Source of the DNA: a virus
Length of the DNA stretch: 38,690 bases
IMG/VR virus record: IMGVR_UViG_3300049718_000014
Span: 1 to 38,690 of that record
Reading direction: 5' to 3' (one strand)
A program made the position numbers and the translations under genes. Of the stretch, positions 1 through 38,690 are shown one piece after another (the first letter of the stretch is position 1; every line of letters starts with the position of its first letter). Under the pieces are notes generated by a model. It was given only the letters and a program-made list of their open reading frames with translations, ran no database searches and had not been told where the DNA came from.

Positions 1-1
1 C

Positions 2-349
2 ATGATCGACATGCTGACCGACGATGCGGTCGAGAAGTGGGCGTTCAAGCTCATGGAAGATCGGCGCACGGTGAACCGGACCAACGCGCGCAATCGTGCG
101 CGCGTCGCTGCGCGCAAGGTGGAGGGGGATACCGTGACAACGCCTGATCTCGAGGCTTTGGAAGACGTTGACCACTTCGCGCGCGTCGCGGTCATCGCGC
201 GCACAATTCCCGACGACGTTGACCTCGACGATGAGGACGACGTGATCCGCGCGCTCTTTCTCGCGCGCTACTGCGCAAATGACTTCGACTCGATCCTTGA
301 TGACGTGATCGAGTGCGCCAAGGTCAACCGGATGGAGGACATACAGTGA
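2..349 (+). CDS. Acidic hypothetical protein, possibly cut at left edge
   Basis: Open frame of 115 residues beginning with ATG at the second base of the window, so the true start may lie upstream. The N-terminal third is basic and helical (RTNARNRARVAARK), while the middle and end are rich in Asp and Glu, including a DLDDEDD run. It has no recognisable domain, signal peptide or membrane segment. Its stop overlaps the next small gene by GTGA, which places it in the same operon as the recombination genes downstream. I do not recognise a family; an early accessory protein of unknown role is the safest description. Confidence 0.6.
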   Translation: MIDMLTDDAVEKWAFKLMEDRRTVNRTNARNRARVAARKVEGDTVTTPDLEALEDVDHFARVAVIARTIPDDVDLDDEDDVIRALFLARYCANDFDSILDDVIECAKVNRMEDIQ

Positions 350-447
350 AGCGGTCAAAGACGATTGATGGCGTGACATTCACGCAAACGCATTCCGGCC
401 AAAAGAAAGCCTACGGCGACTCGTTCGATGCATGCCTATCCGGTTAA
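346..447 (+). CDS. 33-residue hypothetical protein
   Basis: Short frame starting at GTG, overlapping the preceding stop as GTGA. A strong ribosome binding site, GGAGG at 334-338, sits seven bases upstream, which is the main evidence that it is translated. The peptide is polar (MKRSKTIDGV...) with a single Cys near the end and no membrane segment. It stops at 447, just before the next gene. No family is recognised. Confidence 0.45.
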   Translation: MKRSKTIDGVTFTQTHSGQKKAYGDSFDACLSG

Positions 448-469
448 GGCCCAACGGAGCCAGATGTTG

Positions 470-1426
470 ATGAACGACGCCCAGATCAAACACATGGTTG
501 ACCGCTTCCTGTCGTGGAAGTTGCCCGACAATTTCAGTCCCGATGCAGGGATTAGCTTCGATCCGCCAGTCACATGGCCTTGGCCAACCGGGACCAATTT
601 GTTCGACGCCACGCAGGTCGACGCGATGGTGCGCCACATGGGCGACGGGCTATTGGTCGCACAAACAATGGCCGCCTGTGATGTTCTCACTGAGCGGGAG
701 CGCCAGGTCTGCGAGGAAGGCTGGACGGCGCAGCATGACGACCGCTCCACGGACGGCTCTCTCGCGAAGGCGGCGGCCTGCTACACGGCGTTTGGTGTTT
801 GGACCCACGAAGATCGATCCGATGGAGTTGGGCCTCCCTATGGTTGGCCGTGGCCCCGCAACTGGTGGAAGCCCAAGAACCGACGCCGCGACCTAGTGCG
901 CGCCGCCGCGCTGATCCTCGCCGAGATTGAACGTTTAGATCGCGCTGGTGCTACGGATGGCGGCAATGGGCGAAAACCGGATAGGCATAGTTCGATGAAT
1001 ACGAGATCATCAGCGACTTGCCGGCCGAAGAAGTCGAGCGCGTCTGCCGCGAGAAGGTTCACAAGGCAATCCCGATCGCGCAGTGGCGTGCCGAATATAG
1101 GGCTTCGCCGACGATGGATAATCACTTCCGCAACCACTACATGCTCACCAAGCGCGGCGATGGAAAGTACTTTTACTCCGTCCGCTTCCCCTACGCGGAT
1201 TGACGCGACAATGAGGAGAAGTCTCATGACGCGCACGATGCGCCGCCTAATCGGCGAAGTCATTTGGGATTGGACGCGCCGCTGGCGCGCGCCGCCGGCG
1301 CCGATCGCCGAGCTGCAGGCCGAGCTTGCTCGCCTGCGTAACAGCCACAAGCGCCGCCGTTCGATTGTCGAAGAAATCAAAGCGACGCGCACTGCGTTGC
1401 TCAGAATGGAAGTAAATGGAACATGA
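470..1426 (+). CDS. Composite ORF: phage accessory protein fused in frame to downstream sequence
   Basis: The first ~150 residues look like a genuine phage accessory protein. They hold IKHMVDRFL, an MVRHMGDGL segment shared with the gene at 9584, then RERQVCEEGWTAQHDD, and a Trp/Pro-rich stretch before a helix RRRDLVRAAALILAEIERLD, a combination common in phage hypothetical proteins. After about base 955 the frame becomes Arg/Ser-rich and unnatural, while another frame (from about 991) reads as normal protein. From 1226 the same frame is natural again. I infer that the first gene lost its own stop, perhaps by deletion, and now runs into a downstream gene. The start at 470 is chosen by alignment with the paralogue at 9584; ATG at 464 also fits the GGAG at 456-459. 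Confidence 0.5.
   Translation: MNDAQIKHMVDRFLSWKLPDNFSPDAGISFDPPVTWPWPTGTNLFDATQVDAMVRHMGDGLLVAQTMAACDVLTERERQVCEEGWTAQHDDRSTDGSLAKAAACYTAFGVWTHEDRSDGVGPPYGWPWPRNWWKPKNRRRDLVRAAALILAEIERLDRAGATDGGNGRKPDRHSSMNTRSSATCRPKKSSASAARRFTRQSRSRSGVPNIGLRRRWIITSATTTCSPSAAMESTFTPSASPTRIDATMRRSLMTRTMRRLIGEVIWDWTRRWRAPPAPIAELQAELARLRNSHKRRRSIVEEIKATRTALLRMEVNGT
991..1203 (+). pseudogene. Probable N-terminally truncated small gene
   Basis: This frame is open after the TAG at 988-990 and reads as ordinary protein (FDEYEIISDLPAEEVERV, then YMLTKRGDGKYFYSVRFPY) up to a stop at 1201-1203. It has no ATG or GTG start and no ribosome binding site; the only possible start is TTG at 1018. It lies inside the composite ORF 470-1426 in another frame, and its composition is much more protein-like than that frame over the same bases. 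The simplest reading is a gene that has lost its beginning. Function is unknown. Confidence 0.35.
1226..1426 (+). CDS. 66-residue basic helical protein (likely independent start)
   Basis: ATG at 1226 follows an AGGAGAA ribosome binding site at 1213-1219, so this C-terminal part of the composite frame is probably translated on its own. The protein is basic and helical, beginning MTRTMRRLIGEVIWDW, with a heptad-like stretch (IAELQAELARLRN) suggesting a short coiled coil, then an Arg/Lys-rich helix. It ends in an ATGA overlap with the following gene. No family is recognised. Either this product or the longer 470-1426 frame, or both, could be made. Confidence 0.5.
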   Translation: MTRTMRRLIGEVIWDWTRRWRAPPAPIAELQAELARLRNSHKRRRSIVEEIKATRTALLRMEVNGT

Positions 1427-1701
1427 AACAGGTAACGCAGTACGAAAGTTTCGACGGCAAGCGCTTCGACACCGAGGCCGAATGCCGATCGCACGAAGCC
1501 GGATTGTCCCACATGCGGCTTGTCGGGCTCACGATCGAGCAAGTCGTCGCGGCGATTGCGCGGACCGACGCAGAGCTCGCGCTGGCGATCGAGTATGTCG
1601 GGGCGAAGATCGCGCGGGCGCGGCGCGAGAGCGGCGATCTGCGACGCGAGCGGAAGGGCAAGACACAGGACGCGCCGTTGGCGCCGGGCGGTGAGGCGTG
1701 A
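1423..1701 (+). CDS. 92-residue hypothetical protein
   Basis: Starts at an ATGA overlap with the preceding gene. The N-terminus (MKQVTQYESFDGKRFDTEAEC) resembles small phage proteins that begin with a short beta hairpin reading 'DG..F.T..EC..HE'. The remainder is a predicted helix rich in Ala, Arg and Glu. There is one Cys and no zinc site or membrane segment. It is followed by a GTGA overlap with a damaged gene at 1698. The role is unknown; its position suggests an early accessory protein. Confidence 0.65.
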   Translation: MKQVTQYESFDGKRFDTEAECRSHEAGLSHMRLVGLTIEQVVAAIARTDAELALAIEYVGAKIARARRESGDLRRERKGKTQDAPLAPGGEA

Positions 1702-1973
1702 CGCCCTGTCCGTCGATCGCGACCTACCGATGGTAATCGGGGGCGCCAACGTCCGAGTGGCTTGCGCGCTTTGCCGTGGTCAAGCTCGACAAGTTAGGCG
1801 GCGGCAACTGGCACTTTCTGCCTATGGTTTTCGAGGCGCGGACCGAGCGCAAGGCTATTGAGGCGGCCGAAGCCTTCTGGGCATCTGAGCAAGCCAAAAT
1901 CGAAGCGCTGGCCGGTCGTATGGCTATGGCCCGCGACGCACGAAAGATGCGAGTTAAGGAGGGATCGGCATAA
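1698..1973 (+). pseudogene. Small gene interrupted by an in-frame TAA
   Basis: A GTG at 1698 overlaps the previous stop as GTGA, the usual coupling in this operon, and opens a frame (MTPCPSIATYRW). A TAA at 1734-1736 stops it after 12 codons. The same frame continues without interruption (TSEWLARFAVVKLDKLGGGNW...) to a stop at 1971-1973. The part after the stop looks like real protein, with an aromatic strand region followed by a helix rich in Ala and Glu. Translation of the rest could restart at GTG 1776, giving 65 residues. I read it as a nonsense-mutated gene, or a sequencing error at one base. Its end overlaps the exonuclease start by one base. Confidence 0.45.
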
Positions 1974-3037
1974 TGGACAACTTTCAGAAGCTTAGCGACG
2001 TCGCGGCCAAGGTCGTCAGCAAGGTGCGCCCGAAGACGCGCGAGGAATGGCTTGCGGGGCGCATGACGACGATTGGCGCCAGTGAGGTCGGTTCCTTGTT
2101 TGGAATTAGCCCATACATGACGCCGTTCGAACTCTACGCGATCAAGCACGGCGACTACGTGCGCGAATTTGATGGCGCGGAGATCAAGGAGAACTCGATC
2201 CACCTTCCGCCGACCGAACGCGGCAATCTGTTGGAGCCGGTCGCGATCGAGTTGACGAAGCGGCTTCGGCCGACGTGGACGGTCGAAATCAACAGCATCC
2301 CCGGCGGGGAAGTCTTCGTCGATCAAGCGGCGCGCATGAGCTGCACGCCGGACGCGTTCATCATCGATCCGAAGCGGCCAGGACAAGCCGGCGCGTTGCA
2401 GATCAAGAGCGTCGCCGAGCAAGTCTTCAATTCGACGTGGAAGCGCGAAGATGGAGCGATCGAGCCGCCGGTCGCGGTCGCGGTTCAAGCTATCGTCGAC
2501 GCGACGCTCTCCAGTTGCGATTTCGCCTACGCCGGCGCGATCGTCGTCGGCTGGTCGACCGCGTTCTACCTCGTCGAAATCCCGCTCCACGCGCGGCTGA
2601 TGGTCAAGGCGCGCGAGCTCGTCGCGGACTTCTGGCGGCGGATCGTCGACGATGATCCTTATCCGCCGAACTTTGCGCGCGACGGCGCAGCGATCGCCGG
2701 CATGTACGCCGACGACGACGGCGGCGAGATCGACCTCTCGACGAACAACCGGATCGTCGAACTGATCGCGAACCGCGAAGCGTTGAAGCTCCGCGAGTCG
2801 GACGGCGCGGCGGCGGCGAAAGACCGCAAGCCGATTGACGTCGAGATCATCGCCACGCTCGGCAACGCTGCGCGCGGACGCCTCGCGGATGGCCGCGTCG
2901 TTGAGGCAAAGACCGTTCGGCGCGGCGCGTACTCCGTTGACGCCACCAGCTATCGAACCGTGAAGGTGAAGGAAGAGACCAATGGAAAGTCAGGCAAAAA
3001 GCGCAGCGCGACCGTCGACGACGGAAGCCCCTTCTGA
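1973..3037 (+). CDS. YqaJ-family viral recombinase exonuclease
   Basis: A 354-residue PD-(D/E)xK-fold nuclease of the YqaJ/lambda-exonuclease type, expected to resect double-stranded ends 5'-3' and load the annealing protein encoded at 5808. Visible family motifs, in order: R30 with TIGASEVGSLFGISPY (residues 33-48), ELYAIKHG (53-60), RGNLLEP with E88, CTPDAFI with D127, and LQIKS with K145. The residue usually given as catalytic Glu two before the Lys reads Gln143. A following helix contains VAVAVQAIVDA, matching the conserved Gln-containing helix of the family. The last ~100 residues are an accessory tail. Its 3' end overlaps the next gene by 56 bases. The family assignment is strong; activity is less certain because of Gln143. 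Confidence 0.85.
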   Translation: MDNFQKLSDVAAKVVSKVRPKTREEWLAGRMTTIGASEVGSLFGISPYMTPFELYAIKHGDYVREFDGAEIKENSIHLPPTERGNLLEPVAIELTKRLRPTWTVEINSIPGGEVFVDQAARMSCTPDAFIIDPKRPGQAGALQIKSVAEQVFNSTWKREDGAIEPPVAVAVQAIVDATLSSCDFAYAGAIVVGWSTAFYLVEIPLHARLMVKARELVADFWRRIVDDDPYPPNFARDGAAIAGMYADDDGGEIDLSTNNRIVELIANREALKLRESDGAAAAKDRKPIDVEIIATLGNAARGRLADGRVVEAKTVRRGAYSVDATSYRTVKVKEETNGKSGKKRSATVDDGSPF

Positions 3038-3779
3038 ACGCGGGATCGGCGACAACAAGCCGCCGGACCTTTTAGAGACGCTCGCGGAAGATCACGCGCC
3101 GCTCCGGCACGAGATCGAGAAGCTCGCCGACCGCGCCAACAGCACGCCACACGAGATCAAGAGCGAGGCCGATCTCGACGCGATCGGCACGCTACTCAAG
3201 GACACGCGCGAACTCGCGCGCAAGGCCGAGAAGGAGCGGACGACGACGAAAGAGCCGTACCTGGTTAGCGGGAGGACGGTCGATCAGTACTTCAAGACGC
3301 TGACCGACCGGCTCGTTCGAATCGGCGACGTCTTCCAGAAGATCGCCGACAAGCACGCGCGCGCCGTTGCGGCGGCAGCGCGCGCCAAGGCCGACGCCGA
3401 CGCGAAGGCGGCGCGCGAGGAAGCCGCGCGGCGCGAGGCGGCGGCGCGCAAGGCCGAGGAAGACAACCGCAAGAAGAACGCGGAGACGCACGCCGCCAAG
3501 GCCGACGTTGCGCTGCAAGCCGCAGAAGCCGCCGAAGCGGTCGCGGCGGCGCCGGTCAAGGAGCTGGTGCAGACGATGACGGCGTCTGGCCTGTCGGCCG
3601 GCGCGAAGGACAATTGGACTTTCGAGATCGTCGATTTCTCGGCGATCGACCTCAACAAGCTCCGGCCTCTGTTCAAGCGCGACGCGGTCGAAGCCGCGAT
3701 CCGCCAGGCGGTGCGAAACGGCGAGCGAGAGATAGCCGGCGTTCGCGTGTACAAGGAAGTGAAGGCGACGTTCCGATGA
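2982..3779 (+). CDS. Alanine-rich coiled-coil protein of the recombination operon
   Basis: 265 residues. The ATG at 2982 lies inside the exonuclease gene and is preceded by GGAAGAG, so translation is probably coupled. Residues ~35-115 form charged helices, and residues ~120-190 are a long Ala/Lys/Glu/Arg coiled coil (AKADADAKAAREEAARRE). The C-terminal ~60 residues form a compact region (NWTFEIVDF, then DAVEAAIRQAVRNGEREIAG). Coiled-coil proteins of this shape often sit between the exonuclease and annealing genes of alphaproteobacterial phages. A DNA-binding or accessory recombination role is inferred from position only. Confidence 0.75.
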   Translation: MESQAKSAARPSTTEAPSERGIGDNKPPDLLETLAEDHAPLRHEIEKLADRANSTPHEIKSEADLDAIGTLLKDTRELARKAEKERTTTKEPYLVSGRTVDQYFKTLTDRLVRIGDVFQKIADKHARAVAAAARAKADADAKAAREEAARREAAARKAEEDNRKKNAETHAAKADVALQAAEAAEAVAAAPVKELVQTMTASGLSAGAKDNWTFEIVDFSAIDLNKLRPLFKRDAVEAAIRQAVRNGEREIAGVRVYKEVKATFR

Positions 3780-3810
3780 TGGCGCTGGTGACTTTTGGGA
3801 GGTAGGGAAA

Positions 3811-4377
3811 ATGGAACTGAATCAAGTTCGCATCGAAGACGCCATTATCGCCGAGGTTTCCCACAAACTGGTAGGCGATGACGACCTTTATTCCCGCGTA
3901 GCGAAGGCCGTCGATGCCCGCATCGAGAAGCATTTTCACGACGTTGCCGACGCGCAGATTGCCACCGCAATCGCCGACGCCGTACGCGAAGGCTTCGATC
4001 ATGAGTATCAGAAGGTCTCAAATTTCAACGAGAAGGTCGGTGCTAAGACGACGATCCGCGCCGAACTTGAACGCATGATCGGCGGCTATTGGAACCAGCG
4101 CGTCGACAAGCAAGGCAAGCCGACGACTAGTACTTACGACAACCCGCCTACGCGGGCCGAATGGGTGATGATGCAAATGGTCGCGGATGATTTCAGAGAT
4201 GGAATGAAGCAGCACGTCGTCAACATGGGCGGAGCGCTGAAGGACAGGCTGCGCGGCGAGCTTCACGAGACAATCAACCGCTTGCTAGCCGACGTATTTC
4301 ATGTGCGCAGCGCCGACGATCAATCCGCCGACAGAACTGATAGAAGTGTACTCGACGTAAAGGCGAAGCCACGATGA
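3811..4377 (+). CDS. 188-residue hypothetical protein
   Basis: Begins with ATG after GGGAGG at 3797-3802. The whole protein appears helical, with an acidic and hydrophobic N-terminal half (IEDAIIAEVSHKLV, DVADAQIATAIADAVREGF) and a Trp- and Met-containing centre (YWNQRV, WVMMQMVADDF). It has no Cys cluster, membrane segment or known catalytic motif. The stop overlaps the next gene by ATGA. It is embedded in the recombination operon but I do not recognise a family. Confidence 0.7.
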   Translation: MELNQVRIEDAIIAEVSHKLVGDDDLYSRVAKAVDARIEKHFHDVADAQIATAIADAVREGFDHEYQKVSNFNEKVGAKTTIRAELERMIGGYWNQRVDKQGKPTTSTYDNPPTRAEWVMMQMVADDFRDGMKQHVVNMGGALKDRLRGELHETINRLLADVFHVRSADDQSADRTDRSVLDVKAKPR

Positions 4378-4619
4378 CCGATCTTCGTGACGTCTTCACG
4401 CCGAACGAGGCGATGCAGCGCATTTGCCCGCAGACCTTCGCCACGACGCCCGTTGAGCGTCGAGACGGGACCGTAATCCGCGAGGCCGGACCGACGTGCT
4501 GCATCGCGCAGGGGTGCATGGCGTGGCGTTGGGCGCCGACAAGCGGCGAGGTGATCGGCGGGTATTGCGGCCTCGCAGGCGAGCCGCATGAGACGCGGGC
4601 GAAGGAAACGGGGCGATGA
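4374..4619 (+). CDS. Cysteine-containing small protein, probable zinc ribbon
   Basis: 81 residues, with ATGA overlaps at both ends. Its four Cys residues are in TCCIAQGCMAWRWA and GGYCGLAGEP, a pattern seen in small phage proteins that read C..C.AWRW....GYCG. This suggests a metal-binding knuckle, although the spacing is not a textbook zinc finger. It lies directly upstream of, and is coupled to, the DEDDh exonuclease, so a nucleic-acid-related accessory role is plausible but unproven. Confidence 0.7.
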   Translation: MTDLRDVFTPNEAMQRICPQTFATTPVERRDGTVIREAGPTCCIAQGCMAWRWAPTSGEVIGGYCGLAGEPHETRAKETGR

Positions 4620-5326
4620 TCATTCGCGTCTTGGACACCGAAACCACTGGACTTTCGCCGGAGACCGACCGCGTCGTCGAGTTGGCGGCGGTCGAAGTCG
4701 CTCAGGTTCTCGTTCCTGGGACCGACGAGCCGTGCTGGTCGATCGGCGCGCCGGTCGTCAGCTTCGTCAACCCGCGCATTCCGATCCCGCCGGAAGCGAG
4801 CGGCGTCCATCATATCGTGGATGCCGACGTTGCTGATGCGCCGGACCTTGGCGAAGCGATCGACCGCGTTCTCGGCCCGATGTGGGGCGACCAGGTCGAC
4901 ATCATCGCGGCGCACAACGCGCGCTTTGACCGTGACATGCTCCCGCCGCTCAAAGAGAAGCGATGGGTCGACACTTATCGCTGCGCACTTCACTGCTGGC
5001 CGGACGCGCCCGACTTCAAAAACGGGACACTTTTCTACTACACCGGCGGCGTTCGCGTCGACGACGTGATCGCCCACCGCGCCGCGTTCGACGCGACGCT
5101 GACGGCGCACATTCTCGTCAAGCTGCTCGACGAGCGCACGGTCGACGAGCTTCTCGTCTTGTCGCGTAAGGCGGTTGTGTTGAAGAAGGTCGGGTTCGGC
5201 AAGCACTTCGGCTCGCTCTGGGTCGACGTACCTGACGGATATATCAAGTGGGCGCTCAAGGTCGACGACCTCGATCCGGACGTCAAGTTCACGGTGAAGA
5301 AGGAAGCACTACGCCGCGGTCTTTGA
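4616..5326 (+). CDS. DEDDh 3'-5' exonuclease (DnaQ/exonuclease X-like)
   Basis: 236 residues. The exonuclease fold occupies residues 1-170: motif I is VLDTETTGL with D7 and E9, motif II is HNARFDRDM with D105, and motif III is H154 followed by D159 (AHRAAFDATLTAH). These are the metal-binding residues of the DEDDh class, which removes nucleotides from 3' ends. Residues ~190-235 (VGFGKHFGSLWVDVPDGYIKW) form a small C-terminal domain of the DUF3820 type found in phage and bacterial exonuclease X-like proteins. Coupled to the genes on both sides, it probably trims ends or proofreads during phage recombination. Confidence 0.88.
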   Translation: MIIRVLDTETTGLSPETDRVVELAAVEVAQVLVPGTDEPCWSIGAPVVSFVNPRIPIPPEASGVHHIVDADVADAPDLGEAIDRVLGPMWGDQVDIIAAHNARFDRDMLPPLKEKRWVDTYRCALHCWPDAPDFKNGTLFYYTGGVRVDDVIAHRAAFDATLTAHILVKLLDERTVDELLVLSRKAVVLKKVGFGKHFGSLWVDVPDGYIKWALKVDDLDPDVKFTVKKEALRRGL

Positions 5327-5353
5327 TCGTCGGCGCAATTGGAGGACTGTGAT

Positions 5354-5557
5354 ATGCGAACAATCGACAGAACAGACAAGAGCGCCACGCCGCGCTGCAA
5401 TTATTGCGGAGCAACGAGCCCTGAAGATGGATTTGAGACGCGTCGCGTGATCCACCGCGCAAACGACACTCGAAAGCCGGAAGTCGTCACGTCGCTGTTC
5501 ACAGTCTGCAAGGGAACGGCCTGCGGCGGCAACCTCAAAATGGCGCATGAGGGATGA
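5354..5557 (+). CDS. Zinc-ribbon-like microprotein
   Basis: 67 residues. ATG at 5354 is chosen because GGAGG at 5341-5345 is eight bases upstream; a longer in-frame extension from a TTG at 5339 would bury that site. CNYCG near residue 16 and CKGTACGG near residue 55 supply four cysteines in a CxxC...CxxxxC pattern that could bind zinc. The untranslated sequence just upstream is nearly identical to the one before recT. The stop overlaps the following gene as ATGA. It is likely a nucleic-acid- or protein-binding accessory; function is unknown. Confidence 0.7.
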   Translation: MRTIDRTDKSATPRCNYCGATSPEDGFETRRVIHRANDTRKPEVVTSLFTVCKGTACGGNLKMAHEG

Positions 5558-5769
5558 CCATGGCTGACAAATTGACCGAACCAAAGGGCCGCGAGCGCTT
5601 CTGCGCCTACTGCGGTGACAGTCTCGGGTGGATCGCCGATCGAGACTATGATCGGACGGACACGTGCGGCAAGCGCGAATGCGAACGCTATTTTTGCGAC
5701 ATGGCGCGCGAAGATCGAGACGACGCACACGAACAACTTGATCGCGATCTTGGATGGCGCGATTGGTGA
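5554..5769 (+). CDS. Second zinc-finger-like microprotein
   Basis: 71 residues starting at the ATGA overlap; an internal ATG at 5560 is an alternative start. Cysteines are arranged as CAYCGD, then CGKRECERYFC, giving CxxC and CxxxxC pairs compatible with one zinc site. The C-terminal half is a highly charged helix (REDRDDAHEQLDRDLGWRDW). It sits immediately before recT and after another cysteine-rich microprotein, so the two may act together in the recombination module. No named family is recognised. Confidence 0.7.
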   Translation: MTMADKLTEPKGRERFCAYCGDSLGWIADRDYDRTDTCGKRECERYFCDMAREDRDDAHEQLDRDLGWRDW

Positions 5770-5786
5770 ACTCGCGCATATGACGC

Positions 5787-5802
5787 GCGCAACTGGAGGA
5801 CT
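5787..5802 (+). promoter_or_regulatory. Strong translation initiation region before recT, repeated upstream
   Basis: The 16 bases here match those at 5333-5348 except for one C/T change and contain GGAGGA, placed seven bases before the recT ATG. The other copy precedes the microprotein gene at 5354. Two near-identical initiation regions imply either duplication or strong selection for high translation of these two genes. Confidence 0.5.
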
Positions 5803-5807
5803 ACGCA

Positions 5808-7112
5808 ATGTCTGACACGAATAACGCGCTTGTCGAACGCAAGCCCGACACGCCGCTCGCGGTGCAATTGAAGGACAAACAGCAACAGTTTCACGCCGCG
5901 TTGCCGGCGCACATTCCAACAGAGAGATTTACAAGAGTGGTCTTGACCGCCATTCAGCAGAACCCGGCGCTCGCGCGCGCCGATCGCGCGTCGCTCTGGA
6001 ACGCATGTATGCGGGCGGCGGCCGACGGGTTGCTTCCGGACAACCGCGACGGCGCGCTGGTGATCTACAGCACGCGCAAAGGCGACGACTGGATTGACAC
6101 GGTCCAGTGGATGCCGATGATCGCCGGACTGAGAAAAAAAATCAGAAATAGCGGCGAGATTCGCGATCTCGATGTCGTCGCGGTCCATGCGAAGGACGCG
6201 TTCGAGTATGAGCGCGGCGATGCGCCGTACATCAAGCATCGTCCCTATACGCCAAAGCCTCTACCGCGTTTCGAAAAGGAAACCGACGAGCAATTTGCCG
6301 AACGTTGGAAGGCGCACGCCGACCACGGCCCGCTCGTCGCCGTCTACTCTGTCGCGACGTTCAAGGATGGTGGCAAGTCGCGCGACGTGATGACGCGCGC
6401 CGAGGTCGAATACGTGCGCGACACCTATTCGAAGAAGAACCGCAAGGGCGAGTTCTCGCCGGCCTGGGTCAAAAGCTTCGACGAAATGGCGAAGAAGACC
6501 GTCGTTCGCCGGCACGCGAAGACGCTGCCGTTGTCGAGCGATCTCGACGACCTGATCCGTCGCGACGACGCGCTCTATGATCTGTCCGGCAAGAGCGACC
6601 GCGCCGGGGCGGTCGCGACGCCGAAGGATCTGAACGACCGGCTCGACATGCTCGCCGGACCGGCGGAGACGGAGCTCCCGCCGCACGACGAGGAAACCGG
6701 CGAAGTGATCGAGGGAACGACGAACGAGGATTCGGCCGCGGCGGACCATGTAACGGCCGAGACGAAGGGCGCGGAGGCGTCGGCGTCCTCCAAGGCAGCT
6801 TCCGCGCCCGACGCCGCCAAAAAGGCCGATCCGAAGCCGGAACCGAAGAAGGACGCGCCGAAGGCGTCGCCAAAGGCCACAGAAGCCCACCAGCAAGCGT
6901 CTTCGCCGGCGGCGGACAAACAGACGCCGAGCGCCGAAGACCGCCGTAAGGCGCTCCTGGCCGATCTGGTGAAGCAGGGCGATGAACACGCCGCCAATGG
7001 GCCGCGCGATCTCGAGGAGTGGCTCGACGGCCTCAACGGCGACGAGACGGCGCTGCTCTCCCACGCCCAGGTCAAGGCGTGGAAGAACGAAGCGGGGAGG
7101 GCGGGGCAATGA
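5808..7112 (+). CDS. recT: RecT-family single-strand annealing protein
   Basis: 434 residues. Residues ~15-260 carry the RecT core. They include a helical N-terminus (FTRVVLTAIQQNPAL), RASLWNACMRAAADGLLPD near 64-82, GALVIYSTRK, a WMPMIAGLRKKIRNSG strand-helix, then VYSVATFKDGG and MTRAEVEYVRD. The helix around FDEMAKKTVVRRHAKTLPLS is typical of the family. Residues ~275-390 are a low-complexity linker rich in Ala, Pro, Lys and Glu. The last ~45 residues (DLVKQGDEHAANG, DLEEWLDGL) form a small tail domain. RecT anneals strands resected by the partner exonuclease, here most likely the YqaJ-type product from 1973. The 3' end overlaps the next gene by ATGA. Confidence 0.9.
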   Translation: MSDTNNALVERKPDTPLAVQLKDKQQQFHAALPAHIPTERFTRVVLTAIQQNPALARADRASLWNACMRAAADGLLPDNRDGALVIYSTRKGDDWIDTVQWMPMIAGLRKKIRNSGEIRDLDVVAVHAKDAFEYERGDAPYIKHRPYTPKPLPRFEKETDEQFAERWKAHADHGPLVAVYSVATFKDGGKSRDVMTRAEVEYVRDTYSKKNRKGEFSPAWVKSFDEMAKKTVVRRHAKTLPLSSDLDDLIRRDDALYDLSGKSDRAGAVATPKDLNDRLDMLAGPAETELPPHDEETGEVIEGTTNEDSAAADHVTAETKGAEASASSKAASAPDAAKKADPKPEPKKDAPKASPKATEAHQQASSPAADKQTPSAEDRRKALLADLVKQGDEHAANGPRDLEEWLDGLNGDETALLSHAQVKAWKNEAGRAGQ

Positions 7113-7417
7113 GCGCCTTCGTAACCGAGGAAGAGCGCCGAGCTATAAGCCGCGCTCGCATCGCCTACGGCGCCGCCTGCACCTGGTGGGACTCGATCGA
7201 CAAGGTCGGGAATACCGAGAGCGGCCTGCCATGCTGCCCGCATTGCGGATCGGTTCTTTTCGAGGTTCCGAGTATCGCGGCATGGCGGATCGGCGTCGAT
7301 CGCTACGCCGCCGAGAAAAATGATCCTTCCTACGCGGCGATGGTCGCGTGGGGTCGCGGGAAGTGCTTTCCGAACTACGCGACGCTCGCCGACAAATTCC
7401 GAGCGACGCTTTCATAG
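7109..7417 (+). CDS. Small zinc-ribbon protein following recT
   Basis: 102 residues starting at an ATGA overlap with recT; a longer in-frame extension upstream would run through recT and is not needed. It contains CCPHCGSVLFEV, a typical one-sided zinc-ribbon knuckle, and another Cys in GKCFPNY. The N-terminal helix RRAISRARIAYGAACTWWD and the sequence around WDSIDKVGNTESGLPCCPHCG resemble phage hypothetical proteins found near recombination genes. No enzymatic motif is visible. Tight coupling to recT suggests co-regulation. Confidence 0.75.
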   Translation: MSAFVTEEERRAISRARIAYGAACTWWDSIDKVGNTESGLPCCPHCGSVLFEVPSIAAWRIGVDRYAAEKNDPSYAAMVAWGRGKCFPNYATLADKFRATLS

Positions 7418-7429
7418 CAGGAGGTCGAG

Positions 7430-7837
7430 TTGAACGTCTTTGAAAACCACACCGAAGAATGCAAGGCCGCGATGGCGGTCCAGAATGCGGCGATCGCGGC
7501 GGCGCAGGAGCGCCTTGCCGAGCGGATCGCGACAGCGCGCTCGACGGAGGACGAGGAGACCATGGAGGCGCGCAGCAAGGCCGACGCGGAAATGGATGCC
7601 GCGCGCGCTGAGCACGACGACGCGGTCGAGGCCGCGCAGTGGGTCTACGGTGCGACCCTTGACCATTCGCGCGACACCGCGTGGAAGATCATCCAGAAGC
7701 GGTTGAGCATCTGGAACGGCGACTTGCCGGAAGAGTTGCCGGCGGCGCCCAAGATCGAGCAGCCGCAAGCGGCGGCGTCGAAGCTGCCGGCGGCGTTAGC
7801 GCTCGACGCCGCCGGCGTGGAACGAATGCCTTTTTGA
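7430..7837 (+). CDS. Alanine-rich helical protein with acidic centre
   Basis: 135 residues. TTG at 7430 is taken as the start because GGAGG at 7420-7424 lies five bases upstream and no ATG fits. Most of the protein is predicted helix rich in Ala, Glu and Arg (AAIAAAQERLAERIA, ADAEMDAARAEHDDAVEAAQW), probably a coiled coil. The C-terminal third is a Pro/Ala linker ending in a short hydrophobic tail, GVERMPF; acidic or hydrophobic tails of this kind occur in single-strand-binding accessory proteins. It is the last gene before a short untranslated gap with a hairpin. Function is unknown. Confidence 0.65.
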   Translation: MNVFENHTEECKAAMAVQNAAIAAAQERLAERIATARSTEDEETMEARSKADAEMDAARAEHDDAVEAAQWVYGATLDHSRDTAWKIIQKRLSIWNGDLPEELPAAPKIEQPQAAASKLPAALALDAAGVERMPF

Positions 7838-7847
7838 AACGACAAAA

Positions 7848-7869
7848 GCGCCCGGCCGTAGCCGGGCGC
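7848..7869 (-). terminator. Perfect 9-bp GC hairpin, T-tract only on minus strand
   Basis: GCGCCCGGC pairs with GCCGGGCGC across a four-base loop in the 52-base gap between 7837 and 7890. On the plus strand no T run follows, but on the minus strand the stem is followed by TTTTGTC. It may therefore stop minus-strand transcripts reading through from the late operon. On the plus strand it could still pause polymerase or protect the 3' end of the recT-operon messenger. Confidence 0.55.
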
Positions 7870-7889
7870 GATCAATTGGATGGCAAATT

Positions 7890-8138
7890 ATGACCTCCCA
7901 ATCCCCCCGCCCCTACACACCAGCGCAGAGGGCGGCGATGGAGTGGCTGCCGAGCGATGGAAGTTGGCGAACCGATTACGACGCCGACCTCGCAATTTCG
8001 CTCCACTCGCTGTTCAAACAAGGCGTCGTCGCAAGAACATCCGTGTCAAGCGGTTGGAAATACTGGCTCACGCCCCACGGCGTCGCCGAGAAGGCGAGGC
8101 TGGCGGCGATGAAAGGGAACGACAATGACGAAGGATGA
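7890..8138 (+). CDS. 82-residue protein, possible winged-helix-like fold
   Basis: ATG at 7890 follows GGATGG at 7878-7883. The first half has helices (TPAQRAAMEWLPSDGSW), then ISLHSLFKQGVVART, and a strand pair SSGWKYWLTPHGVAEKARL. The order of a helix ending in an aromatic turn, a second helix and a hydrophobic strand pair ending 'WKYWLTPHG' resembles small winged-helix proteins that end in 'xLTPxG'. DNA binding is inferred only from that resemblance. It overlaps the next gene by 14 bases. Confidence 0.65.
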   Translation: MTSQSPRPYTPAQRAAMEWLPSDGSWRTDYDADLAISLHSLFKQGVVARTSVSSGWKYWLTPHGVAEKARLAAMKGNDNDEG

Positions 8139-8433
8139 ACGGCGGGAGAAGCTGGTCGAGGAAGCGGCGGCCAAACTTGTCGCCGGACTCCATGGCTTGT
8201 GCAAGTTTGAACTTGAACCTCGCATATACGACGATCTTGCCCGCGCCGTCCTCGCTCTTATCGCCGAGAGGCTTGCGGACGTGACCCCGGAGATGATCGA
8301 GGCGGGATCTTCGGCTTTCTTTGGCGCGGTCGAAGATCACAAGACCGGCCGCGACACGACTAGACCATTCGTCAAATACTGGCGCGCGATGCTTTCGGCG
8401 TCTGCGCTGGGGAATGGAGGGAAAGAGAAATGA
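8125..8433 (+). CDS. Helical hypothetical protein
   Basis: 102 residues, starting inside the previous gene. The sequence is helical (EKLVEEAAAKLVAGLHGL, DDLARAVLALIAERLADVTPEMIEAG) and then reads FVKYWRAMLSASALG. The segment VTPEMIEAG...A..A..YWRAML is common in short phage proteins of unknown role. There is no catalytic, zinc-binding or membrane motif. It ends in an ATGA overlap with a tiny membrane-protein gene. Confidence 0.7.
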   Translation: MTKDERREKLVEEAAAKLVAGLHGLCKFELEPRIYDDLARAVLALIAERLADVTPEMIEAGSSAFFGAVEDHKTGRDTTRPFVKYWRAMLSASALGNGGKEK

Positions 8434-8567
8434 GATCGCTTGCTTTGACTGCACTCATCGCGATCTTTGCTTTCGCACCAAGAGATTTATCGCACGACCC
8501 CTACACCATTGGTGCAATGTCTGTGCTTATAATTATCGATCTCGCCTTCATTGCATTTGGAGTGTGA
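8430..8567 (+). CDS. 45-residue two-segment membrane peptide
   Basis: ATG at 8430 overlaps the previous stop as ATGA. The peptide has two hydrophobic segments, SLALTALIAIFAFA (residues 3-16) and IGAMSVLIIIDLAFIAFGV (27-45), joined by a polar turn with Arg, Asp and His. This predicts a small hairpin membrane protein. It belongs to the early operon, away from the lysis genes, so an effect on the host membrane or superinfection is possible but speculative. Confidence 0.5.
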   Translation: MRSLALTALIAIFAFAPRDLSHDPYTIGAMSVLIIIDLAFIAFGV

Positions 8568-8571
8568 CCCC

Positions 8572-8931
8572 GTGATCTACGCGATTGACCCCACCATCGT
8601 CGAACGAGCGGCAGAAGCGATCTGGCGCGACAGTTTCTTGCGAGAGCGCCAACCCGTTCCCGAGCCTTGGCCCGAGACACCGAATGACGTTCGGAATAAA
8701 TACCGAAGTTTTGCCCGCGCCGCCCTCTCCATTCCAGAGGCGGGGGAGGAAGCGGCAGACGCCGCGCGCTATAGATGGCTCCGCTCACGCGATCTTGACA
8801 CGATTGACGCTGGCGGAATCTTCATTGGCCGCGTGCCTGAAAATCTAGTGGTTAACGGCGATGACGCGGACAGGGCGATCGATGCTGCGATTAGCGCAGT
8901 CCGTTCCCGCACAAAGGGTCCCGCAGAATGA
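8572..8931 (+). CDS. Mosaic accessory protein with AARYRWLR motif
   Basis: 119 residues. GTG at 8572 is preferred because GGAG at 8559-8562 is about nine bases upstream; an in-frame TTG at 8551 would overlap the previous gene more. The N-terminal region (VERAAEAIWRDSFLRER) and the segment AADAARYRWLRSRDLD are widespread in phage early accessory proteins; the latter is followed by a strand region and a C-terminal helix AIDAAISAVRSR. No enzymatic motif is visible. Its stop overlaps the next gene by ATGA. Confidence 0.7.
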   Translation: MIYAIDPTIVERAAEAIWRDSFLRERQPVPEPWPETPNDVRNKYRSFARAALSIPEAGEEAADAARYRWLRSRDLDTIDAGGIFIGRVPENLVVNGDDADRAIDAAISAVRSRTKGPAE

Positions 8932-9587
8932 GCAACCTCGGCATGGAGAGCCACGATCCGCCGACGTTTGAACTCGGCGAGGACGAGACTGGCGGCCCGG
9001 CATTTTTCTGGGCGAACCCCTGGACCGGCAAGCGCGAGAAGATCGCGAACTTGTGGTGGCCTACGCATCCGCCGGAGGCAACCGACAAGGTCGAACACAT
9101 CTTCGAGCATTTGCAGCTTGTCTACGCACCTGACCCACCAAAGGACCCGCCCATGACTGACGCCCCGACTGACAAGAAGCTGAGCGAGAGGTTCGCGGAG
9201 TTTGTGCAAGCGTGGAAAGACGGTGGCGACCCGCACGAGGACGCGAACACCATCTTGCGCATGGGTCGCTTCGCCATAGATCGAAGCGACACTATCTTGC
9301 GTGCCCTTTGTCTCGCCGAGTCCCACCCCTCCGCCATCCGCGAGGCGGTGGAAGGGTGCGCGGATATGGCCGTTGTCAGTGGTGAACTTCCGGCGACGTT
9401 GGGCAATGCGGTTAGTGACGCCATCTTCGCAGCCATTAAGCGCGGGATGGGGGTTGACGAAGCGGTCAGCGTCGTCGTGGCTGTTGCGTCCGACTACGGG
9501 TGCAATGCGTACGGGGAATCATACAGAGGCAGACTCGCTGAACTGGTCAGAGCCCACCGCGCGCGGGGAGAGGAGAAGGGCCAATGA
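8928..9587 (+). CDS. 219-residue mosaic hypothetical protein
   Basis: The N-terminal half has a Trp-rich strand region (GPAFFWANPWTGKREKIANLWWP) that looks like a small beta domain. The C-terminal half is helical (LSERFAEFVQAWKDGGD, DTILRALCLAESHPSAIREAVEG). The segment SHPSAIREAVE is encoded by the exact 32-base repeat shared with the next gene. MGVDEAVSVVVAVASDYGC is a regular helix near the end. No known domain is identified. It overlaps the following gene as ATGA. Confidence 0.65.
   Translation: MSNLGMESHDPPTFELGEDETGGPAFFWANPWTGKREKIANLWWPTHPPEATDKVEHIFEHLQLVYAPDPPKDPPMTDAPTDKKLSERFAEFVQAWKDGGDPHEDANTILRMGRFAIDRSDTILRALCLAESHPSAIREAVEGCADMAVVSGELPATLGNAVSDAIFAAIKRGMGVDEAVSVVVAVASDYGCNAYGESYRGRLAELVRAHRARGEEKGQ
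9321..9352 (+). repeat. Exact 32-base direct repeat, copy 1
   Basis: This stretch, starting TCCCACCCCTCCGCC, is identical to 9788-9819. Both copies are read in the same frame and encode SHPSAIREAVE inside two different neighbouring proteins. Identity at every base, including wobble positions, points to recent module transfer or recombination rather than protein-level selection. Confidence 0.85.
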
Positions 9588-10009
9588 ACGCCGATCAGAT
9601 CAAACACATGGTGGACCGCTTCTTGATGTGGCCTCTGCCGAGGAATTTCACCCCGGACAACGGCATCAGTTATAAGCGGCCGAATTACGCGCCGAACGTC
9701 CCCGGCCCGAGCGGCACCAACTTGCTCGACGCTACGCAAGCCGCCGCAATGGTGCGCCACATGGTTGACGGGCTTCCCGCCGTCAACTCCCACCCCTCCG
9801 CCATCCGCGAGGCGGTGGAGCAGGAGCGGGAGGCCATCGCGGAAATAGCTGATGAGGACGCTATGAACATTCGCAGTCAGATTCGCAAGGTCTCGGAATC
9901 GGACGTGGTTAACTCCATCGACGCTGCTGCAAAATGGAACCGGGCGACGGCGCTTGAAGACTTCGCATTTTGCGTCCGCGCCCGCACAAAGGACGAAGCA
10001 AATGGATGA
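9584..10009 (+). CDS. Mosaic accessory protein, paralogue of the gene at 470
   Basis: 141 residues. The first ~65 (MNADQIKHMVDRFL, FTPDNGISY, GTNLLDATQAAAMVRHM) align closely with the start of the composite gene at 470, showing a shared N-terminal module. It then switches to SHPSAIREAVE, from the repeat shared with 8928-9587, followed by a helical tail (EQEREAIAEIADEDAMNIRSQI). The protein is thus assembled from parts present elsewhere in this window. Start is at ATG after GGAGAAGGG. Function is unknown; phage early proteins with such module exchange are often anti-host factors, which is only a guess here. Confidence 0.7.
   Translation: MNADQIKHMVDRFLMWPLPRNFTPDNGISYKRPNYAPNVPGPSGTNLLDATQAAAMVRHMVDGLPAVNSHPSAIREAVEQEREAIAEIADEDAMNIRSQIRKVSESDVVNSIDAAAKWNRATALEDFAFCVRARTKDEANG
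9788..9819 (+). repeat. Exact 32-base direct repeat, copy 2
   Basis: Second copy of the repeat at 9321-9352, 467 bases apart from the first. It falls where the paralogous N-terminal module of the gene at 9584 ends and a new C-terminal module begins, so it lies at a probable recombination joint. Confidence 0.85.
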
Positions 10010-10592
10010 GACGCGTGAGCCTGCCAAGCCTGCCTCATCTTCTGAACACGGTGCCCTCTCAATGCGTGAGGCAGCGGCGAAGGTGGCGGATGGTAAGGCG
10101 TCTTATTTCAAACGATTTGGGCCTCCTGGGGTTGGCGACGCTTTTTGTATCGACATTGCGAATACGCTTGTCAGTGTCGCTTCCGCCATCCGTGCCCTTC
10201 CCATTCCTCCCGATCCCAGAGACGGGGAGATCGCAGAGATGCAGGCGGAAGTCGTACAGCTTCGCCAAGCTCTCGGCGGCAAGTTTGCTTTCAATGAACC
10301 GGCATTTGCCGCGGCTATCATCGAGAACGGACAGTTGAACGCCACCATCTCCGCCCTCCGCTCGGCCGTAGCGACGGCGAAAGAGGCGCTGGAGCCGTTC
10401 GTTAAACTATCAGCGGATGGCATAGCCGCTGCCGATCGCGATCAGAAGGAATTGCACGGCTTTGAAGACGATGATGTGGTCGATCGCGACCTCTATTGCA
10501 ACATGCTTGAAGGTGTAACCTACGGCAATTTCCGCCACGCCCGTTCCGCCCTCGCCGCCATCGACGCGGCGGTGAAGGGGGAGGCGGTCTAG
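10002..10592 (+). CDS. Last early gene: helical hypothetical protein
   Basis: 196 residues from ATG at 10002, overlapping the previous gene by eight bases; a longer in-frame version from 9954 is possible but would overlap more. Contains MREAAAKVADGKASYFKRFGPPG, ASAIRALPIPPDP, a coiled-coil helix EIAEMQAEVVQLRQALGG, and a C-terminal region ending ARSALAAIDAAVKGE. The SAIRAL and GxxxARSALAAI motifs recur in phage mosaic accessory proteins. Its TAG stop is shared with the stop of the convergent late gene. Confidence 0.7.
   Translation: MDETREPAKPASSSEHGALSMREAAAKVADGKASYFKRFGPPGVGDAFCIDIANTLVSVASAIRALPIPPDPRDGEIAEMQAEVVQLRQALGGKFAFNEPAFAAAIIENGQLNATISALRSAVATAKEALEPFVKLSADGIAAADRDQKELHGFEDDDVVDRDLYCNMLEGVTYGNFRHARSALAAIDAAVKGEAV
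10589..10592. other. Shared CTAG stop of convergent operons
   Basis: The plus-strand early operon ends with TAG at 10590-10592 and the minus-strand late operon ends with TAG at 10589-10591. The palindrome CTAG serves both, so no untranslated sequence separates the operons and transcripts must overlap unless another mechanism stops them. Confidence 0.9.
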
Positions 10593-10948
10593 CTGGTTTG
10601 CCGACCGCCGCGCCCAAGCGCCGCAATGGCCGTGCGCAGGGAGTCCTGGATCATCGACCCCCAGCGATCGAGATCGTTCTTCGTCGCCATATCGGATCGA
10701 ATCACTTCGATCTTGGCTTCGGTCGAAGCGAAGCGATTTTCGATCTTCTTGTCCGTCTCGGCCAAGTGATCCTTGGTGTCGGCGCGGTGTTTTTCGAGGT
10801 CGCTGCGTACGGTTGCCGCGATGATCTCGTTCTGCGCGCTCTTGCGCACGGAATTGATGAGAGCGGTCGCGGCGGCGGCAAGGCCTCCGCTGCTAATAAG
10901 GGACACGGCAATCTCCCATGTCGACCAGTCGGTAGAAGCCCCAGCCAT
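10589..10948 (-). CDS. Membrane-anchored coiled-coil protein at end of lysis cassette
   Basis: 119 residues from ATG at 10948; a longer in-frame extension would overlap the lipase gene. Residues ~10-33 (WEIAVSLISSGGLAAAATALINSV) make one membrane segment, and residues ~40-95 are a charged coiled coil (SDLEKHRADTKDHLAETDKKIENRF). This layout resembles XhlA-type or other accessory lysis proteins with one anchor and a helical stalk. Being the last late gene and following the lipase supports a lysis role, but it has no diagnostic family motif. Confidence 0.65.
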   Translation of the reverse strand: MAGASTDWSTWEIAVSLISSGGLAAAATALINSVRKSAQNEIIAATVRSDLEKHRADTKDHLAETDKKIENRFASTEAKIEVIRSDMATKNDLDRWGSMIQDSLRTAIAALGRGGRQTS

Positions 10949-10949
10949 C

Positions 10950-11606
10950 TTAGCTCGCTTTCTCGCCCTTGATTTGGGCCATTTGAAGTTCCAACGCTTT
11001 GAGATTCGACAAGTACAAGGCAATTGCGTGGTCGGCCATTGAAGGCGCCCCCGCGTGGATGGGCGAGCCGATCTCCGTCAGGCTGACGTTGTGCTTCCAC
11101 ATTGGCAATGGCGGGACCCCGCAGACCGGGTCGCCGCAATTGTGGTAGGAGACGGCCTCCAGCGCCGTCCTGATGAGCCCCGGCGCCGTCAAGTTCCCCA
11201 TGAACGCGCCGCGCGGGCAACCGAAGGTGACGACGCGCATAGGGGCAATCTTGTGCTTGAGCGCGACGAAGACCGCTCCCAGCACCTGCGCGAGTTGCGC
11301 GCCGAGTGAGTGGCCGGCGAAGATGACGCGGCCGTTCGCGGGGAGGTCCTTCAACACGGCCTCGCACAGCTTCAGCCCCCACAGCCCGAAGCCTTCGTGA
11401 TACGTCCCGATGTAGGGGAAGGGCTTCGGCCACGCCGAGAAGTCGATCATCCATTGCGCGAGGTTGACCGTGCCGGGGACGGCGACCACAAACTCATCGC
11501 CGATCTTTGTCCCAACAGCCCGCACGTCGTTGCCGCACTGCCACGTCGCGGGGACGTTGTAGGATTGGCCGACGAGCGCGCAGATTTGCTGATGGGTGAG
11601 CATCAC
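10950..11606 (-). CDS. Class-3-like lipase/esterase in the lysis region
   Basis: 218 residues with an alpha/beta-hydrolase signature. The nucleophile elbow is GHSLG (residues 98-102, Ser100), followed by a helix AQLAQVLGAVFVAL. Next come the strand MRVVTFGCPRGAF, NCGDPVCGVPP with candidate acid Asp159, and MADHAIALYL with candidate His193. This order and spacing fit lipase class 3. The start codons GTG-ATG (11606/11603) overlap the upstream stop. There is no signal peptide, so it would act inside the cell or leave through holin lesions. It may cleave ester bonds in membrane lipids during lysis, by analogy with phage LysB esterases; that is inference. Confidence 0.8.
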   Translation of the reverse strand: MMLTHQQICALVGQSYNVPATWQCGNDVRAVGTKIGDEFVVAVPGTVNLAQWMIDFSAWPKPFPYIGTYHEGFGLWGLKLCEAVLKDLPANGRVIFAGHSLGAQLAQVLGAVFVALKHKIAPMRVVTFGCPRGAFMGNLTAPGLIRTALEAVSYHNCGDPVCGVPPLPMWKHNVSLTEIGSPIHAGAPSMADHAIALYLSNLKALELQMAQIKGEKAS

Positions 11607-12511
11607 TGTGCCGTTGGGGCGGGAGTGGGCGACGCGGCCGGAGCCGTCACGGGCGCCGTCGGCGGAACGAGCGTGACGGCGGGAAGCTTGGCGCAGAAGG
11701 CAGGGAAGATCGGGACCGTGATATTAACGCCGACCGTCGCGATGGCGTTGGACGCTTCCGAGAAGACTTTCTGACAGGCCGCGTTGTCGCAGATTTGGTG
11801 GAACGCGGCGATCGTGATCCGCAGGCCCTCGACGTCTTCCGCGGCGTGGCCGGAGATCAGCTTCGGATGCACCTTGAGCACGGACATGAGCGTCTGGCCG
11901 GCGACCGCGCAGTCGTGGCCGTTGCCGTCTTGGATCGACGGGACGGCGAGCGATAGCGTCTCGGCCTCGTCGAGCCCTTGCTGGAAATAGTCGGTGATCG
12001 CCGTGAACAGGTCTGGCGCGGTCCCGTCCGCCATTGACGTACCTGACAGCTTCTTGTTGAGGCCGAGCGGGTCAATGATGGGGCCTGTTGCAACTGGCCT
12101 CGCAGCTTCGGCGGCTCGGACGATGGAAGGCGCGCCGAAGGCGAGAGCGCCGACGACCGTCGCGCCGACGAGAAGGGCGCTGGCGGTTTTCGCCGCGGCG
12201 GCGATGATCGTTGTGGCCGCGGTCTTCGTGGCCGTATCGATGGCTGTGTCATCCGCTTGCAACTTCGTCACCGCAGTGATGAGGGCGGAGTCCTTCGGCG
12301 CCAGGGGGCCTGGCGCGCTCGACGAATAGAGATGCAGCACACCGTTGACCGCGTTGAGGATGATGTTCAGGAAGGCGCAGGTGCTGATGATCGCCGTCGC
12401 AACGGCGATCGGGACATAGGACGGGAACGCCGTCGGGCTGAGAAAGGCGATGACCGATATGACGACGGCGAAAGCGCTGAACGCCACGCCAATCTTCGGA
12501 GAGAAGTTCAT
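11603..12511 (-). CDS. Multi-pass membrane protein of the lysis cassette, candidate holin
   Basis: 302 residues. Two N-terminal membrane segments (IGVAFSAFAVVISVIAFL, about 7-24, and YVPIAVATAIISTCAFLNIILNAV, about 32-55) are followed by a charged/Ala-rich stretch and a third hydrophobic segment (ALLVGATVVGALAFGAP, near 113-130). The remaining ~170 residues look soluble, contain four Cys (HDCAV, QICDNAACQ, AFCAKL) that could form disulfides in the periplasm, and end in a Pro/Ala/Thr tail. It lies between the muramidase and lipase. It is much longer than a classical holin, so it may combine a holin-like membrane part with a periplasmic domain. Confidence 0.6.
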   Translation of the reverse strand: MNFSPKIGVAFSAFAVVISVIAFLSPTAFPSYVPIAVATAIISTCAFLNIILNAVNGVLHLYSSSAPGPLAPKDSALITAVTKLQADDTAIDTATKTAATTIIAAAAKTASALLVGATVVGALAFGAPSIVRAAEAARPVATGPIIDPLGLNKKLSGTSMADGTAPDLFTAITDYFQQGLDEAETLSLAVPSIQDGNGHDCAVAGQTLMSVLKVHPKLISGHAAEDVEGLRITIAAFHQICDNAACQKVFSEASNAIATVGVNITVPIFPAFCAKLPAVTLVPPTAPVTAPAASPTPAPTAQ

Positions 12512-12521
12512 GGGATGCTCC

Positions 12522-13055
12522 TTATGCCGCGGCGTTCATTGCGAGCGCCTTAGCGCGAATACCATTCAGCCGGACCGTCCAGCCGCGGCCGAAATAAACC
12601 CACGTCGAGAGGCTTTGGAAGAACGTCGTCCTGTCGTCGCACAGCCGATTGATTAGCGCCGCGCCGTTCGACTTGGCGAAGGGCCGGATCGCCCCCAGCG
12701 TCTCAAGCCCAAACTGGCCGTCGACACTGACGCCGAGGACTCGCTGAAAATGTCTGATTGCCGTCACCGGCCCCGAACCCCAACCGTAATCCACCATGAC
12801 GAGATCGAGGCCAACATAAAGATCGTCGCCGCGCACCGGGTTCCAATATTGCTCGCGGTAGATCGTCTGGATTTCAGCGTCGCTGGCGGCGCGCACGGCC
12901 TGCGCTGGCAACCCCTTGCCGACCCGCCAAGCATTGTAGGCGGCCTGCGTTACGCCTTTCAGCGTCGCGCCGCCGGGATCGTGCGGATTGTTGACGTAGC
13001 CGCCCTCGAAACTCTCGGTCTCGTTGAAGCAAGCAAGGAAGTTCGACGCGGTCAT
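12522..13055 (-). CDS. GH108-family N-acetylmuramidase endolysin
   Basis: 177 residues from ATG at 13055. The N-terminal GH108 motif reads ESFEGGYVNNPHDPGGATLKGVTQ, with catalytic Glu17 in EGGY. The sequence continues with the helix AYNAWR, EIQTIYREQYWNPVRGDDL, and a middle domain with VDYGWGSGPVTAIRHFQRVLGV. The C-terminal region (GALINRLCDDRTTFFQSL, FGRGWTVRLNGI) matches the peptidoglycan-binding-3 domain usually attached to GH108. The enzyme cleaves the glycan backbone of peptidoglycan. No signal peptide is present, so export would rely on the membrane proteins next to it. Confidence 0.92.
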   Translation of the reverse strand: MTASNFLACFNETESFEGGYVNNPHDPGGATLKGVTQAAYNAWRVGKGLPAQAVRAASDAEIQTIYREQYWNPVRGDDLYVGLDLVMVDYGWGSGPVTAIRHFQRVLGVSVDGQFGLETLGAIRPFAKSNGAALINRLCDDRTTFFQSLSTWVYFGRGWTVRLNGIRAKALAMNAAA

Positions 13056-13147
13056 TTTCCAATTCTCCCGCCGACATAAACGAAAACCCATGCGAACAGC
13101 AGCAGCGCAAGCATCCCTTGCATCGAGATACCCACCTCGACGACCAT
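13052..13147 (-). CDS. 31-residue single-span membrane peptide
   Basis: ATG at 13147 overlaps the stop of the upstream peptidase as TGATG, and the peptide's own stop overlaps the muramidase start as ATGA. This double coupling strongly suggests it is a real gene. The sequence is a short polar N-terminus, a hydrophobic span MLALLLFAWVFVYVGG and a basic tail RIGK. A single-span peptide placed directly before the endolysin could be a small holin or a lysis regulator. No homologue can be named. Confidence 0.6.
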   Translation of the reverse strand: MVVEVGISMQGMLALLLFAWVFVYVGGRIGK

Positions 13148-13788
13148 CACGTCCTCACGAAAATCAATGAGCGGCGCGATACGAAGGCGCGGCCAACACG
13201 CCTAGACCAGTTGCCAGATACAACCTCGACCTTGTCGCCGAGCGACGCGACGACAACGCCGACGTGATAGGCGCCACGGCGGCCCATGAACACGGCGAGA
13301 TCGCCCGGCCGCCCGACGCTGTGCGGCCCGTAAGCCAGCGCGCTCGCCGCCATGCGGTTGGCGAGCGGCGGCCGGCCGGTGCGAATAAGCCATGCCGACG
13401 TGGCGTCGGCGCACCAGGCGCCCGGCTGGGCGGTGAACTTGCCTCTGCCGACATCGCGTAGCGCCTCGGCGACGAGGTCGGCGCCAATTCGCCACGTCGC
13501 CGCACCCGCGCCCCACGCCGCCCGCACGGCGATCGCCGGCGCGCCATCGGCGAGGCCCGGCGCGGCGAGCGCCGCAGCAGTCGGCGCGGGGCGCACGGTG
13601 GCGAACGCCACAGATCGCCGGCGATACATTCCATAGCGCCCCTGGTGATGGACCGCGGCGACGCGAGCGTGCGCCCAATGATGGGCGATCCGAGCGTGCG
13701 CCCATCTCGGGCCAGCCTCGGCCCCTCCGGATAGGCAAACGCACACGGCGAGCGCCAAGGCCGCCAGCAAGCCGCGTAGGGCCTTCAT
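13147..13788 (-). CDS. Exported CHAP/NlpC-like peptidoglycan hydrolase
   Basis: 213 residues from ATG at 13788, at a TGATG overlap with the spike gene. Residues 1-25 are a Sec-type signal peptide (LLAALALAVCVCLSGGAEA). An Arg/His/Ala-rich linker follows to about residue 90. The catalytic region has GAWCADATSAWL with Cys126, GDLAVFMGRRGAYHVGVV with His175 and VEVVSGNWSRRV, the pattern of TIGR02594/CHAP-type cysteine amidopeptidases. It would be exported and cut peptidoglycan cross-links or amide bonds from outside the membrane. Whether it aids lysis, or DNA entry with the spike, cannot be told. Confidence 0.75.
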   Translation of the reverse strand: MKALRGLLAALALAVCVCLSGGAEAGPRWAHARIAHHWAHARVAAVHHQGRYGMYRRRSVAFATVRPAPTAAALAAPGLADGAPAIAVRAAWGAGAATWRIGADLVAEALRDVGRGKFTAQPGAWCADATSAWLIRTGRPPLANRMAASALAYGPHSVGRPGDLAVFMGRRGAYHVGVVVASLGDKVEVVSGNWSRRVGRAFVSRRSLIFVRT

Positions 13789-15554
13789 CAATGCACATCC
13801 TTTGTGTATGTTGGCTGGGTCGTCGCCCAAGTCACGATGTAGCACTCCTTCGACTCGAGTTGAATCGTGTAGAACTCCCCGGCCGTTTTAAGCGCCGCCA
13901 CCTGCTGCGAGTTGATAGTGACCATTGCCGTGTTCGTCGCACTCTGCGTTAGGTAGTGGGTTTCTGGCGACGGGCCAGCGCAGATCGTCGCGGGCGACGT
14001 TCCGACACTTGCCGCGGCCGTTGTTCCGACAGGGTTGTAGCCGTTCAATTTGGCCACGCTAGCTGTCGCCAAAGCACCGATGCTGATTGGGCCTGAAGCG
14101 TTCCCGATCGCCTCGCCACCCTCGACAAACACCTTAGTCGCAGCGCTGTCTACCACAATGCCGTATCCTGAACCACCGCGTCCGTTAGGTGTAGTAGTAG
14201 TTCCTGCAATTGGTGCGACGATGCTAATATTTTGTGGCATTCCAGAATTATTAGATATTAGGATGCCGCTCCCGTTATTGTAGTTTGTAACAGGGGCAAT
14301 TAGCGTAACGTCGCTAACATTTGAGGATGCAAAAATCATTCCGCTGGCAGTTGTATTTACCGACGTGCTTTTTTGTGTTGACCCCCAGCACGCCGTACAA
14401 ACCATGACATTCATGGAGTTGACTGACCAATTGGAGGCGCCACTCGTGTCTCCTATGCAGTTTGTGCAGAAGAAATTCATATTTCCAGTGCTGCTCTTTC
14501 CAAGCCCCCAGCCTGAAACACTGTTATTATATGCAGTAACATTGGAGCCATAAAATCCGCCTTGGTCTACAATTTCGAACCCATCGTTACCGTTACCGTC
14601 TGATCGTGAATTGCTCAGGTACAGATCGGTACCGCCAATTGTGTAGAATCCGTCATGCAGCACATCCGACGCGGAAAAATTCTCTACAACCACGGCTGAA
14701 GAATTTATTATCGACAGCCCATCGTAAAGAGCTGATGGGAATTGCGACGGGGAGACCCCACGCACAATTACGCTGTCTACTTTATTTAGCTTAAACCCAC
14801 TATTTCCCGCGACTGCTGTGACTCCGGACTTTTGTCCGACCCCGCACGTTCCGTCGAACCCGGTGCTATAATATGTGTTAGTCCCATCGCCAAATTGTAT
14901 CGCATAGCTATTCGTTGTGTTGTTTACAATTATTACTCCTTCATCGCAGGTTATATTAACACGATTAAGAGCGATTTGCACGCCACCCATAACGTAATAG
15001 GTGTTGCTTGGAGTGACAAAAGGAAACCGAATATTGCAGCCGCCAGAACTTGAGCAGGCCGCCAGCAGCGCGGTCCATTTCGTGGTATTGTCCGTCGAGC
15101 CATCGGCGACGAAACCATAATCGAGAACGTTCAGCGTAGGATAGATGGTTGTTGGAGCAACGTCACTGGGGTTTGCAGTCGCCCCAGTAATATTAGCCTT
15201 GACCGTATAGGCCGCCATCTGTGCGGCCTTGGCGTTCGTCACGGCGTTGTTGACGAGGCCCGCAGTCGGCAGCCCCGTCGCATTGGTCAGATCAATCGCT
15301 GGGCCAGTGCCGAACACCAGCGGGCCCGTCCCCGTCTTATCCGGCACAGCGGCGGCGAGATTGGCGGAGGTCGGGGCAAGAAGCCACGCCGGGACATTAG
15401 TCCCAAGCACAAACGGGCCTGGAATCGCCGACCCGCCGCCAAAGTTCGCGCATGCGGCGCCGGGGAGGAACACGCCCGAGCATGTCGCCGCCGCCGGCCC
15501 GGCAAACAGCGCCGCAAGAGCAAGCGCGGAGAGGAAGCGGAGGAAAGAGCGCAT
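13788..15554 (-). CDS. Beta-helix tail spike / pectate-lyase-like protein with signal peptide
   Basis: 588 residues from ATG at 15554 (TAATG overlap with the upstream gene). Residues 1-23 are a clear Sec signal (RFLSALALAALFAGPAAA). A linker with GxFVLGTNVPAWLLAP and GLPTAGLVNNAV precedes a pectate-lyase-3-type entry, LNVLDYGFVADGSTDNTTKW, at about 145-165. The next ~330 residues show right-handed beta-helix character: repeated short strands with Asn, Ser, Gly and Val (VENFSASDVLHDGFYTIGG, GNGNDGFEIVDQGGFYGSN). The final ~80 residues form a separate cap. Such proteins bind or depolymerise surface polysaccharide. The middle of the gene is visibly more AT-rich than its neighbours, a sign of recent acquisition. 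Confidence 0.78.
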   Translation of the reverse strand: MRSFLRFLSALALAALFAGPAAATCSGVFLPGAACANFGGGSAIPGPFVLGTNVPAWLLAPTSANLAAAVPDKTGTGPLVFGTGPAIDLTNATGLPTAGLVNNAVTNAKAAQMAAYTVKANITGATANPSDVAPTTIYPTLNVLDYGFVADGSTDNTTKWTALLAACSSSGGCNIRFPFVTPSNTYYVMGGVQIALNRVNITCDEGVIIVNNTTNSYAIQFGDGTNTYYSTGFDGTCGVGQKSGVTAVAGNSGFKLNKVDSVIVRGVSPSQFPSALYDGLSIINSSAVVVENFSASDVLHDGFYTIGGTDLYLSNSRSDGNGNDGFEIVDQGGFYGSNVTAYNNSVSGWGLGKSSTGNMNFFCTNCIGDTSGASNWSVNSMNVMVCTACWGSTQKSTSVNTTASGMIFASSNVSDVTLIAPVTNYNNGSGILISNNSGMPQNISIVAPIAGTTTTPNGRGGSGYGIVVDSAATKVFVEGGEAIGNASGPISIGALATASVAKLNGYNPVGTTAAASVGTSPATICAGPSPETHYLTQSATNTAMVTINSQQVAALKTAGEFYTIQLESKECYIVTWATTQPTYTKDVH

Positions 15555-15961
15555 TAGACAACCTTCCACATATTCGAGCCATTACTGCGCAGGCGCATCG
15601 ATCCATAGGCTGTCGTGATTGTCAGAGACGTCGCGCCGCTGATGTGATCCGACCCAGCGGCCGCGACGGTGATCGTGATCGTCGCCGAGCAGTTGCCAGA
15701 ATCGTCCGCGATGAGCAGATCGGTTCCGACCGGGAACGCCGACGCCGCGAGGAGTGTGACGACTCTCGATGAGGTCAGCGTAGCGAACGAGACCTCGCGG
15801 TCGGACGCCAAAACCGCATAGGCCGCGTCGGCGACCGCCGTGCGGCTGGCGACGGCGGCGTTGATCTGCGCGGCGATCCCGCTCGCGCCGCCGAATTGGT
15901 TCTGCGGCGATCCGGGATCGGCGGTAGGAATGATCGTTGCAACGGTGGTTGTTGCGGCCAT
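15554..15961 (-). CDS. Beta-rich fibre-associated protein
   Basis: 135 residues. A flexible N-terminus (TTTVATIIPTADPGSPQNQFGGASG) is followed by helix AAQINAAVASRTAVADAAY. The rest is a beta-rich domain with the pattern 'ITITVAAAGSDHISGATSLTITTAYGSMRLRSNGSNMWKVV' spread over residues ~92-135. The GSDxIxGA motif followed by 'SMRLRSNGSxMW' is widespread in phage fibre and decoration proteins. A similar motif occurs in the 441-residue protein at 29616. It lies between the collar protein and the spike, so a tail-fibre or adaptor role is likely. Confidence 0.6.
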   Translation of the reverse strand: MAATTTVATIIPTADPGSPQNQFGGASGIAAQINAAVASRTAVADAAYAVLASDREVSFATLTSSRVVTLLAASAFPVGTDLLIADDSGNCSATITITVAAAGSDHISGATSLTITTAYGSMRLRSNGSNMWKVV

Positions 15962-15964
15962 GGG

Positions 15965-16825
15965 TCAGGTCCAAACGATTTTGTTGCACACGATCGTCGG
16001 CTGCGTATTTTGATGGGCGGACCCGGAGCCTGCCGGGGCTAGCGTGATGCCCGTCGTCGCGGTGTTGATCGCAATGCCGGTGGTCGCTGTATTGGTGATG
16101 AATCCGGCATCTGTGGCCTGCACCAACACGCTGCCTGTGGTGCCAGACCCGCGGGCGCCGATGTTGATGTTGTTTCCAAAACCGTGATAATGGCCGGCAT
16201 CGGTGATCCCGTGCAAATGGCCTAGATCGGTCAGCGTATGATTGTGCGACGCCAGCTCGCCGGTGATAAGTGCATGGGTTTCCGCGCCTCCGACCGCACC
16301 GAGCGTCGATCCGACGATCCCGGACCCGCCAGAGGTCAGCCGGTTCGCCGCCGTGCCACCCATGTTGTCGACGCCGGCCGCCGCGCGCCCGCGCAGATCG
16401 GGCATCCCAAAAGTTGTGACGCCGTCGCCGCCGAAGGTCGTCCCGAACAACGCGCCGAGCGCCGGATAGGACGCGATGAGTAGGACTTGGCCGTAAGCGA
16501 GAAGACTGCCGGGGGGGATGGACGCGGCGGGCCCCCACCAATCGGCGCCGGTTCCCGTCGCGCCCTTTGGCGTGTAGATGTGGTTCGTCGCGTCGAGATA
16601 GCCCATCGTCAGCCAATCGGTTCCGTCACTGATCTGGACAGGCCACGGCGAAACCGATGTGTTGAGCCACAATTGGCCGGCCGGCATCGACGACGCCGCA
16701 TTGGCCGGCGGCGCCGCGCCGCTGTTCATCGTGACGAGGGCGTCGAACGCCAGATTGAGGTTGTCGACCAAAGACAAGCCGGAAAGCGTGCCTGACGTAG
16801 GATTGACGAGTGAACCTTGGCTCAT
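15965..16825 (-). CDS. Tail-collar-domain fibre protein
   Basis: 286 residues. The C-terminal half carries the phage tail collar signature: GSLLAYGQVLLIASYPALGALFGTTFGGDGVTTFGMPDLRGRAAAGVDNMGG spread over residues ~105-157, followed by the Gly/His-rich receptor-side segment (SHNHTLTDLGHLHGITDAGHYHGF) whose histidines suit metal binding in a trimer. The end reads TQPTIVCNKIVWT, as in Mdp-type collar proteins, which finish 'QPxxxxNxIIxT'. The N-terminal third has strands that likely attach it to the baseplate. It is a short-fibre or receptor-binding protein. Confidence 0.85.
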   Translation of the reverse strand: MSQGSLVNPTSGTLSGLSLVDNLNLAFDALVTMNSGAAPPANAASSMPAGQLWLNTSVSPWPVQISDGTDWLTMGYLDATNHIYTPKGATGTGADWWGPAASIPPGSLLAYGQVLLIASYPALGALFGTTFGGDGVTTFGMPDLRGRAAAGVDNMGGTAANRLTSGGSGIVGSTLGAVGGAETHALITGELASHNHTLTDLGHLHGITDAGHYHGFGNNINIGARGSGTTGSVLVQATDAGFITNTATTGIAINTATTGITLAPAGSGSAHQNTQPTIVCNKIVWT

Positions 16826-16840
16826 GTCGCGCTCGCGCTT

Positions 16841-17164
16841 TCAGGCCGAATAATGCTTGGCGATGTCGAATTGCACGACGACTTGCTTGCCGTCCGCGTT
16901 GGCGCCGAGGCCAAAGATGACGACGAACCCGTCGACCTTCGCCGCGTCGATTGCGGCGCAGACCGGCTCGAGCGCGGTGCGCACGGCGGCGGCGTGCTCG
17001 GCGGCGCGGACTTCGTCATCCGGGCGCTCACTCGTCACGCCACGCTCCGATTCGCCCGCCGCGGCCTTCTCGATCAGCCGCGCGATTGCCGGACCGTTTG
17101 CCGTCATCAATTTCAGAAGATCGGCGTCGCTCAGCAGGACGCCGGGTGGTGTTTTGCTCGCCAT
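16841..17164 (-). CDS. 107-residue hypothetical protein
   Basis: The first 50 residues are helical (SDADLLKLMTANGPAIARLIEKAAAG). The remainder includes helix AAEHAAAVRTALEPVCAAIDAAKVDGF and a strand pair FVVIFGLGANADGKQVVVQFD. The layout suggests a small mixed alpha/beta protein. Located between the tail-tip protein and the collar fibre, it may be a chaperone or a minor tail component. No family was recognised. Confidence 0.6.
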   Translation of the reverse strand: MASKTPPGVLLSDADLLKLMTANGPAIARLIEKAAAGESERGVTSERPDDEVRAAEHAAAVRTALEPVCAAIDAAKVDGFVVIFGLGANADGKQVVVQFDIAKHYSA

Positions 17165-17200
17165 TGGATTTCGACCTCGATTTTTTGCGCGTCAAATATG

Positions 17201-20200
17201 TCAGTAGCCCTCGAAATCAGCGTTGATCGTGCGCGCGACGCCGACCCCGCCGTTGGTGATTTGCAGCGTGACATGCACATCCGTCAGACCCATCACGTTC
17301 AGGAGATCGCCGGCTTGCGGATTGATGATCGTCACGCTGACGTAGGGGACCGTCGAACCGTTCGGTCCGCCGTTGAAGATTGCCGGCCGCGTATCGCCAT
17401 CCGGGGTGAAGACGAACATCCGTCCGCCGGCCGGAAGTGCGTAGTTGTTCATGTGGTCGTTTCGCGCCGGCGCCGAGACTGTGAATGAGAATGCCGAGAG
17501 GTTGCAGATCGTCTGCGGGTCGATCGTCGACAGCAGTATGCGGAAGTTGAAATACTGCCCGTTGTAGGCGCCCGGCGCGTAATTTTGCCAAGGCCCGTAA
17601 ATGGCGTTCCCTTCGTAAACGTCTGGAAGTATGTAGACGTTCGAAGCGTCGTAAAGGTCAGGATCATTTGTGCCAATCTGGATTTGCGGAACGGCGTCAA
17701 TGAACTGCGTCGACCCCGAACCGAGGATGTCGGCGAGTGTGAGTACGTTTGCGGCGGCCAGGATGTTTCCGCCGATCGGCGATCCTTCCGCCGCCCAGGT
17801 CACGGTCACCGCGCAGGCCGCGGTGCGCCCGGCGTTGATGACGTGGGTGAGCGGGATCTGATAGGAGCCGTTCCCCGGCGTCGATTGGAGCAACTCGCCG
17901 ACGATCGCGGCGTCGCCAGAGAGCGCGCCGCTCCATCTCGTCGCGACCTCATCCCACGATTGCAGGATGTTCGTGACGAGCAGGTTGCCGGCAATCTCGA
18001 TCGAAACCGGCGTCTCGCTGTAGACGAGAATTCCCGGCGCCGGCGTCGACTTCGCCGCGACCCAGAACGTACCGTCGCCGCGCGTCGCGAACGGCGGGTG
18101 CGCGACGGTCCCAAGCGTCAGTGCGCCGGCCCACGAACTGCCGACGCGGACTTCGTAAGTGACCGCGCGGAAGTCTGAGACCTCCGTCCAATTCAGATTG
18201 GCGAAGCTGTCGACGTAGTTGGTCGTCAGATTGGTGACATTGGGCAACGGAGATGAAAGCGCCGAGCCCTTGACGACGTATGGATAGGGCGCGACGTCCG
18301 CGAGATTTTGCGCCGCGACGCCAAACTGATTGAACGCGCAGAACTTGAAATAGACGGTCGACCCGACCTGCTGCGAAGTGAAGTTCCACTGATAGGCAGA
18401 CCCGTCCAACCGCATGAACGGCGCGCGGATCGCATGGGCGGCAATCGAAGACGTGTACGCGCCGCGAGACAGCGTCGTCAGATCGTAAGCGCTGGCCCCG
18501 ATCAACGTCGCGGTTTTGTAAGCCAGGACTTCGCTATCGACTACGCTTACCGTCGCGAGAGCGTCGAACGCCACGGACGACACGGATATCAGTTGTGTCT
18601 CGGACTCGCTCAGATTGACGGCGAGCGTGTTCGTCGCATCGATGGTCTGACCGCTCGGCGCTTCCGCCACGCTCGGCAAGGTCGCGGTCAGGACGCCCAT
18701 GCGCGTTGCGCCGGGCCATGATTCCAGAAACGAGTAATTCTCGCCGTCGGTCGAGAGATAAACGTCGCAGCCGCCGTAGTTGGCCGGCACAGACCCAGAG
18801 AGGCCGATCAGAAGGCAAAGTCCGTCGCCAAGCTGATCAGGCGGCTCAAAGAAGAAAGGCGCGTTGACGCTGCCCGAAGGGGCATTGTTGAACCGTCCGG
18901 CGCCGATGCTGGCCTGCGTGTTGTAGATCGGCGCCGACGCGGTGAGAGGAACCTCTTCGAACGTGAGCGTAAGCGTCGAGTCGGAGTTCTCGTCGATCTG
19001 CGTGATGCGGACGAGTTGGTTGACGAGTTGGAACGACGGCTCGGTCAGCGTGACGAGGTCGAGCACGTCGAGCAAGACGAACTGCCGCCCGACCGTGCAT
19101 TGCCACTGCCGCATCTGCGCCTGGATGCGCTGAAGCTGCAATGCGGCCGAGACACTCGCCGCCGAGGCGAGACTGAAAAACGAGTTGTCCTTGACGTCCG
19201 ACAGGCGCACGCGCGACGTCGCCGTGATTGATGCGTCGTCGGTCGCGTAGATCGTGACGGGGTTGTAGAGGTTCGACCGATCGTTGTATTTGATCTGAAG
19301 CTTATTGAAGACGTCGAGCGGGTTCGCCGCCGAGAACGCGAGGAACGATTTTCCCGAGGCGGAGCCTTGGCCGAGCGATCCTTGATTTGGCAGGAAGTCG
19401 TCGACGCCGAGATCGTAGACCGGCGTGGTGTTCGGCGTGTAGGTATAGCCGTTTCCCGTGACCGAGACGTCGCCGTAAGGCACGATGTCGAAGACGGCGC
19501 CGGACTGGCGGAAGTCGCAGTTCAGCGCATCCATCAACGCCTTGATATGCGAGTTCGCGGATGTCTGCGACGCGAGCGTCAGCGAGATCATCATGCCGGT
19601 CGCGCGCCAGTAATTGCGCGCGGTGTCGAAGTCGCCGATCACCGATGACGGAAAGCCCTGCACGCCCCAATCTTGATTGGTCAGGAAGGCTTTAATCCAG
19701 TCAGCGGGGTTTGCGTCCGGGCCGAGCGCCGGAATGTCGGAATTGATCGCCCATGTCACCTCGACGTTGAACGCCGGGAAGCTCGGCGACGAGCCGAGTT
19801 GCAGGTTCGGCCAAATGACGTAGGAGAGGCCGCGATAGGCGAGCGCATGCGACGGAAAGTTCGCTTGCCACCAAGAGTCGTTGGTCTGCCCGTAATCGCC
19901 GACATGAAAGATGGTGTTGTAAGTGCCGTTTCCCTGCGTGATGTCGCTCGACGGGATACCCATCGCATTGAGGTCGGCAAGCATTTGCGCGGTCGGCGGG
20001 ACGAGAAAGTCGACGTTCGACCCGTTGTAGATCGTGCAGACCTGCGTGATCTGCCCTTCGCCAAGCAGCGACAGGCCGGAGCACGAATAGGTATACTGGC
20101 CGGTGTTGCCCTTACCGCTCGACCCGACGACGCCACCCTTTCCACCCGATGACTTGGTTTGCGTCGCGGTGAAGCCGGCGTAGTCGATCAGGATCGGCGC

Positions 20201-20320
20201 CCAACGCACCTGGCCGCAGCCGATCGGGATTGGCGTGCCCTGAACCGACGCCGAGACGCGCAGCGCGGCGGCGACCGGGTCCGAGTTGTTCGTCCGGTTC
20301 GATCGGAAGAGGTTCGCCAC
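17201..20320 (-). CDS. Central tail-tip / host-specificity protein (GTA gp15-like)
   Basis: 1039 residues, the largest gene of the window. The N-terminus (DPVAAALRVSASVQGTPIPIGCGQVRW) matches the opening of baseplate hub proteins. Residues ~60-300 include AYRGLSYVIWPNLQLG and PAFNVEVTW, typical of the TIGR-type GTA tail protein, followed by ADWIKAFLTNQDWG and SLTLASQTSANSHIKALMDALNC. Two or more fibronectin-like beta regions follow (for example YVDSFANLNWTEVSDFRAVTYEVRVG near 730). The C-terminal ~150 residues include a GGRMFVFTPDGD strand. The NlpC gene directly upstream and the DUF2163 and DUF2460 genes before it match the RcGTA gene order. It is likely the central tip of the tail. Confidence 0.8.
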   Translation of the reverse strand: MANLFRSNRTNNSDPVAAALRVSASVQGTPIPIGCGQVRWAPILIDYAGFTATQTKSSGGKGGVVGSSGKGNTGQYTYSCSGLSLLGEGQITQVCTIYNGSNVDFLVPPTAQMLADLNAMGIPSSDITQGNGTYNTIFHVGDYGQTNDSWWQANFPSHALAYRGLSYVIWPNLQLGSSPSFPAFNVEVTWAINSDIPALGPDANPADWIKAFLTNQDWGVQGFPSSVIGDFDTARNYWRATGMMISLTLASQTSANSHIKALMDALNCDFRQSGAVFDIVPYGDVSVTGNGYTYTPNTTPVYDLGVDDFLPNQGSLGQGSASGKSFLAFSAANPLDVFNKLQIKYNDRSNLYNPVTIYATDDASITATSRVRLSDVKDNSFFSLASAASVSAALQLQRIQAQMRQWQCTVGRQFVLLDVLDLVTLTEPSFQLVNQLVRITQIDENSDSTLTLTFEEVPLTASAPIYNTQASIGAGRFNNAPSGSVNAPFFFEPPDQLGDGLCLLIGLSGSVPANYGGCDVYLSTDGENYSFLESWPGATRMGVLTATLPSVAEAPSGQTIDATNTLAVNLSESETQLISVSSVAFDALATVSVVDSEVLAYKTATLIGASAYDLTTLSRGAYTSSIAAHAIRAPFMRLDGSAYQWNFTSQQVGSTVYFKFCAFNQFGVAAQNLADVAPYPYVVKGSALSSPLPNVTNLTTNYVDSFANLNWTEVSDFRAVTYEVRVGSSWAGALTLGTVAHPPFATRGDGTFWVAAKSTPAPGILVYSETPVSIEIAGNLLVTNILQSWDEVATRWSGALSGDAAIVGELLQSTPGNGSYQIPLTHVINAGRTAACAVTVTWAAEGSPIGGNILAAANVLTLADILGSGSTQFIDAVPQIQIGTNDPDLYDASNVYILPDVYEGNAIYGPWQNYAPGAYNGQYFNFRILLSTIDPQTICNLSAFSFTVSAPARNDHMNNYALPAGGRMFVFTPDGDTRPAIFNGGPNGSTVPYVSVTIINPQAGDLLNVMGLTDVHVTLQITNGGVGVARTINADFEGY

Positions 20321-20323
20321 CCG

Positions 20324-20764
20324 TCATCTCCAAACCGAGAAGAACCGGCGCGGCCTCCCCTGAAGGTCGGCAACGTCGCCGCGCATCGCGACCACTTTGC
20401 CGCTCAGCTTGTGTGCGTGGATGATCTCGCGCGGCCAATCGACGACGATCGCCGCATGTGAGAATGCGCGCCCAATGCGATAGGCGATAATGTCGGCGGT
20501 ATCGACCTCGCTCTCGTCGATCTCATGCGCATATCGCGACAGGAAGGTCAGGAATTGTTCGCCGTCGCTGTGCAGAAAGTGTTGAGGGGAATAGCGCCCC
20601 GTGTCGACGTGCTCGACAAGGCCGGCCTCCTCAAACGCCGCCGCGATGAGTTGGACGCAATCAACGCCGACGCCCTTGACGCGCGCCATATCGTGGAAGG
20701 GGGTGCCTTCCCAAAGGCGCGCAGCCGCGACAACCGCGGCGCGTTCTTCGCTTTCGCTGCGCAT
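20324..20764 (-). CDS. NlpC/P60-family tail-tip peptidase (GTA gp14-like)
   Basis: 146 residues. VGVDCVQLIAAAF contains the catalytic Cys36, and FSHAAIVVDWPREIIHAH contains the catalytic His103 and a polar partner at 116-118. These match NlpC/P60 cysteine peptidases that cut peptide bonds in murein. Its size and neighbours equal the GTA gp14 peptidase. In a tail it would open a small hole in the wall during DNA injection. It lacks a signal peptide, as expected of a virion part. Confidence 0.87.
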   Translation of the reverse strand: MRSESEERAAVVAAARLWEGTPFHDMARVKGVGVDCVQLIAAAFEEAGLVEHVDTGRYSPQHFLHSDGEQFLTFLSRYAHEIDESEVDTADIIAYRIGRAFSHAAIVVDWPREIIHAHKLSGKVVAMRGDVADLQGRPRRFFSVWR

Positions 20765-20770
20765 TGTTGA

Positions 20771-21739
20771 TTAGCCGATCTGAATCTCTGGCTGCGGCGT
20801 ATAGGGAGCGCCGAGGAAGTTGATGGTGTTGGCGAACCCGCCGCAGCCGCCGGCGCCGAGGCTCTTGTCGCAGCCCGGATAGAATGTCCATCCATCTCCC
20901 GTCGCGACCGCAAACGGCCACGCATACTGAGGCTGAAACGCGGTTCCGACGTGCGCGACGATCGAGCGCTGCAATCCGGCGTTGAGCCCGGACGTGCAGA
21001 GCATCCGCCCTTGCGCATATGTCCCCGAACCGCCGGGAGCCGCCGGGCTGGCAAGCACGCTGTATTGCGTCGAGCCGGCGAGCGCCGTCGCCGTCTCGGC
21101 GAAGCTCGCCGCGCTGAGCGTGCATCGTGCGTCGAACAACTGATGCCGGCACGACGCCTGCACAAGGTTGCGCGGCATGTTCATGCTGAGCAGATATTTG
21201 TACGACGAGCAGTTGAAGAAGCAGAGCGTCGGCGTCGCGTCGACCTCGCCGATGATCCCGCCGTAGATGACGATGGACCCTACGCAGGTGCGCGTGGCGA
21301 CGCTGTAGGGCGCTGTTGGCGGCGCGGCCCAATAGGCGCGCGCGACCTGAACCGTCGCGCTGGCGAACAGCCCGGCGCGGCACGCGGCGAGCCACGGCGT
21401 CGAGCCAAACACGTCGGGGAAAGTGAACGCACCCGAGAATTGGTCCTGAACTGTGGGCGCTAGCGCGACCGTCCACGAATCGTCATCGAGGCCGCGCGTC
21501 CACTTGCCCTGAACCTTCGACTGCTTCGTGTCGACCTTGGGATAGCCGGAGCCGATCGAGCCGCAGGAATAGATGTTGGCCGCGTTGTCGATCGCGTCGA
21601 AGTCGCCGGTGCAGAGACGAATGACCGGGCCGTTGACCGGCGTGAACGTGTAGAGGTCGACCGAGTAGAGCGTCGAGGCCGCTCCTTGCGCAATTGCCGC
21701 GTTGAGCAGCGTCGTGAGTGCCGGCGAGGCGGTTTTCAT
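20771..21739 (-). CDS. DUF2163/BR0599-type baseplate hub protein (GTA gp13-like)
   Basis: 322 residues. The N-terminus (ALTTLLNAAIAQGAASTLYSVDLYTFT) and the strands after it match the beta-rich DUF2163 domain. The C-terminal signature is FYPGCDKSLGAGGCGGFANTINFLGAPYTPQPEI, with cysteines as in BR0599-like proteins, and an earlier CRHQLFDARCTL segment likewise has paired Cys. GTA gp13 is a hub component that carries cysteines possibly binding an iron-sulfur cluster. The gene order with the NlpC peptidase next to it supports the assignment. Confidence 0.85.
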   Translation of the reverse strand: MKTASPALTTLLNAAIAQGAASTLYSVDLYTFTPVNGPVIRLCTGDFDAIDNAANIYSCGSIGSGYPKVDTKQSKVQGKWTRGLDDDSWTVALAPTVQDQFSGAFTFPDVFGSTPWLAACRAGLFASATVQVARAYWAAPPTAPYSVATRTCVGSIVIYGGIIGEVDATPTLCFFNCSSYKYLLSMNMPRNLVQASCRHQLFDARCTLSAASFAETATALAGSTQYSVLASPAAPGGSGTYAQGRMLCTSGLNAGLQRSIVAHVGTAFQPQYAWPFAVATGDGWTFYPGCDKSLGAGGCGGFANTINFLGAPYTPQPEIQIG

Positions 21740-21740
21740 C

Positions 21741-22415
21741 TCAGAAAATCCGCGTTTCGAACTTGATCGAGCGAGCTTCCCACAGGGAGCCCATGATCTT
21801 GGCGAGGTCGACCATGTCGTCGGAAAAGTTGCAGGGCCAATAATAGCACCCTGTCCAGGTCAGCGCCGCGCCGCCCGTCGGCGCCGTCGTGAACGTAACG
21901 AGCCCCGACGAACTGACGGTGTAGCCGGTCGTTTGCAGCACGCCGGCGATGTAGATCAGCGGCGCCGGATAAGGCGCGTTGATCGTGCCCGGACCGTTCG
22001 GGTTCGGAACGACGGTCGGACCGGCCGAATTGAGCGGCGCGAAGATCAGATCGGCCCATCCGCCGGCGGCGCGCGCCAGTTGGAATTTCGTTGAGACGCC
22101 ATCGCCAACGCCAAACTGCTGAGCGACAACCTGGCAGTCGTCGACGTCCCAATAGTTGAAGATCAGCGCGCTGCCCAGGCACTGATTGAACAATCCCTCT
22201 ACCGCTTGGAGCGAGTTGGCGACGAGCGTCGCCCACGCGCCGGACGAGTCGAGCCCAGTGACGACGATCTCATATTTGCGCGACGCCTGGGTCCGATTGG
22301 CGAACGTCGTCTTCTTTCCGGACATGGCGACTTGCGTCGTCGTGTCGAAGTTGCCGCCGCTGCGCTTGACCGGGAAGGTCAGCGCCGGGAGGTAGGGGAA
22401 GACAGGCGCGGTCAT
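21741..22415 (-). CDS. DUF2460-type distal tail protein (GTA gp12-like)
   Basis: 224 residues. The sequence opens with FPYLPALTFPVKRSGGNFDTTTQVAMSG, then ANRTQASRKYEIVVTGL, and a middle region GWADLIFAPLNSAGP. Strands follow with PYPAPLIYIAGVLQTTGYTVSSSGLVTFTTAPTGGAALTWTGCYYWPC spread over residues ~150-200. The end LWEARSIKFETRIF is typical of the DUF2460 family. The family forms the distal tail ring. Stop and start junctions are only one to three bases from the neighbours, which confirms an operon. Confidence 0.8.
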   Translation of the reverse strand: MTAPVFPYLPALTFPVKRSGGNFDTTTQVAMSGKKTTFANRTQASRKYEIVVTGLDSSGAWATLVANSLQAVEGLFNQCLGSALIFNYWDVDDCQVVAQQFGVGDGVSTKFQLARAAGGWADLIFAPLNSAGPTVVPNPNGPGTINAPYPAPLIYIAGVLQTTGYTVSSSGLVTFTTAPTGGAALTWTGCYYWPCNFSDDMVDLAKIMGSLWEARSIKFETRIF

Positions 22416-22418
22416 CGC

Positions 22419-24752
22419 TCAGTAGCTCGGCCGGAGAGACGGTTGCGAATTGAAGACGTCGCGAACCGCGCGCGCGAGATCGCTCGAGTTGTTCCGAAGC
22501 TGTGCGACGAAGCTCTGCGGGTCGGTCGCTGTGACGTGCCAGATATGCGTCGTTCCACCGCCGCTACCGCCGCCGGCATACGGCTTCGACACCTTTGCCG
22601 CCGGGACAACCTTTTCTCCGGCATGGATCAGTGCGACGCCGGTCGAATTGACGTATCCGCCGACGTCGAGCGCCGCCATGCCGGTCGCCGTCGCTTGGAC
22701 GCCGGCGGCGAGGCCGGCCGCCGCCGCCGGGGCGGCCGGGCCGAGCGTCGGAGCGAAGAACGCCGAGAAGCCGGCGAACGCCTGGCCGACGTCGGCGGTG
22801 ATGCCGGCGAGGATGCCCGGCTTCGCCGCCGCGACGCCGGCGGTCTGCGCGGCCGCGACCGTTCCGAACCCTGTCACATTCATCGCGACGGCGGCGGCCT
22901 GCTCGGCGACCCACTTGACGCAGAACTTGATGATGTCCTCGATGATCGATGCCGCCATGTTCTTGAACGCCTGCGCGACCGTCGTGGTGCCACGGAGAAG
23001 CCCGCTGACTTGCGAGTTGAAGGCCCCGGCTACTTGGTCCGCCGCCGACTTCCACGCTTGCGCAGAGGCTTCCGCGGCCTTGTCCTGGGCCTTCTGTTCC
23101 TCGAGCGCGATCGCCGCGAGGTCTCTCGACTCCTTTTGCCAGATTGCTTCTTTCTGCGTCGAGGACAGCGCGGCGCTCGCCGTCGCTTTGTCGGCGGCGT
23201 TGATCACGGCGAGCGATTCGGCGTCGAGCGCGGCGTCGGTTTGGCCGAGCCACTGCTGCATCGTGATCTTGTGCGTCTTCAGCTCTTCGTTGAGCGTCTC
23301 CTCGATCTGCTTCGCCGCCTCGTTCGCCGTCGCGACTTCGCTCTCGAACGCCTGATTGACCGCCTCGGCTGCGGCTTTGATCCCAGCGGTGTCCGGCGCG
23401 ACCATCGCCGGGACTTGCGCGCCGCCCTGCTCCGGGCCTTCGGCGCCGGAGACCGATCCCATGATCGTCGCGAGTTCGCCCTTCATGGTCTGGGCGTTGG
23501 CGAGGACCTGGTCCTTCGTCTTGGCGAAGATGTCGACGACGGCGGCATTGGAGTTGCGCGCGTCGGTTTCGGCCGCGGAGAAGTCGAAGACGCCGGAGAA
23601 CGCGCCGCCGATCTTCGACATCGACGCGGACAAGTCCGAGCCCATGCCGTCGAACGCGGCCTTCGCGCCGGAGAAATTGAGCTTGAGCGTGTCGCCGATG
23701 ACCGTTCCGAGGCCGACGAATTGCTGTTCGACCGCGTGGACGGCTTCCTCGCCTGCCGTTACTAGCGCCTTGAAGAACGCGGGGATGCTGGCGCCGAGCG
23801 CAATGAAGACATCGCTGATCGTCTTGCCGAGACCGAGGAACGACTGAACGAGCGCGCGCGTCGCGCCGTCGCCGATCGCGTCGAGGTCGGCGAGACCGGC
23901 CGCCGTGATCGCGACCGCCGCCTCGACGCCTTTGAACGCGACCGCAAGCGCGGTCAGCGCTTGACCGAAGAAACCGCCGTTCTTGATCGAGTTCGAGAAC
24001 GCCTCGGCGAGATCGGTCATCATCCGGACGGCGCCGTTGACGACGTCGATGAACGGCTTGAACGCCTCGACGCTGTCGCCCTTGATCGCCGCGCCGAGGT
24101 TGACGAAGCCGTGCTGCATGTTGGCAAGCGCCGCCGTCGTGCCGGCGTCGAGCACGCTGTTCGTCTCGTCGGCGGCTTGGCGCATCCGTTGGAGCCCGGC
24201 CGAGCCTTGATCGAGCAGCGGGATCATCTGTGCAAAGCCGCGGCCGAGCGCGCTGACGGCCGCGAGCTTGCTCGCGCTGTCGTCGAAGCGAGAGACCGCG
24301 TCCGCGATCTTGTCGAGCTGCTGGTCGAGGCCGAGGCCCTGCAGCTCCTTCGCGCTCAAACCGAGCGCCTTGAGCCCCTCGGCCATGCGGCCGGTTCCAT
24401 TCGCCGCTTGCGCGAGGCCGGCTTCGAACCGGCCCATCATCATCGTCAGATTGCCGGTGTCCGTCCCGGTCATTTCAGCGGCGTAGTTCAGTTCGCCGAC
24501 CTGCTCCGTCGTAATGCCGAGCATCTTCGACATGTGCTCGGTCTGCTCGCCGAGCTCGCCCATGCTCTCGGCAAACTGCTCGACTTCGCGCACGGCGAAG
24601 GCGGCGACCATCGCTTCGCCGAGGCCGCCGAGCGCGCCGATGACGCCCTGGATCGGCGACGCGATGCTTTCGATCGAGTTTTTGACCGCGTCGATGCCGG
24701 CGGTCAGACCTTGGACCGACGCGCCAAACGTAACCTGGACGTCGTCAGCCAT
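22419..24752 (-). CDS. Tail tape measure protein
   Basis: 777 residues, the second largest protein in the window. The N-terminal segment VQVTFGASVQGLTAGIDAVKNSI and the helical series after it match lambda-like tape measures with MGELGEQTEHMSKMLGITTEQVGELN. Two or three hydrophobic, Gly/Ala-rich segments lie around residues 270-320 and 680-730, as expected for a protein that spans the tail tube and enters the host membrane. The C-terminal region has GGYVNSTGVALIHAGEKVVPAAK, a common ending that includes 'HAGEKVVPA'. It sets the tail length. The start overlaps the frameshifted chaperone end by eight bases. Confidence 0.9.
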   Translation of the reverse strand: MADDVQVTFGASVQGLTAGIDAVKNSIESIASPIQGVIGALGGLGEAMVAAFAVREVEQFAESMGELGEQTEHMSKMLGITTEQVGELNYAAEMTGTDTGNLTMMMGRFEAGLAQAANGTGRMAEGLKALGLSAKELQGLGLDQQLDKIADAVSRFDDSASKLAAVSALGRGFAQMIPLLDQGSAGLQRMRQAADETNSVLDAGTTAALANMQHGFVNLGAAIKGDSVEAFKPFIDVVNGAVRMMTDLAEAFSNSIKNGGFFGQALTALAVAFKGVEAAVAITAAGLADLDAIGDGATRALVQSFLGLGKTISDVFIALGASIPAFFKALVTAGEEAVHAVEQQFVGLGTVIGDTLKLNFSGAKAAFDGMGSDLSASMSKIGGAFSGVFDFSAAETDARNSNAAVVDIFAKTKDQVLANAQTMKGELATIMGSVSGAEGPEQGGAQVPAMVAPDTAGIKAAAEAVNQAFESEVATANEAAKQIEETLNEELKTHKITMQQWLGQTDAALDAESLAVINAADKATASAALSSTQKEAIWQKESRDLAAIALEEQKAQDKAAEASAQAWKSAADQVAGAFNSQVSGLLRGTTTVAQAFKNMAASIIEDIIKFCVKWVAEQAAAVAMNVTGFGTVAAAQTAGVAAAKPGILAGITADVGQAFAGFSAFFAPTLGPAAPAAAAGLAAGVQATATGMAALDVGGYVNSTGVALIHAGEKVVPAAKVSKPYAGGGSGGGTTHIWHVTATDPQSFVAQLRNNSSDLARAVRDVFNSQPSLRPSY

Positions 24753-25005
24753 TGGGGAGTCCTTTGATCACGCCGCCCGGAAACATCGCGAGCAGTTCGG
24801 CAAGGTCGTTCGATCGGCGTTTCGGCTTGTGGCCCTGCGAGGCCGCAAAATACTTGCGGAGCGGAGGCCAGTCTTCCCAGCACTCTTCGAAATAGCGAAG
24901 GCGCGGAAGCGTCATCTGGTCGAGGACTTCGGCCCAAGTCCAGTGAAGCTCGATACAGAGTTCGGCGACGAGCTTGTCGAACTCTACGCGCTCGCCGCCG
25001 TCTGT
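24745..25005 (-). CDS. -1 frameshift extension of tail assembly chaperone (gpGT-like)
   Basis: In the -1 frame after the stretch GGGGGAA, 86 codons remain open to a stop at 24745-24747. The peptide FDKLVAELCIELHWTWAEVLD, then LPRLRYFEECWEDWPPLRKYF, has the Trp- and Pro-rich helical look of the T part of phage tail chaperones. It has no usable start codon at its beginning; the first ATG falls about 30 codons in, inside the conserved region. I infer that it is made as a C-terminal extension of the 118-residue protein, giving a ~198-residue fusion. It overlaps the tape measure start, as in lambda. Confidence 0.7.
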   Translation of the reverse strand, partial: TDGGERVEFDKLVAELCIELHWTWAEVLDQMTLPRLRYFEECWEDWPPLRKYFAASQGHKPKRRSNDLAELLAMFPGGVIKGLPNG

Positions 25006-25340
25006 TCCCCCGGCGTTGGCGCCGACGCCGGCGCTCCGGTCTGGCGCGTGACGACGACGATCGCCTCGTTGAGCTGCGCGAGCGTCATCTGCATGCTCGT
25101 GAAGTCGTCGAAGGTCAGGTTCGGATATGCGGCCGACAGCCCGTTGTGAACGAACTTGGCGATCGCGTCGAACTGGTCTTCGGTCAACGAATTAAGCTTG
25201 ATCCCGGCGACGAGTTTCGACAACGGAATCAGGGCGCGGATTTGTCGAAACGAGAGGAGGGGAACCTTGAAGACGCGCTTGCCGAGCGTGAGTTCGGCCG
25301 CGCCCTCGAGGTCAACGTCGGGGTTAAGCGTGAGATCCAT
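24984..25340 (-). CDS. Tail assembly chaperone (gpG-like)
   Basis: 118 residues. It begins with strands (LTLNPDVDLEGAAELTLGKRVFKVPLLSF) followed by helix QIRALIPLSKLVAGIK, and includes LTEDQFDAIAKFVHNGLSAAYPNLTFDDF and MTLAQLNEAIVVVTRQTG. This matches the compact alpha/beta fold of tail assembly chaperones. The tail is Pro/Ala-rich. It lies between the tail tube and tape measure, the expected place. A second product by -1 frameshifting into the 24745 frame is likely. Confidence 0.8.
   Translation of the reverse strand: MDLTLNPDVDLEGAAELTLGKRVFKVPLLSFRQIRALIPLSKLVAGIKLNSLTEDQFDAIAKFVHNGLSAAYPNLTFDDFTSMQMTLAQLNEAIVVVTRQTGAPASAPTPGEQTAASA
25005..25011 (-). promoter_or_regulatory. Candidate -1 ribosomal slippage site
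   Basis: On the minus strand this reads GGGGGAA, in zero frame as CCG GGG GAA. A slip of one base would let the GGG-bound tRNA re-pair perfectly. The GAA-bound tRNA would face GGA with one G-U pair. This is weaker than the classical GGGAAAG of lambda, but it lies 19 bases before the zero-frame stop and at the right place between the two coding frames. Confidence 0.5.
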
Positions 25341-25346
25341 CGACCA

Positions 25347-26099
25347 TTACTCCGAAATCGAGAGCGTGCCCCAGTTGTTCGATGCGTCGGCCTGCGCCTG
25401 GAAATCGAACTCGGCGATCGAGAATTTGCTGTTGCTGAACGGCAGCGACAACTTCGACGACGCGCAGGCGTTGAGCTTCAGGACGAGGTCCTTCGTCGTG
25501 CCGAGGTAGTTGAAGCTCTCCTTCGCGTAGACTTCGAACGTCGGCATGGAGCCTTGAAGCTGGTTCGCCAGCGCGATCTGATTGCCGCTCGCCGTTTCCG
25601 TGTAGGAATAGTAGATGCTGTAGGAGATTCCATTGTCGCCGGTGGCGAAGCTGTACGCGCCAGCGCCCGCGGCGCCGGGAATGTAGCTGACGCCGGCGAC
25701 CGGCGTAACCGTGACGGGCATCAACTGCACGCCGGCGGCCGTGAAGACGCCGAGGTCTTCGACGAATCCGGTGTGATTGGCGACCGTAACCGCCGCGGCC
25801 GTGACGGAGTCCGTCTCGGCGACCGCCATTTCAAGCATCGACGGCGTCGTGAGCGTCTGGCCGAAGAACAGATTGTTCGCCTGCGTCGACTGCAAACGGG
25901 CGAACTTCGCCTTGCCGGTGATCTTGAGCTCGGCGCCGCCGAGCGCGACCGCGACGTTGTACTGGCCGAGCAGCCCTTCGATCTTGCGATCGAAATCGAT
26001 GGTGAGGTCCTGAAGCGTGCCGAGAAGGGCCGGCGGAGTGTTGAGAACATCCGTCCGCTTCAGGATGAGCGTGCCGGAGCCGAAAACAAATTGCGTCAT
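25347..26099 (-). CDS. Major tail tube protein
   Basis: 250 residues. It opens with FGSGTLILKRTDVLNTPPALLGTLQDLTIDFDRKIEGLLGQYNVAVALGGAELKITGKAKFARL over residues ~5-68, matching tube proteins that begin 'GxGxL...D........G.LQ....D' and then a strand of charged and hydrophobic residues. A long internal beta segment and the end LSLPFSNSKFSIAEFDFQAQADASNNWGTLSI fit the family. Located between the glycosyltransferase and the chaperone genes. It polymerises into the tail tube around the tape measure. Confidence 0.82.
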   Translation of the reverse strand: MTQFVFGSGTLILKRTDVLNTPPALLGTLQDLTIDFDRKIEGLLGQYNVAVALGGAELKITGKAKFARLQSTQANNLFFGQTLTTPSMLEMAVAETDSVTAAAVTVANHTGFVEDLGVFTAAGVQLMPVTVTPVAGVSYIPGAAGAGAYSFATGDNGISYSIYYSYTETASGNQIALANQLQGSMPTFEVYAKESFNYLGTTKDLVLKLNACASSKLSLPFSNSKFSIAEFDFQAQADASNNWGTLSISE

Positions 26100-26103
26100 G
26101 GCG

Positions 26104-26958
26104 TCACCTTAGGTTGCCGTCTGGAAACAGGGTCATAAGCTCGGCGATGTCGCCAGCGCCTTCGCGAAACGCCGGCGGCGGCTCGACATTCGCCGGCGTC
26201 GGCAACTTGTCCACGCTCGCGTCGAACGGCTTGATCAATTGGCTGAGCGAACCGGACCAGTTGCGCAATCCGATGTGGCCAACGACCGCGTTCGGGTCGG
26301 CCCAGATCGATCCGCCGAGCGCGCGCCACGCCTCGCAGAAGGCGTAGTCTTCGCCGCCGAGCGCGTCTTCAGGAAACGAAAAGAACCGATAGAAGCAATC
26401 GCGCGTTTCCGGCGCGAGCCGCTTGTCGCCTTTGCGCTTCCAATCCGGGTGCGCCGCGATCAGGCGATCGAAGGCGGCGCGCGTGATCTTGACGATCCCC
26501 GTCCCGACCTTCTCGTATTCGATGAAGCCCATATCGTCCTGAACGAGCAGGCCGTTGGGCGCGGGCGCCGGCGCGCCGCACCATGCCGCCGGATCGGATG
26601 GCTCTTTGTCGATCTTGAGCCGGCCGACGCCGCCGCAGACGTCGTGCTCGGAAGCGAGGAAGCGGAGGATGTCTTCCGGCCGCCACTCCATGTCGTCGTC
26701 GATGAACATCAGGTCGGTGAACCCCGACGCGAGAAACTGCGCGACGAGTTCGTTGCGGACGCGCGGCAGGTTCGACGACGCGAGAACGCAACGGCCGTAA
26801 GCGATCCCCCAGCGCTCGAGGAGGATGCACGTCCCGATGATCGAGTTGACGTATTGCCAGCACGGCGCGCGGATCGTCGGCGTCGCAATGATGACCGAGC
26901 GCGTCTTGAGGCGCGCGACGCGTGCCTGGTGCAACGGGTCGGCGGACATGTCGTTCAC
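26104..26958 (-). CDS. Glycosyltransferase-like protein (GT-A fold) within tail genes
   Basis: 284 residues. GTG at 26958 is chosen as start: GGAGG lies six bases upstream and the codon overlaps the previous stop as GTGA; ATG at 26949 is too far from that site. The sequence fits a small GT-A domain: SVIIATPTIRAPCWQYVNSI, then LERWGIAYGRCVLASSNLPRVRNELVAQFL, LMFIDDDMEW with a DxD-like Asp87-Asp89, and DVCGGVGRLKI. Later GLLVQDDMGFIEYEKVGTGIVKITR and GGEDYAFCEAWRALGG carry the expected acidic residues. It would transfer a sugar from an activated nucleotide donor. Being in the virion operon, the acceptor could be capsid or tail protein. Confidence 0.8.
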   Translation of the reverse strand: MNDMSADPLHQARVARLKTRSVIIATPTIRAPCWQYVNSIIGTCILLERWGIAYGRCVLASSNLPRVRNELVAQFLASGFTDLMFIDDDMEWRPEDILRFLASEHDVCGGVGRLKIDKEPSDPAAWCGAPAPAPNGLLVQDDMGFIEYEKVGTGIVKITRAAFDRLIAAHPDWKRKGDKRLAPETRDCFYRFFSFPEDALGGEDYAFCEAWRALGGSIWADPNAVVGHIGLRNWSGSLSQLIKPFDASVDKLPTPANVEPPPAFREGAGDIAELMTLFPDGNLR

Positions 26959-27218
26959 GCGGCGCCTCCGTGCCGCCTCGCCTCGTCGATCAGGCGCGCC
27001 TTCAATTTCAGGACGGCGCTCTGGACGTGGTTGTAGGTTTCGGTGGACCGCGAAACGATGCTGCCGTGCATCGAACCAACGAACCACTCGTCGATGATCC
27101 GGTCGATCGTGGCGATGAGCGCGTTTTCGGCGGGCGCGTTTTCGGCGGGCGCGGGCGCGGGCGCGGGCGCCGCTTCGGCGGCGACGGCTTCGCCGGCTTC
27201 ATTCTCGATGTCGCTCAT
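26955..27218 (-). CDS. 87-residue acidic/low-complexity protein
   Basis: The first third consists of Ala-Pro and Ala-Glu-Asn repeats (VAAEAAPAPAPAPAENAPAENA) encoded by tandem GC-rich repeats at 27121-27170. The rest is helical (LIATIDRIIDEWFVGSMHGSIV, YNHVQSAVLKLKARLIDEARRHGG). It could act as a small assembly factor or tail-associated protein. The stop is shared with the GTG start of the glycosyltransferase, so these two are translationally coupled. No known family was found. Confidence 0.6.
   Translation of the reverse strand: MSDIENEAGEAVAAEAAPAPAPAPAENAPAENALIATIDRIIDEWFVGSMHGSIVSRSTETYNHVQSAVLKLKARLIDEARRHGGAA
27121..27170 (-). repeat. Tandem GC-rich repeats inside the 87-residue gene
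   Basis: Two copies of the 15-base unit GCGTTTTCGGCGGGC (plus strand) are followed by about three six-base GCGGGC units. Both unit lengths are multiples of three, so slippage would only change the length of the Ala-Pro/Ala-Glu-Asn run, not the frame. Confidence 0.75.
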
Positions 27219-27233
27219 GGCGCAATTCCTTGG

Positions 27234-27734
27234 TCAGGGGACGAGAATCGTCAGCGGGATCGCGGCGAAGCATTGGCCGTCCGGGTTGACGTCGCCGGAG
27301 ACCTTGACCGTCGTTCCCTCGATGCGGATCGCGTAGACGAGGCCGCCGAGCGTGAACTCGTTCGTGACGAAGTTGTCCGGCTTGATCGCCTGCTCGATCA
27401 TGTCGATCAGCGGGTTGATGACCGACATGCCCGGCGTCACGTCGTCGGGGACTCCCGGCGTCGCGCCGAGCGGGTTCTTGCACCAAATCCAGAACTCAAC
27501 GAACCACTTGCGGATCGGCGGAATGCCGAGGCCCGGGTTTTCGGTGTGCTCGTGGCTCTCGACGAGGTAGAGCGCCGGCTGGGCGATCGGCGTTTCGACG
27601 GTCGGCGTCGGCGCGCCGGGGACAAGCTGAATGTGCCGGCTGACCGTCGCGAAGGCTGAGGATTGATTTAGAGCCGCGCTGGCGGCATAGGCGAGCAGCG
27701 CGGTCAATACCTGCTCGCGCGTGACGATAGCCAT
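27234..27734 (-). CDS. Tail terminator-like protein
   Basis: 166 residues. It begins TREQVLTALLAYAASAALNQ, a helix as in tail terminators, then strands FATVSRHIQLVPG and QPALYLVESHEHTENPGLGIPPIRKWFVEFWIWCKNP. A helix VINPLIDMIEQAIKPDNF follows, ending with strand GGLVYAIRIEGTTVKVSGDVN. The 'QPALYLVE' strand, the aromatic edge strand and the 'NPLIDMIEQAI' helix fit the family that caps the tail tube. It shares a stop/start junction (27734) with the preceding minor tail gene. Confidence 0.7.
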   Translation of the reverse strand: MAIVTREQVLTALLAYAASAALNQSSAFATVSRHIQLVPGAPTPTVETPIAQPALYLVESHEHTENPGLGIPPIRKWFVEFWIWCKNPLGATPGVPDDVTPGMSVINPLIDMIEQAIKPDNFVTNEFTLGGLVYAIRIEGTTVKVSGDVNPDGQCFAAIPLTILVP

Positions 27735-28225
27735 CAGGCGGCCCCCGCACCGGCCCTGGCGGCCGTTGTCAGGCGGTCAATGATCTGGCCGCGCATTTCC
27801 TCAAGGCTCGATCGCATGTAGGAGCGCTCCGGCATTGGGATGTCGTGCGGCTTGGTGTGGTTCGTGTAAATCCAGGCGCCGCCGGCCTGCCACGCCTGAA
27901 ACTTGTCCGACCCGGGATGGTGGATGACGCCGCCGTACTCATGGATTGCCGCGTACTTCGCCGCCGGCGACGCCGGATCGACGTAGACGCGGCTGTAGAT
28001 CGAGGTCGTGTTTTCGATCAACTGCGACTTGATACTGTCGTAGAGCGCGCCGCTGATCTTGTTGAGCACGGCGCCGGAAAGCTTGACGAGCACGGACGCC
28101 TTGAGATCGGCCGCGAGCGAGACCATCGCCGGCCGGAGCGCGGCGCGGGTCTTCTCGCTGACGCGGCCGATTTTCGCGATTGCGCGCGAGACGTCGACCG
28201 TGACGGGGAACGGCGTGTCGGCCAT
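27734..28225 (-). CDS. HK97 gp10-like tail completion protein
   Basis: 163 residues from ATG at 28225, overlapping the previous stop (TGATG). A much longer open frame exists upstream but lies over two other genes and has an unnatural composition. Helix VSRAIAKIGRVSEKTRAALRPAMVSLAADLKASV is followed by KISGALYDSIKSQLIE, strand SIYSRVYVDPASPAAKYAAIHEYGGVIHHPG, and a C-terminal PERSYMRSSLEEMRGQIID. 'YAAIHEYGG' with 'RSYMRSSL' is diagnostic of the gp10/virion-morphogenesis family that completes heads or joins heads to tails. Confidence 0.8.
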   Translation of the reverse strand: MADTPFPVTVDVSRAIAKIGRVSEKTRAALRPAMVSLAADLKASVLVKLSGAVLNKISGALYDSIKSQLIENTTSIYSRVYVDPASPAAKYAAIHEYGGVIHHPGSDKFQAWQAGGAWIYTNHTKPHDIPMPERSYMRSSLEEMRGQIIDRLTTAARAGAGAA

Positions 28226-28707
28226 CAAGAGCCGCCATCGGACGGAACGTCGCCAGGCGTCTCGTTGCCGACCGGGCCGACCGGCAGGAGATCGTCCATC
28301 ATGCCAATATTGAACTGCGGCGCGACGCGATCCGTGTCGTTCTCGTTGTTCTGCTTGTCCGAGACGCTGACGCCGCCGGCATACGGAACCGCGCCGCCGC
28401 GCGCGACGGACAGCGTTTCGAACCTCGCCGCCATCGCCATGTAGGAGCGCGCTTGCTGCGAATAGTTCTGCTTGAGGTTGCCGCCGCCGCCGGCCGCGAC
28501 GATCGTGTCCGTCTTGCGGCTGAACTGCGCGGCAATGTACGTGCAACAGTCCGCTGCGGCGCCGTAGATCGACGAGCGCTGCGTGAGGGCGAAGAGGATT
28601 TCTTCGTCGGCGATTTGCTGTTCGGTTTGGATAACATCGCCGATGAGGCGCCGTATTTGGTCCTTGGGCGTCGTCGCGATCGTTGCGGGAGAGTAGGACC
28701 AGGTCAT
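28225..28707 (-). CDS. Head-tail connector protein
   Basis: 160 residues from ATG at 28707 (ATGA overlap with the upstream gene). Helices DQIRRLIGDVIQTEQQIADEEILFALTQ and YGAAADCCTYIAAQFSRK, then YSQQARSYMAMAARFETL, fit the four-helix connector fold (gp6/gp15 type), where 'DxVRxLIGDxDxxxxxLxDEEI' is typical. The C-terminal ~50 residues are flexible and acidic. It would form the adaptor ring between portal and tail. Confidence 0.75.
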   Translation of the reverse strand: MTWSYSPATIATTPKDQIRRLIGDVIQTEQQIADEEILFALTQRSSIYGAAADCCTYIAAQFSRKTDTIVAAGGGGNLKQNYSQQARSYMAMAARFETLSVARGGAVPYAGGVSVSDKQNNENDTDRVAPQFNIGMMDDLLPVGPVGNETPGDVPSDGGS

Positions 28708-29531
28708 TGGTAGAACCCCTGCGCATTGACCGTCGCATTGGTGTTGCCCGCGCCGAGCGCGGGGAGTGTGACCACAATCGCGGTGTTGACCGCTGAGGCT
28801 TGCAGAGGATGAAGAAATTCGACGACAAGCGGCGTGGCGGCGACGGTGGCGCCGGCCGGAACAGCAAACGTGAAGGAACGCGTTCCGCCGAGGACGCCAG
28901 TGATGGTTCCTGTGACCACGCCGGCCGCCGTCGCGCCCGCGGCTGTGACATCGAAGCCGGTCAGGAAATTCGTCTTGCCGGCGACAGCAGCAAGCGTTGC
29001 CGCGGCGCTGGCGTTGGCTTGGTTGCCGGACGACGATGAGACAAACGTCTGCGTCGCGTCGTAGGTATTGGCGCACTGCTCGGCGACGCCGATGGCCTGA
29101 TTGCCCTTCTGCGTGACGGCCAGCGGCAGAGGAGAATATGCAATGTTCAGCAGGAAAGTCGTCGTCGTCGACGCGCCCGTGTTTTTGGCCGTCACCTGAA
29201 TGTAGTTGCCGTTGATCAGCATCCCGCGATCGATTGTCCCGTCAGCGGCTTGGGGGATGATGATTGGCGTAAGCGGTTTCAAGCCCGCTGCGTCTTCGAA
29301 TTGCAAGATGGTCAGCGTGATTGGCTGATCCGAAATCATGTTGACCGAGATATTTTGCTCGTTGACGATCGGCTCGATCGTGCCGGTGTACGTCGCGCCG
29401 GCGCCAAGCTGCGCACTCGATCCGTTGGCCGTCGAGAACGTGTAATTGACGTTCGTTGCGGCGGTTGGGAGCGGATTGGCGAGATAGTAGGCTTTGTTCG
29501 TCGTCGGGTCGACGATTGAGACGTCAGACAT
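28704..29531 (-). CDS. Beta-rich structural protein
   Basis: 275 residues. Short strands dominate (VNYTFSTANGSSAQLGAGATYTG, ISDQPITLTILQFED). The segment TIDRGMLINGNYIQVTAKNTGASTTTTFLLNIAYSPLP suggests a jellyroll or immunoglobulin-like domain. A C-terminal half rich in Ala/Val/Thr includes AGKTNFLTGFDVTAAGATAAGVVTGTITGVLGGTRSFTFAVPAG over residues ~190-233 and 'LHPLQASA', a layout common in phage head-decoration or tail-related proteins. Position between the connector gene and the 441-residue protein suggests a virion component; exact role is unknown. Confidence 0.65.
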   Translation of the reverse strand: MSDVSIVDPTTNKAYYLANPLPTAATNVNYTFSTANGSSAQLGAGATYTGTIEPIVNEQNISVNMISDQPITLTILQFEDAAGLKPLTPIIIPQAADGTIDRGMLINGNYIQVTAKNTGASTTTTFLLNIAYSPLPLAVTQKGNQAIGVAEQCANTYDATQTFVSSSSGNQANASAAATLAAVAGKTNFLTGFDVTAAGATAAGVVTGTITGVLGGTRSFTFAVPAGATVAATPLVVEFLHPLQASAVNTAIVVTLPALGAGNTNATVNAQGFYQ

Positions 29532-29565
29532 TGCAGCCTCTCATGCGCCAATGATGCGAGAACGA

Positions 29566-29594
29566 GCGCCGCCGCTTTCGACAGGCGGCGGCGC
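29566..29594 (-). terminator. Ten-bp GC hairpin between structural genes
   Basis: GCGCCGCCGC pairs with GCGGCGGCGC around a nine-base loop in the 84-base gap between the 441- and 275-residue genes. On the minus strand TCGTTCTCG follows, so the T-tract is poor. It is more likely a partial terminator or a messenger-stabilising element than a strong stop, since the late operon must continue. Confidence 0.5.
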
Positions 29595-29615
29595 TTTGGT
29601 TGCGAGAAGCGACGA

Positions 29616-30941
29616 TCAGATTGCGCCGATTGTCCCGGAGCCGAGCGACTGCAACACAACGGCAGCGAGCGACGTTAAGGTCACGTAGAAGTCGCGATAG
29701 CCGAGCGATGCCGCAATCGTCATCGTGCCGGTAAGTGTCCATCCGACGTTGGTTGTGACCGTCCAGACGCCCGAGCCAGTGCCGCCGCCGTTGATGATGC
29801 GCAGCTTGTACGTGTTGCCGGCGCGCGCGTTCGGGATCGCCGCGATCAAAGCCGTGGCGAGCGGCATTTGCGCGTTCGACGCCACCGTGATTGCGCCGGT
29901 CAGGTTCAACGTGTGCTCGGTCGCGCCGCCGAAAACGTCGGCTGCGACGAGAACCGTCGAGGCGCTCGTCGACGAGTTGGTCGAATACGCTTGATTGACG
30001 ATGCTCGACTGACAGACGATCGTGTGCCACTGCCCGGCGACGGTGCAATAGAATGTCGCGACGGTGCCGGCGGCGACGAGGAGCGCCGCGCTCGCGCCCA
30101 GGCTGTCGATCGCATCCGAGCCGGCCGGGAAGATTTTCATCGCATTGGCTGCGGCGGCGTTGATCACCGTGATCTCAAGGCCGGGCGCGGAGGCAGGCAG
30201 AACCGACGAATATCCAGCGCCGCCAACGGTCGTGAAGCGTGCGATCGACGTGACGATCGCCGTCGCGCCGGCCTGAACGCCGCCGCTGTTGGCGGACAGT
30301 GCGTCGGCGAAGCTGAAGGTTTGGTTTGAGCCGGAGAAGCCGGTTCCGAGCCCTTCGGTGAGCCAAACGCCGGCGGTCGTACAGACGTAGAGCACAACCG
30401 AGTTCGCCATCTGCGAGACGCCGACGGTGTTCGTCGCGCCGTTGATTGTGTCGGAGCCAGCACCGTAGACTTGCATCGCATTGGCGGTGGCGTTGATGAC
30501 GACGATCGTCAAGCCCGCTACGGACGCCATCAGCTTGACGCCGTTGCCCGCCGTCGCGTTCGTCGAGACGCGGTTGACTTCGGTTGTCAGCGCGGTCGCG
30601 CCGGCCTGGGTCTGCGTCGCGCCGGCGGTGATCGAATCGGTGACACTCTCTTTGAGAAGGCCGCTCAGCGTCAACCCGACGATTGATGGGCTGCCGGTAA
30701 GCGTGCCGATCGTCGTCCAGGTCGGCGATGCGAGCGTGTTGGTGTTTTGGTAGACGCTGAAGTTCGTCGTGTCGACGAGAAGCGCGCCAGGGCCGGCGAT
30801 ACCCGCGCCGGTCCCGGTCGTTCCGTTGCTCGGCGCGCCAGCGTTATGAAGAACCGCCGACGACTGGATTCCACTCTGCCAGATGCCGCCCCAGACGGTA
30901 GCGATCTTGCCTTTGAAGCGCTGGACGAAGCCGTTAGCCAT
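29616..30941 (-). CDS. Repetitive beta-rich virion protein
   Basis: 441 residues. The N-terminus is short and basic (MANGFVQRFKGKIATVWGG), then GALLVDTTNFSVYQNTNTLASPTWTTIG. Residues ~105-205 and ~215-315 are two diverged copies of one module (pattern QAGATAL... then TIVVINATANAMQVYGAGSDTIN, and EITVINAAAANAMKIFPAGSDAID). A third C-terminal module reads AGNTYKLRIINGGGTG and DFYVTLTSLAAVVLQSLGSGTI. Such modules occur in fibres and head decorations. Lying close to the major capsid gene, it may decorate the head. Confidence 0.65.
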   Translation of the reverse strand: MANGFVQRFKGKIATVWGGIWQSGIQSSAVLHNAGAPSNGTTGTGAGIAGPGALLVDTTNFSVYQNTNTLASPTWTTIGTLTGSPSIVGLTLSGLLKESVTDSITAGATQTQAGATALTTEVNRVSTNATAGNGVKLMASVAGLTIVVINATANAMQVYGAGSDTINGATNTVGVSQMANSVVLYVCTTAGVWLTEGLGTGFSGSNQTFSFADALSANSGGVQAGATAIVTSIARFTTVGGAGYSSVLPASAPGLEITVINAAAANAMKIFPAGSDAIDSLGASAALLVAAGTVATFYCTVAGQWHTIVCQSSIVNQAYSTNSSTSASTVLVAADVFGGATEHTLNLTGAITVASNAQMPLATALIAAIPNARAGNTYKLRIINGGGTGSGVWTVTTNVGWTLTGTMTIAASLGYRDFYVTLTSLAAVVLQSLGSGTIGAI

Positions 30942-30986
30942 GATCTTTCTCCTGAAGCTGTTTTTGATTCTGCGGAGTGGTTGCGG

Positions 30987-31304
30987 TCAGTCCGCCTGCG
31001 CGGCGATCGCTTCGGCTTCCTCGCGCGTCAGCGCGCGGTCATTGAGTTTGACGCCGACAATGACGTCGAAGCGCCCGCCGCCGTTGTGAACGACGTGCCG
31101 AACGCCAGGGCCGGCGACAATCGGCGCCGGCGGAAAGACATCGATGTTCTTGTTGCGAACGAGCGCGCGCCGGTTGTTGATCGGCATCGCGAGGATCTGA
31201 TCTCGCGTGAGCTTCGTTCCGGGGGCGACGGACTCCCCATTCATGGTGAAACGGCGGCGGACAACGCCGCCGCCGATCTCACCGTCAACCGAGCCGTAGC
31301 TCAT
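30987..31304 (-). CDS. 105-residue hypothetical protein next to major capsid
   Basis: Starts at the stop of the major capsid gene (one-base overlap). Composition is mixed alpha/beta: GGVVRRRFTMNGESVAPGTKLTRDQILAMPINNRRALVRNKNIDVFPPAP, from about residue 13, then strand RFDVIVGVKLNDRALTREEAEAIAAQAD. The segment LTRDQILAMPINNRRALVRNKNIDVFP resembles the short 'L....LL.....NL..L...G.I......' motifs of head-completion accessory proteins. Function is inferred from position only. Confidence 0.6.
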   Translation of the reverse strand: MSYGSVDGEIGGGVVRRRFTMNGESVAPGTKLTRDQILAMPINNRRALVRNKNIDVFPPAPIVAGPGVRHVVHNGGGRFDVIVGVKLNDRALTREEAEAIAAQAD

Positions 31305-32314
31305 CAGGAAACGATGCCGTTGAAGAACGCGCCCATCGTCGCCGAGACGAGCGGCATGTCGAACGCCATCTCCGCTTCGTCACGCACGGTCCCCATGCCG
31401 AGCCAGTTCATCGGAATCTGCGAGACGCGGACGCCGAGGTTGTTGAGGCCGGTGAAGCCCTGCCAGCCGAAGGTGTAGCCGGCAGACGGCTGATTGAGGC
31501 CGGGCTCGTTGGCGGCGTAGCAGAGCAACGCGTGCTTGCCGACGATGAACGAGTAGGAACCGGTCAGACCTTCGGCCGCGCTGTTGTAGACCGCGCGAGC
31601 GATGACGCACTCGTCGACGTCGAACAGATCGGCGAGGATCTGCGGCGTGACGTCCTTCGCGTCCGGCTGCGAGGTGTACTTGATGCGGTCGACGATCAGC
31701 GGGTGCTTGCGCAGCGCCTGATAGACCGGCCAGGAGAGAACGAGCCGGTTCGGCATATAGCCGGTATTCTGCAGGATCGCCGTTTGCTGCGTCGCGATGT
31801 CGGTGAAGGGATCGCCGTTCGCGTCGTCGTTCCAGTAGGGAACGGTGCCGGTGCCGGGCGTTCCCGACGTCGCGCCGGAGATGTCGCCGCCGGTCGACGA
31901 GCCGGTCCATACCGACGTCGTCATGTATTTCGACGCGAAGATGCGATCGCGCTTGATCAGCAGCTTCTGCATCAAGACGCGTGTCGTCGTGACGTCGATG
32001 TCGATCGCCGGGTCGGCGTTGGCGCGAACCTGCGGCCCGATGTCCTTGTGCAGCGCGTAGACGACCGCGTTGTAGGACTGCGTGGTCAGGTTGAAGCCGG
32101 TGCCGGCCGACTCGGTGGCGTCCGCGCGGGCCTGCGCTTCGTCGCGGAAGAAGTCGTCCTTCGACCAGACGAAATACTGGTCGGTCTGATGCTGGACGGG
32201 AACCATCGGGAAGACTTTGTCGGCGATGTAGGCGTCGTCTTCCTGGAGGTAGGCGACCGAGACGTTCGTCAGCGCTGCGGAGACGTGAACGTCGCCATAA
32301 ACCGGTTGGGGCAT
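31304..32314 (-). CDS. Major capsid protein
   Basis: 336 residues. DVHVSAALTNVSVAYLQEDDAYIADKVFPMVPV and QTDQYFVWSKDDFFRDEAQARADATES fit the HK97-like capsid family of Rhizobiales and other alphaproteobacterial phages ('LTNVSVAYLQ....YIA...FP.V.V'). Then ALHKDIGPQVRANADPAIDIDVTTTRVLMQKLLIKRDRIFA is the long spine helix. Later segments RLVLSWPVYQALRKHPLIVDRIKYT and LADLFDVDECVIARAVYNSA fit the peripheral and axial domains. It lies after the scaffold and decoration genes, as expected for the shell protein. Confidence 0.88.
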   Translation of the reverse strand: MPQPVYGDVHVSAALTNVSVAYLQEDDAYIADKVFPMVPVQHQTDQYFVWSKDDFFRDEAQARADATESAGTGFNLTTQSYNAVVYALHKDIGPQVRANADPAIDIDVTTTRVLMQKLLIKRDRIFASKYMTTSVWTGSSTGGDISGATSGTPGTGTVPYWNDDANGDPFTDIATQQTAILQNTGYMPNRLVLSWPVYQALRKHPLIVDRIKYTSQPDAKDVTPQILADLFDVDECVIARAVYNSAAEGLTGSYSFIVGKHALLCYAANEPGLNQPSAGYTFGWQGFTGLNNLGVRVSQIPMNWLGMGTVRDEAEMAFDMPLVSATMGAFFNGIVS

Positions 32315-32434
32315 TTAAGGGCTCCATCAAGAGGGATTGCCCGCTGTCTTTCAAGACGCTGGCAGGCGGCCTTGCCCAAGGGCCGATTGAGAGAGGCGAC
32401 GCCGTGTCGGGCGAGCAACGCGGCGATGGTGTTG
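32315..32434 (-). other. 120-base untranslated leader before major capsid
   Basis: This is one of the largest gaps within the late operon. No gene fits in it. It includes a GC-rich inverted stretch around 32371-32387 (GGCCTTGCCCAAGGGCC on the plus strand) that could form a small imperfect hairpin, with no T-run. It may act as a leader that boosts capsid translation or messenger stability. Confidence 0.4.
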
Positions 32435-32860
32435 TTAGGTCAGAACCTTCGGCGGCGTCGCGCCGTAGAACATCGTGATGATCTGGCCGCTCGAACCGCT
32501 TTCGAGCGCGTAGCCGATCTGCGCGTAGCTGGAGCCGGTGGTCCAGTCGGTCACGGCGCCGGTCGACGTGAACATCTGCGGCTTGCCGCGCGTCGAGCCG
32601 GCAGAGGCGACGACGGCTTTCGTGATGCCGAAGATGCCGACGTCGCAGACCTCGCCGAGCTTCGGCTTGTTCTGCAAGATGCCGTAGCCTTGCTGGCCGG
32701 TTGCGGAGACGAGAACCGACGTGCGGTCCACCGACTGCGAGAGAGCGACGCCGAGGAACTGGCCGGAGCCGGACGGGCCGGCAAGGCTCTGCGTGTTGTT
32801 GTAGGCGGCGGCGGCGACGGTTTGCGAACCGTCGTGAAGCAATGGACTTTCGGTCGCCAT
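32435..32860 (-). CDS. Capsid decoration/cement protein
   Basis: 141 residues. Beta-rich throughout: QTVAAAAYNNTQSLAGPSGSGQFLGVALSQS, VDRTSVLVSATGQQGYGILQNKP, GEVCDVGIFGITKAVVASAG and YAQIGYALESGSSGQIITMFYGATPP. The 'GEVCDVGIFGITKAV' and 'IGYALESGSSGQIITMFYG' pieces are typical of small capsid cement proteins (DUF2190-like) that sit just upstream of the major capsid protein. The protein would bind to the outside of the expanded shell to stabilise it. Confidence 0.8.
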   Translation of the reverse strand: MATESPLLHDGSQTVAAAAYNNTQSLAGPSGSGQFLGVALSQSVDRTSVLVSATGQQGYGILQNKPKLGEVCDVGIFGITKAVVASAGSTRGKPQMFTSTGAVTDWTTGSSYAQIGYALESGSSGQIITMFYGATPPKVLT

Positions 32861-32915
32861 ATTGGCGGTCCTTCTGTTGGGGGAGCCGGCGCCGTCGCGG
32901 CGCGAGCAAGAGAAC

Positions 32916-32940
32916 GGCGGCGCCGGTCTTCGGCGCCGCC
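32916..32940 (-). terminator. Ten-bp GC hairpin between scaffold and decoration genes
   Basis: GGCGGCGCCG pairs with CGGCGCCGCC around a five-base loop in the 112-base gap (32861-32972). On the minus strand GTTCTCTTGC follows. A partial terminator, processing site or stabilising stem is the likely role, since transcription must continue into the capsid genes. It resembles the hairpin at 29566 in length, GC content and the GTTCTC that follows. Confidence 0.5.
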
Positions 32941-32972
32941 GCTGGTTCGATCAGTTCGTTGCGGAGCGGCGA

Positions 32973-33686
32973 TCAGGCCGCGACGCGGGCGCGCTTGTTG
33001 ACATCGTCGGCGTCGTGACGCTTCTTGACGTCGGCATTCGCCGGGTCGGTGTAAACCTTGGCGAACGCCTGCTCGATCGAGCACTTCTTGCCGAGCGCGA
33101 CCTGGCCTTCGCGATAGGTCTTGGCAAGCGACATCAACTCGTCGTAGGCGGTAAGGCCGGTGGCGTCGCCGCCCTTCTTGCCGAACTCCTGGAAGACTTT
33201 GCCGGTGCGGATCTGTTCGCCCATGCCCTTGATCAGGGCTTCGAGCTTGCCGATCGCGACGGCGTCGCCGGTGTACGCCTTGCGGAGGACTTCGCCCTGC
33301 TCGGCGACGAGGCCGATGCTCTCGGCGCGCTTGGCGAACGTCGAGACCTCGTCCTTCTCCTGAAGCGCCTTGAGAACCTTGCGATCCTCTTCGCCCTGGG
33401 CGAGCGCCTTGCGGACGGACTCGGGGAGCCGCTTCTCGATCGGGTTCTTCTCCATGTGCGCGTCGCGCTCTTCCGGCGTCTTGGCGGCGAACTTGCCTTT
33501 TTCGTCGCCTTCGAGATGATCCATGAAGTCCTTGTGCTTCTGCGACATCTTGAGGATCGCGATCTCGCCGAGGGCTTTCGCCAGCGCCTTCGAAGTCTCT
33601 TCGTGCGCGGCCTTCTCGGCCTTTTCCTTTTCGGCCTTCTCGGCCGCAGCCTTCTCTTCGGCCGCTTTCTTCTCGGCTTCCGTCAT
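32973..33686 (-). CDS. Nested in-frame scaffold start (short form)
   Basis: An ATG at 33684-33686 within the scaffold frame is preceded by AAGGAG at a spacing of six bases, the best ribosome binding site in that part of the gene. Starting there would give a 237-residue protein (residues 181-417) that begins with the coiled coil and lacks the conserved N-terminal part. Lambda Nu3 and other phages make the free scaffold in this way. It is inferred from the ribosome binding site and position, not shown. Confidence 0.5.
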   Translation of the reverse strand: MTEAEKKAAEEKAAAEKAEKEKAEKAAHEETSKALAKALGEIAILKMSQKHKDFMDHLEGDEKGKFAAKTPEERDAHMEKNPIEKRLPESVRKALAQGEEDRKVLKALQEKDEVSTFAKRAESIGLVAEQGEVLRKAYTGDAVAIGKLEALIKGMGEQIRTGKVFQEFGKKGGDATGLTAYDELMSLAKTYREGQVALGKKCSIEQAFAKVYTDPANADVKKRHDADDVNKRARVAA

Positions 33687-34226
33687 CGCGCTCTCCTTTG
33701 CGAGCTTGGTTGCTTCGGCCTCTGCGGCCTTCACGACCTCGTCCGGCAGCACGCCGGCGAGGTGTTTCTCGAACTGGTCGAACGTCTCGGCCAGCGCGCC
33801 CGCCTTGTCGGCGGTCGACTTGTCTTTGAAGATCGAGACGACGCTCTTGAGCAGCGCCGCGCTTGCGTCGCTGATCTGGGCGCCGAGTGACTTCGCGACG
33901 TCCCAGCCCTCCGGGATCATGTCGGCGCAGCCGAGCGACTTGGCGCGCGCGATGATGTGCGCCTTGGCCTTCGCCTTGTCCTTGGCGCGGCCGAATGCGT
34001 GGATCGCGTTCTCAAGGTCGGCTTTCGTCTTGATCGGGAAGCTGCCGTCTTCCATTGCTTCGCCCGAAGCCGCCGCGGCCTCGCGCTGCTCGTCCGTGAA
34101 CGTGCGCTTGAAATAGTCCTCGGCGTCGTCGGCGCGCTTCATGAGAAGGATCTGAACACCTTCGCCGGCGCCGCGGTCGACGGAACTCACTTCGGAAATT
34201 TTGAGGTTCCTGAGCATCGTCGGCAT
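32973..34226 (-). CDS. Capsid scaffolding protein
   Basis: 417 residues. The N-terminus (MLRNLKISEVSSVDRGAGEGVQILLMKR) is a signature of phage head-assembly proteins, then FKRTFTDEQREAAAASGEAMEDGSFPIKTKADLENAIHAFGRA, another phage-wide segment. Residues ~165-225 are a long charged coiled coil with runs of Ala/Glu/Lys, the usual scaffold feature. The C-terminal part (VFQEFGKKGGDATGLTAYDELMSLAKTY) is typical of the capsid-binding end. It follows the XkdF-type protease gene, which would cleave scaffold during maturation. Confidence 0.8.
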   Translation of the reverse strand: MPTMLRNLKISEVSSVDRGAGEGVQILLMKRADDAEDYFKRTFTDEQREAAAASGEAMEDGSFPIKTKADLENAIHAFGRAKDKAKAKAHIIARAKSLGCADMIPEGWDVAKSLGAQISDASAALLKSVVSIFKDKSTADKAGALAETFDQFEKHLAGVLPDEVVKAAEAEATKLAKESAMTEAEKKAAEEKAAAEKAEKEKAEKAAHEETSKALAKALGEIAILKMSQKHKDFMDHLEGDEKGKFAAKTPEERDAHMEKNPIEKRLPESVRKALAQGEEDRKVLKALQEKDEVSTFAKRAESIGLVAEQGEVLRKAYTGDAVAIGKLEALIKGMGEQIRTGKVFQEFGKKGGDATGLTAYDELMSLAKTYREGQVALGKKCSIEQAFAKVYTDPANADVKKRHDADDVNKRARVAA

Positions 34227-34229
34227 CGC

Positions 34230-35021
34230 TCACTCCTTGATAGGGACGCGTCGGCCAGTGCCGCCGATCGAGAACTCTGGAAGTTCGCCGCGCTTGTGCG
34301 CCGCCCAGGTCGCCGGATCGTCGACCTTGAAGCCGACCCACCATGCGGTCTTTCCGAGGTCGATGCCGAGAATGTCCTGTTTCTCGCGCGTGAACATCAT
34401 CGATTCGACGAGGCGGCCGGTTCCGACGTTCTCGTGCATGTCGCCATGCTTGCGCGCGTAGAGCACGAAGTCGTAGGCGGCCTTTTCCAAATCTTCCGGC
34501 GCGATTCCGTCGCCCTGCTGGTCGATCACAAGTTGGCCGTTGATCTCGGACGTCGAGGCCCATCCGAAGATCAATTGCTGGTCCGCGTCGGCCTTCGTGA
34601 TCGTGAACGGGATCGACCAGCCGCCGTCGCCGGCGCGCTTGCCGAGAAGCTGCGCGACCGCGTCGTCGAGCATGTCGCTGTCGCCGCTGCCGGCGTCGTT
34701 GTCGCCGTCGTTGTCCGGATCGTCGCAAACGGCGCCGAGCGCGCAAGCGTGGTCGTGGATCGTCTGGATGCGCGTCTGGTCGGCGCGGCTGTTGCGCGCG
34801 CCGCGCTTGTTTGTCGGCGCGTCGTCGTCCGGGTTCTCGGCTTGCGCCGCCGCGGTCGGATTAGTCACCGGCAGCGTTGCGTCTTGCGAGATCACGCCGC
34901 CATTCATTGCCGGCAGCTTCGGCGCCTGCGGCTTCTTCGGCTTCGCCGGACCGCCGGTCGACGAGACGTGAACGTCGCCGGCAACCGGGCCGTCTTTGAA
35001 GATCGAGAGGAAGTCGCGCAT
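34230..35021 (-). CDS. XkdF-type putative prohead protease
   Basis: 263 residues. The first ~130 form a long, acidic low-complexity region (DDPDNDGDNDAGSGDSD) typical of heads that use a flexible tail. The XkdF/Peptidase_S78_2-like domain starts near 135: SIPFTITKADADQQLIFGWASTSEINGQLVIDQQGD, then HGDMHENVGTGRLVESMMFTRE with candidate catalytic His196, and GELPEFSIGGTGRR with candidate Ser251. This is the region that cleaves the scaffold. The gene precedes the scaffold gene directly, only three bases apart. Confidence 0.78.
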   Translation of the reverse strand: MRDFLSIFKDGPVAGDVHVSSTGGPAKPKKPQAPKLPAMNGGVISQDATLPVTNPTAAAQAENPDDDAPTNKRGARNSRADQTRIQTIHDHACALGAVCDDPDNDGDNDAGSGDSDMLDDAVAQLLGKRAGDGGWSIPFTITKADADQQLIFGWASTSEINGQLVIDQQGDGIAPEDLEKAAYDFVLYARKHGDMHENVGTGRLVESMMFTREKQDILGIDLGKTAWWVGFKVDDPATWAAHKRGELPEFSIGGTGRRVPIKE

Positions 35022-35024
35022 CGA

Positions 35025-35315
35025 TCATCCCACCTTGGCGCGAAGGTTGTCGAGGCTCGTCGCCGCGACGATCTCCGTGACGTGCTTGCCGCAGCGCTGC
35101 TCGGCGCGGATGCCGGGGAACGCGTTCGCAAAGCCGGAGACGAACGGCATCATTGTCGATTCCTCGCGGCCGTCCGGATACGTCTTCGTCACCTGCTTGT
35201 AGGCGACGATCGGGAACGTCTGCGGCGGGTTGAGCGCGCAAACAAGCTGGCCGTTGTCGACCGCGCGCACGCCGCAATTGCCGCATGTCTTCTGGCCGAG
35301 GATTGCGTGGTTCAT
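35025..35315 (-). CDS. Cysteine-containing small protein
   Basis: 96 residues from ATG at 35315 (ATGA overlap with the MuF gene). A longer in-frame extension exists but would overlap that gene. MNHAILGQKTCGNCGVRAVDNGQLVCALNPPQTFPIV has CxxC plus another Cys, and a further Cys lies in QRCGKHV. These four could bind zinc. It sits between the MuF and protease genes. Small Cys proteins of this kind are found there in other phages; role unknown. Confidence 0.65.
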   Translation of the reverse strand: MNHAILGQKTCGNCGVRAVDNGQLVCALNPPQTFPIVAYKQVTKTYPDGREESTMMPFVSGFANAFPGIRAEQRCGKHVTEIVAATSLDNLRAKVG

Positions 35316-36397
35316 GTTGGTGCGACCTCCATCGCGGTTGCGCTTGCGACCATGTCGAGATCGGTTCGGACCTCGCACGTGCAACGGCAGGAAACGTGAG
35401 CGGGAGGGCCGTCGATCTCGCCGTCGTCGCTCTCGAAAGTTTCGCCGATCGGAATCCCATCGGCGCTATCGTCGGCGATGCCTTGGCAGACGTCGCAGAC
35501 CTTGTCGTCGGAAGCGAGCATCCAGAACTGGCGGACGGCGTCGTCCGGAAGGACGCCGTCATCGATCGCCTGCGCATAAGCGTCCTGTAAGCCCATGTTC
35601 GCCGCGCGGTTCGATTCCGTCACTGCGATCATATCAGCGCGGTAGTCGAGCGAGCGCTCAACGTAGGCGTCGACGAGAGAGTCAATTGTGTCGGCGTCGA
35701 GCGCGAAGCCGGCGTCGATCGCGGCCGCAACCGCATCGTCGGCGCTCGGATCGCGGAGCGCGTAATCGAGCGATGCTCCGATGTTCTGTTCGAGCGCGGC
35801 GCGGTAGTTCTGAACCGCGACCGCCTGGCGGTCGTTGAGGCCGATAACGTCGCGGATCGACGCCGCAACTTCGGACGGCTCGTCGCCATTCTTCACGCCG
35901 GCGGCGATTGCGTCGAAGACGGTCTGCCGGACGTCGTCGGTCATCGCCGTGATGAACGCGTCCTGATAGTCCTGGATCGCGGCCATCACTTCGTCGGTGT
36001 AGAGGTCGAACGCGTAGCGGCTCGGCGTCTCCGGATCGCCGGAGAACGTCGTCGTGTCCTTCCGAAGCCGTCGCCGGCGCGCCGCGATCAGGCTTTCGTT
36101 GATCGCGCCGGCCGCGCGTTGCGCCGACTCGTTGTGGATCGAGACGAGCGCATCGAACGCGCCCCGCAAGTCGTGTTTGAGCGTCGCGACGTTGACCAGG
36201 TCGGCGGCGCCGGCGAGATCGCGGCCGGTGATCTTCTCGGCCATCGCTTTGACCGGCACAGCCGAGCGGAACGCCTTAAGAGCCGCGACGATTGCTTTAG
36301 ACGCCGCCCTACGGCCCTTCTCGGCGATCGCGCGCGTCTCATCGTCCGGGCGCTGATAGACGCCTTTGCGCGGCGGCTTGCGATAGCGCAGCGCCAT
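35312..36397 (-). CDS. MuF/SPP1 gp7-type head morphogenesis protein
   Basis: 361 residues from ATG at 36397 (TGATG overlap with the upstream gene). The N-terminal ~180 residues are mixed, ending ASIRDVIGLNDRQAVAVQNYRAALEQ. The C-terminal MuF domain shows AVTESNRAANMGLQDAYAQA, FWMLASDDKVCDVCQGIADD, then PIGETF and PPAHVSCRCTCEV, the diagnostic Cys/His arrangement of the family. MuF proteins are packaged into the head and may be injected, and are often needed for head assembly. It directly follows a small gene and the portal, as in Mu-like phages. Confidence 0.85.
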   Translation of the reverse strand: MALRYRKPPRKGVYQRPDDETRAIAEKGRRAASKAIVAALKAFRSAVPVKAMAEKITGRDLAGAADLVNVATLKHDLRGAFDALVSIHNESAQRAAGAINESLIAARRRRLRKDTTTFSGDPETPSRYAFDLYTDEVMAAIQDYQDAFITAMTDDVRQTVFDAIAAGVKNGDEPSEVAASIRDVIGLNDRQAVAVQNYRAALEQNIGASLDYALRDPSADDAVAAAIDAGFALDADTIDSLVDAYVERSLDYRADMIAVTESNRAANMGLQDAYAQAIDDGVLPDDAVRQFWMLASDDKVCDVCQGIADDSADGIPIGETFESDDGEIDGPPAHVSCRCTCEVRTDLDMVASATAMEVAPT

Positions 36398-36696
36398 CAG
36401 GGGTCGACGTGCGGCGCAATCGGCGCGGCGTCTTCGCGCATTCCGCCCCAATGCGGTTCGAAGCCCTTCGACGCAAGCCAAGCGAGCAGATCATCGCCGT
36501 GTGCCTCGAGCAAGATCGCGAGCAGCGACTTGCCGCCGAGCGGAATCGAATAGCCGCCGGTTCCATCCTTGCGCGCGCCGAACGCCTCGGCGACGATCGT
36601 GTAGCCGGCCGCAATTTGCGGCTTGAGAGTATCGATCGATTCGGCCTGCAATCGAACGATGCGGCCATCCGGCGCCTCGACGTCAAACGTCTTCAT
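36397..36696 (-). CDS. 99-residue hypothetical protein between portal and MuF
   Basis: Overlaps the portal stop as ATGA and the MuF start as TGATG. The N-terminus (MKTFDVEAPDGRIVRLQAESIDTLKPQIAAGY) is a beta hairpin plus helix, similar to small ubiquitin-like or head-associated proteins. The C-terminal half has ILLEAHGDDLLAWLASKGFEPHWGG. No enzymatic motif is seen. Tight coupling suggests a role in head assembly. Confidence 0.6.
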   Translation of the reverse strand: MKTFDVEAPDGRIVRLQAESIDTLKPQIAAGYTIVAEAFGARKDGTGGYSIPLGGKSLLAILLEAHGDDLLAWLASKGFEPHWGGMREDAAPIAPHVDP

Positions 36697-38198
36697 TTGT
36701 TGCGACCTCGCTTCGCAAGAAAGTGGACAAGTTGCTTCTTGATCGTCGCCTGCAGACGCTTGCGCTTGTCGGCGGCTTGCGCCGGATCGGGTTCGGCGGT
36801 TTCGATCGTCTCGTCTTCGGCAATCGCGGCGTTCTCGCCGGCGTCCGGAAGGCCGAGCGTGTCGCGAATGTATTGCTCAAGCTCCGGATCGGGGAAGAGC
36901 GGCATCCCGGCCTGCGAGAGCCTGAGGATCATGTTCGAGAAGATGTCGTGGTCGATCCGCTGCGCCATGTCCGGAACAATCTGCGGCATCGTCGCCGGAT
37001 CGAAACCGTTGAGCGCCCAGAGCCGCGGAAGGCCGTGGCGATTGATGACGGCGGCGATCGCGTTGAGCCAGCCCTCGACGGCCTGCATGAACAGGTCGAC
37101 CTTCGTGTCGGCGAGGTTCTGCGCGCCGCGGCTCGTGTGCCCCATTTCGAGGAAGTCGCAAAGGACCGACGTCATGATGTCGATCTTGTGCCGCTTGATC
37201 GGCGTGTCGGCGTCGAGGTTCGATCGGCCGGAGTTCGGCGTTTCGAGTTTGAACTCGTACATCGGCACGCTGCCGGCGCCGGTGCCGGTCTGGTAGACGT
37301 CGGACGGGATCAGAATACCCATCTGCTCGTCGATCCGGACGTTGGCGACGAGCTTCTTGTAAGCGTTGAGCGCGGCGACGGCGTTCGGGTTTCCGTCCGC
37401 GGCGGCCTCGAGCAACGAGTTCGGAACCTTGATCACTGGAATGCCGCTCATGCGCTCGAAGAGGATCGCCTCCTGTTCTTCGAGCCGCTTGACGAAATAA
37501 TACGAGCGATACGCGGTCCTAAGTATCGATTTTCCTTCAGGATTATTCTTGTGCTGCGACGGCCGGAAGAGAAGCATCTTCTCCATCGGCAGGTCGATGA
37601 GCGTTCCGACCCACGGCTGTTGCGTCAAGCCGAGGATTTCGCCATTCGGCCCGAAGAACCACTTCAAGACCGTGTCCTGGCCGCGGATCGGCAAGCGGTG
37701 CCAGCCGATTGCGCCATCGTCGAATTGGCTCGACGGAACGGCCGAGCCGAACGGCTTGAGGCCGGCGCGCCGCTTGTAGACGATCTCATGCGGCGCGAAG
37801 CCATAGCCGAGCATCGAGAGCGCTTCGGTGATGAAGTCTTCCCAGGTGTCGCTCATGTCGAAGCGGAGCGAGTCGACGAAGTCGCGCGCTTCTTTCGCCG
37901 CCGGCGTGTCGTCGACCGGCTCGGTGCGCCACTCGACTTTGCGCATGACGCCGAGGATCGCGAACATCACGGCGCCGACGATCGGCGAGTTGTCGAGCAT
38001 CTCGCGGAAGACGCGCGCGGCCTGCCGACCTTGAAGCTGCGGCAGATATTCTTCGCGAACCCAGCCGGAGAACGCGCGCAGGCCCGTCGAGCCGAGATCG
38101 GCAAATTTCATTCCGTTGTCGTAGACCGGCACGGCGCCGTAGGAACCGCCGTTCAAGTTCGGGTCTTTGGCGCGGCGCGCGGCCGGAGACTTCGCCAT
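36693..38198 (-). CDS. Portal protein (Mu gp29/DUF935-like)
   Basis: 501 residues. FADLGSTGLRAFSGWVREEYLPQLQGRQAARVFREMLDNSPIVGAVMFAILGVMRKVEWRTEP spans residues ~32-95, and WEDFITEALSMLGYGFAPHEIVYKRR follows, typical of portal clip and wing segments in this family. Then GFAPHEIVY, KMLLFRPSQHKNNPEGKSILRTAYRSYYFVKRLEEQEAILFERMSGIPVIKVP, and DIMTSVLCDFLEMGHTSRGAQNLADTKVDLFMQAVEGWLNAI. The acidic C-terminal tail ends in basic residues. It forms the DNA-entry ring at the vertex; terminase and MuF genes flank it. Confidence 0.83.
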   Translation of the reverse strand: MAKSPAARRAKDPNLNGGSYGAVPVYDNGMKFADLGSTGLRAFSGWVREEYLPQLQGRQAARVFREMLDNSPIVGAVMFAILGVMRKVEWRTEPVDDTPAAKEARDFVDSLRFDMSDTWEDFITEALSMLGYGFAPHEIVYKRRAGLKPFGSAVPSSQFDDGAIGWHRLPIRGQDTVLKWFFGPNGEILGLTQQPWVGTLIDLPMEKMLLFRPSQHKNNPEGKSILRTAYRSYYFVKRLEEQEAILFERMSGIPVIKVPNSLLEAAADGNPNAVAALNAYKKLVANVRIDEQMGILIPSDVYQTGTGAGSVPMYEFKLETPNSGRSNLDADTPIKRHKIDIMTSVLCDFLEMGHTSRGAQNLADTKVDLFMQAVEGWLNAIAAVINRHGLPRLWALNGFDPATMPQIVPDMAQRIDHDIFSNMILRLSQAGMPLFPDPELEQYIRDTLGLPDAGENAAIAEDETIETAEPDPAQAADKRKRLQATIKKQLVHFLAKRGRNK

Positions 38199-38216
38199 TA
38201 CGTCGCCGCCTTCTGG

Positions 38217-38690
38217 TTATGGGAACGTCCGTGAGACGCTGTGAACGAACGGAATGACAATCGGGATCACCTGACCGCCGGAGAGTCGGCCGAAGGCTCC
38301 GCTCGATGCGTCGACCTGATCCTTTGCCGCGCTCGACGGAAAGAGACACAGCTCATCGAGATAGGCGGTGTTCCATGCGCCGCAGACAAGATAGACGGTT
38401 CCGGCTTGGCACTGTGCGGCGAACGGCTCGGCGCGCGTGACCTTGTCGCCCGTCTCGCGCTCGGCTTTGACGATGAAGCCGGCGAGCCCGGCGATGAAAT
38501 CCTTCGCTTGAACTTTGCCGGCTTGCCCGGGGTCTTGCGGCAGGCTGATCTTGACCTGCCTGCCGTCGTTGACCGCGACGACATGGATCGTCCGCCGGAC
38601 GTCGTCGCCTTCTTCTTGAACGCGTTTGACGTCGCCAACATAGTAGCGTTTGAGCGACGGCGAATAGCCGAGCTTGACGCCGGCCGTCCA
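38217..38690 (-). CDS. Terminase large subunit, C-terminal part (cut by window edge)
   Basis: The frame enters at the right edge (TGG at 38690-38688) and stops with TAA at 38217-38219, giving the last 157 residues. It is in the nuclease domain: VKLGYSPSLKRYYVGDVKRVQEEGDDVRRTIHVVA is a strand-rich entry, then DFIAGLAGFIVKAERETGDKVTRAEPFAAQCQAGTVYLVCGAWN and LDELCLFPSSAAKDQVDASS over residues ~60-135. The motifs 'DKVTRAEPFAAQ', 'GTVYLV' and the final 'FP....KDQVDA' with a catalytic Asp are diagnostic. The missing N-terminal ATPase part lies beyond the window. The other in-frame-looking ORF on this strand here is a shadow. Confidence 0.88.
   Translation of the reverse strand, partial: WTAGVKLGYSPSLKRYYVGDVKRVQEEGDDVRRTIHVVAVNDGRQVKISLPQDPGQAGKVQAKDFIAGLAGFIVKAERETGDKVTRAEPFAAQCQAGTVYLVCGAWNTAYLDELCLFPSSAAKDQVDASSGAFGRLSGGQVIPIVIPFVHSVSRTFP

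Follow-up and report, generated by a model that had tools for sequence, protein, structure and literature searches.

Predicted Sec signal peptides on a phage spike and its CHAP-like neighbor, and a possible periplasmic route of fiber assembly

In the IMG/VR virus record IMGVR_UViG_3300049718_000014 (38,690 bases, analyzed over its whole length and referred to here as the window), the gene in the spike position of the tail operon and the adjacent gene for a CHAP-like hydrolase both encode predicted Sec signal peptides, and export of both proteins is highly likely. The chances are close to even that the spike belongs to the virion, folding in the periplasm and docking at lysis, a reading favored here over that of a free enzyme. 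The more general proposal of an outside-in completion, with a host-recognition fiber exported by Sec, oxidatively folded in the periplasm, and joined to otherwise complete virions at lysis, is put forward tentatively, a little short of even.

Genomic context and signal peptides

Profile matches revealed a tailed-phage structural module on the minus strand, which included portal, head protease, major head protein, tape measure, and a gene transfer agent (GTA)-like tail tip with a terminal "megatron"-type protein. Past the latter, the gene order was collar fiber, fibA, spike, CHAP-like hydrolase, GH108 lysin, membrane protein, and lipase (Table 1). The membrane protein had no family match in profile searches. 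The class 3 lipase gene (Pfam, 4e-11; window positions 10950-11606) lies in the lysis region and is kept in relatives L052 and L077.

Table 1. Features of the spike and lysis region in the window
Feature	Position	Strand	Basis
Spike/receptor-binding protein, 588 aa, 12 Cys; layout: signal peptide, two-Cys motif, fiber-type linker, presumed beta-helix body, conserved C terminus TTQPTYTKDVH	13788..15554	-	Weak PHROG_31144 match (5.6e-5); weak pectate-lyase similarity
Predicted spike Sec/SPI signal peptide, residues 1-23, cleavage A23/T24	15486..15554	-	Signal-peptide score 9.53
Mature spike N-terminal motif TCSGVF..GxxCAN....AIPxP, residues 24-47	15414..15485	-	Alignments of relatives
CHAP-like (TIGR02594-related) peptidoglycan hydrolase, 213 aa, with signal peptide	13147..13788	-	Family matches
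Predicted CHAP protein signal peptide, residues 1-25, AEA/G	13714..13788	-	Signal-peptide score 9.62
CHAP catalytic stretch, Cys126 (13411-13413) to His175 (13264-13266)	13264..13413	-	WCAD and H-V-G invariant in six relatives
Small tail fiber protein fibA, 135 aa, without signal peptide	15554..15961	-	PHROG baseplate, 2.9e-5
Tail collar-domain fiber protein without signal peptide, possible second receptor-binding protein	15965..16825	-	Pfam Collar, 2.1e-15
GTA megatron-like baseplate/host-specificity protein, without signal peptide	17201..20320	-	PHROG_1101, 8.6e-66; NCBIfam GTA_megatron, 1.7e-22, below cutoff
GH108 endolysin without signal peptide, conventional cytoplasmic lysin	12522..13055	-	Pfam GH108, 8e-23
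Membrane protein, possible holin	11603..12511	-	Hydrophobic N-terminal segments

The spike begins with MRSFLRFLSALALAALFAGPAAA, followed after the predicted cleavage site by TCSGVF, and the CHAP-like hydrolase begins with MKALRGLLAALALAVCVCLSGGAEA, followed by GPRW. Both N termini have a charged n-region, a hydrophobic core of 8 to 14 residues, and an A-X-A site within approximately 20 to 30 residues, which were the criteria used for Sec/SPI signal peptides. On a home-made score for these features (charged n-region, hydrophobic h-region, and A-X-A-type cleavage site), the spike (9.5) and the CHAP protein (9.6) were level with the exported controls OmpA (9.8), DsbA (9.8), and MalE (9.2). The initial annotation had placed Sec signal peptides on both neighbors and proposed signal-peptide prediction as a check; both open reading frames were found on the minus strand where it had located them, and the prediction bore the claim out. 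Among the 39 called genes of the window, scores above 8.5 were confined to the spike, the CHAP protein, and the membrane protein. In phage lambda, used as a control, only Lom (9.9; annotated as an outer-membrane protein) and Rz (9.9; with an N-terminal membrane segment) scored above 8.5, and none of the lambda virion proteins did. Scores of at least 9 were obtained for 7 of the 1,158 candidate start codons across the whole window (0.6%), so that high scores arising by chance in two adjacent real genes are unlikely. Counts of signal peptides among relatives are conservative, as the CHAP proteins of L049, L062, and L063 and the fiber of L128 were scored as lacking a signal peptide although one is visible, their scores falling just below the threshold or another start codon being used.

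The spike ATG overlaps the fibA stop codon (gtctaATG; TAATG), with ggaagg 7 nt ahead of it, and the CHAP ATG overlaps the spike stop codon (ttgATG; TGATG); the three genes are translationally coupled by these overlaps. The next in-frame ATG of the spike gene is codon 113. The overlapping stops and starts, the Shine-Dalgarno-like sequences, and the lack of an alternative ATG nearby make both starts secure, and a frameshift or mis-called spike start was rejected on the basis of the overlap and the Shine-Dalgarno-like site. A lipoprotein (SPII) identity was also rejected, as the lipobox L-[AS]-[GA]-C is absent (spike, AAAT-C; CHAP, AEA-G), which implies signal peptidase I. Entry of both predicted proteins into the Sec pathway is well supported by textbook signal peptides that are kept in relatives, by the secure starts, and by a cysteine pattern typical of periplasmic folding.

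CHAP-like hydrolase and lysis region

The designation CHAP-like, made in the initial annotation, agreed with the motif W125-C126-A-D and with H175, which were invariant in six relatives, but family scores lay below the curated cutoffs (Pfam CHAP, 18.9 bits versus 26; TIGR02594, 30.7 versus 70.55). Residues A23, A25, and R28 were invariant in the alignment of CHAP proteins. Homologues were found in four genome bins and on 19 viral contigs, among which myo-, sipho-, and podoviral types were represented; nearly all of them had a signal peptide, and in the IMG/VR relatives the neighboring spike or fiber often carried one too. A conventional lysin (GH108 or amidase) usually lies 3' of the CHAP gene in relatives, which favors an accessory, exported role in the lysis module for the CHAP protein over one as the sole lysin. 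These sequences agree well with a putative role in which the protein is exported and cuts the wall at lysis. Identity as a SAR endolysin was considered and rejected, since the N terminus consists of a strong hydrophobic core followed by an AEA/G cleavage site instead of a weakly hydrophobic, uncleaved anchor.

CHAP homologues were also located beside recO on chromosomes of Hyphomicrobiales metagenome-assembled genomes, outside prophages (L058:8917-9459 and L059:8608-9354), with the same signal peptide and the same GRAGP mature start as the phage gene. The position of these copies suggests that phages probably captured a cellular exported hydrolase. In several relatives (L045:16705-17259; L049 and L050 near 7500-7930; L057:5096-5521; L061:7618-8004), one or two small exported proteins of undefined function are encoded in the interval from the spike gene to the CHAP gene or immediately ahead of the latter, so that exported genes follow one another throughout this segment. 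Directly after a signal-peptide-bearing fiber and ahead of the CHAP gene, glycine-rich proteins with signal peptides are encoded at L051:6801-7724 and L062:7129-7998.

Spike and its closest relatives

The gene in the spike position of relatives L045, L048, and L050 encodes the same 23-residue signal peptide plan (in L045 by alignment), followed by the motif [TSA]C[ST]G[VL]F..[GN]..C.N...[AS].[AL]P.P. The signal peptide and the two-cysteine motif are therefore kept in four phages, including that of the window, whose spike bodies are strongly different. A kept motif joined to swapped bodies would be expected of a virion-docking end with exchanged receptor ends. The small upstream fiber gene in these three relatives ends at, or a few bases from, the spike start. 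The spike of L049 has a different signal peptide yet shares its C terminus with the window spike. The GC content of the window spike gene falls from 0.68 in the N-terminal part to 0.50 in the body, a mosaic typical of receptor-binding genes. With its tail-operon position and its conserved N terminus with swapped bodies, the window spike resembles classical tailspikes; its signal peptide is the trait that sets it apart from them. The fibA domain is repeated inside long fibers without signal peptides in L066 and L070.

The spike was initially described as a beta-helix protein; sequence support for this label was weak (pectate lyase 5olp, E = 0.45), and AlphaFold modeling of the whole spike from a five-sequence alignment gave a pLDDT of 32. 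Profile searches detected no catalytic family in the spike, and its N terminus contains neither a T7-type docking domain nor a family match but the motif described above. When 50,697 phage records were searched by tblastn with the spike, the CHAP protein, and N-terminal pieces as queries, no named phage emerged as an informative relative of the window spike; the single match, MW202483, was confined to a common fiber linker in a protein without a signal peptide. A genome scan with the spike N terminus yielded no relative, and a search of Beijerinckiaceae yielded only weak matches in which the motif was missing.

Podoviral relatives with a T7 gp17-type domain

On two podoviral contigs whose CHAP gene belongs to the window family (L052 and L060, the former also sharing the holin-like and lipase genes of the window), a fiber is encoded in which a signal peptide is followed by a 160-residue domain. 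The signal peptide preceded this domain in all 12 IMG/VR records that contained it. In an hhalign comparison, the combined domain alignment matched the T7 gp17 N-terminal family (E = 6.6e-5, probability 64%). When the domain was modeled with AlphaFold (pLDDT of 65, with core blocks mostly at 75 to 89), the top PDB matches of the model (Foldseek, 4e-3) were mainly fiber chains of podovirus tail complexes, including those of HRP29 (8es4_F), LME-1 (9efk_AE), T7 (7ey9_a), P-SCSP1u (8i4m_M), and Kp7 (7y22). Nine viral models matched at E < 1e-3, and lower named matches included tail fiber and pectate-lyase tailspike proteins. Based on these modest scores and a middling model, the podoviral domain appears to be homologous to the tail-docking domain of T7 gp17.

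The gene for the docking domain was single copy in 10 of 10 records checked, and a gp16-like internal virion protein (PHROG 342) directly preceded the signal-peptide-bearing fiber in all three records tested (L077, L079, and L084). An orthologue without a signal peptide in L098 likewise directly follows a gp16-like gene, and this is the T7 order. Other homologues without signal peptides were found in a Microcystis phage (E = 2e-4) and in genomes of Beijerinckiaceae and other Hyphomicrobiales (profile E values down to 1.6e-30); one genome bin (L108) encodes the signal-peptide form of the fiber. The podoviral relative in L079 matches Pfam Beta_helix (1e-6). Given an export signal and a docking domain in one polypeptide, the fibers of the podoviral relatives can hardly be regarded as purely free enzymes.

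A second, unrelated class of signal-peptide-bearing fibers, with the mature start CPTRPVGDNSNACASTAFV, was observed on podoviral contigs (L116 to L121, L128, L129, and L051:5840-6799), and fiber export signals appear to have arisen more than once. Fiber-like proteins with signal peptides on contigs resembling Bacteroidetes phages (L006:5098 and L130) suggest that the trait extends past Alphaproteobacteria.

Cysteine content

Most of the cysteines of the window spike form close pairs (25/35, 167/173, 203/237, 363/366, and 386/389, plus 525/571). The median cysteine content was 1.58% in fibers with signal peptides versus 0.24% in other fibers with the same linker (P = 5e-10), a comparison that mixes hosts and was hence redone inside one fiber family and in a new sample. 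Within the T7-type family, cysteine density was higher in signal-peptide-bearing fibers (P = 4.6e-5), and an even number of cysteines was found in 10 of 10 fibers with signal peptides versus 2 of 8 without (P = 0.0015); a CxC pair is present in the signal-peptide-bearing form, with none at that place in the other. Cysteine enrichment in fibers with signal peptides was found again in a further, broader sample of 62 fibers (P = 0.0026), in which even-count parity was not significant (6 of 9 versus 20 of 40); because some of the sampled records share ancestry with others, the P values are optimistic throughout. The richness and pairing of cysteines are a trace that would be expected from oxidative folding in the periplasm.

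Discussion

Both signal peptides, the coupled translation, the conservation, the cysteine pattern, and the podoviral fusion of signal peptide and docking domain are read from sequence, and from them we infer export, cleavage, disulfide formation, and docking at lysis. The spike would be a late-expressed receptor-binding protein produced from the tail operon alongside a wall hydrolase. It would be exported by Sec to the periplasm, where its signal peptide would be removed and where it would fold and trimerize with disulfide bonds, and it would be stored there during head and tail assembly in the cytoplasm. Virions would mix with the periplasmic spikes as the envelope gives way to the combined action of holin, GH108 lysin, and exported CHAP hydrolase (the putative periplasmic half of a two-lysin module), and the spikes could dock onto the virions via the N-terminal domain; surplus spikes would be released as soluble surface-polymer binders or enzymes. 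Docking is carried over here from the podoviral relatives to the window spike, for which the conserved N-terminal motif and the gene position point to it. Exporting a virion part away from the site of cytoplasmic assembly looks inefficient, which speaks against this model, and the collar fiber is another candidate receptor-binding protein, so that the virion could do without the spike. Hosts of this phage group are probably Hyphomicrobiales.

The initial annotation had reasoned from export to free enzymes instead of a tail spike. Sec entry is well supported, but the second step does not follow from it and is weakened by the podoviral relatives, in which a T7 gp17-type docking domain comes immediately after the signal peptide and the gene, the only one of its kind found in the record, occupies the place of gp17. 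A soluble enzyme or adhesin that is exported, freed at lysis to bind or cut polysaccharides, and never part of the virion is an unlikely identity for the window spike. Such a protein would be in keeping with the signal peptide and the cysteine pattern, with the adjacent hydrolase and the further exported genes of relatives, and with a separate collar fiber that could serve as the virion receptor-binding protein; it would have no need of an N-terminal motif kept despite swapped bodies, and the translational coupling to a tail gene and the lack of a detected catalytic family also argue against it.

A protein of lysogenic conversion or superinfection exclusion, at the surface or in the periplasm and altering the host envelope, has a precedent in lambda Lom, which is encoded right after the host-specificity gene J and shows that tail-region genes can be exported. 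This is an improbable reading of the window genes: both are coupled to tail genes, promoter-like sites were not clearly above those in shuffled sequences, with none ahead of the spike on its own strand, and the phage-fiber linker and docking domains would be left without a role. We also doubt strongly that the hydrophobic N terminus is retained as a membrane or tail anchor or as a cytoplasmic aid to trimerization. Lambda Rz does keep such a stretch at an equally high score, but in the fibers and CHAP proteins considered here diverse peptides end in A-X-A sites at a similar distance, mature starts are conserved (PAFA/Q; GRAGPP in CHAP), and cysteine enrichment and even counts accompany the signal peptide. 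That the true spike begins downstream, without a signal peptide, is very improbable; in-frame GTG codons at positions 28, 49, and 70 would allow it, but the annotated ATG has the overlap and upstream ggaagg described above, with no other ATG before codon 113, and overlapping or near-overlapping starts recur in L045, L048, and L050.

The initial premise, that signal peptides are normally absent from virion spikes, agreed with the lambda and T7-type proteins checked but not with this phage group. The podoviral relatives resemble T7 gp17-type fibers in the homologous domain, the order after a gp16-like protein, the variable C-terminal receptor part, and the single copy, and differ from them in the cleavable-type Sec signal peptide and the CxC pair; no signal peptide was found in the T7-type fibers of cultured phages that were checked, T7 included. 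The window spike differs from gp17 in having a signal peptide and another N-terminal motif. It is similar to the tailspikes of P22 and Sf6 and to Klebsiella K-depolymerases in its short conserved N terminus, presumed beta-helix, swapped C-terminal parts, and tail-operon position, whereas those proteins lack signal peptides and the window spike is only a putative enzyme. The P22 tailspike can be joined to finished heads outside the cell. Lom is likewise an exported protein encoded next to a host-specificity gene, but it is an outer-membrane protein, not fiber-like, and unlinked to docking domains. The recO-adjacent CHAP protein of Hyphomicrobiales is a homologous exported protein with the GRAGP mature start, differing in being a cellular gene outside prophages. 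Secreted and SAR endolysins have been described (PMC6116005), as has a lysis module that includes an esterase with a signal peptide (PMC10975493). The putative CHAP hydrolase, encoded beside a lysis region, resembles the SAR endolysins and the secreted endolysins with true signal peptides, such as Lys44 of Oenococcus phage fOg44, in being a Sec-directed phage wall hydrolase (compare PMC6116005); the window differs in also encoding a GH108 lysin without a signal peptide, and the N terminus of its CHAP protein has a cleavage site and so looks like a signal peptide instead of a SAR anchor. Searches of an open-access library turned up no description of tail fibers or spikes with Sec signal peptides.

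In the prevailing view, assembly of tailed phages is completed in the cytoplasm, a reducing compartment, and their fibers therefore avoid disulfide bonds. If the proposed route is correct, tailed phages would have a second assembly compartment, a two-compartment route, and disulfide-bonded fibers, which would be a different way to very stable host-binding proteins and would make fibers dependent on host factors (for example, SecA or DsbA). Such fiber genes may be labeled by annotation pipelines as secreted proteins of the host or as free depolymerases, and their products may misfold when made recombinantly in the cytoplasm.

Apart from the spike, the tail-assembly (GTA gp13-like) protein encoded at window positions 20771-21739 contains 11 cysteines in 322 residues, far above the other structural genes, and possibly binds metal, as in the gene transfer agent tail hub.
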